From assembly GCA_028716365.1 (NCBI GenBank), contig JAQUPZ010000010.1:62001-126000 (forward strand): a stretch of 64,000 nt of DNA, read 5' to 3'. Below are positions 1-64,000 of this stretch, in pieces. Source of the stretch: Kiritimatiellia bacterium. Lineage in GTDB: Bacteria; Verrucomicrobiota; Kiritimatiellia; UBA8416; YA12-FULL-48-11. The notes under the pieces are model-generated. The model had not been told where the DNA came from. It ran no database searches and saw only the letters and a list, made by a program, of their open reading frames with translations. The first letter of the stretch is position 1; each line of letters starts with the position of its first letter. The translations under genes were made by a program, and so were the position numbers.

Positions 1-1310
1 GGCTTCTCCGTATAGGGAATACCCCCGCTGACGTAGCGAAGACTGCGGTTGTCGGCAAAAGCCTTCAGTTCCACGTCCGTCAATACCGGAGCCGACGCGC
101 GCGGAGTGCCGATAAACCCCATCGGACCGTCGAGAGTAAAATTAACGTCAAGAGTACGCCGGGCCGCGTTGATGAAATCCCAATACTCGCGCGACGGCAC
201 AGGGAAAATATTCCAGCGCATCGTATAGCTGGCGTGTGGTGCGAGACCGAAGCGTTCGTCGTTGATACTTGCCACACCGCCCTCCAGTGCGCTGCGGCAA
301 TGCACGCGGAATACATCGTCACGCGCGAGCAACGCGAAACTGCCGGCATCCCCCGTCACGAAGACCGACGGATGCATTGCCTGGTGCTGTGATCCTTCCT
401 TCATCGTCTTCGGCCAACCACAGAGATGGAGTGAATCGATTTTCCTGTCCGCCAGCGGCACGCGATGATGGATCATCAGCCCGATGTCATTGTCGGTAAG
501 GTTCTCGATCGTGTCCGTCACCTCCACGCACTCAGCCAGCGACCTCACTTTTCGTTTAACGCAGAATGCCTTTGGATCCGCACAGCGAAACTCACTCTCA
601 ACGTCGATGTAGTCCTGGCTTTCGTTCTTTGAGTTGGCAGAAAACCCATACGACACCCGCAACGCGCGGTCACCACGCTCCGTGACGCAATATTTCACGC
701 GACGCTTTTCTGCGGGCACGAACAGTGAGGATCCAGTCCAGACTGGCTCCTCCTCATCTTCCCATTTCACGCGCTTCACGAACTCGGACGGTTTAAAAAC
801 CAACTCGACCTGTTCCACCGCCAACGGGCTGGTCAACGGCAGGTTAGGAGCAGCAATGACGACAAGACGATTACTTGACGATCGTAACAGCCGCGTCACG
901 TCGAACGTCCAACGATGCGGCTCCGGGTCCGTGATGCTGATGGGCGATTTGGACTTCTCGTTCGTGGTGAAATCAGGCGCATACGGCACGCGCCAGCCGG
1001 TAATGGCGAACCAGCCGAGTTTTCGGCCATCACGCATGGTAAGCTTTGCGGGTTTGTTGATGATATGTTCCGTTTCCAAAGGCTGTCCGTTGATCTGGAG
1101 CCGCATCGCATAGGTTGAGCCGCCAAGACGCGGCGATTCCAGCCGCGCGAGTAATGTCAGCAGTGCCACCTCCGCTGTTGCCGGTTCACGCGATGGAAAC
1201 GTCAGCGTCGCGGAGGTTCCTGATTTAATAACAAGGTTGGTCGCGATAAGATCAGCCGACGCCGTGGCAACAAAGCCAGCCAGTATTACCGTGGCAAATA
1301 ATGTCTTCAT
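1..1310 (-). CDS. large exported protein, N-terminal part (runs off left edge)
   Basis: An uninterrupted reading frame of 436 codons enters from the left edge and begins at ATG 1308-1310, six bases after a GGAGG ribosome site. It has no stop inside the window, so only the N-terminal part is seen. The first 19 residues (MKTLFATVILAGFVATASA) form a clear Sec signal peptide, so the product is periplasmic, surface-bound or secreted. The rest is rich in beta-type sequence and Trp/Asp motifs (for example near residues 95-130, RWTFDVTRLL), as in accessory beta-sandwich domains of large carbohydrate-active proteins. I recognise no catalytic domain in the visible part. G+C is higher than in the downstream genes. 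All plus-strand frames here are shadows of this gene. It is the last gene of a minus-strand series after the serine hydrolase. A glycoside hydrolase-like role is only a guess. Confidence 0.8.
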   Translation of the reverse strand, partial: MKTLFATVILAGFVATASADLIATNLVIKSGTSATLTFPSREPATAEVALLTLLARLESPRLGGSTYAMRLQINGQPLETEHIINKPAKLTMRDGRKLGWFAITGWRVPYAPDFTTNEKSKSPISITDPEPHRWTFDVTRLLRSSSNRLVVIAAPNLPLTSPLAVEQVELVFKPSEFVKRVKWEDEEEPVWTGSSLFVPAEKRRVKYCVTERGDRALRVSYGFSANSKNESQDYIDVESEFRCADPKAFCVKRKVRSLAECVEVTDTIENLTDNDIGLMIHHRVPLADRKIDSLHLCGWPKTMKEGSQHQAMHPSVFVTGDAGSFALLARDDVFRVHCRSALEGGVASINDERFGLAPHASYTMRWNIFPVPSREYWDFINAARRTLDVNFTLDGPMGFIGTPRASAPVLTDVELKAFADNRSLRYVSGGIPYTEK

Positions 1311-1389
1311 AATTTTCCTCCCTGTTTTGGCGGCATCCTAATTTAAATTATCCAAGCTTGTGTTTGGTTTGGCTTTATGGTTTAATATA

Positions 1390-1477
1390 GTGGTGCCGTG
1401 GATGGATACAGGGGACCCAGTTCCCCGCAGCACACACGAATGCATAGTCCAGCGTTCCACTACGGCACCACCTTTTT
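1390..1477 (+). repeat. 82-bp imperfect inverted-repeat element with a T-tract (structured RNA, terminator or MITE-like)
   Basis: GTGGTGCCGTGG (1390-1401) pairs with CTACGGCACCAC (1460-1471), 12 bp with one G-U. The stem encloses a second hairpin, GGGGA (1411-1415) with TCCCC (1422-1426). The outer stem is followed at once by TTTTT (1473-1477) on the plus strand. It lies between two minus-strand genes, so the T-tract does not serve either of them in the normal direction. Confidence 0.45.
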
Positions 1478-1509
1478 AGCGACTATTCCCCGATAATCCA
1501 AACGATTTG

Positions 1510-2607
1510 CTAATTCAAATTCTTCATCATCTGCAGAACATGTTCTGCAAGCTCGATGCGGGCCTTAGCCACCTTTGCATTTTCACCGGTACGGTTCGTG
1601 AGTACCACCACGTAGTACTGTTTTACCGGATCGATCCATATCGAGTTTCCCGCCCAGCCTGTATGGCTCATTGTCGCCGCCGAGAGCGAAGGTGGATTGT
1701 ATTGCGGATCCACGCGCCAGCCAAAGGCCGCAGGTGAACGCGTGTCGGGACGTACTTCGAGCACCTTCACAACCTGTCCGGAAAAGAACTGATTCTTCCC
1801 CAATTTTCCTCCTGCCAGCATCATACGGCAGAATATGCCAAGATCGTCCACTGTGGAGAACAGTCCGGCGTTGCCGATGGGATGGTTCGCGTGACGTGCA
1901 GGCGGGTCGCTCGCCATGCCCAGCGTCTGCGTAACAGGCTGCATGACCACGCGACGCGCATCCAGACCTGGCAATGGAGCCCACCGCGTATCCCTCATCC
2001 CCAATGGCTCGAAAATATTCTCGCGGCAGAATTCACCAAGATCCTTCCCGGAAACCCTTTCAACAATCAGCCCCAGCAGGATAAAGTTGGCACATGAGTA
2101 GAGATATTGCTCTCCTGCCTGACGTGAGGGGCTGAATGAAAGGATCAGGTTGGTCACCTGCCCCTCAATGTCGTAAAATTTACTGTTATCAAAGCCGGAA
2201 ATATGGCGGGCAAGATCACGGACCGTAACAGGTCCCTTCAGTTCACCCCTGTAGCCGGGCAGGTAGTTGGTGAAAACCATGTCCGGATCTATCAGATGAC
2301 GATCCATGCAGATGGCCAGCGCGGTTGCCGTGCCCACAACCTTGGTCACACTCGCCAGATCGAAAATACCATCCACCGGCATCGGGACCGTCTTCGCCCG
2401 GTCCATCCAGCCCCATGACTGCCGGAATAACACCCTGGCAGGCGTGCCTGCCAGCACGGCTGCACCGGTCCAGAAACCGTTTGAAATACAAGCGTCATTG
2501 AACGACGCAACCGAATCGCAGCTGTCCGGTGTATCATCCTGCGCTTCCACACCCCACACCAGAGCCATCACCGAACATGCGATCAGAATATTTTTATTCA
2601 GCGTCAT
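1510..2607 (-). CDS. exported serine hydrolase, beta-lactamase/esterase fold (class C-like)
   Basis: This 365-residue protein has a signal peptide (residues 1-22, MTLNKNILIACSVMALVWGV, then EAQDD) and the penicillin-binding-type serine hydrolase fold. The nucleophile motif SxxK is S86-V-T-K89. The second motif, usually YxN or YSx, is Y170-S-C172 with Cys in the third position. The third motif is H315-T-G317 in place of KTG, as in esterase-like members such as EstB and many peptide-modifying homologues. The neighbouring GNSIWIDP sequence is typical of this subfamily. The likely role is a periplasmic esterase or D-amino acid peptidase, and true beta-lactamase activity is unlikely. The start ATG is at 2605-2607 and the ribosome site is weak. 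It is followed on the minus strand by the exported protein at the left edge. Confidence 0.88.
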   Translation of the reverse strand: MTLNKNILIACSVMALVWGVEAQDDTPDSCDSVASFNDACISNGFWTGAAVLAGTPARVLFRQSWGWMDRAKTVPMPVDGIFDLASVTKVVGTATALAICMDRHLIDPDMVFTNYLPGYRGELKGPVTVRDLARHISGFDNSKFYDIEGQVTNLILSFSPSRQAGEQYLYSCANFILLGLIVERVSGKDLGEFCRENIFEPLGMRDTRWAPLPGLDARRVVMQPVTQTLGMASDPPARHANHPIGNAGLFSTVDDLGIFCRMMLAGGKLGKNQFFSGQVVKVLEVRPDTRSPAAFGWRVDPQYNPPSLSAATMSHTGWAGNSIWIDPVKQYYVVVLTNRTGENAKVAKARIELAEHVLQMMKNLN

Positions 2608-2711
2608 ACATCAGGTTAGAAACTATAACAATTCCTGCCTTGTTTGGGCCATTCAGGAATTACAACCGGATGAGAACATAAGTATGCCCGATCGTCAAGA
2701 CGGGGCCCGGA

Positions 2712-2747
2712 AGGATTTAAAAGAATCAAGCCGCTTGAATAAATCCT
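2712..2747 (-). terminator. nested hairpin after the redox operon, possible terminator
   Basis: AGGATTTA (2712-2719) pairs with TAAATCCT (2740-2747), and inside it TCAAG (2726-2730) pairs with CTTGA (2734-2738) around a CCG loop. It lies 28 bases beyond the stop of the GltB-like gene on the minus strand. There is no T-tract, so a Rho-independent role is uncertain. Confidence 0.35.
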
Positions 2748-2775
2748 GATAGTGATGAACAGGCATTACAGTTCA

Positions 2776-4365
2776 TCAACTGTCGAGTATTTTCACAGCT
2801 TCTTCCTTGTCGACATCCATGATGTACTGTATGCCGCTGATATCCGAAGCCTCCCTCGTGAGGGCGGCTATATCGGTACGGTCCATGTATTTCACGGCAA
2901 ACTTGCGGCTTCCGGCCATCAGCTGGCGCAAACCCTGGGCCAGTCTCTCGTAGTAAGTGTACAGTCCAATGGCGCCGGTCGGCAGTTTTTCGAATTCCTT
3001 GTCGCCAAGTTCGTTGCGCAGAGTGGCGGAAGTGACGAAGATTTCATCCTTCGTCTTCCCGAACCGTTCAATATATACCGGCACTTCGTTCTTATCAATT
3101 GTACGTCCAATGGTCTTGCCTACCATTGCCGCGGCGATTGGTCCGCGTGCCATGCCGATCAACTTGACAAAAGGTGAACCGAGGGCAAGCCCCTTGTAAA
3201 TCTGGTCTTCAAATGTAAAGCCGCCTCCTACTGCAAGAGTCGGGAGGTACTTCTTCTTATCGGCCAGGCGCTGTGCATATTGATGCAACAGCGAGTGCAG
3301 ATAGACCGGCGGCATGCCCCATTCATTCATCATGTGCCATGGGCTCATACCTGTTCCACCACCTGCTCCATCCACGGTGAGAAGATCCAGTTTGTACTTG
3401 GAAGAATACATCACCGCGCGGGCGAGATCCGACGGACGATAGGCGCCTGTTTTGAGGAAAATGTACCTGGCGCCGGCTTTCCGCAGTTCCTCCACGCGTT
3501 TGGCGAACGATTCTTCGCTGACCATTCCCACGCGTGAGTGGCGTTCGAATTCCTTGAACTCCCCGTGTTCGTATGCCTTGATGACGTCCGGATTGCTGGG
3601 ATCCGGCAGAACAAGGTAGCCGCGCTTTTGAAGCAGTTGGGCCTTCTTCAGTTCCTTGATCTTTACTTCGCCGCCTATATCCTTGGCGCCCTGGCCCCAT
3701 TTCATCTCAACGCATTCCACTCCAAGCTTCTCGATGGCGTATTCCTGCGCACCGAGCCGGGTATCTTCGAGGTTTGCCTGGACAATTATGGCGCCGTAAC
3801 CATCGCGCTGGTGATCTTTGTAAAGTTTTACACGGCGCTTAAGGTCGGCTGTATCCACGACCCTGCCCTTTTCGAGGACTGTCGAAGGATCCATACCGGC
3901 AACGTTTTCGCCAATGGTCAGGCCGGTACCGGCAAGCGCAGATCCAATTGCCAGTCCTTCCCAGTTATTCTTGGCGATGTCTGTTGAGCCAATTCCGGCA
4001 ATATGCCACGGATAGCGATACTTCAGTTTTTTATCGTGGCCGAAAACTGTTTCCAGGTCAACAGCCGGAAAGATGGCCTTATCGCTGTCGGCTTCTATCC
4101 CGTATGCCCCGACGGCTGTTCCCATGATATTAAAATGAGAATAATCGACGGGATACGTTTTTTCGCTTGCGGTGGTTATCACGCCGAACGGCTGTGGATA
4201 AATAACCTCGTGGCCGCGATAGGCCGATTTGCCTATTTCGCACATGCCGATGCATCCATCCACGCACGTTACGCACATACCCGAGGCGGGTACCACCGAT
4301 CCTATGGTCCGGTTTTTTGTAAGAGTCGCCGCTGAAGCATTTACTCTGGAGAGTGTACTAGACAT
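2776..4365 (-). CDS. GltB-type FMN-binding glutamate synthase-family protein
   Basis: The protein has 529 residues and its body matches the FMN/synthase domain of glutamate synthase (GltB). It includes the glycine-rich flavin/substrate loop VDGAGGGTGMSPWHMM and the following VGGGFTFEDQI segment of the TIM barrel. It lacks the amidotransferase domain and the usual cysteines of the 3Fe-4S cluster, and is of the short archaeal/clostridial type. The N-terminus carries four spaced cysteines (C31, C34, C38, C42; CVTCVDGCIGMC) that could bind an Fe-S cluster. ATG 4363-4365 follows an AAAGGA site and lies 20 bp after the HoxU-like gene, so it is the last gene of the redox operon. It may accept electrons from the NuoF-GltD subunit. 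Whether it makes glutamate or does something else cannot be told from sequence. Confidence 0.88.
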   Translation of the reverse strand: MSSTLSRVNASAATLTKNRTIGSVVPASGMCVTCVDGCIGMCEIGKSAYRGHEVIYPQPFGVITTASEKTYPVDYSHFNIMGTAVGAYGIEADSDKAIFPAVDLETVFGHDKKLKYRYPWHIAGIGSTDIAKNNWEGLAIGSALAGTGLTIGENVAGMDPSTVLEKGRVVDTADLKRRVKLYKDHQRDGYGAIIVQANLEDTRLGAQEYAIEKLGVECVEMKWGQGAKDIGGEVKIKELKKAQLLQKRGYLVLPDPSNPDVIKAYEHGEFKEFERHSRVGMVSEESFAKRVEELRKAGARYIFLKTGAYRPSDLARAVMYSSKYKLDLLTVDGAGGGTGMSPWHMMNEWGMPPVYLHSLLHQYAQRLADKKKYLPTLAVGGGFTFEDQIYKGLALGSPFVKLIGMARGPIAAAMVGKTIGRTIDKNEVPVYIERFGKTKDEIFVTSATLRNELGDKEFEKLPTGAIGLYTYYERLAQGLRQLMAGSRKFAVKYMDRTDIAALTREASDISGIQYIMDVDKEEAVKILDS

Positions 4366-4385
4366 AACTGTATCCTTTCGTTCAA

Positions 4386-5063
4386 CTATTCTTTTGGTAT
4401 TTCACAAGCAACACACGGATTCATATAGCACATCATATCATCGAAATTATCTTTCTCCACGCATGGCGCAAACAGGTTCGCGCATCCGCCGCAAATAGCT
4501 TTTTCCGGCTGGTTGTATGTGCACCGCAGTTCGCACACGGGACACACGTACATACATCCGCCGCATAACCGGCAGACATCGGACTTGGTATCAAATGGCG
4601 TACCGATACTTCGCTTCTCTCCACGGTTCTGGAAGCCAATGGCCTTGGCCATCATCTGCTCCTCGCACATCCGGACACAGCGCCCGCAGAGGATGCAATC
4701 GTCGTATTCCTGTTTGAAACGCTGGGTACGCACCCCGTATGTCGAGGCAATATCCTGGATGGTCTTTGACTGGGGACACGATGCCAGCAGGAGTTCGATG
4801 ACCATTCTTCGCGCACGTACAACGCGCTTTGAAGATGTGCGGACCTTCAATCCTTCTTCCACCGGATAAGTACAGGATGAGACAAGTTTGGCCTTCTTAC
4901 CTTCGCCGATCTCAACGACACACAACCGGCAGGCACCGTAAGGCGTGAGACCATCCATATGGCACAAAGTCGGTATCGGAAACCCGATGAACTCTGCCGC
5001 TTCGAGAATCGTTGTTCCCTTTTCCACAGAAACGTCCAGTCCGTTGATTTTGAGCGTGATCAT
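4386..5063 (-). CDS. HoxU/NuoG-like 2Fe-2S and 4Fe-4S electron-transfer subunit
   Basis: This soluble protein of 225 residues resembles the N-terminal part of NuoG and HoxU. It has a plant-type 2Fe-2S site (C34, C45, C48, C64) and a ferredoxin-like pair of 4Fe-4S sites (C123-C126-C129-C133 and C164-C167-C170-C174). Eight more cysteines follow in the C-terminal 50 residues (from C177 to C220), which is unusual and could hold a further cluster or zinc. ATG 5061-5063 is chosen because it overlaps the NuoF-GltD stop in an ATGA junction (5060-5063); a longer upstream frame has no such coupling. It probably wires the NuoE/NuoF flavin site to its partner. There is no H-cluster domain, so this is not a hydrogenase large subunit. 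Confidence 0.9.
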   Translation of the reverse strand: MITLKINGLDVSVEKGTTILEAAEFIGFPIPTLCHMDGLTPYGACRLCVVEIGEGKKAKLVSSCTYPVEEGLKVRTSSKRVVRARRMVIELLLASCPQSKTIQDIASTYGVRTQRFKQEYDDCILCGRCVRMCEEQMMAKAIGFQNRGEKRSIGTPFDTKSDVCRLCGGCMYVCPVCELRCTYNQPEKAICGGCANLFAPCVEKDNFDDMMCYMNPCVACEIPKE

Positions 5064-8000
5064 ACTGCTTTCTCCGTCGTCTTGACCGTTTCTTTTTTCC
5101 GGGTGAATTCCAGATCGCATCTCAGGCACCTGCGGGCTTCGCGCAGTGCATCCCCGACCGATACAACCTTTTCAACTTCCGTGAAGTTCTTTTTCCTGGA
5201 CCCTGCAGATATTACGGGTGGAACCAGCCGCGTCACATCCCCGGTTTCCTCGCCGATACCGGGACGGGGTTCCACGAAGACTCTGGGCAAATTAAATTTC
5301 GGCGTTTCCTTGAGTTCCTTACCGCGGAAATGGCGGTCAATGACTCCCGCTGCCTTCTTCCCGGCCGCTATGGCGTCAACCACCGTGTTTGGACCGGTTA
5401 CCAGATCACCAGCGGCAAATACATCCGGACGGCTTGTGACGAAGGTCTCGGTGTCAATCAGCGGTCTTCCTGACTTGTCCAGCTCAATTCCCATTGGAAG
5501 GAGATGCTCGCTGTCAGGGCGTTCACCGATGGCCACGATCAATGTATCCAGGGGAAGTGTAAACTCTGTACCGGGAATGGGCTCAGGTTTACGGCGCCCG
5601 CTGGAATCTACTTCACCGGGTTTATTCCTGATACATTCGATACCGGCAAAGTGCCCTCCCTTGGAACGTATTTTTATCGGCGACACGAAAGTTTCGACTT
5701 TCACGCCTTCCGCCATGGCCTCCGCGACATGAAGAATTCTTACCGGCGAAACCAGTGTCTCCAGTTTTATACCTTCTTCAACGGCCGCATCGACTTCTTC
5801 GGCGTAAGCAGGCATTTCCTGTGATGTCCGGCGGTAAAGAAGGGTGACACTCTTGACGTGTTTCTGGCGGATCGCTACCCTGGCCGCATCGACGGCCGAA
5901 TTGCCGCCGCCAATGATACCAACACGACCATTTGCCAGCTCTTCTCCCCTGAGATTGAATGCTTTGAGGAACTGCATGGAAGGATAGATGCCTTCCATGT
6001 TTTCTCCCTTGAGGTTCAACTTCCAGCTCTTGTGGGCACCTGTCGAGAGGAATACGGCCTTGAAACCTTTCTTGAACAGATCATCTATTGTCATGTCCCT
6101 GCCCAGCATGGTGCTGCATTCGACATGTATATTGCTGTTCATGAGCGACTTGATTTCCCTGCGTACCACTTCGTGAGGCAGACGATATGCCGGAATACAG
6201 CTGACCAGCATGCCCCCTATCTCTTTTTCGGCCTCGAACAGTGTGACTTTATAACCAGACAGTGAAAGGTAGTGAGCCGCAGAAATGCCGGCCGGCCCGG
6301 CCCCAATTACGGCAACAGCCGGCATGGCCTTCTTCTTCCCGGCGGATTTTGCCGGTTTATAGACAGACGGAGCAACACGATCTGTAATGAATCTTTTCAG
6401 CGTGCGTATGGCCACGGGTTCGCCCCCGCTGACACCGAGCTGGCACCTCTGTTCGCACTTGCGGTCGCAGACCCTTGCGCAGATTGACGGGAATGGATTT
6501 GCCTCCCTGATGACCTGGTATGCTTCCCTGTATTTCTTTTTCTCAATGAGAGCGACATATCGCCAAACCTCGGTATCAAGCGGACAGGCAAACTGGCATG
6601 AAGCCCCGACAAGGCTTTTGCATACGAAAGCGTCGCACTTTTTATCCATCACATGCCGCTCGTATTCGTGCTTGAAGTATCGGAGAGTGCTCAGGACAGG
6701 GTTCGACGCAGTCTGTCCGAGGCCACACATGGTCGTATCCTTGACTGCCTCGGCAAGTTCCTTGAGGAGTTCCACCTGTTCAAGTGTAGCCATACCCCTG
6801 GAAATATCGTCGAGGATTTCATACATCCGCTGTGTTCCCTTGCGGCATGTAAAGCATTTGCCGCACGATTCATCCTTCAGAAATTTCATAAAATACCTGG
6901 CAACATCAACCATGCAGGTGTTTCCATCCATCACAATCATGCCGCCGGACCCCATGATGGAACCGGCTTCGGAGAGGCTGTCATAATCGATGGGCAGGTC
7001 GAATTTTTCAGCCGGGATACAGCCGCCTGACGGACCGCCGGTCTGAACGGCCTTTATCCTGGCCTTACCGGCCGGACCTCCGCCTATATCGTACACAATC
7101 TCCTTGATGGAAATACCCATGGGAACTTCAACAAGTCCGGTGTTTTTGATCTTACCAACAAGGCTGAATATCTTGGTACCGGGACTGTTTTTTGTTCCGA
7201 TTGAAGCGAATGTTTCCGCACCGTCTCTGATGATGATCGGGATATTGGCCCATGTTTCCACATTGTTGATAGCGGTTGGTTTACCGTTAACACCCTTTTC
7301 TACGGGAAATGGCGGACGCTGCCTCGGTTCGCCGGTTTTTCCTTCGATTGACCGGATCAGCGATGTTTCTTCGCCGCAGACGAATGCGCCTGCCCCTTTG
7401 ACGATTTCGATATCGAAAGAAAAACCGGTTCCCAGGATATTTTTCCCCAGCAACCCGCATTCACGGGCCTGTTTGAGTGCTATGACAAGGTGTTTGATGG
7501 CAAGTGGATATTCTTTCCTTACGTAAATCACGCCTTCTGTAGCACCGGTTCCACGGGCCCCGATGAGCATTCCCTCAATAATACTGTGCGGATTACCTTC
7601 CAGCACGCTACGATCCATGTACGCGCCAGGATCACCCTCATCAGCATTGCAGACCAGCACCTTGCCATTAATCGCCGGCCTGGAAGCCAGGAATTGCCAT
7701 TTCAAACCGGTTGGAAATCCGCCGCCTCCCCTTCCTCGCAGACCCGATTGCTTGACTTCGTTTACTATCCATTCCGGTTTGTCGCGGGCTAATGCTTTTG
7801 CCAGTGTTGCGTATCCACCTGCCTCGATAAAAGTTTCGAGCTTCGTGGGATCCACTTTTTCGTTCGATGAAAGTACCCGCCTGATCTGCTTGCTGAAAAA
7901 TGGAATATCATCCTGTTTTTCCACCGGCGCCCCTGTTCCCGGAAGTTTGAATAGAAGATCCTGACAGATTTTCCCCTGGGCCACGGCGTTAACAATACGC

Positions 8001-8293
8001 ACCATTTCTTTTGCTCCGACTTCGGGATAGAATGTCCGGTACGGCTCAACAAGCACCGACGGTTCCATCTGACAGAATCCATGGCAACCTGTGATGCGAA
8101 GAGCAACCCTGCCGGCAAGGTTTTTCGCGAGGATTTCGCGCTGGGCAGCATGTATGATCTTCTCTGCACCGCTCGTTAACGCACAGGTACCGGCAGGAAT
8201 TATGATCGTTGGAACCTTTGGACTCCGCTGCTTCTTCAGGTGTCCCTGAAAGTTGTGAAACTCATCTATTGACTTAAATCTGATCATAAACAA
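5060..8293 (-). CDS. NuoF/HydB-GltD fusion: NAD(P)H flavin and Fe-S oxidoreductase
   Basis: This 1077-residue fusion has four parts. First is a thioredoxin-like 2Fe-2S domain (C37, C70, C74). Next comes the NuoF/HydB FMN-NADH domain with GRGGGGFP (187-194) and NADEGDPGAY (216-225), then its 4Fe-4S site C477, C480, C483, C523. From about residue 555 to the end is a GltD/NfnB-like module. Its N-terminal cysteines are C566, C570, C605, C609, C613 and C617, followed by FAD (GAGPAG, 664-669) and NADPH (GGGNSAVDAAR, 795-805) sites. In HydB the C-terminus is normally a ferredoxin domain, so here GltD replaces it. The enzyme could move electrons between NADH, NADPH and ferredoxin. The start is TTG 8293 after AGGAATAG, or ATG 8287 two codons later. 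Confidence 0.9.
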   Translation of the reverse strand: MFMIRFKSIDEFHNFQGHLKKQRSPKVPTIIIPAGTCALTSGAEKIIHAAQREILAKNLAGRVALRITGCHGFCQMEPSVLVEPYRTFYPEVGAKEMVRIVNAVAQGKICQDLLFKLPGTGAPVEKQDDIPFFSKQIRRVLSSNEKVDPTKLETFIEAGGYATLAKALARDKPEWIVNEVKQSGLRGRGGGGFPTGLKWQFLASRPAINGKVLVCNADEGDPGAYMDRSVLEGNPHSIIEGMLIGARGTGATEGVIYVRKEYPLAIKHLVIALKQARECGLLGKNILGTGFSFDIEIVKGAGAFVCGEETSLIRSIEGKTGEPRQRPPFPVEKGVNGKPTAINNVETWANIPIIIRDGAETFASIGTKNSPGTKIFSLVGKIKNTGLVEVPMGISIKEIVYDIGGGPAGKARIKAVQTGGPSGGCIPAEKFDLPIDYDSLSEAGSIMGSGGMIVMDGNTCMVDVARYFMKFLKDESCGKCFTCRKGTQRMYEILDDISRGMATLEQVELLKELAEAVKDTTMCGLGQTASNPVLSTLRYFKHEYERHVMDKKCDAFVCKSLVGASCQFACPLDTEVWRYVALIEKKKYREAYQVIREANPFPSICARVCDRKCEQRCQLGVSGGEPVAIRTLKRFITDRVAPSVYKPAKSAGKKKAMPAVAVIGAGPAGISAAHYLSLSGYKVTLFEAEKEIGGMLVSCIPAYRLPHEVVRREIKSLMNSNIHVECSTMLGRDMTIDDLFKKGFKAVFLSTGAHKSWKLNLKGENMEGIYPSMQFLKAFNLRGEELANGRVGIIGGGNSAVDAARVAIRQKHVKSVTLLYRRTSQEMPAYAEEVDAAVEEGIKLETLVSPVRILHVAEAMAEGVKVETFVSPIKIRSKGGHFAGIECIRNKPGEVDSSGRRKPEPIPGTEFTLPLDTLIVAIGERPDSEHLLPMGIELDKSGRPLIDTETFVTSRPDVFAAGDLVTGPNTVVDAIAAGKKAAGVIDRHFRGKELKETPKFNLPRVFVEPRPGIGEETGDVTRLVPPVISAGSRKKNFTEVEKVVSVGDALREARRCLRCDLEFTRKKETVKTTEKAV

Positions 8294-8324
8294 AACCGCT
8301 ATTCCTGTTCGGCAGTTCTTTCCT

Positions 8325-9251
8325 TTATACCTGCGATTTTACGGCATCCAGTTCCAGCCTGCATCCATCGCATCCCCGTCTTTCACATATCTGAAGGAGG
8401 GCTCCTTCCCCAATGCGTATTCCAGCCATGGTTGCTTCGCACTCAGTGCACAGGGTGGTACCGGCAATTCGTGCTTTGCAATGTGGACAGAAAAAAGCAA
8501 CCGATTCACCCACCGGCAACTCATGTTCACTTTCAAAACCCCGACTGCCATACAGGGAAACCAGCCGAAGCCAGCCCGACTTCTCGCCAGCAGAAATATC
8601 AACCCGGATTGATGGATATCCTTCAATGATATTACCCGCATCCATGAGGCTGTGATGACACTGGGGACAGCTTGCCTCAACAGGAAATGCAAATTCGCGC
8701 TCGAGCATCTTTTCATCGGGAAACCCGTTTCTGGCTTCTTCAATCAACTTCTTTATTCCTGCTGTCTTGACTTTCGAGAAATAGTGTCCATCGATCACTA
8801 CAACAGGTCCCAGCGCGCAGGCCCCAAGACAATTCACAGTTTCCAGTGTAAAATTCCTATCTGGAGTTGTTTCCGAAGCCTTGATTCCCAGTTGTTGTTC
8901 AAGTTCCTCGACAATTCTTGGTGCGGCCCGGACATGACATGCTGTGCCGAGGCAGGCTGTGACAAGATGTTTGCCCCGTGGATGCAGTGTGAACGAACGG
9001 TAGAATGTCGCTACTCCGTAGATATCCACCAGGGAACGGCCTGTTGCATTACTCAGAATCCTGAGGGCGTTTTCCGGAAGATAACCGTACTTCTGCTGGA
9101 TCCCCTCGAGCATGGCAATAAGACCACCGCGGGCACCATCATGTTTCCGCACTATGGCCAGTATATCGGCCTCTTTAACATCTTCCTCTGTGCAATTATC
9201 GGGCTCATCTGAAATAACGGTTCTTTTTTTCTTCTTACCGGTACTCTTCAC
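8325..9251 (-). CDS. NuoE/HydC-like 2Fe-2S subunit with zinc-ribbon C-terminal extension
   Basis: The first ~165 residues are a NuoE/HydC thioredoxin-like 2Fe-2S subunit, with the cluster motif CLGTAC then CLGAC and the helical start found in NADH-oxidising complexes. A further ~140 residues hold repeated metal-site motifs CPQCH, CPHC, CTEC and CERRGCDGC, which look like two or three zinc ribbons and are not part of ordinary NuoE (about 160-180 residues). The chosen start is GTG 9251, nine bases after a strong GGAGGAG. An ATG 12 codons earlier gives a 53-bp overlap with the Cys-rich gene, whereas GTG leaves 17 bp. The gap to the NuoF fusion is 31 bp. It should form the bifurcating core with the NuoF part of the next gene. 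Confidence 0.88.
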   Translation of the reverse strand: MKSTGKKKKRTVISDEPDNCTEEDVKEADILAIVRKHDGARGGLIAMLEGIQQKYGYLPENALRILSNATGRSLVDIYGVATFYRSFTLHPRGKHLVTACLGTACHVRAAPRIVEELEQQLGIKASETTPDRNFTLETVNCLGACALGPVVVIDGHYFSKVKTAGIKKLIEEARNGFPDEKMLEREFAFPVEASCPQCHHSLMDAGNIIEGYPSIRVDISAGEKSGWLRLVSLYGSRGFESEHELPVGESVAFFCPHCKARIAGTTLCTECEATMAGIRIGEGALLQICERRGCDGCRLELDAVKSQV

Positions 9252-9570
9252 AATGCCATACTCCTCCTTCCATCTTTGGAAGGTCACATACTGAACGGAC
9301 TGCGCAGTTGGAGCAAAGTCCGCCGATATCTTTTCCCCTGGTTGTCGCTTTTCGTGCAGTCTGCCGCATGTGTTTTATCTTCATCTTTCCCATGTCAAAT
9401 TCTTCGCAGTCGAGTACGGGTTTTGATCTATCTCCCGGATACCGGCATGTTTCTGCACGACAGCAATTCCGGCATAATCCGTGGAGCCGGGATTCTTCTT
9501 TTGTATACTTATTCCGACTTGCCTTCAATGATCGGGCAATGCCTGACGAAGCAATCCTTCTGTGTTTCAT
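9235..9570 (-). CDS. small cysteine-rich protein with a duplicated motif, first gene of the redox operon
   Basis: A basic protein of 111 residues whose cysteines fall in two copies of one motif: GLCRNC..ETC..P..V.DCEEF and GLCSNC..SVC.LP..VWHCEEY. Each copy offers four cysteines, so each could bind zinc or an Fe-S cluster. ATG 9568-9570 sits four bases after GGGAGG; a longer in-frame start lacks this site. The 3' end overlaps the NuoE-like gene, pointing to translational coupling. It lies directly behind the sigma-54 promoter at 9640-9655, so it is the first gene of the operon. I do not recognise a named family. A chaperone, assembly or electron-carrier role for the complex is possible. Confidence 0.8.
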   Translation of the reverse strand: MKHRRIASSGIARSLKASRNKYTKEESRLHGLCRNCCRAETCRYPGDRSKPVLDCEEFDMGKMKIKHMRQTARKATTRGKDIGGLCSNCAVRSVCDLPKMEGGVWHCEEYR

Positions 9571-9639
9571 TTCTCCCTCCCTGACTGGCGGGGACACTCC
9601 TACGGCCATGACCGGCAGCATTTCGCACGATATAAGAAA

Positions 9640-9655
9640 AGCAATTGCCATACCA
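9640..9655 (-). promoter_or_regulatory. sigma-54 (-24/-12) promoter of the redox operon
   Basis: On the minus strand the sequence reads TGGTATGGCAATTGCT, with GG and GC separated by exactly 10 bases, as in TGGCAC-N5-TTGCW. The expected start is near 9629, about 60 bases before the ATG of the Cys-rich gene. A sigma-54 activator gene lies directly upstream. Confidence 0.65.
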
Positions 9656-9810
9656 CTGGTCGGACATCCCTGTAGATGCAAGAGATATTGCAAAGTATTG
9701 GGTCGGTTTCCCATTTTGCTGCAGGAACTTACAGTCCCAGGCAAAAAAACGAAATACGAAAAACGGGCAGACGGGACTGCCTATACACGGGTGTAATTGA
9801 TGGGGAATTT

Positions 9811-9840
9811 AGAACCGGTGGGGAGAATTGCCCCGCTTCT
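9811..9840 (-). terminator. hairpin at the end of the response-regulator gene
   Basis: GGGG (9820-9823) pairs with CCCC (9831-9834), flanked by AGAA (9811-9814) and TTCT (9837-9840). It overlaps the regulator stop. There is no T-run, so termination is only possible. Confidence 0.3.
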
Positions 9841-11182
9841 ATTTTGCCGGTATAGCCTTCAATTTCTCCCTGAGGGTCTTTCTGTCGATCCCGAGGATTC
9901 GTGCTGCCTTCGCTTTATTTCCACCGGTACTTGAAAGAACGTTAGATATATACTCTGCTTCCACCTCTGTAAGCGTTCGTGTTAAAGATTCTTTATGTGG
10001 AACTGTAAAACGCATAAACGAAGGCAGGTCGGAGACATCTACAGTGTCGCTGTCCGACATGACGACAATGCGCTGGATGATATTCTCGAGTTCCCTGACA
10101 TTTCCGGGCCAGGCATAATTGGTGAGTGATGCCAGGGCCCTGTCTGTGAATCGTATTTCGCGTTTTCCGAATTCGCTGGCGAATTTCGATTTAAAATAAT
10201 TCACGAGAAGGAGTACGTCATCTTCCCTTTTTCTCAGGGGCGGGACTTCAATGGAAATGACATTCAGCCGGAAAAAGAGATCTTCACGGAATATACCTCT
10301 CCTGGTGAGCCCGGTGAGGTCCTTGTTTGTCGCGGCAATAATTCGCACGTCCACCTTCTGAGTACGCGTTGCGCCAACCATGCAGATTGCCTTGTCCTGA
10401 AGCGCGCGAAGGAGCTTTACCTGCATTGCCGGGCTGGTTTCTGAAATTTCGTCCAGAAAAATAGTCCCGCCTTCGGCTGTCTGAAAAAATCCCGCCCGAG
10501 ACTCCGTTGCACCTGTGAAGGCACCCCTGACATGGCCGAACAGTTCGCTTTCGAGCAGACCTTCCGGGATGCCGCCGCAATTGACCGGCACGAAAGGAGC
10601 CGGCGCCCGCCTGCTCGAATAATGAATGGCACGGGCCACGAGTTCCTTGCCTGTGCCGCTCTCACCGGTAATCAGAACTGTTGCCAGGGTGGAGGCCGCC
10701 TTGTCCACGGCGATTGCCACCTTCTTCATGACCTCCGAGTTGCCGATTAGACCGTGTTTTGAAGGCAGGCTTTCGCCCGGCCGGTACTGTCCTGTGCGAC
10801 GCATGTGCAGTTTGTCGAGCGCACGCTGCACGGCGGCGGACAACTCGCCGTCTGTAAAAGGCTTCGCAAGATACTCTTCCGCGCCGGTCTTCACCGCTTC
10901 GACCGCGCCTTCCACGGAGGCGTAACCGGTAATCATCATCACCTCCGTGTTCCTGTGGTTCTCGCGGATATGCCGTATCAGGTCGAGCCCCGAAGTACCG
11001 GGCATCTTGAGATCGGTAACAACAAGGTCCACAGCCGCCGAATCGAGAATTTTCAGGGCCTCAGTTACGGACCGTGCAGTGGTCACCTGGATTTTCTTCG
11101 AACTCAGATTCCTGCGGATTATCTCCAGGGTATCGGGACAGTCATCCACAGCGAGTATATGATCTTTCTTACTCTGCGGCAT
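9839..11182 (-). CDS. NtrC-family sigma-54 response regulator
   Basis: This 447-residue protein has three domains. A receiver (residues 8-120) carries the phosphoacceptor D57 and acidic pair D13-D14. An AAA+ sigma-54 activator domain has Walker A GESGTGKE (173-180), the sigma-54 contact loop GAFTGA (220-225) and Walker B IFLDE (241-245). A Fis-type helix-turn-helix forms the last ~45 residues (NKAKAARILGIDRKTLREKL). The intact GAFTGA loop shows it should activate sigma-54 promoters. Its gene overlaps the histidine kinase by 14 bp and is followed by the sigma-54 promoter of the redox operon, which makes that operon the first candidate target. The sigma-54 site at 12575-12590 is a second one. 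Confidence 0.95.
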   Translation of the reverse strand: MPQSKKDHILAVDDCPDTLEIIRRNLSSKKIQVTTARSVTEALKILDSAAVDLVVTDLKMPGTSGLDLIRHIRENHRNTEVMMITGYASVEGAVEAVKTGAEEYLAKPFTDGELSAAVQRALDKLHMRRTGQYRPGESLPSKHGLIGNSEVMKKVAIAVDKAASTLATVLITGESGTGKELVARAIHYSSRRAPAPFVPVNCGGIPEGLLESELFGHVRGAFTGATESRAGFFQTAEGGTIFLDEISETSPAMQVKLLRALQDKAICMVGATRTQKVDVRIIAATNKDLTGLTRRGIFREDLFFRLNVISIEVPPLRKREDDVLLLVNYFKSKFASEFGKREIRFTDRALASLTNYAWPGNVRELENIIQRIVVMSDSDTVDVSDLPSFMRFTVPHKESLTRTLTEVEAEYISNVLSSTGGNKAKAARILGIDRKTLREKLKAIPAK

Positions 11183-12359
11183 TTTGCCTTTTCTCCTTTT
11201 CGGATTTATTTTTCACGACGAGGGGAAACACTACTTCAAAACGAGTTCCAATTCCAAGCTTGCTATCCACTTTTATTTTGCCGCTGTGCGCAGAGACAAT
11301 GCGATTGACTATTGCCAGGCCCAATCCCGTACCTTCTTCCGGATTTTTCAGGGTGAAAAAAGGGTCGAATATGTGTTTCAGGTTCTGACTTTCAATTCCA
11401 GTCCCTGTGTCTTTAACTATCAGGGAAACAGTGTTACGGCTGCGTATTGTAGTAATGGTGATTTTCCCGCCATGCGGCATTGCCTGTTCTGCATTGACAA
11501 TCAGGTTAACGAGCACCTGGTTCATTTGTGTCGAATCTGCAATTATATCAGGCAGGTTCCGGGCAAGATTTCTTACAATCTTAACGCCTAACCTCTTACA
11601 TCTGTTTTCAAGGAAATCAAGGCCTTCATCAATCAGCCGGTTCAGGTTTGTCAGGGACTTCTGGAGCGGGGTTTGACGGGAAAGCATACGCATCTTTCGA
11701 ACAATCTCCCTGGCATTAAGGGATGCGGTAATTATCTTATCGAGGTCCCTTGCAGCCGAATCCGGAAGTTGCGGATTTTTCCTGATAAGCTGCGCGAATC
11801 CAAGAATGCCTTCCAGTGGTTCGTTCATTTCATGCGCAATACCAGCGGCAAGCAGACCCATTGTGGCCAGACGGTCAGCCCGTCTCAATTGATCGGAGAA
11901 CTCCTCTTTTTCGTGTTCAAGGTTCTTGCGTTCCACGACGAGAGAAAGTTCGCGAGCTACCGCATCTATCAGGTTCCGTTCCTCCCTGAGAAAGGGCCCT
12001 TCATCAAGATTGGGTTTCTGTTTTGAATAAGCCACCTCGACTGTTCCGCGTTTCCCGCCCTTGATGATTATTCCCGCAGTCTGCCGGAAACGTGCCTTCG
12101 TAAATCCGGGGGTGGAGAACAGGTGTCCGTCGATGGATATTCCTGCCGAAGCGATGTCCGGATAAAGCCAGCTTGGCGGCAGAACTTCGACAACTTCCTG
12201 AAGAATATTTTTGAGGGATTTTCCCGGTTCCGCAACTATACGCGCTATTCCATAGAGACACGAGAGTTCCTTTACACGTTCCCGCAGTTCTACCTGCGTT
12301 TGCTTTTGAGCTGCCGTGTTTCTGCCGGTTTTGCGCGGGGATTTCCTTCTAACAGTCAT
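11169..12359 (-). CDS. soluble sensor histidine kinase, partner of the NtrC-like regulator
   Basis: A cytoplasmic kinase of 396 residues from ATG 12357-12359. The N-terminal ~140 residues form a GAF-like sensory region, followed by a HisKA dimerisation helix with the phosphorylated histidine H176 in AGIAHEMNEP. The HATPase domain carries N (NLIVNAEQAM), G1 (DTGTGI), F (FDPFFT) and G2 (GTGLGLAIV) boxes. There are no membrane helices, so the signal is probably internal, for example redox state or a small metabolite. An upstream in-frame start adds 36 residues with no obvious domain; the ribosome site is weak in both cases. It overlaps the response regulator by 14 bp, so the two are a translationally coupled pair. 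Confidence 0.93.
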   Translation of the reverse strand: MTVRRKSPRKTGRNTAAQKQTQVELRERVKELSCLYGIARIVAEPGKSLKNILQEVVEVLPPSWLYPDIASAGISIDGHLFSTPGFTKARFRQTAGIIIKGGKRGTVEVAYSKQKPNLDEGPFLREERNLIDAVARELSLVVERKNLEHEKEEFSDQLRRADRLATMGLLAAGIAHEMNEPLEGILGFAQLIRKNPQLPDSAARDLDKIITASLNAREIVRKMRMLSRQTPLQKSLTNLNRLIDEGLDFLENRCKRLGVKIVRNLARNLPDIIADSTQMNQVLVNLIVNAEQAMPHGGKITITTIRSRNTVSLIVKDTGTGIESQNLKHIFDPFFTLKNPEEGTGLGLAIVNRIVSAHSGKIKVDSKLGIGTRFEVVFPLVVKNKSEKEKRQNAAE

Positions 12360-12574
12360 AATGTGGGCCCTATATAACGAAAGCGGTCCTGAAAATGCAA
12401 TATGTCTCGTATCCTGGTAAAGTGGATAATTGGCCGCTGGTGACCAGCAATGTGTCCATTTCAGCAATACAGGCGAGACACATGATACAGAAACTTCGGT
12501 ATCCCAATAATGGAATTCTCAAAAAACACTGATATTCCGCAGTAATTCCGCGAAAGGAGAACTTCAGGCGATCT

Positions 12575-12590
12575 TGGCACATTCAATGCT
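12575..12590 (+). promoter_or_regulatory. sigma-54 (-24/-12) promoter of the candidate small RNA
   Basis: TGGCACATTCAATGCT fits TGGCAC-N5-TTGCW with one mismatch and the required GG-N10-GC spacing. It has the same TGGCAC-N5-ATGCTTT form as the pilin promoter at 42224. The predicted start is near 12599-12602. Confidence 0.6.
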
Positions 12591-12600
12591 TTATACAAGT

Positions 12601-12710
12601 CGGCCCCTGGCTGGATCGAAAATAGAGGACCACGACCTAAAAGGCGGAATAAAGATTTTATATCTTAAAGAGTCCATCGAAAACTTTCTGGCCAACGGGC
12701 TTCTTTTTTT
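12601..12710 (+). ncRNA. candidate sigma-54-dependent small RNA ending in an intrinsic terminator
   Basis: Transcription from the sigma-54 site should begin at about 12601. Two bases later starts a long-range stem: GCCC (12603-12606) with GGGC (12697-12700), then TGGCTGG (12608-12614) with CTGGCCA (12688-12694), 11 pairs including two G-U. It is followed directly by TTCTTTTTTT (12701-12710). Inside are GGAC (12627-12630)/GTCC (12672-12675) and AAGAT (12652-12656)/ATCTT (12662-12666). The span contains no ATG, and no ORF follows closely. The next gene starts at 12800 and has its own promoter-like sequence. Confidence 0.45.
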
Positions 12711-12728
12711 ACCTGATTAACCTGCAAG

Positions 12729-12757
12729 TTGGATAATTCTGGTGTGAAAAATAATTA
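12729..12757 (+). promoter_or_regulatory. sigma-70-like promoter of the ThuA-like gene
   Basis: TTGGAT (12729-12734), a 17-base spacer and TAATTA (12752-12757). The expected start is about 12764, upstream of the AAAGGAG ribosome site. Confidence 0.35.
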
Positions 12758-12799
12758 TGGTTATGATTCTCACCTGCTTGGGAAAGGAGATAAAATCGA

Positions 12800-13732
12800 A
12801 TGAAGAAAGTTACTCGTATTGTCATGATAGGCCTGCTGTTTGCAGGTATTGCAGTTGTTGGTAATCTGTCAGCCGCAGATGTGGCAAAAAAGAAAATTGT
12901 TTTCGTGCACGGACCGGAGAGTCATGGCTACGGCGGACACGCATATGGCCCGGCATTCAGGATGCTGGCTCGAATGCTGAACGAGGGTGTACCGGAAGCG
13001 GAATGTGTCGTTATCCAGGGCAATAAGGACCTGGCCGTACTTGATACCGCGGATGCAATTGTGATCGGCAGTGATGGCGGTGGTCTTGTAAGGTCGCTGG
13101 GTAACAGGCTTGAACCTCTCATGCAGAAGGGCGTGGGCCTGGCGTGTATCCATTATACACTTGACCCAAGTGACCCGAAGGCGATCAACCGGTTGATCGA
13201 TTGGATCGGTGGATCTTATGTCCAGCATTGGTCTGTCAACCCGTACTGGGAGGCTGATTTCAAGTCGTTTCCGGATCACCCAGTTTCGCGGGGCCTGAAA
13301 CCATTCAAGGTACAGGACGAATGGTATTATCACATGAAATTTGTCAGCGATATGAAAGGCGTTACTCCCATTCTGGCTGCAGTTCCACCCGAGCGTACCA
13401 GGCAGGGTAAAGACGGACCGCACAGCGGTAATCCTGAAGTACGAAAGAGAACGGGAATGGCCGAAGTGATCGGATGGACCTATGAGCGTCCGAACGGCGG
13501 GCGCGGTTGGGGTTTCACAGGGATGCACGAGCACTGGAACTGGGCGCAGGACAGTTACCGTAAGGCCGTGCTCAATGCCATCGTCTGGATAGCCAGGATC
13601 GAGGTCCCCAGGGACGGCGTGCCATCAACGACACCGACATTGAAAGAAATGGAAGCCGATATCGCGAAGCCGTGTCCATCAACTTTCAACGCCAAATCTA
13701 TCCAGGAGCGGATATCCAAGATGAACCAATGA
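12800..13732 (+). CDS. exported ThuA-like domain protein
   Basis: The 310-residue product starts at an ATG preceded by AAAGGAGAT. Residues 1-26 are a Sec signal peptide (MKKVTRIVMIGLLFAGIAVV, then GNLSA). The rest matches the ThuA-like (trehalose utilisation) fold, a class I glutamine-amidotransferase-like flavodoxin fold, with KIVFVHGPESHGYGGH at the start and the later VGLACIHYT and GWGFTGMHEHWNW segments. ThuA proteins are linked to keto-sugar or glycoside metabolism, often beside Gfo/Idh/MocA oxidoreductases, and the substrate here is unknown. It is transcribed alone, away from the kinase gene. It fits the exported sugar-handling genes to its right. Confidence 0.9.
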   Translation: MKKVTRIVMIGLLFAGIAVVGNLSAADVAKKKIVFVHGPESHGYGGHAYGPAFRMLARMLNEGVPEAECVVIQGNKDLAVLDTADAIVIGSDGGGLVRSLGNRLEPLMQKGVGLACIHYTLDPSDPKAINRLIDWIGGSYVQHWSVNPYWEADFKSFPDHPVSRGLKPFKVQDEWYYHMKFVSDMKGVTPILAAVPPERTRQGKDGPHSGNPEVRKRTGMAEVIGWTYERPNGGRGWGFTGMHEHWNWAQDSYRKAVLNAIVWIARIEVPRDGVPSTTPTLKEMEADIAKPCPSTFNAKSIQERISKMNQ

Positions 13733-13752
13733 TGATAATCGATGGATTTGGA

Positions 13753-13923
13753 TTATGACTGGGGATCAGGATGCACTCGCGGCAGTTTAGCTGTGGGTGG
13801 ATATGGATTTGGAATTTTGACTGTCTTTTTACATGCGGGACATTCGATCTTCTGTCCTGCATTATCCGGCGTACATTTCAGTTTCTGTCCACACTTCGTA
13901 CAAACAAATCTGATGTCTTCCAT
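13753..13923 (-). CDS. small zinc-ribbon protein
   Basis: A 56-residue protein starting MEDIRFVCTKCGQ, with two CxxC knuckles (CTKCG and CPACKK) about 17 residues apart and a Pro-rich tail. This is the pattern of a single zinc ribbon, as often found at the start of PVC-group proteins with FmdB-like or zinc-ribbon domains. ATG 13921-13923 follows AGGATAGGGA; a TTG start seven codons earlier is less likely. It lies just downstream of the outer-membrane barrel gene on the same strand. The function is unknown. Confidence 0.7.
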   Translation of the reverse strand: MEDIRFVCTKCGQKLKCTPDNAGQKIECPACKKTVKIPNPYPPTAKLPRVHPDPQS

Positions 13924-13966
13924 ATATTCCCTATCCTTTAACAATTACGGCATCTACATACACTTG

Positions 13967-14533
13967 TTATTCTTCGTTCCAGCGCACGAAAATACTCGCG
14001 GCCACACCACTGAGGTCGGAATCTTCGAAACTCTCGATGTCCGACCCATTCATGAACCGGTAACTCACACCGATACCCAGCTCGACACCCTTGGTCACGT
14101 TGACCATCAGGTTGACACAGGGCTCGAACATAAACAGGTTCGCGCTGTCGTCGTCCGCGATACCGCCGACATTCACCTCGCCGCAGCCGATCAGAAACCC
14201 GGCAGACCCGTGCACTACTTCCCTGGCGAACATCGTGTAATCGACCACAAAACCACCGTACCAGAAGTCAAACGAGTCCAGCTTGCCGGCACCTTCAGTA
14301 TCAACGTCATTAACCAGTCCATAAGCGCAGACCCCGAGATAGAGCCCCCGATTCATGGACGGCCCGGCTTGAATGCCGACCAGCTCAGCCGTCTCGTCGG
14401 CGATCTGGGTGATCTTGAACTCGGGCTTGACCGAACCTCTCCAATAGCCCGTATCACCACCCAGCGTCTTGATTTCATCTGCCCCGGCGGCAACGGACGC
14501 CATCATAATCATAACGGCAATGACTTTTCTCAT
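13967..14533 (-). CDS. outer-membrane beta-barrel-like protein
   Basis: The product is 188 residues with a signal peptide (MRKVIAVMIMMASVAAGADE) and an ATG placed four bases after AGGAGG. The mature part shows alternating polar and hydrophobic residues in short strands separated by Gly/Asp/Asn turns, and ends in an aromatic strand (VAASIFVRWNEE). It resembles the small OmpA/OmpW-type barrels that sit in the outer membrane. No peptidoglycan-binding domain is present. The family is not recognised, and the role could be structural or a small pore. A long plus-strand frame across this region is a shadow. Confidence 0.78.
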   Translation of the reverse strand: MRKVIAVMIMMASVAAGADEIKTLGGDTGYWRGSVKPEFKITQIADETAELVGIQAGPSMNRGLYLGVCAYGLVNDVDTEGAGKLDSFDFWYGGFVVDYTMFAREVVHGSAGFLIGCGEVNVGGIADDDSANLFMFEPCVNLMVNVTKGVELGIGVSYRFMNGSDIESFEDSDLSGVAASIFVRWNEE

Positions 14534-14697
14534 AATTCCTCCTGTATCCTTTGACGTATCTTATGATTTAAACAATTTGGAGTATGAACAATCAAGCCCG
14601 ATAACTGTTTTTCATCGCGATACAGTTTGTTTTTCAAGACGTTGCGGCAACATGAAAAACCAGTAGATGAAATAATCACCAATATTGTTCCGCTTTT

Positions 14698-16893
14698 CTA
14701 TTTACCTGGTCTATTTTTCCTTATTTGTTCCGGAGGAAACTGATGCCTATCAACATTATAAGCGGGAATCCTTGGCTTGTTTGTTACTGTCGCGGCCATG
14801 TCCATGTCCCAGGGACACAATTTCCATGGGCTCATTTCATCGCTCAATAGTGTCTGATATTTCTCCCGGAGAGGATCACCAGTCCGGTCGGTCTCGTGTT
14901 CTGACCAAAATTCCCGTCCAATCAAATAATTCTTTCCGAGATCTTCCCATGAATTGAATGTCTTCTGCAACAACTTGGCAACAGGCATGATATTTGCCCA
15001 AGCCTCCTCCTCGCTCAGGTAACCGACCAGATAACCCCACCGGCACAGAGAAATGTATCTGGCAAAGTCCCATCCAAGTATGCTCTTTTTGCCAAGTTCA
15101 TTTTTGTACTTCATTACCACCGCGAAATTCCGGTCAGTGGCCGTCGCCGCATTCATCTGGGCCGGTGTAAGTTTTTCGGAATATGTTACAATATTATTAA
15201 AATTCACCCGATGGCCCTTCTCATAAATCCAGCGCAATGAATCGAGAAACGATTCACGGCTTGTCACACTCCACCACCTGTAAAGGAGCCATAACTGGTG
15301 TCTGATATTCTCTTCGGTCGGCATTTCTGTTCCCAGAAGATCATGTCGTCCATGATTTAGTTCAGTCAACAAAGCACTTGATGCCAGAGCCCGGTATTTT
15401 GGACTATTCGGCTGGAGAAAAGGAGGCGCCTCCAAATCATATAACTTTCCTGATGCGCTGATTTTCTTTTTTCCTGCATCGGTAGTCCGGTTTACATTGG
15501 CTTCTACAACCTTTCCATTCTTAAAAGAAATTCTCCCGAAACTATAATCCCAATCATCAATCCATTCGACATTACCATCCTTAGGGATACCGCTCCGCCC
15601 TTTTAATCCCGGTGGTCCCAACAACGACAAAACTTTATTACTGGTATCACCGATGTTAACAATAAAAATGTCATCACCAGCAATCTCTTTCATGAATCTG
15701 CATTGGATCATGGACAGAGGCCAATTGTATATAAAATCATTTAAAACTCTTGATTCCTGTAAAATATTCAATCCATGCCTGTTACCTGCAAGCGCAGATT
15801 TAAACAACCAGTATTTACCTTCCGGATAATTCCTCGGAATGATTTTACCATTGTAATAGGCGCAACCAAGATCACACATTGCACGATCATCACCAGTATT
15901 TGCGGCTGCCTTTATCCATCTTATTGCCTGCTCAGCATTTTGCGGAACCCCGATTCCGTTTTCGTAATAATGTCCAAGTGCCAACATTGCAGAAACCACA
16001 CCCTGCGTAGCCGCAGAGGTCATCCATTTGACGGCCTGTTCGGGATTTTTTGCGACACCTTCACCATTTTTACAACGGCGCCCCATTTCAGCTTGTGCTT
16101 CGGGATACCCCTTGAGAGCCGACATCATGTACAATTTAATACTTTGATTATCAGAACCTTCCAGGTCATAAATATATGCCAGTCGATACATGGCCTCAGG
16201 ATCACCCTGTTCCGCCGCAATCATGTAATACTGAAGGGCCAGTTCCAGGTCCTTTTTGACACCCTCGCCCATTTCGTACTTACAGGCTTTCTTCCTGTTT
16301 TCTTCTGCAGTATTCTCTCCAAGCAGCGTTTCCCGGTTGACATATATTGCACTCTTCACCATCGCGAGGGTTCTTGAGCCAATGATCTCCTGGCCATCAT
16401 TATTAAGGACTGAAAAAGCAAGGAGTGATCTCCCCACTTTTATCATTCCATGGGTAATATATTTATACGCTCCGGATTTCGGCATGGAATCCGTCGCACT
16501 AAAATAATAACCGTTTCCCGATGTTCCCTTCAGTTCTTTTACTTCTATTGTTTTCTCAACTGCATTTGATTTAACTTGATCTACAAACCGTTGTACATTT
16601 TCCCGTATCTGTTCGTTACTTGGCACAGGAATCTTCTGACTATCCAATCCTATGATTGTAACCCCCACCATAAAGGACGGTCCGCCTTTCCCTTCCATTT
16701 CTATTATCAAGGGCCCATCTTCCAATTGTCCCTTCAGTTTATATTTCCATGACGGGTAAATGCTCAATTGCACACCCGATTTATCGGGTAAAAGGAAAAA
16801 ACGGATATTACATTCTTCCGCCGCTACGTTTGATTCCAGGAAACCGGCCAGAACAAATCCGACAACGAACGACCAACGTATTGCAGTACGCAT
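14698..16893 (-). CDS. exported Sel1-repeat protein with C-terminal DUF1266 domain
   Basis: The 731-residue protein begins at ATG 16891-16893 after GGGGGAG; an upstream start adds 17 residues without a ribosome site. A signal peptide comes first (MRTAIRWSFVVGFVLAGFLE). A run of Sel1-like TPR repeats lies at about residues 200-380, each with the A..G...AM..LG..Y..G.GV pattern. The C-terminal ~220 residues match DUF1266 (WDFARYISLCRWGYLVGYLSEEEAW followed by SWEDLGKNYLIGREFW). Sel1 repeats bind proteins, and DUF1266 is of unknown function and usually intracellular, so the signal peptide is a point of interest. It may be part of a secreted or periplasmic scaffold. Confidence 0.85.
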   Translation of the reverse strand: MRTAIRWSFVVGFVLAGFLESNVAAEECNIRFFLLPDKSGVQLSIYPSWKYKLKGQLEDGPLIIEMEGKGGPSFMVGVTIIGLDSQKIPVPSNEQIRENVQRFVDQVKSNAVEKTIEVKELKGTSGNGYYFSATDSMPKSGAYKYITHGMIKVGRSLLAFSVLNNDGQEIIGSRTLAMVKSAIYVNRETLLGENTAEENRKKACKYEMGEGVKKDLELALQYYMIAAEQGDPEAMYRLAYIYDLEGSDNQSIKLYMMSALKGYPEAQAEMGRRCKNGEGVAKNPEQAVKWMTSAATQGVVSAMLALGHYYENGIGVPQNAEQAIRWIKAAANTGDDRAMCDLGCAYYNGKIIPRNYPEGKYWLFKSALAGNRHGLNILQESRVLNDFIYNWPLSMIQCRFMKEIAGDDIFIVNIGDTSNKVLSLLGPPGLKGRSGIPKDGNVEWIDDWDYSFGRISFKNGKVVEANVNRTTDAGKKKISASGKLYDLEAPPFLQPNSPKYRALASSALLTELNHGRHDLLGTEMPTEENIRHQLWLLYRWWSVTSRESFLDSLRWIYEKGHRVNFNNIVTYSEKLTPAQMNAATATDRNFAVVMKYKNELGKKSILGWDFARYISLCRWGYLVGYLSEEEAWANIMPVAKLLQKTFNSWEDLGKNYLIGREFWSEHETDRTGDPLREKYQTLLSDEMSPWKLCPWDMDMAATVTNKPRIPAYNVDRHQFPPEQIRKNRPGK

Positions 16894-16980
16894 ATTCTCC
16901 CCCTCAAATAGATACGTGATTTGCAAACAATTCCCCGCAATCAACCAGGATTTTTTAAATATTTACAAGTTACCTGTTCC

Positions 16981-18177
16981 TCAGACTTTTAAGAATATTT
17001 TTTTCTTATATAAGAAATATAACAAGAGCCATTTGACGGTCAGTATACAGAGTGCCAGAAAAACCGGCTTAAAGGAACCCATGTAATTTACGAATCCATG
17101 CACGAAAAAGTTTACAATCTTGTTAAAATCTATCAATAAGGGCGCCATATAGATAGTTATGGCATTCATTCCGACAACAACGAAAGGGAATGCCCATTTC
17201 CGGTATCCCTTGACATCAATGATCCAGTAAAACAATCCGAGTAATATGGCGCTGATACCAATTACAAGCATTGCATAAGAGCTTGACCATAACCGGAAAA
17301 TTATGGGGAAGGAAAAATCCCATAACAGCGCAATGAGTATACTTGTTGATCCGGCCGCAAGAAGGCCAAGGACCTTTTTATTCTGTGTAAATGATGATCG
17401 TAGCCAGTGTCCGGCAAGTACCCCTGCCATGCATACAGCGATGGATGATATCTGCTGAAGGATACCGTCTTCATCAAAGGGCTGGTTATTATAAAACTTT
17501 CCCGGGAGAAGAAGCTGATCAATATAAGAATGAAGATTGCCTTCTGGGGTAATAACTCCCGGACCGTAATCAGGAACCGGCACCAGTATCATTAAAAGCC
17601 AGTATATAACGAGCAATGATCCGGCAATGATAGCCTGCATTTTAATACCGGAATTCAATACAATCAGGGCTGAGAAGAAATAGGCAATGGCAATCCTCTG
17701 CAGAACACCGGTGTAATGCATATTTTGAAAATCGAATCCGAGAATTCCGGCCATAAGAAGTCCAAAAAAGAAAAGCATACTGGAACGTTTGATAATATGA
17801 ATATAAAGCTTTGTGCGACTGTATCCCTCCTGCAATCTTTTGCTTATGGCAAAAGGCATACTCACTCCGCCAATAAAAATAAACAGCGGAAATATCAAAT
17901 CCAGCGCGTGAAACCCGTGCCATTTCGTATGCTGGCACTGGTTTGCGATGACATCAAAAAATATATTGTCGTATGACTTGCCGATTGCCACAAGCACACC
18001 GCAAATGCCGGTAAGAAAAAGCATATCAAGCCCGCGGAGAGCATCCAGCGACATCAGGCGGCCCTGCCCCGCGGAAGATTCATCCGTCTTCGCCCCGACT
18101 CTGCAAGAGGTCGGGGCTACACCGGATTCCGCGAAGAAACTGCGGGCTTTAGTCCGTAGAGCTTCATTATTGCTCAT
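16981..18177 (-). CDS. DUF5009 / heparan-alpha-glucosaminide N-acetyltransferase-like membrane protein
   Basis: A polytopic membrane protein of 398 residues from ATG 18177. The core, from about residue 42 (MSLDALRGLDMLFL), matches the YeiB/DUF5009 acyltransferase family related to lysosomal HGSNAT. It has the conserved RGLDM start, the HGFHALDLIFPLFIFIGG segment and about ten hydrophobic helices. These proteins are thought to move acetyl groups across the membrane on to amino sugars. The first ~40 residues are not part of the family and are encoded by palindromic repeats (18071-18158). The ancestral start may be ATG 18054. It lies 18 bp after a YdjC-like deacetylase, so an acetylation/deacetylation pair is possible. 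Confidence 0.85.
   Translation of the reverse strand: MSNNEALRTKARSFFAESGVAPTSCRVGAKTDESSAGQGRLMSLDALRGLDMLFLTGICGVLVAIGKSYDNIFFDVIANQCQHTKWHGFHALDLIFPLFIFIGGVSMPFAISKRLQEGYSRTKLYIHIIKRSSMLFFFGLLMAGILGFDFQNMHYTGVLQRIAIAYFFSALIVLNSGIKMQAIIAGSLLVIYWLLMILVPVPDYGPGVITPEGNLHSYIDQLLLPGKFYNNQPFDEDGILQQISSIAVCMAGVLAGHWLRSSFTQNKKVLGLLAAGSTSILIALLWDFSFPIIFRLWSSSYAMLVIGISAILLGLFYWIIDVKGYRKWAFPFVVVGMNAITIYMAPLLIDFNKIVNFFVHGFVNYMGSFKPVFLALCILTVKWLLLYFLYKKKIFLKV
18071..18159 (-). repeat. REP-like palindromic repeats inside the start of a coding sequence
   Basis: GCCCCGAC (18092-18099) and GTCGGGGC (18110-18117) form a perfect stem. An outer pair GCGGAA (18071-18076)/TTCCGC (18127-18132) encloses it. A second hairpin, CTGCGGGCT (18140-18148)/AGTCCGTAG (18151-18159), follows. 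Together they encode residues ~7-36 of the DUF5009 protein in an open frame. Confidence 0.65.
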
Positions 18178-18195
18178 GGTTATTCAATCCGGAGT

Positions 18196-19122
18196 TTATT
18201 TGTTACGAGCGTTTCCAAACTCCTCTTTCCAGATATCATGATAGCTGACAAGCTGAATATTCTTTCTTTTGATGATTTCCTTTGTACGGGGTGAACAGAG
18301 CAGTTCTGTAACGCTCAGCCGCTGCGGTTCGCCGGTTCCTGGATGAGATATGCCTATCCATTTACCCGGCTTCAGATGATCCAATCTTTCAAAAAATATT
18401 TCTGCCTGTTCGTTGCTGAATGCCGGTGCAGCGTAGTGAATGGTTTGACCATCAGGAGCTTTTTGAGTCGGCCAGCTTTCGGGCATGAACGGAATTCTTT
18501 TATAACCGTAGGTTGCCCCATCCTTCTCCTGTCCGAACAATACTTTTTGCTCGTCACAAATCCTGTTAATTATTTCTATCGCAGCCGGGGGCACGGATCT
18601 GTGCCAGTCAAGATAGACAAATTTCAATCCGGAGTCCCTGACCCTGTTGACCTGTGCCCGGATTTCTTTCTCTAATTCTTCTGCTTTCGGATTCGCCTTA
18701 TTTAACTGGTCAAGTGTTTCATGAAAAAAGCCTTCCGGTGTCACCAAACCTGGAACAATATCAGGAGACAATACAGGCCGGGTTCTTGTACCCAGCAGGG
18801 TCAGGTGAATACCTATAACCAGCCTGGGATTTTCCTTGCACAGGCGAACTGACTCTTCAAAGAACTGGGAAGCAGGCATTATACTTGTTGAGGTTATGAT
18901 CCCTTCTTTATGGGCTTTTATTATACCCAGCGTTCTGCCGTAACTGTTACCCATATCATCGGCACGTGTTAAAAGAAAGATCGCATCCTTGTTCCCTGGT
19001 TGATCAGGATTGTTCTGGGCAATCACAACCTCGCCGGCAGTAAAAAATACTCCTGCAATGAATAACAAAACTGAAATAAGTCTCTTGCCCTTCATATTGT
19101 TTTTTCTGATCAGTTGATTCAT
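18196..19122 (-). CDS. YdjC/ChbG-like carbohydrate deacetylase, exported
   Basis: This 308-residue protein has an N-terminal signal segment (about residues 10-35) and then the YdjC/ChbG fold. The metal-site motif is TRADDMGNS, followed by TSTSIMPAS, GIHLTLLGT and a later DWHRSVPP. These enzymes are zinc-dependent deacetylases of acetylated sugars such as chitooligosaccharides. The first ATG (19122) has GAGGG ten bases before it, whereas the ATG nine codons in has no site, so I use the first. It is followed at 18 bp by the DUF5009 acyltransferase-like gene. The activity on chitin or other glycans is an inference. Confidence 0.88.
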   Translation of the reverse strand: MNQLIRKNNMKGKRLISVLLFIAGVFFTAGEVVIAQNNPDQPGNKDAIFLLTRADDMGNSYGRTLGIIKAHKEGIITSTSIMPASQFFEESVRLCKENPRLVIGIHLTLLGTRTRPVLSPDIVPGLVTPEGFFHETLDQLNKANPKAEELEKEIRAQVNRVRDSGLKFVYLDWHRSVPPAAIEIINRICDEQKVLFGQEKDGATYGYKRIPFMPESWPTQKAPDGQTIHYAAPAFSNEQAEIFFERLDHLKPGKWIGISHPGTGEPQRLSVTELLCSPRTKEIIKRKNIQLVSYHDIWKEEFGNARNK

Positions 19123-19176
19123 TATTATTATCCCTCTTTATTTACGATCCGCTTAAGACAATGGTTGGGCAGAGTC

Positions 19177-19686
19177 CTATTTCTGGTCCATGGCGCGCAG
19201 ACGCTGGCCTTCGATTCTGGCAATCTCGCTCAAGAGCACATAACCCAGTCGGGGATGCTTATTCATAAGTCCAGTGAGCACGGCATTATTCAACTCGATC
19301 AGACGGGTTTCTTTGGTAATAACCACGTCCGCACTGGCCGGAAGCATGTCAAGGAACTCGACCTCGCCTACAAGGGATTGTCCGGAAAGGGTGGCCACGA
19401 GTTTTCCGCTTATCCTGACCTCGGCCTGGCCCTCGAGAACGATGAACATCCTATCCAAGGGCTTCCCCTGCGCGATAATGCGCTCACCTTCTTTGCAGTA
19501 CCGCAAAATTGCCGCCGATTTCAGCACGGTTCTCTCTTTGACAGTCAGTCCGGCAAACAGTTTGGCCTGATCCAACGCCTTGGATAGTTCCTTTGCCTTT
19601 GCCTTGTCTTCAGCAAACGAATTGACCGCAAAATTCCCGAGCACCAGAACTGTCAAAAACAAACGTGTTGCCTGTCCAAAAACCAT
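19177..19686 (-). CDS. exported cyclic nucleotide-binding-fold protein
   Basis: A 169-residue protein starting at ATG 19684-19686, seven bases after AGGAGA. A Sec-type signal peptide (MVFGQATRLFLTVLVLGNFA, cut after SFA) is followed by one cNMP-binding beta-roll (FAGLTVKERTVLKSA, FIVLEGQAEVRISG, LVGEVEFLDMLPASADVVI). In cAMP-binding members the loop reads GE..LL....R[AS]ATV. Here the Glu is kept (GEV) but the expected Arg is replaced by Ala, so normal cNMP binding is doubtful. A periplasmic cNMP-fold protein with no output domain is odd. It sits between the haem protein and the deacetylase gene. Confidence 0.82.
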   Translation of the reverse strand: MVFGQATRLFLTVLVLGNFAVNSFAEDKAKAKELSKALDQAKLFAGLTVKERTVLKSAAILRYCKEGERIIAQGKPLDRMFIVLEGQAEVRISGKLVATLSGQSLVGEVEFLDMLPASADVVITKETRLIELNNAVLTGLMNKHPRLGYVLLSEIARIEGQRLRAMDQK

Positions 19687-19746
19687 ACATTCATCTCCTT
19701 TCATTCAACAATAGTTGCCGTTTCCCATATGCCTAACGATTCAAAA

Positions 19747-22230
19747 TCATCTCAAAACAAGATTCCAGTATTTTCTGTCTGTTTCATAAGAGTCGAGGGT
19801 GGTTCGTGAGATGTCAAAATCAGGAGGAAGGATTCCATATCTCTTCATTTCGCGGACATAATGTTCGTTTGGCTGAAAACCAGGCATTTCAAAGCGTTTA
19901 TTTTCCGACAGCGCTTCTTTGGCTTTCTGTATACCCTGCAGAATTGTCTGATAACCGGCATCATCGCGGCTGGCGAAAACCTCCTTGTGTTTTGTCTTGT
20001 CTGACCCGGCATATCCGCCAGCCTTTACCGCCAGCGGCACCATCAATAGAGACGATTTTTCAGGATAAGAAAGATTATAGGCGACATGGCCGGATATACT
20101 TCGCTGTTCTTCCGTTTCATTTGTTTTATATGTTCCGCCTATCAATCCCCAGTCTGTTGGCGATACCGGCAGAATCATTCCCTTCTTGTTCTTGTCATGA
20201 CATGAGAGGCAGCGCTTCTCAAGAACTTTGGAAGCACTTTCAAATCCCGGCCAGACAGTTACCCCGGCCCATGGCCGCAATTTCATGCAAATTGAACCTG
20301 TACCCAGACTGGCATAAGTGCCGGCGTACACTGCTGCTGAATCTATCCATAATTTGATCATCAATTCCTCGCGCGGTGACACGATGACGTCATGATGCGA
20401 GCCGTTAATCTTTTTAAGCAGAGGGCTGGCGGAACTGCCAATTGTGTAAGGGGCCCTGTTCCCTGTACGGTTTCTTGCATCACTTACCTGGTTTCTCAAT
20501 ACCAGTGTTGAATACGATATGGAAAATGTTTCACTTAGATCGCCTTCCAGAATCACATGCCCTGCCCTTTCCTTGCTGTTATGACAACGATCACAATACT
20601 TATTCAGGATCGGTTGAATATCCCGCGGGAAATCGAAAACGTCAGGCATGTCCGCAAATTGTTTAATTTGCCGTGGCTGAGATTTCAACGCTTTAAGGCG
20701 GGTGGAAACCACCACTTCCGGCGGCTTCGTCCGCTGTTCGTGACAACCCACGCAACTTAATATCTCACCCGGCATGACCGTGAAGAAACTCTGCATCCGT
20801 TTGACCGATGTATTCTTATCATCCAGCGATACAAAGAACAGAGAAACGCCGGCCGGAACATCAAAATATGCAGAACCGTCTTCTTCAACCGGAACAGTCC
20901 CGAGAATACGTTCAAGCGTGAATGTTCCACCCAGCGATATCGGTTCCGTCCATCCATTGAACAGGCCGGGAAAATTTACCGGCTTGGGCATGACTTCAAG
21001 CACGAGGAGTTTTGCAATACCGCCTTTTTTTACACCCTCCATATTCCGTCCGAGATAGGCATTGGACAAAATAACCGTCCCCTTCTTCTTGTCTTCCGCA
21101 AGCGATGATTTCAGAACCGGTTCCACATTCCTTTTTATAATCGGCCTGGGTTCCTGACATTCCATGCCGTTCTGTGCAAGATTTTCCGGGAACTTCAAAA
21201 GAGTGGCGGTCTCGCCTTTTCCATTCATAATCTCAATTTGTGTACCGCTCGCAATCATGATGCAATTCTCAGAGAAAGCATAAGGGTCGCGGTAGATTTC
21301 TTTGCTGGAAATATGGGTCAATGCCGTCAGATCATCCGGTCCATGTGTGGGATCCAGGATTGAAACAAAACCCTGATGCTCTCTTCGGCCATGTCCCGGC
21401 GAATCGATCAACACTATCTTGTGCGAGTTAGGAATTGGTTTGGCATCGATGTAAACACTGCCGGGATTCATGTTGCCGAAATAGACCATCTGGGCGGTAC
21501 CATCAGCCTTCATCGTCCACAGGTGATGGAACTGGAGCTGGCTCCGGTCAACATATTCCCAGCGTGTATGAAGAATACGACCATCCGGCAAAGGCCACGG
21601 CGTGTTATCGTGTTCAATATTGGATGAAATCCTTTGAATATTTTTTCCATCAGCATCACAGCGATAAAGAATGGCCACAGGAGTAAACCAGCAGTTGACC
21701 CAGCGCTGACACCGGGTGGAACAAAAAAATATGCCGCCGTCCGGAAGATAGGTTGGCTCTACATCATCATAAGGACCGTCGGTGATCTGCCTTAAATTCG
21801 ATCCATCAACATTGATTTCATACAAATGATAATTACGGGATTCATCTTTTCGATATGAGAAGAGAATTTTCTCTGCATTATAATGTACCTGCGGATCTCT
21901 TATTCCGCCTTTCAAATCTTCCAGCAGGATAGAGAGTTTTTTGTTCTTAATATTATATTTGCACAGCCGCCCCATGGCCCCATAAATGTAACTTTCGGAA
22001 TTGGTAGAGTAATATCCGAAATTGGCATAGTAATGACCGTCTTTGCCGGGCTGGCGACAGGAAAACACAATTTCATCAACATCATGCATAGGACCGGCGA
22101 GAAATCCCGCCAGTCTATCTGTAGAATTTCTGCTGGTATTTTCGACCGCCTGGGAGGTACAGAAACCAAAAGCCAGAATCAGAATTATAAAAGAGATAAA
22201 GAAATGCAGAATTCGACCCTGATATTTCAT
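19747..22230 (-). CDS. hydrazine synthase alpha-like multihaem protein with propeller domain
   Basis: The protein has 827 residues. It starts with a signal peptide (about residues 1-28, ending GFCTSQA). A PD40/TolB-type beta-propeller covers about residues 80-380 (YHLYEINVDGSNLRQITDG and following blades). Then comes the HZS-alpha-like region with three c-type haem sites: CVGCH near residue 493, CDRCH near 547 and CLSCH near 673. This set belongs to the HzsA-like family, which is widespread in PVC bacteria that do not do anammox and is of unknown function there. No HzsB/C genes are nearby. ATG 22230 follows GGGAAAG. An extended -10 promoter lies at 22260-22268. Confidence 0.85.
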   Translation of the reverse strand: MKYQGRILHFFISFIILILAFGFCTSQAVENTSRNSTDRLAGFLAGPMHDVDEIVFSCRQPGKDGHYYANFGYYSTNSESYIYGAMGRLCKYNIKNKKLSILLEDLKGGIRDPQVHYNAEKILFSYRKDESRNYHLYEINVDGSNLRQITDGPYDDVEPTYLPDGGIFFCSTRCQRWVNCWFTPVAILYRCDADGKNIQRISSNIEHDNTPWPLPDGRILHTRWEYVDRSQLQFHHLWTMKADGTAQMVYFGNMNPGSVYIDAKPIPNSHKIVLIDSPGHGRREHQGFVSILDPTHGPDDLTALTHISSKEIYRDPYAFSENCIMIASGTQIEIMNGKGETATLLKFPENLAQNGMECQEPRPIIKRNVEPVLKSSLAEDKKKGTVILSNAYLGRNMEGVKKGGIAKLLVLEVMPKPVNFPGLFNGWTEPISLGGTFTLERILGTVPVEEDGSAYFDVPAGVSLFFVSLDDKNTSVKRMQSFFTVMPGEILSCVGCHEQRTKPPEVVVSTRLKALKSQPRQIKQFADMPDVFDFPRDIQPILNKYCDRCHNSKERAGHVILEGDLSETFSISYSTLVLRNQVSDARNRTGNRAPYTIGSSASPLLKKINGSHHDVIVSPREELMIKLWIDSAAVYAGTYASLGTGSICMKLRPWAGVTVWPGFESASKVLEKRCLSCHDKNKKGMILPVSPTDWGLIGGTYKTNETEEQRSISGHVAYNLSYPEKSSLLMVPLAVKAGGYAGSDKTKHKEVFASRDDAGYQTILQGIQKAKEALSENKRFEMPGFQPNEHYVREMKRYGILPPDFDISRTTLDSYETDRKYWNLVLR

Positions 22231-22259
22231 TAGTATCTTTCCCGCATTTTGTTGGCCGA

Positions 22260-22268
22260 ATTATAACA
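22260..22268 (-). promoter_or_regulatory. extended -10 promoter for the HzsA-like gene
   Basis: On the minus strand TGTTATAAT is a perfect extended -10 (TGnTATAAT). The predicted start is near 22253, a 23-base leader before ATG 22230. No clear -35 is seen, as expected for this type. It falls at the 3' end of the upstream gene. Confidence 0.45.
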
Positions 22269-22272
22269 AAGC

Positions 22273-23313
22273 TCAATTGCCAGTGGGACGTTTTTCCGGT
22301 AGAGCCTGACTACCTACCCGCGCGATCCACTCCCGGGCAAATTCGGCGCTTTCAAGCCCCACATCGAGAACAGTATTAGCAAGGAAGATCATTTCGTGGA
22401 TCCGGCCTTCCTTGAGCCATTTCAGTCCTGATTCACATTGATGTTTCATCAGATCCACCGGCACAGGTTTACTGTTGTGGTAATCCCATATGTACATTCC
22501 GAGGGCAATCCTCGCTTTTTTCGGCGCAATTTTTTCCAATTCGGCGAGGTTTTCGTCCAAAGCCACTAACTCATCCGAATTCCACGTCCATAGTGTGAGT
22601 ACATCAAACATATCCAGGAAATCCGCCAGCGGAGGTTCACAGCCGCGATAACCCGGACTGGTTGTTTTCTTTGGAGGATTAATCTCATGAGTATAGAGAG
22701 TAACCCAGACGTCCATGGGCCTGCCTGTTGATTTCATCTGTTCGCGCGCTTTACTGAGTTCCACCGGTTGTAACGCCGGTTTACCAACCAATTGTCCATT
22801 GGGCTGTTTCTTGGCGTCGATGATGAAGTCATCCAGATAAATACCGGAAATATTCGGAAATTTCTTTGCCAATGCGAGAACAGGATACAATTCGCTCATG
22901 CCACCTTTACCGCCACTACCAACCACGGACCAGATAACGCGATCCAGCGAGCGAAAAGAATATGCATACTGATCAAACTCTGTTTTGGTGCGCCAGGACT
23001 GACTACCCGGCAGTTTGGGATGTTCGTGTGACCGGATCAACAGCAGGTTTGGTACATTAAGGTAAAACGCGCCTTCTGCCGGCGTCATTCTCGATCCACC
23101 GCGGATTCCCCCTCTTTCGAGATAATCATTGTCCCCACCGGCAAAAACGGTGAAAATCCAGAAACGATCACGAACCGTGGAACGCGATGGACCCTTCGAT
23201 ACAGATTCCGCGGAATGTCCGGAACCGGGAATTAAAGAAAGTGCCGCGCCACCGGCAATAGAACCCAGGAATAACCGACGCGATAATGAATGTTGTTTTG
23301 TTTTGCTTGTCAT
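22273..23313 (-). CDS. Tat-exported protein, probable TIM-barrel glycosidase-like
   Basis: The 346-residue product begins at ATG 23311-23313 after AAAGGAGGT. It has a twin-arginine signal (SLSRRLFLGSIAGGAALS), so it is exported folded. The mature part reads like a (beta/alpha)8 barrel, with YLDDFIIDAKKQ and VWVTLYTHEINPP segments and several Trp/Asp pairs (LTLWTWNSDE). Such sequences are common among uncharacterised exported glycosidase-like proteins of PVC bacteria, but no family can be assigned from the sequence. It is followed by the HzsA-like gene at 42 bp and preceded by GH95 at 48 bp. Confidence 0.8.
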   Translation of the reverse strand: MTSKTKQHSLSRRLFLGSIAGGAALSLIPGSGHSAESVSKGPSRSTVRDRFWIFTVFAGGDNDYLERGGIRGGSRMTPAEGAFYLNVPNLLLIRSHEHPKLPGSQSWRTKTEFDQYAYSFRSLDRVIWSVVGSGGKGGMSELYPVLALAKKFPNISGIYLDDFIIDAKKQPNGQLVGKPALQPVELSKAREQMKSTGRPMDVWVTLYTHEINPPKKTTSPGYRGCEPPLADFLDMFDVLTLWTWNSDELVALDENLAELEKIAPKKARIALGMYIWDYHNSKPVPVDLMKHQCESGLKWLKEGRIHEMIFLANTVLDVGLESAEFAREWIARVGSQALPEKRPTGN

Positions 23314-23361
23314 ATGGACCTCCTTTAAACTTTTCGTAATTGTAAAATACAAACCTCAACA

Positions 23362-25746
23362 TTACTTGGTCACAGGACCACGAATAACCAGCGGTTCAGC
23401 CGCATTTGCAGGCGCATCTGGAACCTTTTCTGGTTTTGGCAAAGTAGCTTCAATCGTCTGCCCTTTTTTGAGTTTTATTTCGTAATTACTGCCGACTTGA
23501 GCGACATCCTGGCTCCATTTAATCGATCTGCCACTAAAATTATTTCTTATCCTGATAACACCAGTTCTGCCTGCCTTCATCTGGAACCAGGTAGTGGCAT
23601 TGTTTTCACGCTTTGCGCTCACAAGATGACCACCTTCCGCACGCAAGTCGGTGAACAAGGCATCGTGAATCCGCCATGGCATTGACGGAAATATTCTTAT
23701 TATCCCGCTGTCAGGAATTCCGGGTGACGGGCTCCAACTCTGTAGAAGCATTTCGTGGACAGCCTGCATCGCAAGAAAATTACCCTCGAGGGTGAAAGGT
23801 CGATAAGTAAAACTGGAAAAACCAGTTTTAGTCTGATCACCGTTTGCATGGAATCCATTTTGCAAAATAAAAGCCTTCACAAAAATATCGAGGTTCTTCA
23901 GGGCTGACTCAGGATCGCCTACCCTCGCCCTCAGGCAGGACATCCAGGAGAAACTGTATCCGCACCAGGCTTTTGTTCCGAGTTTATCCCAGGACCCAAG
24001 CGTCGCGCTGATGACATTCCGTTCATTTTGTTCTTTATCAATCGTCATAAGGTTGAACGGGAACAGTCCAATGATATTTGAAAGATGCCTGTGACTGCCT
24101 GGAAGATCCGCGTCACGATTGAGCCTTAAAACATTTTTGTCATTTACATAGAAATTACCCAGCCCGTCAGCCACTTTTTTCCATTTGGATGATTCGTCGT
24201 TTTTACCCAGAACTTGTGACATTTCAGAAAGAGCAAGGAAGAGTATCTTTATACAGGCAATGTCATAATTACTGTTTGGTGTGAGCCAGGCCTTTGCAGT
24301 GTTATCGAATATTTCAGGCGAGCTTGAAAGAGGGAGAACAAGTCTTCCATCCGCATCTGATTTTAACAGGGAAAGGATACACTCTCCGATCTCCCTGCAA
24401 AACGGATAAGCCCTTTTCTTCAGGTATTTTTCATCCGCGGTATAAAGCCAGTGCAAATAAAGACCATGCGCATTCCACGCACCCATTGTCGGGGACAAAG
24501 AATACATGCCCCAGCCGCCAAGCGGTTTGCCGGCAAGTGTCATTACACCGGGTATTGCGGCACCACCAGTACCATAAAAATCCTTTGCAAACTTTTTCCA
24601 CTGCGGCAGAAGTTTCCACAGGTAGTCATAAAAACTCAATCCCTCATCGAAATTACCGGCGCCGTAATATCCGATATAAGTCATCTGCGTGTTCAAATCA
24701 TTATGGTAATCACCTTTCCATGGCGGTAATCCGCCATTATCAGCAGTCCATACACCCTGCAAAGGCATTGGCGGAGCATCAAGCCGTGACGCCGCACCGT
24801 AAAAATACCTGACAAGATAATAGTGACGGAGAATATCCAGTTCTTCTTTCGGAAGGGATACGGACGATCTGGCCCAGAAATCAGCCCACCACTTTCTGTG
24901 AGGCACTGACATTTTTTCATAGCCGGTACGCAATGCCTCACAGACCCTTTTGCGGGCCAATTCCACAAAGTCATCGCCATCCGTCGTTGCGGTCATCGAC
25001 ACCGCAATTAATGAAGTATCCTTTTCCTTTTTCTCGGCAATACAGACACAATATTTGAATCCTAGAGCGGCTTCCTGGACATACCAGCGAAGATTATCTT
25101 TTTTGGAATGTTCGGCAGTTTTATAACCAAGCGCTTTGGCCGCATGACTACTGGGTCCGGCATTTCCTGATTCGCCACCACCGAAAGGAGTGGTCAATTT
25201 CATCTCCTTCGCTACACATGGCAACCTGATCAATGCAACAGGTTTGACAGCACTGCAGAAAACTTCAATTTTGTTTCCGCTTTCAAGCCACGCATATCCT
25301 TCCGCTGTCGCCAGACTCAACTCGAAAGACTTGATCATCTGTACCGGATCCAGCGTTATTTCAAGCCTGCCGCCCGGTAATTTTGTCGGATGTGCCTGCT
25401 TGTAAGGTAAATCAAGGACAGAACTCGCCTCAGGCGCTTTTCCTTCCGATATAAGCCGTTTTATGGTTGCCCAATTGAAGTCGTTTGACCTGATCCCGAC
25501 AGCCGGTCGTTCATCCCAGAGGTCACCCCGATCAAGTGAAAGCTTTACCGTGTTGTCCTTCCCCCAGAGCAATCCGCCCATAAAACCGTTACCAAGAGGA
25601 ACAGCTTCATCCCATGAATTAACCGGCGCTTTCAGCTGTAAGTTTAACTGGCGATTCGGGAGATAATCTTTTTCCGGCAATATACATTCAGACGCCTGTA
25701 CACCAAGCGCAATCAACACAACAAGGACACTCAGGATATTTTTCAT
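23362..25746 (-). CDS. exported GH95 family glycosidase (alpha-L-fucosidase-like)
   Basis: This protein is 794 residues from ATG 25744-25746, chosen because it opens a Sec signal peptide (MKNILSVLVVLIALGVQAS). Two earlier in-frame ATGs would put 16 extra residues before it. The N-terminal domain (LNLQLKAPVNSWDEAVPLGNG) and the (alpha/alpha)6 barrel match GH95. Conserved pieces include WKGDYHNDLNTQM, the SSSPEIFDN loop that holds the general acid region, and CGYSFSWMSCLRARVGD near the end. GH95 enzymes act on alpha-1,2-L-fucosyl or L-galactosyl linkages. In this bacterial group they often serve marine fucose-rich polysaccharides. It is transcribed after the MacB-like ABC operon with a 77-bp gap. 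Confidence 0.9.
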   Translation of the reverse strand: MKNILSVLVVLIALGVQASECILPEKDYLPNRQLNLQLKAPVNSWDEAVPLGNGFMGGLLWGKDNTVKLSLDRGDLWDERPAVGIRSNDFNWATIKRLISEGKAPEASSVLDLPYKQAHPTKLPGGRLEITLDPVQMIKSFELSLATAEGYAWLESGNKIEVFCSAVKPVALIRLPCVAKEMKLTTPFGGGESGNAGPSSHAAKALGYKTAEHSKKDNLRWYVQEAALGFKYCVCIAEKKEKDTSLIAVSMTATTDGDDFVELARKRVCEALRTGYEKMSVPHRKWWADFWARSSVSLPKEELDILRHYYLVRYFYGAASRLDAPPMPLQGVWTADNGGLPPWKGDYHNDLNTQMTYIGYYGAGNFDEGLSFYDYLWKLLPQWKKFAKDFYGTGGAAIPGVMTLAGKPLGGWGMYSLSPTMGAWNAHGLYLHWLYTADEKYLKKRAYPFCREIGECILSLLKSDADGRLVLPLSSSPEIFDNTAKAWLTPNSNYDIACIKILFLALSEMSQVLGKNDESSKWKKVADGLGNFYVNDKNVLRLNRDADLPGSHRHLSNIIGLFPFNLMTIDKEQNERNVISATLGSWDKLGTKAWCGYSFSWMSCLRARVGDPESALKNLDIFVKAFILQNGFHANGDQTKTGFSSFTYRPFTLEGNFLAMQAVHEMLLQSWSPSPGIPDSGIIRIFPSMPWRIHDALFTDLRAEGGHLVSAKRENNATTWFQMKAGRTGVIRIRNNFSGRSIKWSQDVAQVGSNYEIKLKKGQTIEATLPKPEKVPDAPANAAEPLVIRGPVTK

Positions 25747-25822
25747 AAAACAACAGACATTACTTTCCAGGGACATCTCAGCGACAGACGTCATATTACA
25801 TCTTTTTGGAAGTATCCACGAC

Positions 25823-26482
25823 TTATCCAGACTGCAGTCTCAGTTTACGATCGGCAATCGCCGCCGCCTGTGCATCGTGCGTAACGACAAGAACGGCCCC
25901 GCCCTCTTTCGCAAAAGCGCCCAGTGATTTCATGACAATGCCGGAATTTTCGGGATCGAGATTTCCTGTCGGTTCATCAGCAAGAAGTATTTTCGGTTTG
26001 TTCAGGAGCGCCCTGGCAAGGGCCGTACGCTGCTGTTCTCCAATACTCAGCTGGGCCGGCACATGATTGAGCCGATGATCCAATCCCAGCCCTTTAATCA
26101 ATTCCCGGGCACGCCCCTGATGGTCTGGTTTATAACGCCCGACCGATGCCAGCAAAACATTCTCGAGGACATTAAGATAAGAAATAAGATGAAACTGCTG
26201 AAACACAAAACCTATTCTATCACCCCGTAAATCGCACCTGAGGTTGGAGTCAAGTCTGTACGGGTTCACACCACTAAACAAAACTTCTCCTCTGTCGGGC
26301 TGGAGCAGGGATCCGGCAACAAGCAGTAATGTGGTTTTGCCACAACCACTGGGACCGCTAACAGAAACAAGCTCGCCCATGGACACCGATATCGAGAGGT
26401 TATTCAATACATCGACCTTTCCGTCAGGACCATCGAAGGATTTGCTTACCGAATTCAACTCCAAGATAACATCGTTCATCAT
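25823..26482 (-). CDS. MacB/LolD-type ABC transporter ATPase
   Basis: A 219-residue nucleotide-binding subunit with Walker A GPSGCGKT (43-50), a Q-loop (FVFQQFHLI), the signature LSIGE (145-149), Walker B ILLADE (165-170) and a switch His (VVTHD). The sequence is of the LolD/MacB type that works with FtsX-like permeases. It starts at ATG 26480-26482, immediately after the permease stop (26483), with AGGAAT upstream, so the two are translated together. A second ATG follows in frame. It probably powers lipoprotein or peptide handling at the inner membrane. Confidence 0.93.
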   Translation of the reverse strand: MMNDVILELNSVSKSFDGPDGKVDVLNNLSISVSMGELVSVSGPSGCGKTTLLLVAGSLLQPDRGEVLFSGVNPYRLDSNLRCDLRGDRIGFVFQQFHLISYLNVLENVLLASVGRYKPDHQGRARELIKGLGLDHRLNHVPAQLSIGEQQRTALARALLNKPKILLADEPTGNLDPENSGIVMKSLGAFAKEGGAVLVVTHDAQAAAIADRKLRLQSG

Positions 26483-27775
26483 TTATTCCTCACGCAGAAT
26501 AACCGCCGGATCCTGACGCATGGCCAGTACTGCCGGGATCCACCCGGCAAGAACGCTCAAGGCTATGGCAACAAACAAGGCAAATGACATGAATTCAATA
26601 TCCAGAAGCCTGAATAATCCAATGGAATCCATGCCAATTGCTGAATTAGAAACGAGGAACACCTTACCAGCCATTATTCCGGCCCACAGTCCCAGAACAC
26701 CGCCGATCAATCCTGTCAAAAAAGACTTGGAAAGGAAAAGAACCAGTACCTGGATGGACTTGAATCCTACAGCCCGTAAAATGCCAATTTCATCACGTCG
26801 ATCCCTCACATTCCTGAATCCCAACCCGGCAATCGAAACAACGACAGCAATGACAACAATGGAAATCAAAATAACCGCAGACTGTTCCCTCTGTGACTGT
26901 AACCGGGCACGATTATTTTTTTCATGTTTAATGGCTTCTTCAGCCTCTTTAGCCACACGTGTCCGGGCCTCCCATCTTACCAGCGCTTCTGACCGTTTTT
27001 CCACAACCTGAGTGTCCGGCAGAATTCTACCTATCTCTGCCCGAATTCCAGCCACTGGATCGGGACCGGCACACATGCACTCGAGCGCCATGATGGCATT
27101 GATCAATCCCTTCTTGTTGAGCAACTCCTGGGCTTCACGAAGATTTATCCATGCAGTAATGTCATCTTTGTCACCCCGCTCGGCATTGCACTTGAGCAAG
27201 GTAAATTCTTTTCCCATAAAACGGACCTTGTCTCCTGTTTTCAGTTTAAGATTGTGATGGAGTTCATATCCCAGTACAATTCCCCGAGCCGGTACCGGCT
27301 GAATCAGCGGTTTTTCCTGGCTCTTCTGCGATACTGAAACTTCACCGCTTGTCCCGATGAGAATAATCGTCCGTTTTTCTTCAGGCCAGGTGATCTTCTG
27401 CTGCAAACTGGGAAGAAAATGGCGAATTGTCAGTATTCCTGAACGAGCCAGTTTCTGGACCGATTCTTCAGGCATGTATTTTGATGCAAAATCTTCAGCA
27501 AAAAAGTCTCCAAGATTCAGACCTTTGGGAATGATCGCAATATTAAACCCGAGATTCAGCATGGTCTTTCGAACTTCATCGTCGAGCACAGCCAATCTGG
27601 CCTTTAATTCAGATTCCTTCTGTTCAAGAATTTTCCGGGTATTAACGTCATATGTTTTCAATACCAACAATGAACAGGCAAGCGATCCTATGGCGATGGC
27701 AACATTAAGAACCACAAGAATGGAGTTAAGTCTCCGATGCAACATTTCCTTTATAATCAACCGCCAGATATTCAT
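26483..27775 (-). CDS. FtsX/MacB-like ABC transporter permease
   Basis: A 430-residue permease from ATG 27773-27775, eight bases after AGGA. It has one N-terminal membrane helix (RRLNSILVVLNVAIAIGSLA), a long periplasmic MacB-type domain and three C-terminal helices (ILISIVVIAVVVSIAGLGF, a second around SKSFLTGLIGGVLGLWAG, a third near FALFVAIALSVLAGW). This is the MacB/LolC topology, in which the complex acts as a mechanotransmitter and not as a pore. A coiled coil rich in Glu/Lys/Arg precedes the second helix. Substrate unknown. The lipoprotein-like gene upstream may be the partner. Confidence 0.9.
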   Translation of the reverse strand: MNIWRLIIKEMLHRRLNSILVVLNVAIAIGSLACSLLVLKTYDVNTRKILEQKESELKARLAVLDDEVRKTMLNLGFNIAIIPKGLNLGDFFAEDFASKYMPEESVQKLARSGILTIRHFLPSLQQKITWPEEKRTIILIGTSGEVSVSQKSQEKPLIQPVPARGIVLGYELHHNLKLKTGDKVRFMGKEFTLLKCNAERGDKDDITAWINLREAQELLNKKGLINAIMALECMCAGPDPVAGIRAEIGRILPDTQVVEKRSEALVRWEARTRVAKEAEEAIKHEKNNRARLQSQREQSAVILISIVVIAVVVSIAGLGFRNVRDRRDEIGILRAVGFKSIQVLVLFLSKSFLTGLIGGVLGLWAGIMAGKVFLVSNSAIGMDSIGLFRLLDIEFMSFALFVAIALSVLAGWIPAVLAMRQDPAVILREE

Positions 27776-27791
27776 GGCACCGATCCTGTCC

Positions 27792-28937
27792 TCATTTCCT
27801 CTGACCACGAAATACACTTATCGAAATAAGCACAATAACTGCCGCCGCCATGCCCAGGATAATCATAACATGTTTCACTATTCGCCGGTTTCCGTCATTC
27901 GTACCGTCAACCTTTGCCCCGCTAACCGGTAATTGTGTCCGGGAATCATCCGGTTTATGCAACTGCCTGCCGGATGACGGCAAATCCTTCTGTTTCGTAT
28001 CATCCTGTGCCGGCATTACACTGGTTAAAGACGGCAGAGCAACTTCAGTGTATCCCTGTCCAGCAGCCTGCCAATTGGCCAGCAATAACAGATCTATCCC
28101 GGGATTCTGATCTTTTATTTCACAGGAGCAGGAACCTGTCAGAAATTCACAAGCCATCCGCAGAATATTCGAATTAATGCCCTCTCCTTCCAGCGGAGGG
28201 AGCACCCGTCCCCTGCCATAAACCGGAAATGCCATTGGTTGTTTCGAATTAAGCAACTCCGGCGACATATTCAACAGATTGGATATGAAAAAAGCCTCTT
28301 CCGGGTTATTACGGGACAAACGAACCGGGGAAAAAGAGAAACGAATCGGTGGACCAACACTGGCAAATCCGGGACCAGCTTCCAGATCATTTCCCTGAAA
28401 CTTCAGCACGGCCTGTAATGTTTTCAATTCCTTCTCAAGAAATTCGTAAATTTTGTCATCTTTTTCTTTTTCACCACTCTCGAGGAAAACCCACACAATG
28501 GAAGTGCCTTCGATAATACTTTTAACAATACCGTGTCTGAAGGAAGAGTTGATGATTTTTTCCACATTTTCCTTTGTGAATTTGCCGGTCCACAGAGGTG
28601 CATTGATGCCCAGGCTCGGCGGATAGTACACAGTCATTACCGGTTCAAACGATGCAGATCCTGAAATATTTGTATGAACAAAACTGACATCGATATTAGC
28701 ACGCGTTTCATCACCGACGTATCGTGAAAGCAGATCGGAAACCTCTTTGAATGCATTGGTCTGAGATTCCCGACAAGTAACCTGGACCTGGTAAAGGTCA
28801 GGCTCCCATCTTTCCAGCGCATATTGAAATACAGGCGTTAAACACGCTGATAAATTTGACGGCGAAAAGGACAAAAACCAAATCGAAATTATTCCCATTA
28901 TACCGACAGTAATCCGTATGACAGTTTTTGTTTTCAT
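27792..28937 (-). CDS. membrane-anchored protein linked to the MacB-like transporter
   Basis: The product has 381 residues. An N-terminal hydrophobic segment (residues 7-26) is followed by LSAC at 29-32, which fits a lipobox, and by TPVFQYALERWEPD. A similar C..PVFRYALERW opening occurs in proteins of planctomycete-type bacteria near FtsX-like transporters (from memory, not checked). A C-terminal membrane helix (about residues 355-375, IILGMAAAVIVLISISVFRG) is present, so it may be held at both ends. It starts at ATG 28937 and ends 16 bp before the permease. No enzyme motif is seen. It may be a periplasmic adaptor or sensor. Confidence 0.75.
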   Translation of the reverse strand: MKTKTVIRITVGIMGIISIWFLSFSPSNLSACLTPVFQYALERWEPDLYQVQVTCRESQTNAFKEVSDLLSRYVGDETRANIDVSFVHTNISGSASFEPVMTVYYPPSLGINAPLWTGKFTKENVEKIINSSFRHGIVKSIIEGTSIVWVFLESGEKEKDDKIYEFLEKELKTLQAVLKFQGNDLEAGPGFASVGPPIRFSFSPVRLSRNNPEEAFFISNLLNMSPELLNSKQPMAFPVYGRGRVLPPLEGEGINSNILRMACEFLTGSCSCEIKDQNPGIDLLLLANWQAAGQGYTEVALPSLTSVMPAQDDTKQKDLPSSGRQLHKPDDSRTQLPVSGAKVDGTNDGNRRIVKHVMIILGMAAAVIVLISISVFRGQRK

Positions 28938-29102
28938 TTACGTAAATACCAGCACCATTATTACTACCTGAATTGACGAAAACTAACGATGAATTACAAG
29001 GCCCATAACCAGGCAAATACGTAATGATGCTATATCACGCGATACCGCGCTTGCAAGCCATATCCAAAATAGAGTTGAAATTTTAAAATCAAAGACTGTT
29101 GA

Positions 29103-29131
29103 TTGACAAAGACAATGCAGTGTGGAAATAT
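29103..29131 (+). promoter_or_regulatory. possible sigma-70 promoter of the Gfo/Idh/MocA gene
   Basis: A perfect -35 TTGACA (29103-29108) is followed after 17 bases by AAATAT (29126-29131), a poor -10. The start would be near 29138. The leader includes the hairpin at 29172-29189. Confidence 0.35.
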
Positions 29132-29171
29132 CTTTCACATCAAATCAAAAACTGCGACTGCTTAATCATTA

Positions 29172-29189
29172 AATGGGATACCTCCCATT
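29172..29189 (+). promoter_or_regulatory. leader hairpin next to the ribosome site
   Basis: AATGGGA (29172-29178) and TCCCATT (29183-29189) form a perfect 7-bp stem with a TACC loop, ending one base before GAAAGG, the ribosome site of the next gene. It could affect translation. Confidence 0.4.
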
Positions 29190-29201
29190 AGAAAGGTGAA
29201 T

Positions 29202-30533
29202 ATGAATACAACCCGCAGAAATTTCCTTAAAACCACTTCTGTTGTCGCCGTGGCGCCTTTTATTCTCCCATCACAAATCTGGGCGGCAGAAACCAAACCA
29301 AATAGTAAATTCGGCATGGGTTTCGTCGGCATGGGCAAGCAGTCAAGGGGTTTGCTCAACAACTTCCTCCACCAAGACGTACAAGTACTGGCTGTCTGTG
29401 ACGTTGATAAAACGCGACGTGCCGATGCGAAGAAAAAGGTGGATGATTTCTATGCAAAAAACCCGGGCAAGGGTGTACAGGGATGCAAGGAATACAACGA
29501 TTTCAGGGAATTGATGGCCCGCAAGGACATTGACCTTGTTTGTATAGCAACACCTGATCACTGGCATGCACTGATTATACTAGCCGCCCTGCGCTCCGGC
29601 AAAGATGTTTATTGTGAGAAACCTTTGACCTACAATATTCACGAGGCCGTTGAGGTGATAAAAGCGGTGGATGTCAACAAACGTGTTTTACAGACCGGTT
29701 CGATGCAACGTTCATCGAAAGAATTCAGGGTTGCCTGTGAACTGGTACGTAATGGGGCTATCGGCAAGGTACAACGTGTCGAGTGCAGTTTTGGTGGTCC
29801 TGCCGTTCCGTGTAATCTCCCGGAGGAACCCATGGAACCGGGTTTAGACTGGAACTTATGGCTTGGTCCGGCACCGCAACGCCCTTATAATTCAGTTCTA
29901 AGCCCCCGTGGCATGCATGATCATTATCCCAACTGGCGTGGTTTTCGTGAATATGGCGGTGGTGGGGTTACCGACTGGGGCGCGCATCATCTCGATATAG
30001 CACAATGGGGACTGGGTATGGACGACAGCGGCCCGGTCTCAGTTCTTCCACCGGAAAAGGCTGATGCAACGAGTGGCGCAACGCTGGTCTACGCGAATGG
30101 CGTCACTGTGACACACAAAGGCGGTTTTGGAATAGACTTCTTCGGCAGCGAAGGTGAAATTCAAGTCAATCGCGGGAAATTCACATTTTCACGCGACGGA
30201 AAAATGATCGCCAAGTTCGCAAAACGGGAAGATGGATCGTCCTGTTCGGCAGAGGTACAAAAGGCCGAAAAAGGTTACTTGCAGGATGCGAAGATCAAAT
30301 TATATGTCAGTAATTCGCACACTGACGACTTCATGGCGAGAGTAAAGGATCGTGGCAAACCAGTTACCAGCGAGCAGGTTGGCGGTCGTTCGGCGATCTG
30401 TTGCCATCTGATGAATCTTGCCTACTATCACAGGCAAAAGATGCAGTGGGATCCGGCGCAGTTCACCTTTACCGGCGGTACAGGCGATCCGAAGTGGTTG
30501 ACCCGTGATTACCGTTCGCCCTGGGCAATGTAG
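29202..30533 (+). CDS. Tat-exported Gfo/Idh/MocA-family oxidoreductase
   Basis: The 443-residue protein starts at ATG 29202 after AAGGTGA; a GTG two codons earlier is less likely. It carries a twin-arginine signal (TTRRNFLKTT, R5-R6) and is exported folded with its cofactor. The Rossmann domain (GMGFVGMGKQSRG, 38-50) binds NAD(P), and the family EKP motif is at 139-141 (DVYCEKPL). A C-terminal alpha/beta domain carries GAHHLDIAQWGL. Periplasmic members of this family act on sugars or inositols in PVC bacteria. It faces away from the MacB-like operon. No partner gene is adjacent apart from the tRNA. Confidence 0.93.
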   Translation: MNTTRRNFLKTTSVVAVAPFILPSQIWAAETKPNSKFGMGFVGMGKQSRGLLNNFLHQDVQVLAVCDVDKTRRADAKKKVDDFYAKNPGKGVQGCKEYNDFRELMARKDIDLVCIATPDHWHALIILAALRSGKDVYCEKPLTYNIHEAVEVIKAVDVNKRVLQTGSMQRSSKEFRVACELVRNGAIGKVQRVECSFGGPAVPCNLPEEPMEPGLDWNLWLGPAPQRPYNSVLSPRGMHDHYPNWRGFREYGGGGVTDWGAHHLDIAQWGLGMDDSGPVSVLPPEKADATSGATLVYANGVTVTHKGGFGIDFFGSEGEIQVNRGKFTFSRDGKMIAKFAKREDGSSCSAEVQKAEKGYLQDAKIKLYVSNSHTDDFMARVKDRGKPVTSEQVGGRSAICCHLMNLAYYHRQKMQWDPAQFTFTGGTGDPKWLTRDYRSPWAM

Positions 30534-30544
30534 AGGCCAATACC

Positions 30545-30619
30545 TGGCGCCCCCTAGGAGAGTCGAACTCCTCTTCCCAGGATGAGAACCTGGTGTCCTG
30601 TCCGATAGACGAAGGGGGC
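30545..30619 (-). tRNA. tRNA-Glu(CTC)
   Basis: The minus strand folds into a cloverleaf: acceptor GCCCCCT/AGGGGGC, anticodon stem CCAGG/CCTGG with loop TTCTCAT (anticodon CTC), and T arm AGGAG/CTCCT with loop TTCGACT. The discriminator is G, and CCA is encoded. It sits on the opposite strand, 11 bp after the Gfo/Idh/MocA stop. Confidence 0.95.
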
Positions 30620-30633
30620 GAAAAATGCTGGTA

Positions 30634-30662
30634 AAGCTAACGGCAAATCAAACCCAAGTCAA
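30634..30662 (-). promoter_or_regulatory. sigma-70 promoter of tRNA-Glu
   Basis: On the minus strand TTGACT (30657-30662) and TAGCTT (30634-30639) are 17 bases apart. The start would fall about 8 bases before the tRNA 5' end. Confidence 0.5.
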
Positions 30663-30719
30663 CCGTCAAAAAAACTTCAAATCTTGCATGATTCCCTTAA
30701 GTTATGTAATTTATTATCC

Positions 30720-31448
30720 ATGGATAATGCCATAGAGATAAGAACGTTGTCTGTTGTATTTTCGTCAAATGGTAGACCCATAACAGCGCTGGACAGTCTG
30801 AATCTCTGCGTACCATCTGGACAGGTATTCGGATTTATAGGTCCGAATGGCGCGGGAAAAACGACAACAATGCATGTTTTGCTGGGGTTTATTGCTGCAA
30901 CGGCAGGTGAGGCGCGTATATTTAATACCGATGTAAATAAGTCGATTGCCAGACAAAGGATCGGTTATCTGCCGGAACATCCTGATACATACAAATTTCT
31001 AACCGGTCGCGAACTGCTTGTCATGGCAGGAAGACTTTTCCTGATCAGAGGCAAACAACTATCCGACCGTATCGACGAAGTTTTATCTCTTGTCAACATG
31101 CAGAACGTTTCAAATCGAAAAATTGCGACATATTCCCGCGGAATGATGCAGAGAATATGTCTGGCACAGGCCCTGATCAACGATCCCGACCTCGTCATTC
31201 TGGATGAACCGACCGGCGGACTGGACCCAATCGGGCGCATGGAAGTCAGAAGGATCATTACCGATCTCAGAGCCCGCGGCAAGACCGTCTTTTTTTCTTC
31301 CCATGAACTTTCGGAAGTTGAACTGGTCTGCGATCACCTGGCCATTCTTTCAAAGGGCCGTCTCATTGTACAAGGTCCAACTTCTAAAGTCGTTCCACAG
31401 GGAGAAAGTCTCGAGAAATACTTTATGAAAGCAGTGAGTAATCAATGA
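30720..31448 (+). CDS. ABC-2 type transporter ATPase
   Basis: The 242-residue subunit has Walker A GPNGAGKT (41-48), a signature YSRGMMQR, Walker B LVILDEPTGGLDP and a switch His (SSHELSE). This is the DrrA/NodI type paired with ABC-2 permeases. ATG 30720 is preferred; a TTG 12 codons earlier has no ribosome site either. TTGCAT (30684-30689) and TAATTT (30708-30713) could be a promoter whose start falls on the ATG, which would make this a leaderless message. It overlaps the permease by ATGA. The substrate is unknown. Confidence 0.9.
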   Translation: MDNAIEIRTLSVVFSSNGRPITALDSLNLCVPSGQVFGFIGPNGAGKTTTMHVLLGFIAATAGEARIFNTDVNKSIARQRIGYLPEHPDTYKFLTGRELLVMAGRLFLIRGKQLSDRIDEVLSLVNMQNVSNRKIATYSRGMMQRICLAQALINDPDLVILDEPTGGLDPIGRMEVRRIITDLRARGKTVFFSSHELSEVELVCDHLAILSKGRLIVQGPTSKVVPQGESLEKYFMKAVSNQ

Positions 31449-32233
31449 CAAGAATCCTGACAATAGCCCATACTGTCTGGCTTGGAACTATACGCAAAAA
31501 AGACATCTACGTCCTTTTGATATTACTTGGTGCACTTTTACTGGCAATGGTTTCACTGGACGTATTCGGCCTTGGAGGAGCAGTCAGATATGTAAAAGAC
31601 CTGGGTCTGCTAACAGCGTGGTTTTTCTCATGGATACTTGCAGTTAATATCAGTGCCCGTGAACTTCCCACAGAAGAAACCAATGGAACCGTCTTTCCGT
31701 TACTGGCCAAACCGATAACCAGGGCAGAATTAATCGCGGGTAAATGGCTTGGCACATGGAGCGTGGCCGTAATATCCACGATGTTTTTTTATTTACTCAT
31801 TATTGCAGTTGTTAAATACAAAGGCGGATCGTTTGAATTCATTCCGCTTGCCCAGGCGATAATACTTCACTCTTCAGCATTAAGCGTTATATGCGCCATT
31901 GCACTTGCATTTTCGACACGGATGAATCATGACGCTGCTACATCAATAACATATATTTTGACAGGTGCCGCATTTTTCATAGTGCCACGCGTTCCTGAGT
32001 TCATGGCGCGCGAAACAGGTTTTGCCGCCAACATGCTGATGCTGATATACAATTTACTGCCTCACTTCGAAGTATTTGACATGCGAAAAAGACTGGTTCA
32101 TGACTTCGGACCCGCAACATGGAAAATATTTTTTATTGTCCTTTGTTACGGGGCTTTAATTTCTTTCACATTTATTCTGATATCATGGCTGGCATACCGA
32201 AACAAACGATTCTCCAGGGGCAACCTGATATGA
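31445..32233 (+). CDS. ABC-2 type transporter permease
   Basis: A 262-residue membrane protein with about six hydrophobic helices. It carries the ABC-2 pattern: a first helix at residues 20-42, a second after KDLGLLTAWFF, and the EETNGTVFPLLAKPITRAE loop typical of these permeases (ET.GT...L..KP..R). It overlaps the ATPase by four bases (ATGA, 31445-31448) and the TPR gene by ATGA. Together they form an exporter or lipid/polymer transporter. No substrate can be assigned. Confidence 0.9.
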   Translation: MTRILTIAHTVWLGTIRKKDIYVLLILLGALLLAMVSLDVFGLGGAVRYVKDLGLLTAWFFSWILAVNISARELPTEETNGTVFPLLAKPITRAELIAGKWLGTWSVAVISTMFFYLLIIAVVKYKGGSFEFIPLAQAIILHSSALSVICAIALAFSTRMNHDAATSITYILTGAAFFIVPRVPEFMARETGFAANMLMLIYNLLPHFEVFDMRKRLVHDFGPATWKIFFIVLCYGALISFTFILISWLAYRNKRFSRGNLI

Positions 32234-33123
32234 CAACAGAAATTGCAAATGAAAGAATCAAAAGAAAATCTAAAATGGCTGTTTTATCCGGCACATGGCC
32301 ATGGGGTTTGCTGGCATTGGCGTGGGGCACGTCATTCTGTTGTTCATGCTGGATCTCTCATGCAACAGCAAATAACGCGATAAAAGATAAAAGTAATTCC
32401 ACCGCAGTGATGCTCCTCGGAGAAGGCAAGACAGCATTGAGTGACTATTTCTACGAACAGGCTGACACCTATTTCCACGGTGGATGGGAACACCAAAAAA
32501 AAGAGGCCTTCCATGGCGGTTTGCTTCAAAAAATGGCCGCTGATGTTTCGCCGCGGTATCACATTCATCTCAGCGGCCATGATGTAAAAGAAATAATGCC
32601 ATGGTTGAGACTGGCAACACTTATGAATCCTTCCGATGTCAGGAAATACCTTGATTCCGCTTTCTGGCTGGCGCATGACGCCGCCCGTCCGGATCTGGCA
32701 GAACAAGTTCTGGCAGAGGCCCAGATCAACAACCCTTTAAATTATCAGATCCAGATTGAACGTGGCCGGGTATTTCTCATGGAGAAAAAACTGCAAGAGG
32801 CAAAAAATGCCTTTGCTGCAGGGCTGGCATTCTGGCCCGGGAAAGAGAAAACTGATGCTTTCGAAACACTGGACGGAAAGGCACGACTTTTACTGTATAC
32901 TGCACTTCTTTCCGAAGCGGATGGTAACAAGCAGGATGCCATCTTATTCCTAAAGGAGATTTTGAAGATATTTCCTGAAAGAGCGGCCATTCGGGACCGC
33001 ATCAAAGATCTCGAAGATGGCAAAGAGCCTTCTCTCTTGGCATCACGGATATGGACTGATATGATTCGACATGATGCAGATATGAAGTCTGAAGGCCAAT
33101 GCAAGCACCCCGGAGAAAAATAG
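32230..33123 (+). CDS. membrane-anchored TPR protein of the ABC operon
   Basis: The 297-residue protein starts at ATG 32230, overlapping the permease stop by ATGA, after AGGGG. A longer upstream frame is rejected for that reason. One N-terminal membrane segment (WPWGLLALAWGTSFCCSCWI) is followed by alpha-helical TPR-like repeats, for example PDLAEQVLAEAQINNPLNYQ and EKKLQEAKNAFAAGLAFWPG. It is probably exposed on the outside face of the inner membrane and could assist the transporter. The ExeA-like gene follows after 9 bp, which may link this operon to the pilus cluster. Confidence 0.85.
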   Translation: MTTEIANERIKRKSKMAVLSGTWPWGLLALAWGTSFCCSCWISHATANNAIKDKSNSTAVMLLGEGKTALSDYFYEQADTYFHGGWEHQKKEAFHGGLLQKMAADVSPRYHIHLSGHDVKEIMPWLRLATLMNPSDVRKYLDSAFWLAHDAARPDLAEQVLAEAQINNPLNYQIQIERGRVFLMEKKLQEAKNAFAAGLAFWPGKEKTDAFETLDGKARLLLYTALLSEADGNKQDAILFLKEILKIFPERAAIRDRIKDLEDGKEPSLLASRIWTDMIRHDADMKSEGQCKHPGEK

Positions 33124-33132
33124 AAAGTATAT

Positions 33133-33942
33133 ATGTATCTGGAATTCTACAACCTTAGGGAATACCCTTTCAACATAACTCCAGATCCTCGCTTTCTTTA
33201 TTTCGCCAGGCATCATAAAGAAGCCTACGATCATTTAATGTATGGTATTAAAAACCGGCGGGGATTCATCGAGCTTACAGGCGAGGTTGGTTCCGGCAAG
33301 ACAACTCTCTGCCGGGCAGTTCTTGCCAATCTTGGTAAAGATGTCGAAACAGCCCTGATCCTCAATCCATCCCTCACCGAAACACAGCTTCTACGGGCAA
33401 TGTTAAACGATTTCGGGTTGGAGGTCAAAGGACGCGACCGGCTTGCTTACATAGAAAAACTGAATGATTTCCTGCTGGAAAGGAGCATGGAAGGGACAAA
33501 TGTGGCATTGGTAATTGACGAAGCACAGGATTTATCCCCCGAAGTCATGGAACAGGTAAGGCTTCTTTCAAATCTTGAAACCGACCAGCAAAAACTTATA
33601 CAAATAGTCATGTGCGGCCAACCGGAACTTCAGAAACGCCTTGCCAGACCTGATCTTCGCCAATTACGGCAAAGGATCACAGTCCGTTATCACATCCCCC
33701 CCTTGACACAGGAAGATACAATGATGTACATAAGACACCGTTTATGGGTAGCGGGATCTGACGGAAGAATAGTATTTGATTCCGGGGCTATTCGCGAGGT
33801 ATACAAATTTTCCAAAGGTGGCCCGCGGGTTATCAACGCTATTTGTGATAACAGCCTCTTGGCTGGATATGTCGCACGGAGCAATATAATTGATGCCCGC
33901 TGTGTGAAGAAAGCAATTAAACAACTTGAGGGGTCGAAATGA
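33133..33942 (+). CDS. ExeA/GspA-like AAA ATPase
   Basis: A 269-residue ATPase of the ExeA/MshM type with the family start YNLREYPFNITPDPRFLYF, Walker A GEVGSGKT (50-57), and Walker B LVIDEAQDL (126-134). ExeA-GspA proteins help insert the secretin in type II secretion and MSHA pili, with the aid of GspB. Here the partner GspB-like gene overlaps it by ATGA (33939-33942). No C-terminal peptidoglycan-binding domain is present, unlike long ExeA (about 550 residues), so it is the short form. Confidence 0.93.
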   Translation: MYLEFYNLREYPFNITPDPRFLYFARHHKEAYDHLMYGIKNRRGFIELTGEVGSGKTTLCRAVLANLGKDVETALILNPSLTETQLLRAMLNDFGLEVKGRDRLAYIEKLNDFLLERSMEGTNVALVIDEAQDLSPEVMEQVRLLSNLETDQQKLIQIVMCGQPELQKRLARPDLRQLRQRITVRYHIPPLTQEDTMMYIRHRLWVAGSDGRIVFDSGAIREVYKFSKGGPRVINAICDNSLLAGYVARSNIIDARCVKKAIKQLEGSK

Positions 33943-34736
33943 GTCTTATTCAGGACGCTCTTAAAAGACAACAACAAGAAACAGGACAGGCTGCACCAGA
34001 AGAAACAAAGCCACCAGTTCAACAACCGGCAAATACACCTCTTTCTCTACGAAAGAGTCCGGCACAGAATGTACCGCCAGCGACACCTCCCCCTATCCCT
34101 GCAGAAGCAGCACAAAATCCACCTGAAGCAGAGGCTGAATCACCACAACAAGAATCAACCGATTCCAGCAAGAAACGATTAAAACTGATAATTGCCGCTG
34201 TTGTACTGATAATTGTCCTCGCGGGAGGCGGCACATGGGCTTTTCTCCAATTTATGAGTCCAAAGCCAGCAACACCATCTCCTCCAGTCGAGGTGAAACA
34301 ACAACCTTCAGATAAAGTTCCTGCCGCTGCTTCTGTCACTGTTCCTGCTGTTGTTCCTACCGCTACTAATGAAGTCCCAAAACAACCGCTAACGGCAACA
34401 CCTGACGCATTACCCCCCCAACAGACGCAGACAGTCGCAACAACCACATCACCGACTCCACAGCAAGCGGAAGCCGCAAAAATGCCAGAGCCGCCCACAG
34501 AACCACCTGTCGTAACCGCACCACCGGCTGAAGAACCTCCTGTATCATGGCCCTCTCTGGTACTTACAGGCGTGGTCGGAAAAGGAGCCAATGGTTCTGC
34601 AATTATAAACAAGCAAATAGTTGCCGTTGGCGAAACCATCGACGGTGTAAAAATTGTAGCCATCAAGGACAAAAGCGTCGAACTTGAATTCAAGGGTAAA
34701 ACGCAAATCCTCAAAGTCGGTGGAACAACAAATTAA
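33939..34736 (+). CDS. GspB-like secretion or pilus accessory protein
   Basis: The 265-residue protein opens with the SLIQDALKRQQQE motif of GspB/ExeB. A Pro/Ala/Gln-rich cytoplasmic segment is followed by one membrane helix (LIIAAVVLIIVLAGGGTWAF, about 85-105). Then comes a long Pro/Thr/Ala-rich periplasmic linker and a compact C-terminal domain (LTGVVGKGANGSAIINKQIV) typical of GspB/PilP-like proteins. It overlaps ExeA by ATGA and converges on the TPR/MshEN gene, sharing its stop codon bases (34733-34736). It probably works with ExeA on secretin assembly. Confidence 0.85.
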   Translation: MSLIQDALKRQQQETGQAAPEETKPPVQQPANTPLSLRKSPAQNVPPATPPPIPAEAAQNPPEAEAESPQQESTDSSKKRLKLIIAAVVLIIVLAGGGTWAFLQFMSPKPATPSPPVEVKQQPSDKVPAAASVTVPAVVPTATNEVPKQPLTATPDALPPQQTQTVATTTSPTPQQAEAAKMPEPPTEPPVVTAPPAEEPPVSWPSLVLTGVVGKGANGSAIINKQIVAVGETIDGVKIVAIKDKSVELEFKGKTQILKVGGTTN

Positions 34737-35599
34737 TGCTTTTCTGAAAGTATCTGAGGAATCTTGGCAATTGCCTGATCAAACTCTGATGAAAGAGTTA
34801 TAAAGAAGTGGCATTTTTTTTCCGTTGCAGCCTCAGCATCCTGCCGCAATTGCTTACTATAGGGGTTCATAACCACCACCAGGGCATTATTCCCCAATAA
34901 TTCAAATACAAGCGCCCCCCGGTGCACCATAAATTCCATTGGCAACATAGTCACTACGGAAGGTTGCAACTCAAAACTGGAGATGGAAATAATCGGACTC
35001 GAGCATTCCCTGGAAATAAATCCCATTATTTTCTCCAGGTTTTTAAACGCACGTGCTTCCAATACATGGAGAACAGATATTGTTGCATTACTGTCGCCGG
35101 CAGACATTTCCGTCAGATCTTGAACGATACTTGCATATTCTTCCTGCGTAAGTTCACCTGCCTCGAGAAGACTCCACGCAAAAGAAAGTTCATCCGCCAT
35201 ATTAAAACTCATCCGGATATCAGACGATCCGGCTTTAGCCAGCTTTGCAGAAGATTCAGCCTTTGGAGCTGAAACGGCAGCTTTCCGAGCCGACAAGAAC
35301 TCTTCCATGCGTCCCAATAGCTGATCAGCCTTTTCATCTTTTTCCGCATACTGCTTGATTTTCGGGAGTATCTCCTGTCCACCCTTCAAATCATTTTCTT
35401 CAATAATTACATTACCCAGGCGAATCAGAAAATCTTTAGCTCTAGTATGGTCCCCGACTTGTTCATATGCGTTAGCCAAAGCATCCAATGATGCATGGTC
35501 ATTTGGCATCGCCTCAAGGATCTGCTCAAAAGCCGAAATGGCACTCCATACTTTTTCTTCCAATTCGGAATTTGATTCTTTATCCGGCTTTTTTACCAT
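34733..35599 (-). CDS. TPR and MshEN (GspE N-terminal-like) domain protein without ATPase
   Basis: The protein has 288 residues. Residues ~15-105 are TPR-like helices (HASLDALANAYEQVGDHTRA) and the C-terminal ~150 match the MshEN domain (LQPSVVTMLPMEFMVHRG then LGNNALVVVMNPYSKQLRQ). MshEN domains bind c-di-GMP in some pilus ATPases, but I cannot tell whether the key residues are present. The ATPase part is missing, so it is either a regulatory partner or a derived fragment of a GspE. Its stop overlaps that of GspB by three bases (convergent, 34733-34736). It faces away from the gspE genes. Confidence 0.8.
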   Translation of the reverse strand: MVKKPDKESNSELEEKVWSAISAFEQILEAMPNDHASLDALANAYEQVGDHTRAKDFLIRLGNVIIEENDLKGGQEILPKIKQYAEKDEKADQLLGRMEEFLSARKAAVSAPKAESSAKLAKAGSSDIRMSFNMADELSFAWSLLEAGELTQEEYASIVQDLTEMSAGDSNATISVLHVLEARAFKNLEKIMGFISRECSSPIISISSFELQPSVVTMLPMEFMVHRGALVFELLGNNALVVVMNPYSKQLRQDAEAATEKKCHFFITLSSEFDQAIAKIPQILSEKH

Positions 35600-35733
35600 A
35601 TTTTTATCACCCTGTCGCTTTACAAGCGCTTGTTATTAAAATAAATCCCAATTTACCTGATGATTTCCCAACAGTTTTAATATTTTATATCATTTATCAA
35701 AAAAACAAGTCAATCATGAATGATTTACTTCTA

Positions 35734-35751
35734 ATTGATATTTGCATATCA
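35734..35751. promoter_or_regulatory. 18-bp palindrome over the -35 of the first gspE, possible operator
   Basis: TTGATAT-TTGC-ATATCAA, 7-bp arms, overlaps the TTGCAT (35741-35746) -35 hexamer of the promoter with TAATAT -10 (35765-35770). A repressor site is plausible. Confidence 0.4.
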
Positions 35752-35770
35752 AAGAAAAAATGACATAATA
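35741..35770 (+). promoter_or_regulatory. sigma-70-like promoter of the gspE-gspE-gspF genes
   Basis: TTGCAT (35741-35746), an 18-base spacer and TAATAT (35765-35770). The start is predicted near 35777, before a GAGGT ribosome site for the gene at 35811. Confidence 0.5.
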
Positions 35771-35810
35771 TTTTTTACGAAATGGTTGAAGGTATTTGAG
35801 GTAAATAAAA

Positions 35811-37544
35811 ATGGCTAAAAAGCCCTCCAAACAGAAGATTTCGGATATTCTGCTAAAAAACAAGATGATCGAGGAAGAAATCTTGCGAACAGCAGAACAA
35901 GAAGCACAGTCTGCGGGGACTCGCCTGGAAAAATACCTTATTGAAAAGAAACTTGTGAAGGGCGACGACATGACGCTTGCACTGTCTGAATACCTCAAAA
36001 TGTCTCCTATTTCTCTAACCCACTTTACACCAAACCAGTTACTGCTTGATTTAATCCCCAAAGAGATAATGCAAAAACACCTGATTATCCCTGTCGCACG
36101 AGCAGGAAAAAGCCTGACTGTGGCAGTCGGAGATCCATTCGATGTTGTAGCTATTGATGAAATCGAAATATCAACAGGGCTAAGGATCACACCCCTGGTA
36201 GTATCCGAAAAAGAGATCAAGGAGACACTTGATCGAGTTACTTCAGATCAGTCAGAAACCATGGATATGTCAGATGTGTTTAAGGATGCAGACGCCGAGC
36301 TGGATGTCGGAACGGAAAAAGTTGAAGGCGAGGAAGAAGATAACCTGGAATTATCCATTCAGGACGCACAGGGAGCGCCTGTAATAAGAATGGTTAACAT
36401 GATGCTCCTTGAAGCTCTTAGAACCGGGGCAAGTGACATTCATGTAGAACCACAGGAGAAGGGGCTTTCTCTCCGCTACAGAATCGACGGCGATCTTTCC
36501 GAAAGTCCTGCCCCCCCAAGGAATCTTATGGGGGCTGTAATCTCCAGATTAAAACTCATGTCAGGCATGGATATCGCCCAACGCCGGATACCTCAGGATG
36601 GCCGTATAAAAATCCGGGCTCTTGGAAAGGAAGTAGATCTGCGTGTAAATACTCTTCCCACTATTCATGGAGAAAAGATTTGCTTGCGTATTCTTGACAA
36701 GAGTGCCTTATTCCCAAACCTTGCCGCCCTTGGACTCGATCCCGAAGCCTACCAGGGATTCAAACATGCAATCGAACAGCCAAATGGTATTCTTCTGGTC
36801 ACTGGACCTACCGGAAGCGGTAAAACCACAACACTTTATTCATGTTTACAGGAACTTAACACCCCGGATGTAGCCATTATCACGTGTGAAGACCCGGTGG
36901 AATATCAACTTGCCGGTATGAATCAGGTTCAAATCAACTCGTTTGTAGGGCTCACATTCGCGGCAGCTCTTCGATCAATATTAAGACAAGCTCCGGATAT
37001 TATTCTGGTTGGAGAAACACGCGATAGTGAAACAGCAGAGATAGCAGTCAAAGCCGCTCTTACCGGACATCTTGTCCTAAGCACATTGCACACCAATGAC
37101 GCATGCGGCGCCATTACCCGTATGATTGACATGGGCATAGAACCGTCCCTGCTCGCTTCTGCGCTTATTTTGTCTCAGGCACAACGTCTGCTTCGCAGGC
37201 TTTGTTCTGCATGCAAAAAACCTGCATCTATAGACAAGTTGCCAGAGGTAATGCTCCGTGAATATGGTATTGATCCGGCTATTTTCAAAGGAACAAATGT
37301 TCATGTCCCGAAAGGTTGTCCAAAATGTCATAATTCAGGATATAAGGGACGTGCGGCAATCATGGAAGTTCTAACCATTGATAGAGAGCTCAGAACCGAT
37401 ATTGTGAAGGGTATCCCCATCAAGGAAATCGCAGTTAAGGCCGCAAATAAAGGTATGATGACTCTAAAAGAGGTGGGCATGAACAAGGCAAAAGAAGGAA
37501 TCACAAGCATAGAGGAAGCCCTGTCCGTCACCGGTGGAGAATAA
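35811..37544 (+). CDS. PilB/GspE-type assembly ATPase, first copy
   Basis: A 577-residue ATPase. An MshEN-type N-terminal domain (about 1-145) is followed by the hexameric ATPase with SDIHVEPQ (208-215), Walker A GPTGSGKT (332-339), Asp-box (DPVEYQL), Walker B (DIILVGE) and His-box (TGHLVLSTLHTND). Four cysteines late in the protein (CSACK and CPKCH) form the zinc-binding site of GspE/PilB. It drives pilus or pseudopilus assembly. It starts at ATG 35811 after GAGGT and is six bases from a second copy. The Walker B loop reads QAPD where QDPD is usual. Confidence 0.95.
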   Translation: MAKKPSKQKISDILLKNKMIEEEILRTAEQEAQSAGTRLEKYLIEKKLVKGDDMTLALSEYLKMSPISLTHFTPNQLLLDLIPKEIMQKHLIIPVARAGKSLTVAVGDPFDVVAIDEIEISTGLRITPLVVSEKEIKETLDRVTSDQSETMDMSDVFKDADAELDVGTEKVEGEEEDNLELSIQDAQGAPVIRMVNMMLLEALRTGASDIHVEPQEKGLSLRYRIDGDLSESPAPPRNLMGAVISRLKLMSGMDIAQRRIPQDGRIKIRALGKEVDLRVNTLPTIHGEKICLRILDKSALFPNLAALGLDPEAYQGFKHAIEQPNGILLVTGPTGSGKTTTLYSCLQELNTPDVAIITCEDPVEYQLAGMNQVQINSFVGLTFAAALRSILRQAPDIILVGETRDSETAEIAVKAALTGHLVLSTLHTNDACGAITRMIDMGIEPSLLASALILSQAQRLLRRLCSACKKPASIDKLPEVMLREYGIDPAIFKGTNVHVPKGCPKCHNSGYKGRAAIMEVLTIDRELRTDIVKGIPIKEIAVKAANKGMMTLKEVGMNKAKEGITSIEEALSVTGGE

Positions 37545-37549
37545 AGACC

Positions 37550-39277
37550 ATGGATAATAAACCTTTTGGCGGAAAATTGCTGGACATACTACAGAGAAAT
37601 AAATCGATAGATCCAGAAGTTCTTATAAAAGCTGACGAAGAAACAAGAGCCAGCGGGGTAAGGCTGGAAAGTTACCTTGTAGAAAAAAACCTCGTCCCGA
37701 GCACCGAGATGATCCTAGCGCTTTCGGAATATCTCAACATGGCACCCATCAACCTTGCACATTTCACGCCGGATACTCACCTGGTTGAATTAATCCCGCG
37801 GGAAACACTCAATCACTGCCAACTTGTTCCCATAGCAAAAACGGGAAAAAACCTGACGGTAGCTCTGTCTGACCCGTTTGACATCATGGCAATAGATAAA
37901 ATCCATACTCTGACCGGACTGGACATCATACCGCTAATTGCATCAGAAAAAGATGTAAAAGACATACTAGCACGTTCATTCGCTGTCGAGGCCAATACGC
38001 TCGACATGAAGGACATCATGAAGGAATCGGAAAACGATGTTGAAGTTGGAGCTCAGGGACAACAAGACGATGGTGACAAGCAAACCCTGGAAGAAATGAT
38101 GGAAACTGCCCAGGATGCCCCTGTTATTCGCATGGTAAATATGATCCTCATTGAAGCCATAAAAATGAAGACAGCGGATATTTGTATTGAACCCCAGGAA
38201 GACTGTGTTCGCCTTAGATATAAAATCGACGGATCAATGGTTGAACGTCCAAATCTGCAGAAAAACCTTCAATCAGCAATTATCTCTCGAATCAAGATAA
38301 TGTCCGATATCGATATAGGAGAACAGCGAATACCACAGGACGGTAGATTCAGGATACAGGCGCTGGGCAAAAAACTGGATATGCGCGTCAGCGTTTTACC
38401 AACCATTTTTGGCGGCAGGGTCGTCATGCGTATCTTGGACAAAGGTGCACTTTTCCCGAATTTGTCCGGTCTAGGACTTGAAGAACATGCTGATAAAGCC
38501 ATGAGTTACGCAATTTCGCAACCTCATGGAATCATCCTTGTTACGGGACCCACGGGAAGCGGCAAGACCACAACCCTCTATTCCTGCCTTCAGGAACTTA
38601 ACAAACCTGATGTTAACATTGTTACCTGCGAAGATCCTGTGGAATATCAATTACCAAGGGTCAACCAAGTCAGGATTCACACGGAAGTAGGTCTTACGTT
38701 CTCATCTGCACTCCGGGCCATTCTCAGACAGGATCCGGACATTATTCTTATAGGTGAAATACGTGACAGCGAGACATGTGAAATTGCTGTAAAAGCCGCG
38801 CTCACCGGACATCTTGTATTAAGCACCTTGCACGCCAATGAGTCTGCCGGTGCGATAACACGACTTTTGGACATGGGAGTTGAACCTTTCCTTATGGCAT
38901 CATCACTTATTCTAGCCCAGGCTCAACGTCTCTGCAAGAAGCTTTGTCCTGCCTGTAAGAAGGAAACAAGCCTGAATTTGAAACTCTGTGAAGAACATAA
39001 AATTGACCCTGCTTTATTTAAAGAAGTTAAGATTTATGGCCCCGGGGGTTGTCCAAAATGTCACGGAATAGGGTACAAAGGCCGCACAGCCATAATGGAA
39101 GTCCTTCCTGTTGATGAAAACATCAGACTTTTGATCCTAAAACAAGCTATAACAGATGAATTAAGACAAAAAGCACAGGAACAGGGAATGATTACGCTGA
39201 GGGATTCTGCTCTTCTGAAGGTGAAAGAAGGAACAACCAGTCTGGATGCCGCTGTCAAAATCACAACTGTAGACTAA
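37550..39277 (+). CDS. PilB/GspE-type assembly ATPase, second copy
   Basis: A 575-residue paralogue of the gene before it, six bases downstream, with Walker A GPTGSGKT (333-340), DPDIILIGE Walker B, TGHLVLSTLHANE His-box and the CPACK and CPKCH zinc site. The motif that is SDIHVEPQ in copy 1 is ADICIEPQ here, with C212 replacing the conserved His of the nucleotide-binding region. Otherwise it looks active. Two tandem PilB/GspE genes of equal length suggest separate substrates, a mixed hexamer, or a recent duplication that is diverging. The MshEN domain is kept. Confidence 0.94.
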   Translation: MDNKPFGGKLLDILQRNKSIDPEVLIKADEETRASGVRLESYLVEKNLVPSTEMILALSEYLNMAPINLAHFTPDTHLVELIPRETLNHCQLVPIAKTGKNLTVALSDPFDIMAIDKIHTLTGLDIIPLIASEKDVKDILARSFAVEANTLDMKDIMKESENDVEVGAQGQQDDGDKQTLEEMMETAQDAPVIRMVNMILIEAIKMKTADICIEPQEDCVRLRYKIDGSMVERPNLQKNLQSAIISRIKIMSDIDIGEQRIPQDGRFRIQALGKKLDMRVSVLPTIFGGRVVMRILDKGALFPNLSGLGLEEHADKAMSYAISQPHGIILVTGPTGSGKTTTLYSCLQELNKPDVNIVTCEDPVEYQLPRVNQVRIHTEVGLTFSSALRAILRQDPDIILIGEIRDSETCEIAVKAALTGHLVLSTLHANESAGAITRLLDMGVEPFLMASSLILAQAQRLCKKLCPACKKETSLNLKLCEEHKIDPALFKEVKIYGPGGCPKCHGIGYKGRTAIMEVLPVDENIRLLILKQAITDELRQKAQEQGMITLRDSALLKVKEGTTSLDAAVKITTVD

Positions 39278-39364
39278 TAAAGGATAAAAAGATGTATCAT
39301 ATGATTTTCATATTGACTTCAATCATGCCGCCATCGTTTACTATTCGAACAAGGAGATAGAATA

Positions 39365-40528
39365 ATGAGTCCTGTCGTTCGTTCAAGTTCTGCCGCTCCA
39401 ACCGCTACAAGATCCACGACTGCTGCAAAACCCAAGGCGGAAGATCGGCCACAGGCAAAAGGTCAGAAGAAAATACCTGGTGCAAGAAAAATAGTTCAGG
39501 AAAGTCTTCCAAACTTCTCGCGTCAGTTAGCCGCCATGCTTGCAGCAGGCATGCCGATAGTCGCATCCCTCGATGCTTTGTACGAACAAACTGATAACCC
39601 TAATTTTAAGAATGTTATTGGTCAGATCAAGAGGAGTATTGAAAACGGTGCAGCATTTTCTGAAGCCTTGCGACAATTTCCATCAGTCTTTGATGACCTT
39701 TATGCAAATATGGTCAAAGGTGGTGAAACAGGCGGACAACTTGCCGAAACGATAGCCAGATTGGCTGGTTTTCTTGAATCGAGCGCCAAACTCAGGCGTA
39801 AAGTCAAATCCGCCATGATGTACCCTGTCATTGTCCTCTGCATTGCCCTTGCCATTGCTACTGGTATGATTATGTTTGTTGTGCCTGTCTTTGGTGAGAT
39901 GTTCTCCGGTTTCGGGAAGGAGTTACCTGCACCTACTCAGTTTCTGCTCGATATGAGCGTATTTCTGAAAAGTTATGGTATTTTTGTGCTTGCAGGCATT
40001 ATTGCCGGAGTTGTCACGTTCAATAAGTGGAAAGCCACTCCTGCTGGTGCCTATAAACTGGATCAATTTGCACTTAAAGCCCCTGTCTTTGGTGACTTGA
40101 ACAAGAAAGTGGCAGCATCCCGCTTCAGTAGAACATTTGGCCAACTGATACGCAGTGGCGTTCCAATCCTTAATGCGCTCGAAATTGTCGCAGGGGCTAC
40201 CGGAAATAAAGTAGCTGGGAATGTTATACTTGGCGCCAGAACGGCAGTTGAAAAAGGAGAACCCCTGTCTTCTGCCATGATAAATCAAACTGTTTTTCCA
40301 GTAATGCTGGTTCGAATGCTTCAAGCCGGTGAAAAAACCGGGAAAATAGACGAAATGATGGATAGCATCGCCGATTTCTACGATGATGAAGTGGAAACCA
40401 TGCTTGGTGGCCTAACCTCTCTTTTGGAACCGTTATTGATGGTTTTCCTGGGTGTTATTGTCGGCGGTATCGTTCTTTGCATGTTCCTCCCCATTTTCAA
40501 GATGGGCGAAGTCGTATCAGGCGGTTAA
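39365..40528 (+). CDS. PilC/GspF inner-membrane platform protein
   Basis: The 387-residue protein has the duplicated GspF fold: two T2SSF domains, FSRQLAAMLAAGMPIVASL (about residue 55) and FSRTFGQLIRSGVPILNALE (about 255). Each is followed by a membrane helix, and a last helix is near the C-terminus (LLMVFLGVIVGGIVLCMFLP). It forms the platform on which PilB/GspE acts. A low-complexity Ser/Ala/Thr/Lys start of about 45 residues is extra. ATG 39365 follows AAGGAGAT. Its place after the two ATPase genes is standard. Confidence 0.95.
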   Translation: MSPVVRSSSAAPTATRSTTAAKPKAEDRPQAKGQKKIPGARKIVQESLPNFSRQLAAMLAAGMPIVASLDALYEQTDNPNFKNVIGQIKRSIENGAAFSEALRQFPSVFDDLYANMVKGGETGGQLAETIARLAGFLESSAKLRRKVKSAMMYPVIVLCIALAIATGMIMFVVPVFGEMFSGFGKELPAPTQFLLDMSVFLKSYGIFVLAGIIAGVVTFNKWKATPAGAYKLDQFALKAPVFGDLNKKVAASRFSRTFGQLIRSGVPILNALEIVAGATGNKVAGNVILGARTAVEKGEPLSSAMINQTVFPVMLVRMLQAGEKTGKIDEMMDSIADFYDDEVETMLGGLTSLLEPLLMVFLGVIVGGIVLCMFLPIFKMGEVVSGG

Positions 40529-40552
40529 ACGCATTTCTTAATATTTGAAAAT

Positions 40553-40577
40553 AATAGAATTTGAGAAAAATTCTATT
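40553..40577 (+). terminator. AT-rich hairpin after the PilC gene
   Basis: AATAGAATTT (40553-40562) and AAATTCTATT (40568-40577) are perfect arms around GAGAA. The stem has little GC and only a short T-tract, so a terminator or attenuator role is uncertain. Confidence 0.3.
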
Positions 40578-40641
40578 TACATTTGCTATCCGAGCCAGTA
40601 TTTTACCTCCGTATATTATCTCCAATACAGGGAACTGGCTT

Positions 40642-42012
40642 ATGGAACGAATTCTACTTGTCGATGATGAGCCTAGTATTCTAAGTGTACTAAGTGCGCT
40701 CCTTAAGGCAGAAGGTTATGAGGTTATGCCGGTACTGGGAGGTGATAAGGCAAAAGTTGTTCTGGCCTCGGAAGAATTCGACCTCATGCTTTCTGATATT
40801 CGCATGAGTCCAGTGAACGGCATGGAACTTCTGAAAATTGCTCACAATGACCGTCCGACCATGTCCGTTATTATGCTCACCGCTTATGGTTCAGTTGAAA
40901 CCGCAATTGAAGCCCTCAAACTCGGGGCATTTGACTACGTCACAAAGCCTTTCAAAGTTGACGAACTTCTGATCACTGTTCAAAGGGCTCTTGAATACAA
41001 CAAGGCTTTGTCTGAAAATGCTGATTTAAAAGCGCAACTCGGCACAAAATATCATTTAGAAAACATTATTGCGGAAAGTCCTTCAATGCAAAACGTCTGC
41101 GACATGATTAAGCGTGTCGCTCCGACAGATACAACAATCTTGATTTACGGCGAAAGCGGAACCGGGAAAGAACTTGTAGCGAAAGCTATTCATGCGCAAA
41201 GCCGGCGCAAAGACAAGAAATTCCTTGCAGTAAATTGTGCTGCTTTGCCTGAACCATTACTCGAATCTGAAATGTTCGGCCATATTAAAGGGGCATTTAC
41301 CGGCGCTACCGCCAATAAAGAAGGACTTTTCGAAGCCGCCACTGGAGGGACAATTTTCCTGGATGAAATTGGCGCCATGCCAATGAGTATTCAAAGTAAG
41401 TTACTGCGAGTTCTTCAGGAAAAGGAAGTCCGTAGGGTTGGAAGTAATGAAAATATTTCAATTGATGCAAGAGTTCTGGCAGCCACAAATACACGTTTAG
41501 AACAATTGATGAAGGAAGGAAAGTTTCGCGAAGATCTTTATTACCGTCTGAGTGTCATTCCGATAGAAATCAAATCTCTGCGGGAACGCATTGAAGATAT
41601 TATGCCCTTGGTTTATCACATTTTGCGAAAAGAAACTCCGGGGGGACAGACGCCCCCTGCCCTGGATCCTGAAGTGTGCGCTATTCTGGAATCATATAAC
41701 TGGCCAGGAAATGTAAGAGAGCTTGAAAACGCAATTAAACATGCAATAACTTTTGTAAAAGACAATAAAATCACAAAAGACGTTTTGCCACCAAAGATTG
41801 CCTCTACACCGATACGAACTGCGACACGTTCGCCTATTTCAGATATCGACGCCTCAAAGTGTAAATCGCTAAAGGCCTTTATCCGTGCTAAAGAGAAAGA
41901 TTACCTGCAACAGGTACTTTCACACACCGGTGGTGACAAAGAAGAAGCGGCGAAAGCCCTTAAAATAAGTCTTGCAACGCTTTATCGAAAACTCCCAGAA
42001 ACTCAGGAATAA
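40642..42012 (+). CDS. NtrC/PilR-like sigma-54 response regulator of the pilus genes
   Basis: The 456-residue regulator starts at ATG 40642 (GGGA upstream); a frame 27 codons longer has no domain there. The receiver has D52 and the AAA+ domain has Walker A GESGTGKE (170-177), GAFTGA (217-222) and IFLDEI. The C-terminal Fis-type helix-turn-helix (KEEAAKALKISLATLYRKL) binds DNA. A paired kinase is not adjacent. It lies just before the pilin gene, whose promoter is sigma-54-like (42224-42239), so pilin control in the PilR manner is likely. It is not a close copy of the regulator at 9.8 kb. Confidence 0.93.
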   Translation: MERILLVDDEPSILSVLSALLKAEGYEVMPVLGGDKAKVVLASEEFDLMLSDIRMSPVNGMELLKIAHNDRPTMSVIMLTAYGSVETAIEALKLGAFDYVTKPFKVDELLITVQRALEYNKALSENADLKAQLGTKYHLENIIAESPSMQNVCDMIKRVAPTDTTILIYGESGTGKELVAKAIHAQSRRKDKKFLAVNCAALPEPLLESEMFGHIKGAFTGATANKEGLFEAATGGTIFLDEIGAMPMSIQSKLLRVLQEKEVRRVGSNENISIDARVLAATNTRLEQLMKEGKFREDLYYRLSVIPIEIKSLRERIEDIMPLVYHILRKETPGGQTPPALDPEVCAILESYNWPGNVRELENAIKHAITFVKDNKITKDVLPPKIASTPIRTATRSPISDIDASKCKSLKAFIRAKEKDYLQQVLSHTGGDKEEAAKALKISLATLYRKLPETQE

Positions 42013-42223
42013 TTGATGTTTTTTGGGTGAAATGTCTTAGTTTTGGTGTTTTCCCCAATGTTTTTTGCTGAATTTGCAATAATAATAATCATTTCACAGT
42101 TTTGCAATATTGATACTACATTGGCTGTTCAAAATTGATTTAAAATTGGCAATACAATATTTCCTATACCAGATTTTTTCTAAATAAGTCAATGTTTTGC
42201 TATTTTCCTTCAATGATTGGTAT

Positions 42224-42239
42224 TGGCACAACTAATGCT
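42224..42239 (+). promoter_or_regulatory. sigma-54 promoter of the pilin gene
   Basis: TGGCACAACTAATGCT matches TGGCAC-N5-TTGCW at all but one position, with the GG-N10-GC spacing. The predicted start is about 42250, a 58-base leader before ATG 42308. The AT-rich ~200 bp upstream holds no gene and could carry regulator sites. Confidence 0.75.
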
Positions 42240-42307
42240 TTTTACTGTAGTCACAATTAGTAAAAAAAGGGCACGGTCGCAGCCCAAATACGAAAGGAGA
42301 AATGCGA

Positions 42308-42658
42308 ATGAACAAAAAGTTAGGTTTTACGCTGGTAGAAATCATGATTGTGGTTGCAATCATTGGTTTGCTGGCAGCAATTGCGATTCCTTCGTTTGTG
42401 AAGGCTCGTAACACAGCTCAGCAAAACGCATGTATTAACAACCTGAGAATGATTGACTCCGGCAAAGAGCAGGCGGCATTGGCATTTAGATGGGCTGATG
42501 GCTCTACACCAACCACCTCGCTTGTTAATACATACATCAAGGGAACCACTACACCTGAATGTCCCGCTGGTGGTGCTTACACCTACAGTGTGATTGGGAC
42601 AAACCCTCTGTGTAGTATTGTGTCACCGACATCACATAGAATGCCAGTTGGTCTATAA
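42308..42658 (+). CDS. type IV pilin / pseudopilin
   Basis: A short prepilin of 116 residues. The leader MNKKLG is followed by the class III cleavage site and the N-methyl-Phe start FTLVEIMIVVAII, with Glu at position 5 of the mature protein. ATG 42308 is used because GGAG lies eight bases before it; the ATG at 42302 is too close. The C-terminal part is small, with two Cys (PECPAGG and NPLCSIV) that may form a loop, and it ends HRMPVGL. It resembles short pilins and GspG-like proteins of PVC bacteria. A strong terminator follows at 42684. Confidence 0.93.
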   Translation: MNKKLGFTLVEIMIVVAIIGLLAAIAIPSFVKARNTAQQNACINNLRMIDSGKEQAALAFRWADGSTPTTSLVNTYIKGTTTPECPAGGAYTYSVIGTNPLCSIVSPTSHRMPVGL

Positions 42659-42683
42659 TTGTATTGTAGTTTTATTATAGCGT

Positions 42684-42717
42684 GAACAACCCCGTAAATT
42701 TACGGGGTTGTTCTTTT
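42684..42717 (+). terminator. perfect 30-bp palindrome terminator after pilin
   Basis: GAACAACCCCGTAAA (42684-42698) and TTTACGGGGTTGTTC (42699-42713) are perfect 15-bp arms, followed by TTTT. The palindrome overlaps the stop codon and last codons of the convergent gene, so it can terminate both. Confidence 0.9.
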
Positions 42718-44265
42718 ATGAAATAATTTCTCTTCTTCCTTTTGTCTACTTTGCGCCAATTCCAAGTTTCGTTGCGAATCAGGCGAAAAGCCCATTTCTA
42801 AAGCTCTTGTGAAGTATTTTACAGCATCACTGTATTTACCTTCCCGAAAACGGATTACCCCGAGGTTATTGCATGCCATTGAAAATTCTGTTGTATATTT
42901 GGAACATGAACTTTTATAAGTAAGCCGCTCATCTTCCAGTATTCTGATGAAATAAGCCTCTGCCTGTTTGTTCCTCCCGTCACGAAGGAGACAACTTCCC
43001 AAACCCAGATAACCACGCAAATTATCGGGACGTAATGAAACCACTTGCCGCCAAATCAATTCTTCTGACTGAAATAATCTATTCCGATTGATTGTTGTAA
43101 CTCCCAGGCCAATTATCAAAGCTGTTGCCAACATAATTACGATTACAGCCCAAACTCTAGGTAATATAGATATTTTACACAATTTTCCTATTATCCATAC
43201 ACCTGTCATAACAAACAATATAACGATAGGAATCAGAGGCAAATACATCCTGTGTTCCGCGGCACAATCAGAGAGTGGAATGATACTTGAACTGGGCATA
43301 AGTAAAATAAAGAATGACAGGCCAACGAACCCGATTGCATTTCGCTTTAAAGCGAACAATAAAGTGAATAGCACAAGAATGCCGAGTATTACCGCCTGCA
43401 GTAATGTTTTTAAAGAAAAAGCTGCAGGAGGCCAGTCGTAGTCAAGACAAAGATCAACGGGCCAGAACGCCAGCCGGATATAATGAAGGATCACCCCTGC
43501 CTGAGTCATTAAATAACAAACAGGACTAGTTGTTATTGCTCCAAACCCCGCAGATGACGAGGATTCATTGGGTACTGACAATAAAGCAATAAGTATTAAC
43601 CACGTTGCCGCAAGCCCTATATACACTCCCCTGTGTTTTCGGAGGGCTTCGACAAACGATCCAGAGATGAAAGTCCGGTCATAAAACAAAACAATCAAAG
43701 GGGCTGTCACCATTACCGGTTTACATGTCATACCTAATGCACACGAGATAATGGCACCTGTGAACCAGTGGTGTGCAGTAACATCTGCCGTGACACCTTT
43801 AATAAAACAGTAAAGGGTCAACAGGTAAAACATTCCCATAAGTGATTCGGACCGCTGAACAATATACGTGACACTTTCTACCTGCAATGGATGAACAATC
43901 CATATTAAGGCAACGATTAAAGAGAATAATGTAGAATTTGCCTGATTTTGAACTTCAAACTTCACCAATCTGAGAGTATTCCGGAGTATTCCGAAGAGTA
44001 ATAATCCTGCAAAAAGATGAATTGTTAAGTTAAAAAAATGATAATCTGCCACCTTCAAACCACTAACAAGATAATTGAGATAAAATGTAAATCCAACCAA
44101 TGGACGCGAGGAACCCAAGAATGATGTCCACAGGCTCTTGATGTCGTTGTTATTAACAATCCAGACATAATCATCAAATACAAACACACCGGAAAAACTA
44201 CTTGTATACACCATGACGCCTGCAAAAATAATAACCAACGGAGCCATCTTGACAATCACATTCAT
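42700..44265 (-). CDS. TMTC-like membrane protein with TPR tail, copy 1
   Basis: The 521-residue protein starts at ATG 44263-44265; a TTG start six codons earlier has no support. It opens with a membrane helix and the family motif SSFSGVFVFDDY, whose acidic pair resembles the catalytic DD/DE of GT-C sugar transferases. About ten further hydrophobic helices follow. The C-terminal ~110 residues hold TPR motifs (LRGYLGLGSCLLRDGRNKQA and CNNLGVIRFREGKYSDA). This architecture is TMTC/DUF1736, linked to O-mannosylation in animals; the bacterial substrate is unknown. It is the last of three tandem copies. Its C-terminal codons overlap the pilin terminator. Confidence 0.85.
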   Translation of the reverse strand: MNVIVKMAPLVIIFAGVMVYTSSFSGVFVFDDYVWIVNNNDIKSLWTSFLGSSRPLVGFTFYLNYLVSGLKVADYHFFNLTIHLFAGLLLFGILRNTLRLVKFEVQNQANSTLFSLIVALIWIVHPLQVESVTYIVQRSESLMGMFYLLTLYCFIKGVTADVTAHHWFTGAIISCALGMTCKPVMVTAPLIVLFYDRTFISGSFVEALRKHRGVYIGLAATWLILIALLSVPNESSSSAGFGAITTSPVCYLMTQAGVILHYIRLAFWPVDLCLDYDWPPAAFSLKTLLQAVILGILVLFTLLFALKRNAIGFVGLSFFILLMPSSSIIPLSDCAAEHRMYLPLIPIVILFVMTGVWIIGKLCKISILPRVWAVIVIMLATALIIGLGVTTINRNRLFQSEELIWRQVVSLRPDNLRGYLGLGSCLLRDGRNKQAEAYFIRILEDERLTYKSSCSKYTTEFSMACNNLGVIRFREGKYSDAVKYFTRALEMGFSPDSQRNLELAQSRQKEEEKLFHKRTTP

Positions 44266-44286
44266 AGGAAAGAAATAATACAAATA

Positions 44287-46380
44287 TTAACGGCTGATTC
44301 GGTAGGGTTTACGTTGCTCATACAATTTGATTCTATTCTCAATTCCCTGTACTACTACTTCAATTTTATCTTCCTTTTGGAATAATCCAACACTCATCTT
44401 ATTATCTTTCTCCGATAACATTTTTTGCATGGCAATCGCTTTGGCTTTTTCCGCTGTTCTTTTTGCATCTTCAAACCTTCCATTATCTGCATATGCAGCC
44501 GCAAGAACATCCAAGGCATGATAGCTCGCATGAAGCGTTGAATCACAAATTTCACGAGCCAACTTTAAAGCCTCAATACCATTCCTGTTTTTATCATCAG
44601 GACTAGTCGCTAGAATCCATGCCAACTCACATCTTGCAGACAGGGAAGAAGGATCTATTTCTAAAACTTTCCGATAAGATTGTACGGCATCAGCAAATTT
44701 ACCCTGTTTAGTGAATATTAAAGCTTTGAGGGCATGAGTTCGTTCTTGTCCCTCGTCACCTACTTGAACCTGCTCCAATTCGAACAAAGCCTGATTAGTC
44801 TTCCCTGATATGAGCAAAGCGAGGCCAAGGTTATGACGTGCAAACCCGTCATTTCGCCTAACTTCCAGTGCTTTTTTAAAATGAAGTACCGCTTCCCCTG
44901 TTTTACCTGAACACAAAAGAGCAATACCAAGTCTATCATGCGCGGAAGACAGATAATGCATCAGAATACTGGGTGCTATTACATAAGCAGACGTTCCTCC
45001 AGTGCGATCAGTAATATCCAGTTTTCGTAATAATGCTCGTAAAACTTGTTCCGCCTCTGAATTTCTTTCTGTATGTAACAACTCCCTTGCTAAATTAGTT
45101 GCTGCTCTAATGCTTTGTGGTCTTTTCTTCACTATGTCCCGCCACATGATTTCTGATGATTGATATACTGTGTTACGACGAATGGTAAGTATTCCAAAAA
45201 AAATAATAACCATAGAAACTGTTATTAGGCTGGCAATAGTTAAGAAATGTCTTTTATTGTATAATTGTATTTTTTGTAACCCATAGTAACAGGAAACAAC
45301 CATAAAAACGACAATTCCGGCAAGAGGAAGATACATCCTATGTTCAAAAGCCATGTCCCCCAAGGGCATGAAACTAGATGTAGGTGCTAATATCACAAAA
45401 AACCAAGCAAACGGAAATCCTAATGCCTTACGTTGTAATATCGCCCAAATCGTCAATACAAGTAATCCGAGAATCAATCCCCCTTGGGGAATGACATTTA
45501 GCACACTCTCAACAGGAGGCCATGAATAGTCAAAACAAAGAGAATAAGGGATAAAAACCAACCATAAATAGTGGACAATCACTTCAGCCTCAGTAAGCAG
45601 GTATGTCCATGACGACATTCTTGTAAACATTATTGATCCCCCAACGGTAAAATCTAAATATGTCCTAAAAATCGTCATAAACAAAACACCTAAAGAACAA
45701 AACATTGCCAAATGAAAACGCCATCTTAAATGAATTATTTCCTTAACTGAACCTGCGACATAAAAATAATCATAAAGTAAAACGATAACTGGCGCGGTAA
45801 CCATTACCTCCTTGGTACCCATTCCTAAAATACAAGCCGCAAGAGACAGATCATGCCATAAACGTTTATAACGCGAATCAGATTCAATACCCCTTATAAA
45901 ACAGTAAAGTGTAAGAAGAAGGAAAAAACCCATCATCGACTCGTAACGTTGGCAGAGATATGTTACACTTTCTGTTTGTAACGGATGGACAACCCATATG
46001 ACTGCTGTAAAAAAGGCAAGCCAAGGCGCAGCATGCTCACATTTTTGAAAAAATGCCGGCATAAGAAGTGTACGCCTTACAATCCCATACAGAACCAAAG
46101 AAGCAAGAATATGGATTAAGATATTTCCAGCATGATAATACGCAACATTCCAACCTCCAATAGCATATGTTAATTTAAAGGTCAGATCGGTAATACATCG
46201 CCATGTTAGTGCCCACGGAAAGACATGCCGTATACTACTGACACCTATAATTGTCTTATAATCATCAAACAGAAATACACCGGAAAAACTGTTTGAATAT
46301 ACTATTATTCCCGCAGTAACCACTAATAACGGTAACAACCATTTCCAAACAGGTGTGACTAATTGTTGTCTAATGTTCAT
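44287..46380 (-). CDS. TMTC-like membrane protein with TPR tail, copy 2
   Basis: A 697-residue paralogue of the genes on both sides. It starts at ATG 46378-46380, eight bases after the stop of copy 3 (an upstream TTG start is rejected). The N-terminal motif is SNSFSGVFLFDDYKTI, followed by about ten membrane helices with the shared VIWVVHPLQTESVTYLCQRYESMMGFF block. The TPR region is longer than in the other copies (about 290 residues, for example DGFARHNLGLALLISGKTNQ and GKFADAVQSYRKVLEIDPSS). It is predicted to be a GT-C-type enzyme of the inner membrane. It lies in an operon with a radical SAM gene. Confidence 0.85.
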   Translation of the reverse strand: MNIRQQLVTPVWKWLLPLLVVTAGIIVYSNSFSGVFLFDDYKTIIGVSSIRHVFPWALTWRCITDLTFKLTYAIGGWNVAYYHAGNILIHILASLVLYGIVRRTLLMPAFFQKCEHAAPWLAFFTAVIWVVHPLQTESVTYLCQRYESMMGFFLLLTLYCFIRGIESDSRYKRLWHDLSLAACILGMGTKEVMVTAPVIVLLYDYFYVAGSVKEIIHLRWRFHLAMFCSLGVLFMTIFRTYLDFTVGGSIMFTRMSSWTYLLTEAEVIVHYLWLVFIPYSLCFDYSWPPVESVLNVIPQGGLILGLLVLTIWAILQRKALGFPFAWFFVILAPTSSFMPLGDMAFEHRMYLPLAGIVVFMVVSCYYGLQKIQLYNKRHFLTIASLITVSMVIIFFGILTIRRNTVYQSSEIMWRDIVKKRPQSIRAATNLARELLHTERNSEAEQVLRALLRKLDITDRTGGTSAYVIAPSILMHYLSSAHDRLGIALLCSGKTGEAVLHFKKALEVRRNDGFARHNLGLALLISGKTNQALFELEQVQVGDEGQERTHALKALIFTKQGKFADAVQSYRKVLEIDPSSLSARCELAWILATSPDDKNRNGIEALKLAREICDSTLHASYHALDVLAAAYADNGRFEDAKRTAEKAKAIAMQKMLSEKDNKMSVGLFQKEDKIEVVVQGIENRIKLYEQRKPYRISR

Positions 46381-46388
46381 TGCAAAAA

Positions 46389-48017
46389 TTATTTTAAATA
46401 CTGCTTTTTCGCACTCGTTAACAGGCAATGGATTTCGTAATCCAATCGTGACTCTGGAATGTTTTTACGGCGAAGTATGCTTTTCAGTCTCTCAATGACA
46501 TTTGCGTTAAATGGCGCAACCTTTAATGCATCTGTGTATAACCTTATGGCCTCATTATCGCCGTTATTCTGATTCGTCATCAATACCGCCTTATTAACAT
46601 TCGCCCGGAAATATTGATATTCAAAAGAATTTGTAATAAAAATGTCCATAATTACCACAGCCCCCTCCCTTAATCGTTTAAGGACATCTCCAGGAATGGA
46701 GGCAAGTACTTTATTATATTCTTCAATAGCCTCCTCAACTTTTCCTGCCTCCGACAATGCAACGGCGAGATCATTTCTCGCCCTCAGATTATGTGGCCGT
46801 TTTCTTACTACATCACGCCAAACTGCTTCCTCGGAATAATAATCAGTATTTCGAATCAATGTAAGAAAAAGAAATATGATCAAAAGACCACAATAAATAC
46901 ACAACCAAACACCTCTGATGATAATTTTGAATCTTGAGGCCAGATACTCTGTTAAATTATACGATCCGACCACAAAAAATACAATTAACGCGATTAACGG
47001 TAAATACATACGGTGCTCAACGGCAAGATCAGCCACCGGGATCACACTGGACGTTGGAGACAATATTGCAAAAAAAGAAAGACCTAAAAAACCCGCAGGT
47101 AATTTCCCAAAAGCGGATATAATGGACCCGACGAATAAAACACCAATCAATAAAATCCATGGCAGCAGAACGAATACTTCCGTTGATGGCTGCCATGAAT
47201 AATCCAGGCATAATGGATATGGGAAAACAGATAAACGTAAATAATAAGCCACAACTTCACACTGATTCGCCAGATAGAGAAATGGGGAAATATGGATAAA
47301 TCTGGACGTCATTCCGATCTCTTTTGCCAATGCAAATAGAAGCAAGGGAATCAGAAGTCCAATTGTACTCCATAAGGCTAAATGAACTTTCCATCTCGAA
47401 AATAAATGTTTCTTTCCGGAACCAGAAAGAAAAACGTAATCATACATCAGAACAACAACCGGCGCCGCCACCATTACTTCCTTGGTTCCCATTCCGATAG
47501 CACATGAAATAATTGATAAATCATACCAAATACGTTTTTTCCCGGATACATGTCCCCTGATAAAGCAATATAAGCTTAATAGGAAAAAAAGTCCCATCAT
47601 GGATTCATAACGTTGACAAATATATGTCACGCTTTGCGTCTGAAGGGGATGAACAACCCATAAGATAGAAGCAAGGCAAGCCAATAGATCAGATACAGCT
47701 ATGTATTTACAAGCAAAACAATCAAGTACCAGCGTCCGGCGAATAATACCATAAAGGACCAAACCTGCCAGTAGATGGATAACGACATTGGTCAGATGAT
47801 AATCTGCCGGCTTCAATTCACCCGTCAGGTAATTAATTTTGAAAGTTTGATCAACAATAAATCGTGGCGATAACGACACAGAGCAGAAATGCCGTATGTC
47901 TGGATTGCCCGTAATGACCACATGATCATCAAATACAAACACGCCGGAGAAACTATTCACATAGGCCAATACACCCGCAGCAACCACGGCAAGCGGCAGG
48001 AACTTTTTCCATTGCAC
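46389..48017 (-). CDS. TMTC-like membrane protein with TPR tail, copy 3
   Basis: The 542-residue protein starts at ATG 48017, with CAGGAG further upstream. It has the NSFSGVFVFDDHVVITGN start, the shared WVVHPLQTQSVTYICQRYESMMG block, about ten membrane helices, and a short TPR-like tail (LRARNDLAVALSEAGKVEEAIEE). Note that the first motif has DDH where the others have DDY. It lies between the radical SAM gene (48069) and copy 2 and shares their strand, so the four form one probable operon. Confidence 0.85.
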   Translation of the reverse strand: MQWKKFLPLAVVAAGVLAYVNSFSGVFVFDDHVVITGNPDIRHFCSVSLSPRFIVDQTFKINYLTGELKPADYHLTNVVIHLLAGLVLYGIIRRTLVLDCFACKYIAVSDLLACLASILWVVHPLQTQSVTYICQRYESMMGLFFLLSLYCFIRGHVSGKKRIWYDLSIISCAIGMGTKEVMVAAPVVVLMYDYVFLSGSGKKHLFSRWKVHLALWSTIGLLIPLLLFALAKEIGMTSRFIHISPFLYLANQCEVVAYYLRLSVFPYPLCLDYSWQPSTEVFVLLPWILLIGVLFVGSIISAFGKLPAGFLGLSFFAILSPTSSVIPVADLAVEHRMYLPLIALIVFFVVGSYNLTEYLASRFKIIIRGVWLCIYCGLLIIFLFLTLIRNTDYYSEEAVWRDVVRKRPHNLRARNDLAVALSEAGKVEEAIEEYNKVLASIPGDVLKRLREGAVVIMDIFITNSFEYQYFRANVNKAVLMTNQNNGDNEAIRLYTDALKVAPFNANVIERLKSILRRKNIPESRLDYEIHCLLTSAKKQYLK

Positions 48018-48068
48018 AACGTTTCTCCTGTAACCCTGTTTAACTTTTGCACCTTTTTACATCTTGAT

Positions 48069-49511
48069 TCAGAACCTTTTTTCTTTTCGTTCCCTGTGCA
48101 GCGCTAAATACATACGGGCAAAATCAACAAAAACAGCCCAAGCGTTGAAACGCATAAACATTCCACATAAATAGGATTTTCGCATGAAAAAGCGCGAGAC
48201 AGCCATCCTTCGCAGATCCATAAGCTGTCGTGCATTGAGAGAATCATTCAGAGGTATCGGCGGACTGTTAACACTTCCAAATTTTCCCCATGCGGGTAAC
48301 GTGATTCCTCTTTCAAGACAATACTTGTAAATATCTGTCCCGGGGAAAGGTATCGCGATTGCAAATGACACATAATCCTGTTGAAGTTCACAAGCAAGAT
48401 TGATGGTGTCCATTGCCGTATTCCATGTTTCTTCGAGATGTCCAACCATGAAATTACCGGCAATAAATAGTCCCGCCTCTCTGGAAAGTCTGAATGCATT
48501 TCTGATCTGTTCAATCGTTATATTCTTCTGCATTCTGTCGAGAATATGCTGATTACCGCTTTCCACACCAAAACATATCCAGCGAACACCTGCTTCCCGC
48601 ATTCGTTTCAATGTCGGGGCATGGATGGTATCAACTCTGGAAGAAACCATAATTTCAAGTTTTTTGTGGTAACCCCGTTCGATCAGAAAATCACAAATTT
48701 CGTTTACTAATTTCCTGTTTACCGTGAATGTGTCATCCTGAAAGTAAAGAACTCTTATTCCAAACTTTTTCACCAGAAGATCAATCTCATCCTTTATTCT
48801 TTCCAAAGGATAGAATCTCAAACCATGGCCGAACACACAATGTGAAGCACAGAAATTACACCGCCCACAACATCCTCTTCCCGTAAAAACAACCCCCAGC
48901 GGTTCCCGATGTCCTGAAACCCATTTATTCCAACCATACGATCGATACATCGAAAAATCGACAAGATGCCATGAGATCGGCGGGAGCTTTGCAAGATTCT
49001 TGATTGGTTGACGTATACATGTCTCTATTATCGCGCCGTTTTTCCTGAAAACAATTCCCGGGATAATGTCAAGTTCGCCCCCCTTTTCCATAAGTTGCAT
49101 CAGCTCTACAACCGTTTCGTCCCCTTCCCCAATGACCCCAATATCAATATCAGGATATTCTTCAAGCGTTCCTTTCGGAAGCGCCGAGACATGAGGGCCT
49201 CCAAGTAACGTGGTAACTTCCGGAAAACGCCGTTTAAGCTTTGAAAAGAAACTCCCGACCAGATCCATTGTTGCAGTCATACCCGTTACACCAACGTAAT
49301 CAGGTCCCATTGCGGCAACATGATCGACAGTATCGTCAATACTCATCCTTATTGCATCTGCATCGAGGACAACCACATTTATATCTTCCTGCTCAAGAAC
49401 CGACGCTATACTTAACAGTCCTAGAGGAGGGAAAACCGCCACAAAATCAATAAGGTTATGATAAGCATTTTCGGAAGAAGGAACATTTACCAGTACAACC
49501 TTTTTTCTCAT
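48069..49511 (-). CDS. B12-binding domain radical SAM protein
   Basis: Protein of 480 residues from ATG 49509-49511, with GAGG upstream; an ATG nine codons earlier is weaker. It has an N-terminal cobalamin-binding Rossmann-like domain (VVLVNVP... VLGLLSIASVLEQ) and a radical SAM domain with CxxxCxxC. In the longer form these residues are C223, C227 and C230, in GRGCCGRCNFC. This is the BchE/HpnP/methyltransferase class of enzymes. The cobalamin part has no evident DxHxxG motif. It probably modifies a lipid, sugar or peptide used by the glycan cluster. It is transcribed first in an operon with three TMTC-like genes. Confidence 0.88.
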   Translation of the reverse strand: MRKKVVLVNVPSSENAYHNLIDFVAVFPPLGLLSIASVLEQEDINVVVLDADAIRMSIDDTVDHVAAMGPDYVGVTGMTATMDLVGSFFSKLKRRFPEVTTLLGGPHVSALPKGTLEEYPDIDIGVIGEGDETVVELMQLMEKGGELDIIPGIVFRKNGAIIETCIRQPIKNLAKLPPISWHLVDFSMYRSYGWNKWVSGHREPLGVVFTGRGCCGRCNFCASHCVFGHGLRFYPLERIKDEIDLLVKKFGIRVLYFQDDTFTVNRKLVNEICDFLIERGYHKKLEIMVSSRVDTIHAPTLKRMREAGVRWICFGVESGNQHILDRMQKNITIEQIRNAFRLSREAGLFIAGNFMVGHLEETWNTAMDTINLACELQQDYVSFAIAIPFPGTDIYKYCLERGITLPAWGKFGSVNSPPIPLNDSLNARQLMDLRRMAVSRFFMRKSYLCGMFMRFNAWAVFVDFARMYLALHRERKEKRF

Positions 49512-49633
49512 TCTCTGTGCCTCATTAACATCATGCATGACAATCTATCAAAACGACATTATGCCACATGTCAGGACCGAGCAACAGCAAAGTCGATCTA
49601 AATAAAACACAATTTTGGATCCCCGGTATGGTG

Positions 49634-49662
49634 TTTACATCCTGCAATAGTTTTGGTATTTA
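49634..49662 (+). promoter_or_regulatory. sigma-70-like promoter of the glycan genes
   Basis: TTTACA (49634-49639), 17 bases, TATTTA (49657-49662). The start would be near 49669, before the GT2 gene at 49698. Confidence 0.4.
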
Positions 49663-49697
49663 AGCATATATAACTTAAGACACAAACAAGCAATATT

Positions 49698-50456
49698 ATG
49701 AGCCCTCAAATCAATGTCACAGGCAACGGAAAAATCCTTGTTCTGATTCCCTGCCATAACGAACAAGGGAGAATCGAAAAAGTCATCAGCCAGGTAAAAA
49801 ATATCATGCCCAGCACCGATATTGTTGTAGTCGATGATTGTTCATCCGATAACTCTGTCGCAGAAGCTTTCCAGGCAGGTGCAAAAGTACTTTCTCTCTG
49901 TACTAACCTCGGCTATGGTGCCGCTCTTGAAACAGGGTACCTTTTTGCGATAAAGAACAACTATGAAACGGTTCTTCAAATGGATGGTGATGGACAACAC
50001 CAGGCTGATCAATTGCCCTGCCTGCTTGAACCACTTGCCGGTGGCCTCGCAGATATCGTAATTGGATCACGGTACATGTCGAATACTGGAACGACTGCCA
50101 CGACACTCACCAGGAGATTTGGTCACAGGATCTTCTCCGGAATAATATTTCTCCTAAGCGGTATGAAGATTTCCGATCCAACATCAGGATTTCAGGGACT
50201 GAACAAGAATGCTCTGGCACTTTTTGCCAGCGGTATTTTCCCCTGTGATTTTCCCGACTCCGATGTCATATTGATGGCAAAATTATGCGGTCTGAGAATC
50301 ACGGAGATTCCTGCCAGGATGCAGGAACGTATCAGCGGAGAATCCATGCATTCAGGACTCAAACCGATTTACTATGGTTTGAAAATGTTATTATCCATAC
50401 TCATAGTTTTATTGAATTTTAACGTTTGGAAAACATGGCGGCAAAAACACCTTTGA
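49698..50456 (+). CDS. GT2 glycosyltransferase, polyprenol-phosphate mannosyltransferase-like
   Basis: A soluble 252-residue GT-A enzyme of the DPM1-type branch. It has the nucleotide-binding start ILVLIPCHNEQGRIEKVI, the first acidic pair DD (46-47) and the metal motif DGDGQH (96-101), with a later SGFQGLNK region. A short hydrophobic C-terminal tail (LSILIVLLNFNVWKTW) could tether it. Enzymes like this make dolichyl/undecaprenyl-phosphate-linked mannose or glucose, the usual donor for GT-C proteins, of which several are encoded around it. The next gene is DUF2304, a common partner. Confidence 0.92.
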   Translation: MSPQINVTGNGKILVLIPCHNEQGRIEKVISQVKNIMPSTDIVVVDDCSSDNSVAEAFQAGAKVLSLCTNLGYGAALETGYLFAIKNNYETVLQMDGDGQHQADQLPCLLEPLAGGLADIVIGSRYMSNTGTTATTLTRRFGHRIFSGIIFLLSGMKISDPTSGFQGLNKNALALFASGIFPCDFPDSDVILMAKLCGLRITEIPARMQERISGESMHSGLKPIYYGLKMLLSILIVLLNFNVWKTWRQKHL

Positions 50457-50492
50457 TATTACCGTCCGTAAACCTAAAAACAGGAGTATAAA

Positions 50493-50873
50493 ATGCTTCC
50501 GAGACAATTAATTGCTTCGATAGTGATGAGCATACTTCTTCTGATCCTCATAATAAGGCTTATTCAGAAACAGCGACTGGATATTGCATATTGCTGGCTT
50601 TGGCTTGCAATTGGATTGGCAACTCTTGTGGTAGTTATTAAATATGAATGGCTTACAAAACTATCAGAAACAATCGGCGCACTCACTAACACAACGACAT
50701 TGTTCCTCCTGGGTTTTTTTGTCGTTCTTCTCATGTGCCTGCAGTTCTCTCTCGCTATCTCAGCACATCGCAGACAACTTAAAAAGCTCTGTCAGCAGGT
50801 CGCTATTCTTGAAGGTACAAATAAAAACGATCCTTTAAAAAACGAATCTGGAGGGAAGGATAAGCACGGATGA
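50493..50873 (+). CDS. DUF2304 membrane protein
   Basis: A 126-residue protein with three hydrophobic helices (ASIVMSILLLILIIRLI; YCWLWLAIGLATLVVVI; TTLFLLGFFVVLLMCLQFS) and the family RLDIAYCWLWL block, followed by a basic tail. ATG 50493 follows AGGAGTATAAA. DUF2304 genes often lie next to polyprenol-phosphate GT2 genes and may help them with lipid carriers. It overlaps the next radical SAM gene by ATGA (50870-50873). Confidence 0.9.
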   Translation: MLPRQLIASIVMSILLLILIIRLIQKQRLDIAYCWLWLAIGLATLVVVIKYEWLTKLSETIGALTNTTTLFLLGFFVVLLMCLQFSLAISAHRRQLKKLCQQVAILEGTNKNDPLKNESGGKDKHG

Positions 50874-52303
50874 ATGTACGGCTTGCCCTGACATCTCCAC
50901 CTCTCTCTCTTAACGAAAGATACGGCGCCTTTGTCGGTGCCGCCAATACCCAGTCGGCTTTTGGTTTGGTCTGTCTTGCCGCCATCGCCTGTCAGGCCGG
51001 GGCCACAGTCGGAATCGTGGATGCTTCAGCCGAAAATCTGACAATTGAGCATACCCTGAATCGGATTTTTGCCCTTAACCCAGATGTAGTTGGCATTACT
51101 TCAACCACTGTCGGCATCACAGTCGCAGGTCTTCTTGCGGAACGAATAAAGGCATCTAAACCTGAAACAATAATAGTAGTAGGCGGTTGTCATGCAAGCG
51201 CCATACCCATTGAGACTTTGAATGAATTTAAAGCATTTGACATTCTAGTTCTCGGCGAGGGAGAAAATACTCTTCTGGATATATTAAAATCCGTCGAGGA
51301 ACAAAAGAGCGTACCACATAACATCTGCGGGACAGCACATAGAACCGGTTCAACAATGGCAATAAATCCATCCCGTCCGCTGATACAGAATTTAGACGAT
51401 TTACCACTCCCCGCCTGGTCACTACTGTACGGTTTTCCAAAGATGTTCCGCCCATCTCCGGCGAGAATCAGGCAATGGCCATGCGCATCCGTAGTCCTCA
51501 CACGCGGATGTCCGAACAGCTGTACTTTCTGCGATCGCTCTGTTTTCGGTAATCGCTGCCGTTCATACAGTCCATCATATGCAGTAAATCTTTTAAAAGA
51601 TCTCAGGAATAATTTCGGAGTTAAAGAAATTCTTATTGAAGATGATACTTTTATTATGTCGCCAAAATGGGTAAACGAATTTTGCAGTCGACTTATTACA
51701 GACAAACTCAACATCAGCTGGTCATGCCTTGGCCGTGCTGACAGAATGACCAGTGATATGGCAAAAATCATGCATAAAGCAGGATGCTGGCACATTTCTT
51801 TCGGAATAGAAAGCGGCGACGAAAAACTTCTTAAAACGACAAACAAAAAGCTTGATATCAAGCAAATCAGAAGTGCCGTAGATTTTTGTAAAGCAGCAGG
51901 ACTGAAGACAAAGGGGTTCTTTATGATAGGATTCCCCGGAGAAACGGAACAATCCATCAGTTTAACCAGGAACCTTGCAATATCTCTACCGCTCGATGAT
52001 ATCAGCATCATGCAACTCACACCTTTCCCTGGAACAGAGATGTATTCAACGGCCCATCTGCATGGACAATTTGAACGTGACTGGCGGAAAATGAATACCC
52101 TTAATACTGTCTTTATTCCTGATGGATTTTCCAGGTACGATATGGAACAGGCAAGATCAACCATTTTACAGGACTTTTATTTCCGCCCGCGTATAATCCT
52201 TTCTCACATTGTCAACATGTTACGCCATCCACATCTTATTTTCCCCATGTTACGCAGCCTCTTTACTTTATTCAGGGTTCTTTTCAGGAAAAACAATGCT
52301 TGA
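50870..52303 (+). CDS. B12-binding domain radical SAM protein, second
   Basis: A 477-residue relative of the protein at 48 kb. The N-terminal cobalamin-like domain runs about 1-180 (AIACQAGATVGIVDASAENL, IIVVGGCHASAIPI). Radical SAM CxxxCxxC is C214, C218, C221 in TRGCPNSCTFC. SAM-binding follows (ISFGIESGDEKLL). It starts by ATGA overlap with DUF2304 and ends overlapping the GT2 gene by eight bases, so it is translationally coupled to sugar genes. It might methylate or rearrange a glycan or polyprenol. The two copies are on opposite strands. Confidence 0.9.
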   Translation: MNVRLALTSPPLSLNERYGAFVGAANTQSAFGLVCLAAIACQAGATVGIVDASAENLTIEHTLNRIFALNPDVVGITSTTVGITVAGLLAERIKASKPETIIVVGGCHASAIPIETLNEFKAFDILVLGEGENTLLDILKSVEEQKSVPHNICGTAHRTGSTMAINPSRPLIQNLDDLPLPAWSLLYGFPKMFRPSPARIRQWPCASVVLTRGCPNSCTFCDRSVFGNRCRSYSPSYAVNLLKDLRNNFGVKEILIEDDTFIMSPKWVNEFCSRLITDKLNISWSCLGRADRMTSDMAKIMHKAGCWHISFGIESGDEKLLKTTNKKLDIKQIRSAVDFCKAAGLKTKGFFMIGFPGETEQSISLTRNLAISLPLDDISIMQLTPFPGTEMYSTAHLHGQFERDWRKMNTLNTVFIPDGFSRYDMEQARSTILQDFYFRPRIILSHIVNMLRHPHLIFPMLRSLFTLFRVLFRKNNA

Positions 52304-53336
52304 TACGCAAACAACAAATAGCCTCCCTTTGGTCTCTATAGTCACTGTTTCGTTTAACTGTGGCGGATTCCTGCGGAAATGTCTGTCCAGCCTGATGCAA
52401 CAAACATATCCTAATATCGAAATTATCCTGGTTGATAATGGTTCGACCGAAAACATTGCCGCCATGAAAAATGAATTCCCCGCAATAAAATACATACGCC
52501 TTGAAAAGAATTCCGGCTTTGCCGCCGGCAATAACGCTGGAATTTGCGAAGCCAAGGGCAAATATGTTGCATTGATTAACAATGATGCACAGGCAGATCC
52601 CGAATGGCTTAACCGGCTTGTTTCTGTGGCCGAACTTGATAAAAATACTGGAGCCGTTGCGTCTTTAATCCTTGACGGTAACAACCCTGAGATTCTTGAT
52701 TCATGCGGTGTCGTAATAGCACTCGACGGCATGTCACATCAGGCAATGCACGGAATCAAAAGCTCGATCCCGCTTACACGACAGAAAGTTCTTGCTTTCA
52801 GTGGATGCGCATGTCTTTTACGCATGCAGGCTCTGAAACAAACCGGGCTGTTTGATGAGCGTTTTTTCGCATATTGTGAAGATACTGACCTTAGCTTTAG
52901 ATTGCTCAGGGCCGGATGGGATATCATAACTGAACCTGAAGCCAAGGTCTTACATTTCTATTCAAAAACAGCGGGTGCCTTTTCCCTGCAGAAAATATTC
53001 TGGATCGAAAGAAATCACTACTGGGTTGCTATCAAGAATTTCCCAATCACCATTCTCCTTTTCCTCCCCATAATTTCGCTTTGGCGATACATATTCCAAC
53101 TCTATGCCGTTCTTAAAGGATATGGGAAACTGAACCTGTTTATTGCCAATGGCAGTCTGATGGGCATAATAAAGACACTTTTATCCGCCAATCTGGCGGT
53201 AATTACCGGCATAATACCAGCAATACGTTCTCGTCTTTCTTTTCAGACGGAAATGATCAGAACAAGTTCCGAAATGCGGCAATTAATTTTAAGTATGCAT
53301 GTATCCATTAAGGAAATAATTACAGGCACATCGTAA
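52296..53336 (+). CDS. GT2 rhamnosyltransferase-like glycosyltransferase
   Basis: A 346-residue GT2 enzyme from ATG 52296 (AGGAA upstream), overlapping the radical SAM gene by eight bases. The longer frame is rejected. It has VSIVTVSFNCGGFLRKCLSS, DNGS, then NSGFAAGNNAG and the acidic NNDAQADPEWL motif (DxD-like). FAYCEDTDLSFRL is typical of the rhamnosyltransferase/WcaA subgroup. A membrane segment follows (FPITILLFLPIISLWRYIF). It probably adds a sugar in surface glycan synthesis. Confidence 0.92.
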   Translation: MLDTQTTNSLPLVSIVTVSFNCGGFLRKCLSSLMQQTYPNIEIILVDNGSTENIAAMKNEFPAIKYIRLEKNSGFAAGNNAGICEAKGKYVALINNDAQADPEWLNRLVSVAELDKNTGAVASLILDGNNPEILDSCGVVIALDGMSHQAMHGIKSSIPLTRQKVLAFSGCACLLRMQALKQTGLFDERFFAYCEDTDLSFRLLRAGWDIITEPEAKVLHFYSKTAGAFSLQKIFWIERNHYWVAIKNFPITILLFLPIISLWRYIFQLYAVLKGYGKLNLFIANGSLMGIIKTLLSANLAVITGIIPAIRSRLSFQTEMIRTSSEMRQLILSMHVSIKEIITGTS

Positions 53337-53385
53337 AAAACCATTTGAACGGCACAGCAACAAACAAGAAACGGAGAAAATCAGA

Positions 53386-54006
53386 ATGCCGGTAACAGCA
53401 GGAACAAATCAGACAGACATTAATCAACGTCTTCAATACGAAAAGGGCGGACTGGGAAGGAAATACTGGGATATACGCGACAGTCATGCCATAAAATGGC
53501 TCCAAGGCCCGAAAGTATTAGACGTCGGTTGTGGAGAGGGAATAACGCTTGGGAAAATAATCCGTTTACATCCAGACTGGAAAGTTGAAGGAATAGACGT
53601 CGATCCTGTAAATGTAACTATTTGCAGAGAATTTGATCTTCCTGCGAAACGCGGAAGTGTCTATGAACTGCCATACGAGAATAACTTTTTCGATTCCTGC
53701 CTCCTCATGGAGGTAATCGAACATCTCGAATACCCGGAAAAAGCGTTAAATGAAATCTCTCGTGTAACAAAACAAAATGGCAAAATTATAATTGTTTTTC
53801 CAATCGACTGGGCAATGTTTGCCGCCAGAATTATATGTTTGCGTTTCCAGGAAGCAACTTTTGATCCCGGACACTTACGACAGTGGAACAATAGATATCT
53901 TGTGATGATGTTAAAGACTACTGGTTTTGAGTTATTCAAGGCGATATCACTGCCCTTACCGAGCCCGCTGGCATTGCACAAACTTGTAGTGGCCCAAAAG
54001 GCATGA
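53386..54006 (+). CDS. class I SAM-dependent methyltransferase
   Basis: A 206-residue methyltransferase with motif I VLDVGCGEG (44-52), acidic GIDVDP and the later SCLLMEVIEHLEYPEK (motif IV-like) and KQNGKIIIVFPI. No transmembrane segments. It is preceded by GGAG. It probably methylates a sugar or lipid carried by the neighbouring glycan genes. It is not related in sequence to the fused methyltransferase at 62-63 kb beyond family motifs. Confidence 0.9.
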   Translation: MPVTAGTNQTDINQRLQYEKGGLGRKYWDIRDSHAIKWLQGPKVLDVGCGEGITLGKIIRLHPDWKVEGIDVDPVNVTICREFDLPAKRGSVYELPYENNFFDSCLLMEVIEHLEYPEKALNEISRVTKQNGKIIIVFPIDWAMFAARIICLRFQEATFDPGHLRQWNNRYLVMMLKTTGFELFKAISLPLPSPLALHKLVVAQKA

Positions 54007-54040
54007 GTTACTGATCACCAAAAAATGAAAGATATACCGG

Positions 54041-55600
54041 ATGGACAAAATTGTCAGAATAATGGCTGTAACCGCATTAATAGCATTCAGCATCCAATCC
54101 TTCTCCGATAACAAGGCTGATGTCGATCTTTGGGGTAATGTTGGGTTTGTCAAAGCCTTGCCATGGTCTCAGGAATTTCATCGCACAAACACCTTCTCCT
54201 TCACAGAACCAGATCATCCATGGATAAACCATGAATGGCTTGCTGAATATATATTTAATAAAATCCATTTAATCTGCGGCAATACGGGACTTCTGTTACT
54301 GAAGATTTTTCTTGGGCTCCTTATCGTAACACTCTTATATCTCTCCATAAGGAATCAATGCAAGTCGGGAATATTACGTTTTCTGTTCCTTTTTCTCGTA
54401 ATTTCAACTATCGGATATGGTTTTTCCACTCGTCCCCATTTATTTACATATCTCATATTAGCGCTTTTCCTTTATATCTTAAGATACTTGCACAAAAACA
54501 ATCTTCGTGCATTACTCGTTTTCCCAATTCTCGGCTTAGTATGGACGAACATGCATGGGGCTTTCTTTATTGGTATAGTTCTCATGATTATTTTTGCCTG
54601 CTTCGAATCATTCAAGTTATTAGCCAGCGGTAAAATAAAAAATGAATACCGTTATATTGCATGCCTCATCTTGACTTCTTTCCTTCTTGTTGCAGTATCC
54701 TTTGTCAATCCGTACGGCGTTGACCTTTGGAAATTTATTTTCGATTCCGCTACCACCACCCGCCCATACCTGAGCGAATGGGCTCCATTCAATCTGATTT
54801 CAAACTTTACCGATCACACAGATTTCATTGCACTTTCTCTTGTTTCCATATCCGTAATATTTTTCTCCGGCAAACAACGAGATGCAACATGGATGTGTAT
54901 CCTTTTTGTGGCCTTTCTCGGTGCACTATTACTTCGCAGAAATATTCCTATATTCGCCATTATCACCTGTTTCGTGATTCCTGAACACCTGGAAAATGTC
55001 ATCGATGAATCTCTCGGAAATATACAGAATAAAATACCGCAACACCTTCCTCTTTTTTTGCTATGTTTGCTAATTCCTCTTTCGACATGGTTTACACTTG
55101 CAGCTAACAAAATAAATCCCATGCAAATTGAGGTTCCTCAAGACCGTTTTCCCATTGGCGTTATATCCTTTATTAAAGAAAACAACATAAAGGGTAACAT
55201 GCTCGTTTTCTTCGACTGGACGGAATATTGTATCTGGAAACTTTATCCGGATTGCAGAGTATTCCTCGACGGAAGGTTTACAGACGCATACAGTCATGAA
55301 ACTGTGACTGATTATTTTGCATTCCTTTATTCAGAGAAGAACTGGGAAAATATACTCAAAAAATATCCTGTTGATATACTTCTTTTGCCGAAGGGAAATT
55401 CCACCTACAATATGATGGTTACAAACAAAGATAGTCCTTTATATAAAAAATCGCTTGTTCTGGAACAGTGGAAACTTGTCTGTGAGGATAAAATTGCCGG
55501 ACTCTTCCTGAAAACAGACAATCATTCAAATACGATCGCAAATCTCAATTTATCTCAGCCAATCGTCACAAATAGTTGTCATGCCATTTACTTTCCATGA
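54041..55600 (+). CDS. GT-C-like polytopic membrane protein
   Basis: A 519-residue membrane protein with about ten helices and a luminal/periplasmic C-terminal part. The first loop holds DVDLWGNVGFVKALPW and HEWLAEYIFN, with acidic residues placed as in GT-C sugar transferases. The C-terminal ~170 residues are soluble (EVPQDRFPIGVISFIKENN and LVFFDWTEYCIWKLYPDCR). It probably transfers a sugar or moves a lipid-linked glycan. The next gene starts in its stop codon (ATGA, 55597-55600). The ribosome site is weak. Confidence 0.82.
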   Translation: MDKIVRIMAVTALIAFSIQSFSDNKADVDLWGNVGFVKALPWSQEFHRTNTFSFTEPDHPWINHEWLAEYIFNKIHLICGNTGLLLLKIFLGLLIVTLLYLSIRNQCKSGILRFLFLFLVISTIGYGFSTRPHLFTYLILALFLYILRYLHKNNLRALLVFPILGLVWTNMHGAFFIGIVLMIIFACFESFKLLASGKIKNEYRYIACLILTSFLLVAVSFVNPYGVDLWKFIFDSATTTRPYLSEWAPFNLISNFTDHTDFIALSLVSISVIFFSGKQRDATWMCILFVAFLGALLLRRNIPIFAIITCFVIPEHLENVIDESLGNIQNKIPQHLPLFLLCLLIPLSTWFTLAANKINPMQIEVPQDRFPIGVISFIKENNIKGNMLVFFDWTEYCIWKLYPDCRVFLDGRFTDAYSHETVTDYFAFLYSEKNWENILKKYPVDILLLPKGNSTYNMMVTNKDSPLYKKSLVLEQWKLVCEDKIAGLFLKTDNHSNTIANLNLSQPIVTNSCHAIYFP

Positions 55601-57180
55601 AATCCGTATTCTTCCGTACAACATTTCTTGTTATTCTTATCACCGCAGCATCCACGGCAGCATTTTCAGTCAATCCTTACCGTGCATCGAACCTTGACGT
55701 TATCCCTGATTCCGTCGAATACGCGATTGTCGCAAATCATTTTACAGTTGAAGGCACGCTCGATATTAAAATTGACGGTAAATCGTACCCATCACGATAT
55801 CCTCCATGGTTTTCTATCCTTTTCCTGTCTCCATCTTTTTTTATTTTTGGGAACGATATCGGAAATGCCATTTATCCTATAACGTTTTGGGGAATCGCAG
55901 GAGTTCTGATTGCTTTTCTCATTGGTCGTCTGATATCCGGGAATTTCGGGGGAATACTTTCATCTCTGGCTCTGATAGCACTTCCTCTTTATCGTGAGCA
56001 TACCAAGGTAATAATGACAAAGATACCTTGTACGGCTTTGACGCTGATTGCTTGTTATCTTTATCTACGCTTGAGAACAAATCATTTTTCAAAAACGGTT
56101 ATTTTGGGGCTAGCAGGCATCATTGGTGCGTTGACAGTGGCAATCAGGCCCGTTTCAGTGGGCGTTCTACTCTCTTTCCTTTTAGGATGTTATTTATCAC
56201 GGCAAAACATCAATAGATTTGCAAAATATATCCTGTTTCTATTCCCGTCTGTTGTCATTCTTTCTCTAAATTTAATCTACAATAACATTACATTTGGAGC
56301 ACCTTTCAGGAATGGATACAATTTCTGGTGCTCCGTACCTTTTGATTACAGTTCTCTTTGTTTTTCGACCAACTATCTTTAGCCAAATTTAAAAACCATC
56401 TTATTAAGTCCAATGCCGGCGCTTTTCTTAACTGGAATTGTCCTTTTCCTCCTGAGAAACAGATTCGCTGATAAATTCCATCTGTCAACCGAGTCTGAAC
56501 TTTTGGTGAAATATCTTGTTGAATTCGCAATCGGGGTATCCATCCCAATTCTTTTTATACACTTATTATACTTCTACCAGGCCGTACGATTCTACCTGCC
56601 AGTAATAACTCTTTTGGCTGTAATTTCAACGTCATTAGCAGGTAAATGGCTGCAAACAGTATCGGATACTGTTATTTTACCAGGACAGGGTTTACTTACA
56701 GTAGGATTAATTATTCTGCGGCTTTCACATCCGCAATCTCAGCCATTTACCCGCATGCTTGCTGATCAAATGGCATCAAATACTCCCGAAAATTCCATCA
56801 TCATTTCTTCAATTGATCCCGCTTATCTTGATTTTTTTGTTGTCAAATCAACAAAACGAAGAATCATACCTCTCACCCGTAATGTCGAATATGCATCAAA
56901 ATTTATTTGCCCGGAAAAAGTTAAAAATCCAACGCCTCCTCCTTTATCACCCACTGATCACCGTTGCAAAGGTCTGCTTAAGGGCAAAGTTCACGACGTT
57001 ATCCCTTTTACCGCCAGTGAAGGAATTCCATTTCTAATAGAAGAGGCAAAAAAAGGTACTCCTATCTTCCTTGAAACAAGTCTTATTTTTGCCAGTGATG
57101 CTCAGGTAATCGCGAACCTGCAGGCTAACTTCGATGTTATTTCACGCTCTGATTATGTTTATCAATTGGTATCAAAATAA
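55597..57180 (+). pseudogene. GT-C-like membrane protein split by one in-frame TAG
   Basis: From ATG 55597 (ATGA overlap) a frame of 261 codons ends at TAG 56380-56382. The same frame then stays open to 57180 (266 codons), with no frameshift. The N-terminal half has RASNLDVIPDSVEYAIVANH in the first loop and about eight helices; the second half has about four helices and a soluble tail (PENSIIISSIDPAYLDFF). Joined they give about 527 residues, the length of its upstream neighbour. A CAG-to-TAG or TGG-to-TAG change would explain this. It is probably an inactive gene, unless the TAG is read through or is a sequencing error. Confidence 0.7.
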
Positions 57181-57201
57181 TCCCGATAATTAGATGTACA
57201 A

Positions 57202-57221
57202 CGGCGAGAAAATCAGCGCCG
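57202..57221. terminator. hairpin between convergent genes
   Basis: CGGCG (57202-57206) pairs with CGCCG (57217-57221) around a 10-base loop, in the 50-bp space between the split gene and the TMTC-like gene. The T-tract is poor on both sides. Confidence 0.35.
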
Positions 57222-57230
57222 AATCAATAG

Positions 57231-59000
57231 TCATTTCTTTATCTTCTCCTTAATGAGCTTCTCAACGGCGTTTAGATATTCCCTCAGATCAGCATTATCT
57301 GGAAATCTTTGCAGGGCCTCGCGCCAAATCTTTGTCGCTGATAGGATATCCCCCTTTTCTGTGTATAATCGCCCCAGGTTAATCGCAGCACCAAGATAAA
57401 AAGGATCAATGGCAAGCGCATTTGAGTAGGCGGTTATTGCTTTGTCCGGATTTTTCACTATCTGATCCAGAATATAAGCCGTATCGAACCACGCCTGACT
57501 CATATGATGAGGATGGAGTTCGTTATTTTGCAGAAGTAATTGATAAGATAACAAGGCTTCATCATATCGTCGCTGCATAAACAACGACTTGCTGAGTTGC
57601 AATCGGGCAAGCCCCAAATTGCTGTCGATAGACAGCGCATTGCGGGACAGTTTTTCAGCTTCAATATATTTACCCTTGTGATTGGCTTCGATTGCCAGCT
57701 CAGCCATTGCACGGGAGTTTTCAGGGTTGAGCCTGAGCTCATGAGCCCAGAGAGTGTAATTATCGTACCAGTCTTTTTCACGGGTAACGGTCTTTCCGGT
57801 CCAAAACATCAACAGAATGAATACGGCAACAGATATAAAACGAGAGAAGACAACAGATTGAGCGGAAATAAATTCGAACAGAGTTCCAACAGCCAGTAAG
57901 AAACCGATCGATGGCAGGTATAAATAACGATCGGCTTCGGGGTTAAAAATCGGTACGATATTGGAAACAGGTGCAATTGCAAAGTAGAACCAGCAAATAC
58001 CCAGCATAAACAGTGGAATGCGTTTCCGGAATATCATTGCAATAACAACAAACAGCAAATGAATTACTGCCGACAACAGAAAAATCCAATTATCAGGCCC
58101 TATCACTTGCGTTACATGATTTACAGAAAGATTGACGGGATAAATCAACCTGCCCAGATAGGAAAACAATATGCGGGAAGACGTCGCCAAAACAACAGTG
58201 AGTTTTTGACTTAAAGGAATGGCAGGAACAACCGTGCCGGTCATAACCATAAAACGTATCCATAGATAAAATATTGCGATCGGCACCAAAACAGCAAGGC
58301 TGAAACAAATCCACTTGCGCGGTATATTGAAGGATGGAGCAAGCCATGCCAAAAATACAAGAATGGGAATCAATGCTATCGCTGACTCCTTCGAAAACAA
58401 CGCGAGAACGAAAGAAACCATTGAACCAAATATGCTGAATAATGACACAAAAGATTTGGGATGGTTTGCATAAGATATTACACATAAAATTGACGTTACC
58501 AGGAATAAAGTAGAAAGAATATCTTCGCAAAATCCAATGCCGCAGACTGCCTCGCTCAAAAGAGGGTGAACGGCAAAAGCAACACCCGTCCATAATGACC
58601 ATGTCTTCAAATCAAGCTTTTGCGCAAGACGTGTTACGGCGATTGTTGTTGCGGTATGAAACAGAATGCTGACCACATGGAACCCTAAAGGATTCCGTCC
58701 GAAAAATAATGTACACAACCAGCAAAGAAATGTTACGACAGGTCGATAACTCGCCTCGCCGGAAACTTCGAAATAACGCTGCGAGAAAAGTGAAAAGAAA
58801 AAACCTTTCTGGCTGATAAATGGATTTTTTACGATGACAAGATAATCATCATATGTAAAACCATTGACCAAGCTGACCGAATAAACCACCAACGCAACGA
58901 GCGCTGTAATTTCCATCTGAAAGAAAGGGACTTGGAGACATGTCTTGATACTTTTTAGTTGTGCTGAAATCTGCCCCTGGTTTGATGTATCTGCTATCAC
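57231..59000 (-). CDS. TMTC-like membrane protein with TPR tail, copy 4
   Basis: The 589-residue protein starts with GTG 59000, five bases after AAGGAAG. The motif VNGFTYDDYLVIVKNPFI corresponds to the FDDY region of the other copies. About ten helices follow, with the VAFAVHPLLSEAV block, then TPR repeats (ARLQLSKSLFMQRRYDEALLS and DPFYLGAAINLGRLYTEKGD). It ends in a Lys-rich tail. It is 10 kb away from the three tandem copies and clearly more divergent, so it is not part of the recent duplication. A GT-C type enzyme of the surface glycan system is likely. Confidence 0.86.
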   Translation of the reverse strand: MIADTSNQGQISAQLKSIKTCLQVPFFQMEITALVALVVYSVSLVNGFTYDDYLVIVKNPFISQKGFFFSLFSQRYFEVSGEASYRPVVTFLCWLCTLFFGRNPLGFHVVSILFHTATTIAVTRLAQKLDLKTWSLWTGVAFAVHPLLSEAVCGIGFCEDILSTLFLVTSILCVISYANHPKSFVSLFSIFGSMVSFVLALFSKESAIALIPILVFLAWLAPSFNIPRKWICFSLAVLVPIAIFYLWIRFMVMTGTVVPAIPLSQKLTVVLATSSRILFSYLGRLIYPVNLSVNHVTQVIGPDNWIFLLSAVIHLLFVVIAMIFRKRIPLFMLGICWFYFAIAPVSNIVPIFNPEADRYLYLPSIGFLLAVGTLFEFISAQSVVFSRFISVAVFILLMFWTGKTVTREKDWYDNYTLWAHELRLNPENSRAMAELAIEANHKGKYIEAEKLSRNALSIDSNLGLARLQLSKSLFMQRRYDEALLSYQLLLQNNELHPHHMSQAWFDTAYILDQIVKNPDKAITAYSNALAIDPFYLGAAINLGRLYTEKGDILSATKIWREALQRFPDNADLREYLNAVEKLIKEKIKK

Positions 59001-59166
59001 CGAATCTTCCTTTTTTATTCTTTACGCAAATTAATACTGATGAATTTTGCCTTTTTCGCAAATATAGATCAAGGCTGGTGTATATATCTTACAATAACGG
59101 GAAATAGTTGATTATGTATGTGTTTACTCTATATTCGCAAGATGTCCGGCGATTGGAGATGTATTC

Positions 59167-60420
59167 ATGGTTAACGTCAATCTATTGAGATTTATCGACA
59201 GGTTTGCCGGGGTCCCTTTATGCCTGCTTTTGACACTGGTACGTTATCTTGCATATCCTTTCTGGCGTAATTCGACTTTGCCATCTCCAAAAAACATATT
59301 AATAATCAAGCTTTCCGAGATGGGAAGCACTGTTTTGGCATATCCTGCAGTCGAGGAAATCAGGGAACAAGTCCCCAAGGCTCAAATTTTCTCCCTCGTA
59401 TTCAGGAATAACAGAGCCATCATTGATGCCCTGAAACTTACAAGGAGTGATAACATAATAACCGTTGATGCCGGTTCCATTACGAATCTGATTTCAAGCG
59501 GTTGGAACGCATTCTGGCGATTGAAGCGGGAGAATATCGATACAACGATAGACATGGATTTTTTCAGCCGGTTTTCTGCGATTTTTGCCTTTCTTGTATG
59601 CCGTGGTAACCGGGTTGGTTTTCATAGATTCACAAACGAGGGATTAAACCGAGGAAAATTGCTTACTCATGAGGTGATTTATTCGGCACATGTTCACACC
59701 AGTGTGGCCTTTATGGTGCTTGTAAGAGCGCTTTTTTATCCGGATGCCACGGATATAAAAGGAAGGGAAATGATTAACGAACATGAGTTTCGGGTTCCTG
59801 AATATTTTCCAGATCCGTACGACATGGAGAAATTGCGAAACAAACTCAAGGAAACCGGACTTGATATTGGCAGAAAGAATATGTGTATAGTTCTGGTAAA
59901 TCCAAATTCATCCGACCTGTTCCCTTTACGCCGATGGCCATTAGGAAATTTCATCAGTCTGAGTTCCAAACTCCTTTCTTCACGAAATGACATCTACATA
60001 GCCATCACAGGAGTGGAATCAGAAAGACAGGATGCGGAGGTTATCATGAATACGGTACAATCTCCGCGTTGTATCAATCTCGTTGGGAAAACAACGTTCC
60101 AGGAGTTGTTGGCCTTATATTCCATTTCCAGCCTGATGGTCACAAATGACAGTGGTCCGGCACATTTTGCTGTTCTTACCAGACTGCCTACAGTTGTCCT
60201 TTTCGGACCTGAAACACCAGCGCTGTATGCGCCACTTGGTGGAAAAGCAAAGAATCTTTATGCCGGGTTTGTATGTTCACCCTGTGTATCTGTGAACAAT
60301 GCCAAGGCATCACCCTGCGACAGGAGCTACTGTCTTGAAGCAATCAGCGTTGACCAGGTGCTTCAATGTTCCATGAAAATACTCGATGATACAGCGGTGA
60401 TAAACAAATCAATTGATTAA
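59167..60420 (+). CDS. GT9 family glycosyltransferase (heptosyltransferase-like)
   Basis: A 417-residue enzyme of the ADP-heptose:LPS heptosyltransferase family. It has an N-terminal domain ILIIKLSEMGSTVLAYPAVE and the C-terminal nucleotide-sugar site VTNDSGPAHFAVLTRLPTV then LFGPETPALYAPLG. A Cys-containing tail (CSPCVSV ... CDRSYCLEA) is extra but common in GT9. It starts at ATG 59167, eight bases after GGAG, and converges with the next gene with a 16-bp gap. LPS core or a related glycan is the likely product. It supports a Gram-negative envelope. Confidence 0.92.
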   Translation: MVNVNLLRFIDRFAGVPLCLLLTLVRYLAYPFWRNSTLPSPKNILIIKLSEMGSTVLAYPAVEEIREQVPKAQIFSLVFRNNRAIIDALKLTRSDNIITVDAGSITNLISSGWNAFWRLKRENIDTTIDMDFFSRFSAIFAFLVCRGNRVGFHRFTNEGLNRGKLLTHEVIYSAHVHTSVAFMVLVRALFYPDATDIKGREMINEHEFRVPEYFPDPYDMEKLRNKLKETGLDIGRKNMCIVLVNPNSSDLFPLRRWPLGNFISLSSKLLSSRNDIYIAITGVESERQDAEVIMNTVQSPRCINLVGKTTFQELLALYSISSLMVTNDSGPAHFAVLTRLPTVVLFGPETPALYAPLGGKAKNLYAGFVCSPCVSVNNAKASPCDRSYCLEAISVDQVLQCSMKILDDTAVINKSID

Positions 60421-60436
60421 TAAATATACAGGTTTT

Positions 60437-62056
60437 TCATTTTGGCAAATCACCGGCAAGCGCAGCTTCGCGATCAGAAGCTTTCATGAGTTCCGGAGAA
60501 TTCAACGTCCATCCTGCATGACAAAGCAGTCGCCACCTGTAAGCATGAATTATTTTTTCCGGTGTTGTCACGGTGAAGGTCAGCATGCATACAATTACCA
60601 GAAGCCATAAATATATGACAAACCGTGGAAACTCACGGGTATGTTCCAATACCTGCTCTTCCACAGCTTTAATCTTCCGGAACGCCACTAACATTATCAC
60701 GGCAACAACAACCATGATCGGAATTATTGACAACAGCCCGGGAAGTTTGAAAAACATCCCTGCATTTCGGGCCAGATACCCCTGCCCCATGCATGGGATA
60801 ATGATTTCAACGAGCGGATTACGTATGTCTTCCGGTGTATGCGGCATGCCTGCTATTGCCGGAAAAACCTGGAATACAGACAGCAGGAAGAGAATCATAA
60901 ACGAAAAAGAACTCCATCCGCCAAATGCCATTGTAAATACAAGAAATGGGAGCATTGGCACCAGATATCTGGGCCCAAATGTCCAACCTCCATGCCAACC
61001 GCAATAGCCGGAATTAAAAAAGATGTAGGTGAAACAAATTGCAACGATCAGGAAAGCTTCTTTACGGTACTTTTCATTCATATACATGCGTCCAAGTCCC
61101 ATAAATGACAAAAGCAAAACCGGCATAATAACTAAGAGCCCTCTTGAAAGAGAAAAAAGAATGGCTGTCATTATTTTAAATTCGGGCAAATTAATTCCAA
61201 ATAAACCAATATTAGCTTCTTCGCGGAATTTCTCGAAAGCAAGATTCGAATACGACATCGAGATCGGATTGTCGAAGCAGTGCATATTGTAAGCGGCAAC
61301 AAGCGTTGCGCAGATTAATCCTCCAAGAATATATAAAAACAAGTTGCGTGCAAGCGGTCTTAAGGAAAATACATAAATGGTCAGGAAAAAGGTAACAATT
61401 ACAGCGGGATAATCGCTGATTGCGGCAAGGCCTGCAAACAAGCCCGCCATAAAATATTTAATCGATTGAACAGAATTATTCTGGTTCATATTGTTTCCCG
61501 ACTGCTGGAATACCAATGCAAATGCAAAGAATGCGAAAGATGCAGCTACCTGGTGCCCGCTGAATAAAGTTGCATGAATCAAGGCAATGGTTCCGAACCC
61601 ATATGCAATGACCATAAAAAATGCTTTTCGGGGTGATGCTCCTGCTTTACAGGCCAAACAGAACATTACGACGCCCAGCAAAGCAAATGGCAGGGTTGTC
61701 GTAAATATACGAACAATATATTTGGAGAATGGTGCAAGGGGTACGGATTCTTTCAGAAACGGCAAACGGCGCAGACACCAGTATATCGGAACACCGAGAA
61801 GCGGCGCACCGATGGCCTTATTGGAATAATAGTGGCCGTTAAAAAATGATTTATCGATAGTTTCTTTCTCATTTGCATCAATAGAAAAAGTTCCGTGATC
61901 AACGATTGCACTTACAAGGAAGTAACGGCTTGAGGTATTGTCATAATCAACTGGCTGATGGAAAGACGCCGCGATTATAAACAGAGCACAGAAGATCAGA
62001 ATACAAACCATTCGTTGCTCACGTTGCAGAATAGTTTTTTCGTTGTATTCCATCAT
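60437..62056 (-). CDS. polytopic membrane protein, GT-C-like
   Basis: A 539-residue protein with about twelve hydrophobic helices. The first extracytoplasmic loop contains DYDNTSSRYFLVSAIVDHG and KSFFNGHYYSNKAIG, with acidic residues placed as in GT-C enzymes. Later helices carry GFGTIALIHATLFSGHQ and SDYPAVIVTFFLTIYVF. ATG 62056 is directly after GGAG, so an internal ATG at codon 16 (MVCILIF) cannot be excluded. It is unlike the TMTC-like proteins in that it has no TPR repeats. Likely role: sugar or phospholipid-linked transfer in the envelope. It is downstream of the fusion protein gene. Confidence 0.82.
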   Translation of the reverse strand: MMEYNEKTILQREQRMVCILIFCALFIIAASFHQPVDYDNTSSRYFLVSAIVDHGTFSIDANEKETIDKSFFNGHYYSNKAIGAPLLGVPIYWCLRRLPFLKESVPLAPFSKYIVRIFTTTLPFALLGVVMFCLACKAGASPRKAFFMVIAYGFGTIALIHATLFSGHQVAASFAFFAFALVFQQSGNNMNQNNSVQSIKYFMAGLFAGLAAISDYPAVIVTFFLTIYVFSLRPLARNLFLYILGGLICATLVAAYNMHCFDNPISMSYSNLAFEKFREEANIGLFGINLPEFKIMTAILFSLSRGLLVIMPVLLLSFMGLGRMYMNEKYRKEAFLIVAICFTYIFFNSGYCGWHGGWTFGPRYLVPMLPFLVFTMAFGGWSSFSFMILFLLSVFQVFPAIAGMPHTPEDIRNPLVEIIIPCMGQGYLARNAGMFFKLPGLLSIIPIMVVVAVIMLVAFRKIKAVEEQVLEHTREFPRFVIYLWLLVIVCMLTFTVTTPEKIIHAYRWRLLCHAGWTLNSPELMKASDREAALAGDLPK

Positions 62057-62146
62057 CTCCAGAGATACTCCAATCTAATACATTATTGAAGCAAGCTTTA
62101 ATAAAAGTTTACATTAAAAATACGTGAAATAGCGCCATATTTACCG

Positions 62147-63646
62147 TTACGGGTTTGCGCGCGAAACCTTCGAAGATGACTCAATAGTCCTGGCGAGCAG
62201 TCGATCCAGCGGTGGAAAGAATCTTGCTTCAACAAATATCTGATATGAAAACATTGCAGGCCATAACCAGGCAAGGAAACTGGCAATAACCATCATGGAT
62301 CTACTTAATACGTTATCGCCCAACGCTTTCGGTATAGGAGGGGGTATACCCTTTATGCATAAAATCTTATACCCTTCTTGTTTAAGTAAACGCTTTAGAG
62401 CACTGAACGTAAACAAACGCTTGTGCGTCAAATCCAGAATTCCGAGAACCCCATAATTGAACTGTCCGAAAAGCAGGCCCATTCTTGTCACCACAAAACC
62501 AATATTTGGAGTTGTGATTATCAACTTTGTTGTTTCCGAATAACACTTCTGCCTTAAATCAGCCAACAATCTCTCTGGTGAATTAAGGTGTTCCAGACAA
62601 TCAAGCGAGAGAATGTAATCATAAGAACCAATATCCAATGGCAATTCCGGAGAATCAAGATCATGAATAATGATTCTCTTGAAACAATCAGTTTTTACAG
62701 GGTACATGTCCAAACCGGTAACACGACAGCCTTTTTTCACCAGTTCAATCGCTATATTCCCCTGCCCACACCCCAGATCAAGCACATTGGTACCGGCAGA
62801 CACTGAATCAATTGCGAGGGAATGGGATGATATATATCCAAGTTTCAAATCGTAATGCACATTTCCGTGAGAAACATCATATTTCCTCTGAAAAAGTAAT
62901 CCCATTCTATGTATTCTGCTTGCCATCGTTGACTTGAAGACATTCCAGGCATAAGCCAGACCATTTACGTAACAGATTTCATCACCGTAATATGTCGGGA
63001 TAGGAATTTCCTTGATTCGCAATCCTGCCATCAGGAATTGAATGATAATTTCAGTATCGAAGTGAAAATCATTTGTATTATATTTAAAAGGTACATTTCT
63101 CAGGGCATTCACGGCATATACACGATATCCGGAATGAAATTCCGTCAGTTTGGAGTCAAGCATGGCATTTTGGAAACCGGTCAGTATTTTATTGCCGATA
63201 TATTTATATAATGGCATACCGCATCGCAAAGCTGCACCTTTCTCCATCATCCGAGAACCAAAACAAGCATCAGCCTCCCCATCAAGAACCGGCCTGATTA
63301 ATTCCGGCAGTTTCTCCGGAGCATATTGGCCATCGCCATGTAGAAGAGCCACAATGTCAAAACCTTTTTCAATGGCATATTGATATCCAATCTTCTGATT
63401 GCCACCATACCCCTGGTTAACGGGATTACGAAGAACTGTTATTTTCGAAACCGGACAGTCCGAAATATTCGCCTGTGCTCTTGAAAAAGTTGCATCAGAC
63501 GAAGAATCGTCAATTACCAGTACTTCTGTCCGGCCGGGAAGCATTTCAACTGGAATTCGATTAAGAACCGAAGAAATAGTTTTTTCAGCATTATAGGCGA
63601 CAATAAGAATCAATATTTTTTTATCAGATGTAATATTCGTATCCAA
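62147..63646 (-). CDS. GT2 glycosyltransferase fused to a SAM methyltransferase
   Basis: A 499-residue fusion. Residues 1-235 are a GT2 domain of the DPM/polyprenol type with ILILIVAYNAEKTISSVL, DD 46-47 and HGDGQY (103-108). Residues ~265-480 are a class I methyltransferase with VLDLGCGQG (288-296) and GLDMYPV. The last ~60 residues form a hydrophobic segment (ASFLAWLWPAMFSYQIF). It probably makes and methylates the same sugar-lipid. The start is TTG 63646 with GGGTGA close upstream and no ATG nearby; the domain begins soon after, which supports it. Gap to the next gene is 90 bp. Confidence 0.88.
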   Translation of the reverse strand: MDTNITSDKKILILIVAYNAEKTISSVLNRIPVEMLPGRTEVLVIDDSSSDATFSRAQANISDCPVSKITVLRNPVNQGYGGNQKIGYQYAIEKGFDIVALLHGDGQYAPEKLPELIRPVLDGEADACFGSRMMEKGAALRCGMPLYKYIGNKILTGFQNAMLDSKLTEFHSGYRVYAVNALRNVPFKYNTNDFHFDTEIIIQFLMAGLRIKEIPIPTYYGDEICYVNGLAYAWNVFKSTMASRIHRMGLLFQRKYDVSHGNVHYDLKLGYISSHSLAIDSVSAGTNVLDLGCGQGNIAIELVKKGCRVTGLDMYPVKTDCFKRIIIHDLDSPELPLDIGSYDYILSLDCLEHLNSPERLLADLRQKCYSETTKLIITTPNIGFVVTRMGLLFGQFNYGVLGILDLTHKRLFTFSALKRLLKQEGYKILCIKGIPPPIPKALGDNVLSRSMMVIASFLAWLWPAMFSYQIFVEARFFPPLDRLLARTIESSSKVSRANP

Positions 63647-63681
63647 TTATCACCCAAATACTTACGACTTACGCCTGGTCA

Positions 63682-64000
63682 TCATGGGATAATCTTCATG
63701 GCCGAAAGAAGATCATAACTGACAGGATCATATACATCCTGTACACAAAATATTTCAGAAAAAGTAACATAGTTGACAAAGAATATGATTACAGCAGAAA
63801 TCAAAACCAAACGCATCTGATATTCCGTTTTACTTTGCCGGAACAATTCCAGCAGGTACATCGCAGAAAACAGTACAATAACCATATCAAGGTTTATCAG
63901 AAACCTCACATCCTTAAAATACAGCACACCGGTGAAAATAAATAACATCGTAACAAAATAACCCGCAAAATATACTGTCCGCCATTCACAATCTCTTGAA
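63682..64000 (-). CDS. membrane protein, C-terminal part (runs off right edge)
   Basis: The last 105 codons of a minus-strand gene whose start lies beyond the window. The frame stays open to the edge (ending inward as SRDCEWRTVYFAGYFVTM, then LFIFTGVLYFKDVRF). Three or four hydrophobic helices are seen, with FINLDMVIVLFSAMYLLEL and LVLISAVIIFFVNYVTF, then a short soluble end. This matches the C-terminal part of a GT-C-like protein, in line with its neighbours, but the family cannot be fixed from the fragment. Confidence 0.7.
   Translation of the reverse strand, partial: SRDCEWRTVYFAGYFVTMLFIFTGVLYFKDVRFLINLDMVIVLFSAMYLLELFRQSKTEYQMRLVLISAVIIFFVNYVTFSEIFCVQDVYDPVSYDLLSAMKIIP

Follow-up and report, generated by a model that had tools for sequence, protein, structure and literature searches.

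Genes and features at the locus

The window, by which we mean the whole stretch of 64,000 nucleotides analysed here, corresponds to C10:62001-126000 of the 5.8 Mb genome (G000) of a Kiritimatiellia bacterium. Pfam domains identify an NtrC-type response regulator on its minus strand (9839-11182; REC, sigma-54 AAA+ and Fis HTH) and, on the same strand, a histidine kinase (11169-12359; HisKA and HATPase_c) that is the divergent neighbour of a putative small RNA gene. Also on this strand, positions 4386-9287 hold an operon of NuoE/F/G-like subunits of an NAD(P)H-linked redox complex, in which the subunit at 5060-8293 seems to carry a fused FAD domain like that of glutamate synthase, a fusion read from the sequence only.

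The RNA gene occupies 12601-12710 on the plus strand, about 110 nt from its predicted start to a terminator T-run, TCTTTTTTT (12702-12710, plus strand), and is supported by a second genomic copy and by a family of relatives found with covariance models. Ahead of it lies a putative sigma-54 (-24/-12) promoter, TGGCACATTCAATGCT, at 12575-12590 on the plus strand, which has one mismatch to the consensus TGGCACN5TTGCW and a counterpart in the family members; transcription is predicted to start 10 bases past this element, at 12600-12601. As an earlier sequence-only reading had noted, there is no ATG within 12601-12710, and the next gene, encoding a ThuA-domain protein by Pfam (12800-13732, plus strand) and lying outside the RNA unit, begins 90 bases past 12710. 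Elsewhere in the window, a sigma-54-like promoter, TGGCACAACTAATGCT (42224-42239), immediately precedes a type IV pilin-like gene (ATG at 42309); a gene for another sigma-54 activator is found about 0.7 kb upstream.

Upstream of the promoters of the 27 family loci described below, GAGAC(A)/(T)GTCTC is the top enriched k-mer (43 occurrences against 16.3 +/- 3.9 in shuffles), outranking a TTGTAAT motif that had been suspected by eye, and GAGAC words often lie at about -120 to -200, upstream of the family promoters. GAGAC is a candidate activator site of the RNA family, although the motif was picked post hoc and is weak for any single site. At the window locus it occurs as GTCTC at 12404-12408, in atatGTCTCgtat (about -197), and in the inverted orientation as GAGAC at 12475-12479, in ggcGAGACacat (about -126).

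Copies, relatives and conserved structure

A BLAST search of G000 with 12540-12800 returned one more strong match, C2:244374-244506, with 78% identity. The match spans promoter to terminator (query 12573-12705) and nothing beyond, and the genes flanking it are unrelated to those of the window copy, giving it the look of a duplicated RNA gene. When 38 relatives were searched with the element by BLAST, this copy in G000 remained the only strong match, and covariance models were needed to extend the search. Model R1, built from the two own RNAs with the promoter excluded and searched over 346 genomes of the class, recovered one more copy in G000, the third, along with homologues from other families; model R2, built from ten sequences, led to 27 accepted members in 16 of the 346 genomes, with four copies in G000 itself (window, C2:244402, C2:695055 and C2:160924). 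The extent of the own-genome match and the size of the family both favour the discrete small RNA that had been proposed from the single locus.

Beyond the class, a phylum-wide genome sample added no real member and viral contigs gave no match to the family. A GTDB-wide pattern scan produced 22 matches, and its members came only from MAGs named Lentisphaerae/Lentisphaerota, Lentisphaerales, Kiritimatiellae, Verrucomicrobia, PVC group or Victivallis. Scan matches in Chloroflexota, Prevotella, Zoogloea and others had model scores below membership, and one in Prevotellaceae (L055) reached 18.7 bits only, elsewhere in its locus. Several model hits without a promoter were rejected as false positives (L023 in G061, and L047-L049 in another family of the phylum) or dropped (L033 in G041 and L045 in G010c). 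Matches on the antisense strand (L025:1493-1606, minus; L021:1510-1592, plus; L020:1492-1575, minus) were set aside, since the rod is nearly palindromic and the antisense strand of some members consequently scores against the model. Three low-scoring members (L031, L034 and L035, from G023, G016 and G025a, respectively) have the promoter and the rod, and the conserved internal loop is absent from them; they perhaps represent a subfamily with another partner.

The covariance models contained no promoter information, and promoters were scored separately. Counted from the model start, 26 of the 27 members have a -24/-12 element of at least 8/11 at -26 to -34 (26 of 29 if L033 and L045 are counted, their omission for want of a promoter slightly favouring the figure), compared with 2.8% of places chosen at random within these loci, and at a threshold of at least 9/11 the comparison is 23 members against 0.5%. 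The remaining member, L030, has a good sigma-54 element, TGGCACGCCACCTGCG, at -61. The suggestion of sigma-54-driven expression made for the window copy thus extends, as a prediction, to nearly the whole family. Promoter spacing sets the predicted transcription start at the foot of the stem, and therefore the rod would constitute the whole transcript. G000 contains 53 TGGCAYN6TGCW sites, compared with 27 matches to the reversed pattern, and encodes about 12 sigma-54 activators, indicating a sizeable predicted sigma-54 regulon in which four sites would serve the RNA family. When RNAs closed end to end were sought at 30 of these 53 sites, the family members and three others (L077, L097 and L099) were found, these three being approximately the number predicted by the 8% control rate.

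The family shares an architecture of a P1 and P2 terminator stem, P3, a 7x7 internal loop, P4 and an apical part of variable size, all of which can be placed on the plus strand of the window copy. In its minimum free energy fold, 12602-12606 pairs with 12697-12701 (P1, also seen in the family alignment) and 12608-12614 with 12688-12694 (P2), directly before TCTTTTTTT, so that the 3' strands of P2 and P1 (12688-12701 in fold and alignment) form the 3' arm of the terminator. The 5' strand of P2, TGGCTGG, contains covarying pairs and a conserved tandem U-G/G-U, of which the G-U pair is kept in 27/27 members and the adjacent U-G in 19/27. P3 (12615-12619 with 12683-12687) is poorly paired in the window copy and covaries strongly in relatives, its variants including UCCGG/CCGGA, GCAGG/CCUGC, UCAGA/UCUGA and UGCGG/CCGCA. 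The alignments then place the purine-rich 7x7 internal loop, with AAATAGA at 12620-12626 and ATCGAAA at 12676-12682 here and UANGAGA over AANGAAA in most members, and it is this loop that holds the most conserved unpaired residues of the family; a kink-turn is a conceivable reading of it. P4 (GGAC/GUCC; 12627-12630 with 12672-12675) is seen in the alignment and through covariation, whereas the apical domain is variable, the hairpin AAGAT...ATCTT that it folds into here (12652-12666) being common to the C2:244402 copy only. Many members, though not every one, have a T-run after the closing stem. A small-protein reading was rejected, there being no conserved reading frame across the family members and no ATG in the window copy.

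Covariation, which the sequence-only reading had named among its checks, gives clear support to this structure. Among the 27 members, 79 cells are changed on both sides of a pair, compared with a maximum of 45 in 500 shuffles. For the 17 non-training members, aligned by a model that leans towards its own structure, 90.1% of cells pair and 48 are doubly changed, against maxima of 27 in 500 shuffles and 9 in slid versions; for the ten training sequences 92% of cells pair and 27 are doubly changed, where shuffles give 8.6 and slid versions 0-5. Folded singly, seven distant members reach z scores of -4.1 to -6.3, and the two closest own copies fold more weakly (-1.9 for the window, -2.2 for C2). 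The window copy alone (-29.8 kcal/mol; 7/200 shuffles equally good) is marginally better than chance. The expectation of an end-to-end fold acting as a terminator was therefore sound as regards the pairing of the ends before the T-run and the covarying family stem, and fold prediction for 12601-12710 fell short in strength, with a z of only -1.94. That score, and the finding that promoter-like sites are about as frequent in the window as expected (40 sites with at most two mismatches to the consensus, compared with 33 from shuffles), could be read as a chance promoter-like site beside an ordinary terminator hairpin. However, promoter, fold and terminator co-occur independently in 27 loci, and with this reading refuted by the comparative data we regard its probability as negligible. 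At the sequence level, comparison thus defines the promoter, boundaries and structure of a multi-copy RNA family, and the gene at 12601-12710 is apparently both real and undescribed.

Genomic surroundings of the family members

In five genomes (G002, G010, G017, G022 and G033) one orthologous NtrC-type response regulator precedes the RNA gene, with gaps of 140-254 nt (about 450 nt in G022); scores to the query are 470-656 bits for these regulators and no higher than 353 for the next paralog. What comes after the RNA in G002, G010 and G033 is a gene for a purine nucleoside phosphorylase (named, like the further neighbours below, from sequence). In G000, G003 and G009 the phosphorylase gene comes immediately after this regulator, the RNA being absent between them, and therefore the RNA gene seems to have been added to, or lost from, this pair. 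At another locus, L140 (G014:C62), a sigma-54 site, TGGCACAGCCGCTGCT, is located about 187 nt past the end of the orthologous regulator gene and is followed by an end-closed sequence, GCCGAGGG ... CCCTCGGCATTTTTT, with no match to the model; this may be a diverged sigma-54 RNA, or an unrelated one, that occupies the same position.

Other sigma-54 activators adjoin members G001b, G025b and G332. Further neighbours are a topoisomerase VI subunit B-like gene (G007, G033a and G332), an ankyrin/MORN-repeat gene (C2:695055, G033a and G023) and a mutY-like gene (G016 and G025a). Vicinity to sigma-54 activators, in a subset of loci, is the only recurring neighbour theme. The earlier idea that the RNA tunes mRNAs of the neighbouring redox operon is not borne out by these surroundings, as copies elsewhere in G000 and those in relatives stand beside unrelated genes.

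At many loci, that of the window included, the gene that follows shares the strand of the RNA and lies 18-200 nt downstream, an arrangement that would suit a sigma-54-driven 5' leader, that is, an attenuator or riboswitch-like terminator controlling the downstream gene (here that for the ThuA-domain protein). Yet the downstream genes differ among loci and are convergent at C2:160924, G002a, G022b, G332 and G014b, and the conserved pairing is the terminator itself, with no conserved alternative pairing seen, making such a leader very improbable. Since the downstream gene is not constant and is convergent at several loci, we infer instead that the RNA acts in trans.

Proposed action and comparison with known systems

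We propose a model in which an enhancer-binding regulator of the NtrC type, with a sensor kinase as its probable source of phosphorylation, would bind about 120-200 bp upstream and open the -24/-12 promoter. Transcription would then start at the stem foot and the full transcript would fold into a rod, its closing helix and U-run serving as the terminator, to yield a discrete RNA of about 80-125 nt acting in trans. Sigma-54 promoters need NtrC-type activators, and this need, together with the position of the regulators, is what points to activation of this kind; for the window copy, position makes the regulator at 9839-11182 a possible activator. Considered as a whole, a sigma-54-driven trans-acting sRNA is very probably what the locus encodes, and the family as such is probably a widespread on-demand gene regulator.

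It seems most likely that the constant core (the P1-P3 rod, the 7x7 internal loop and P4) binds a protein, and that the variable apical part sets copy-specific targets. Because the most conserved unpaired residues are found in the internal loop, this is where we would place the protein, a localisation for which we consider the case evenly balanced. Hfq (PF17209) was found in none of nine member genomes, six of which are at least 90% complete, and CsrA (PF02599) in none of the same nine, with positive controls in both searches; the classical routes are therefore unlikely. More tentatively, the 7x7 loop could be the docking site of a new RNA-binding protein, and the RNA a class-wide regulator in Lentisphaerae/Kiritimatiellae-type bacteria, providing sigma-54 two-component systems with an RNA output that uses neither Hfq nor CsrA. 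Very little has been described of regulatory RNAs in this branch of the PVC bacteria. With its predicted switchable promoter, its strongly covarying stem, its multiple copies per genome and one recurring orthologous regulator, the family is directly testable, and its core motif suggests an RNA-binding protein other than Hfq or CsrA.

Qrr sRNAs base-pair with mRNAs, assisted by Hfq, and the architecture of a rod with a 7x7 loop is not known among them. A Qrr-like mode of action would consist mainly of antisense pairing to mRNAs via the apical loops, leaving the rod as a stabiliser and terminator only. The apical domain does vary among copies and is the main unpaired part, the multi-copy paralogs resemble Qrr1-5, small size is another likeness, and the sigma-54 promoter and the proposed NtrC-type activator with its candidate upstream sites recall Qrr (PMC10162802), for which the activator sites in Vibrio (LuxO/sigma-54) are at about -60 to -175 (PMC10162802). 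Set against this are the missing Hfq in the nine genomes and the concentration of the most conserved unpaired residues in the internal loop rather than in a seed, and we hold antisense pairing as the main mode to be a serious, if on balance doubtful, possibility; a protein-binding core is the reading that we prefer.

Pseudomonas CrcZ and CrcY are likewise sigma-54-dependent, are activated by the NtrC-type CbrB, have several paralogs per genome and sequester the catabolite-repression protein Crc (PMC6296734). Our family is similar in its sigma-54 promoters, its paralogs and the NtrC-type regulator near five of its loci, and no sequence relation to CrcZ/CrcY was seen; it differs in being about 80-125 nt long, in folding as one closed rod that has a single core motif, and in having hosts without Hfq among those tested. 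The adjoining NtrC-type regulator, as with CbrB and CrcZ (PMC6296734), and the conserved purine-rich core with AGAGG would fit an RNA that titrates a protein in the manner of RsmZ or CrcZ, acting on CsrA or on Crc/Hfq. Nevertheless, the nine member genomes have no homologue of CsrA or Hfq, each RNA has one core motif and not many repeats, and the single GGA lies within a helix and is not invariant, GGGC taking its place in several members, so that titration of this kind appears very unlikely. Working like CrcZ/CrcY or Qrr would in any case not make the family a member of either, and binding of a different protein by the core continues to be our favoured explanation.

Among other structured RNAs, 6S RNA (RF00013) is comparable as a long rod-like RNA with internal loops; G000 has a separate 6S RNA (C1:1027057-1027236, 80.2 bits to RF00013), and the window RNA had no match to that family. 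Acido-Lenti-1 (RF01687), reported as a structured RNA in Acidobacteria and Lentisphaerae and without known function (PMC2864571), gave no match to the family RNAs at the thresholds used. Rfam 15 as a whole contained no family match (with E limits of 10 for the window and C2 copies and of 1 for 20 member loci), and in the open literature on sigma-54 with Lentisphaerae small RNAs or Kiritimatiellae we found no earlier description. GlmY/GlmZ and NrsZ are further sigma-54-dependent trans-acting sRNAs, with structures, hosts and partners that differ from those of the family. The RNA family thus appears to be new, but of a known type, that of the sigma-54-dependent sRNAs.
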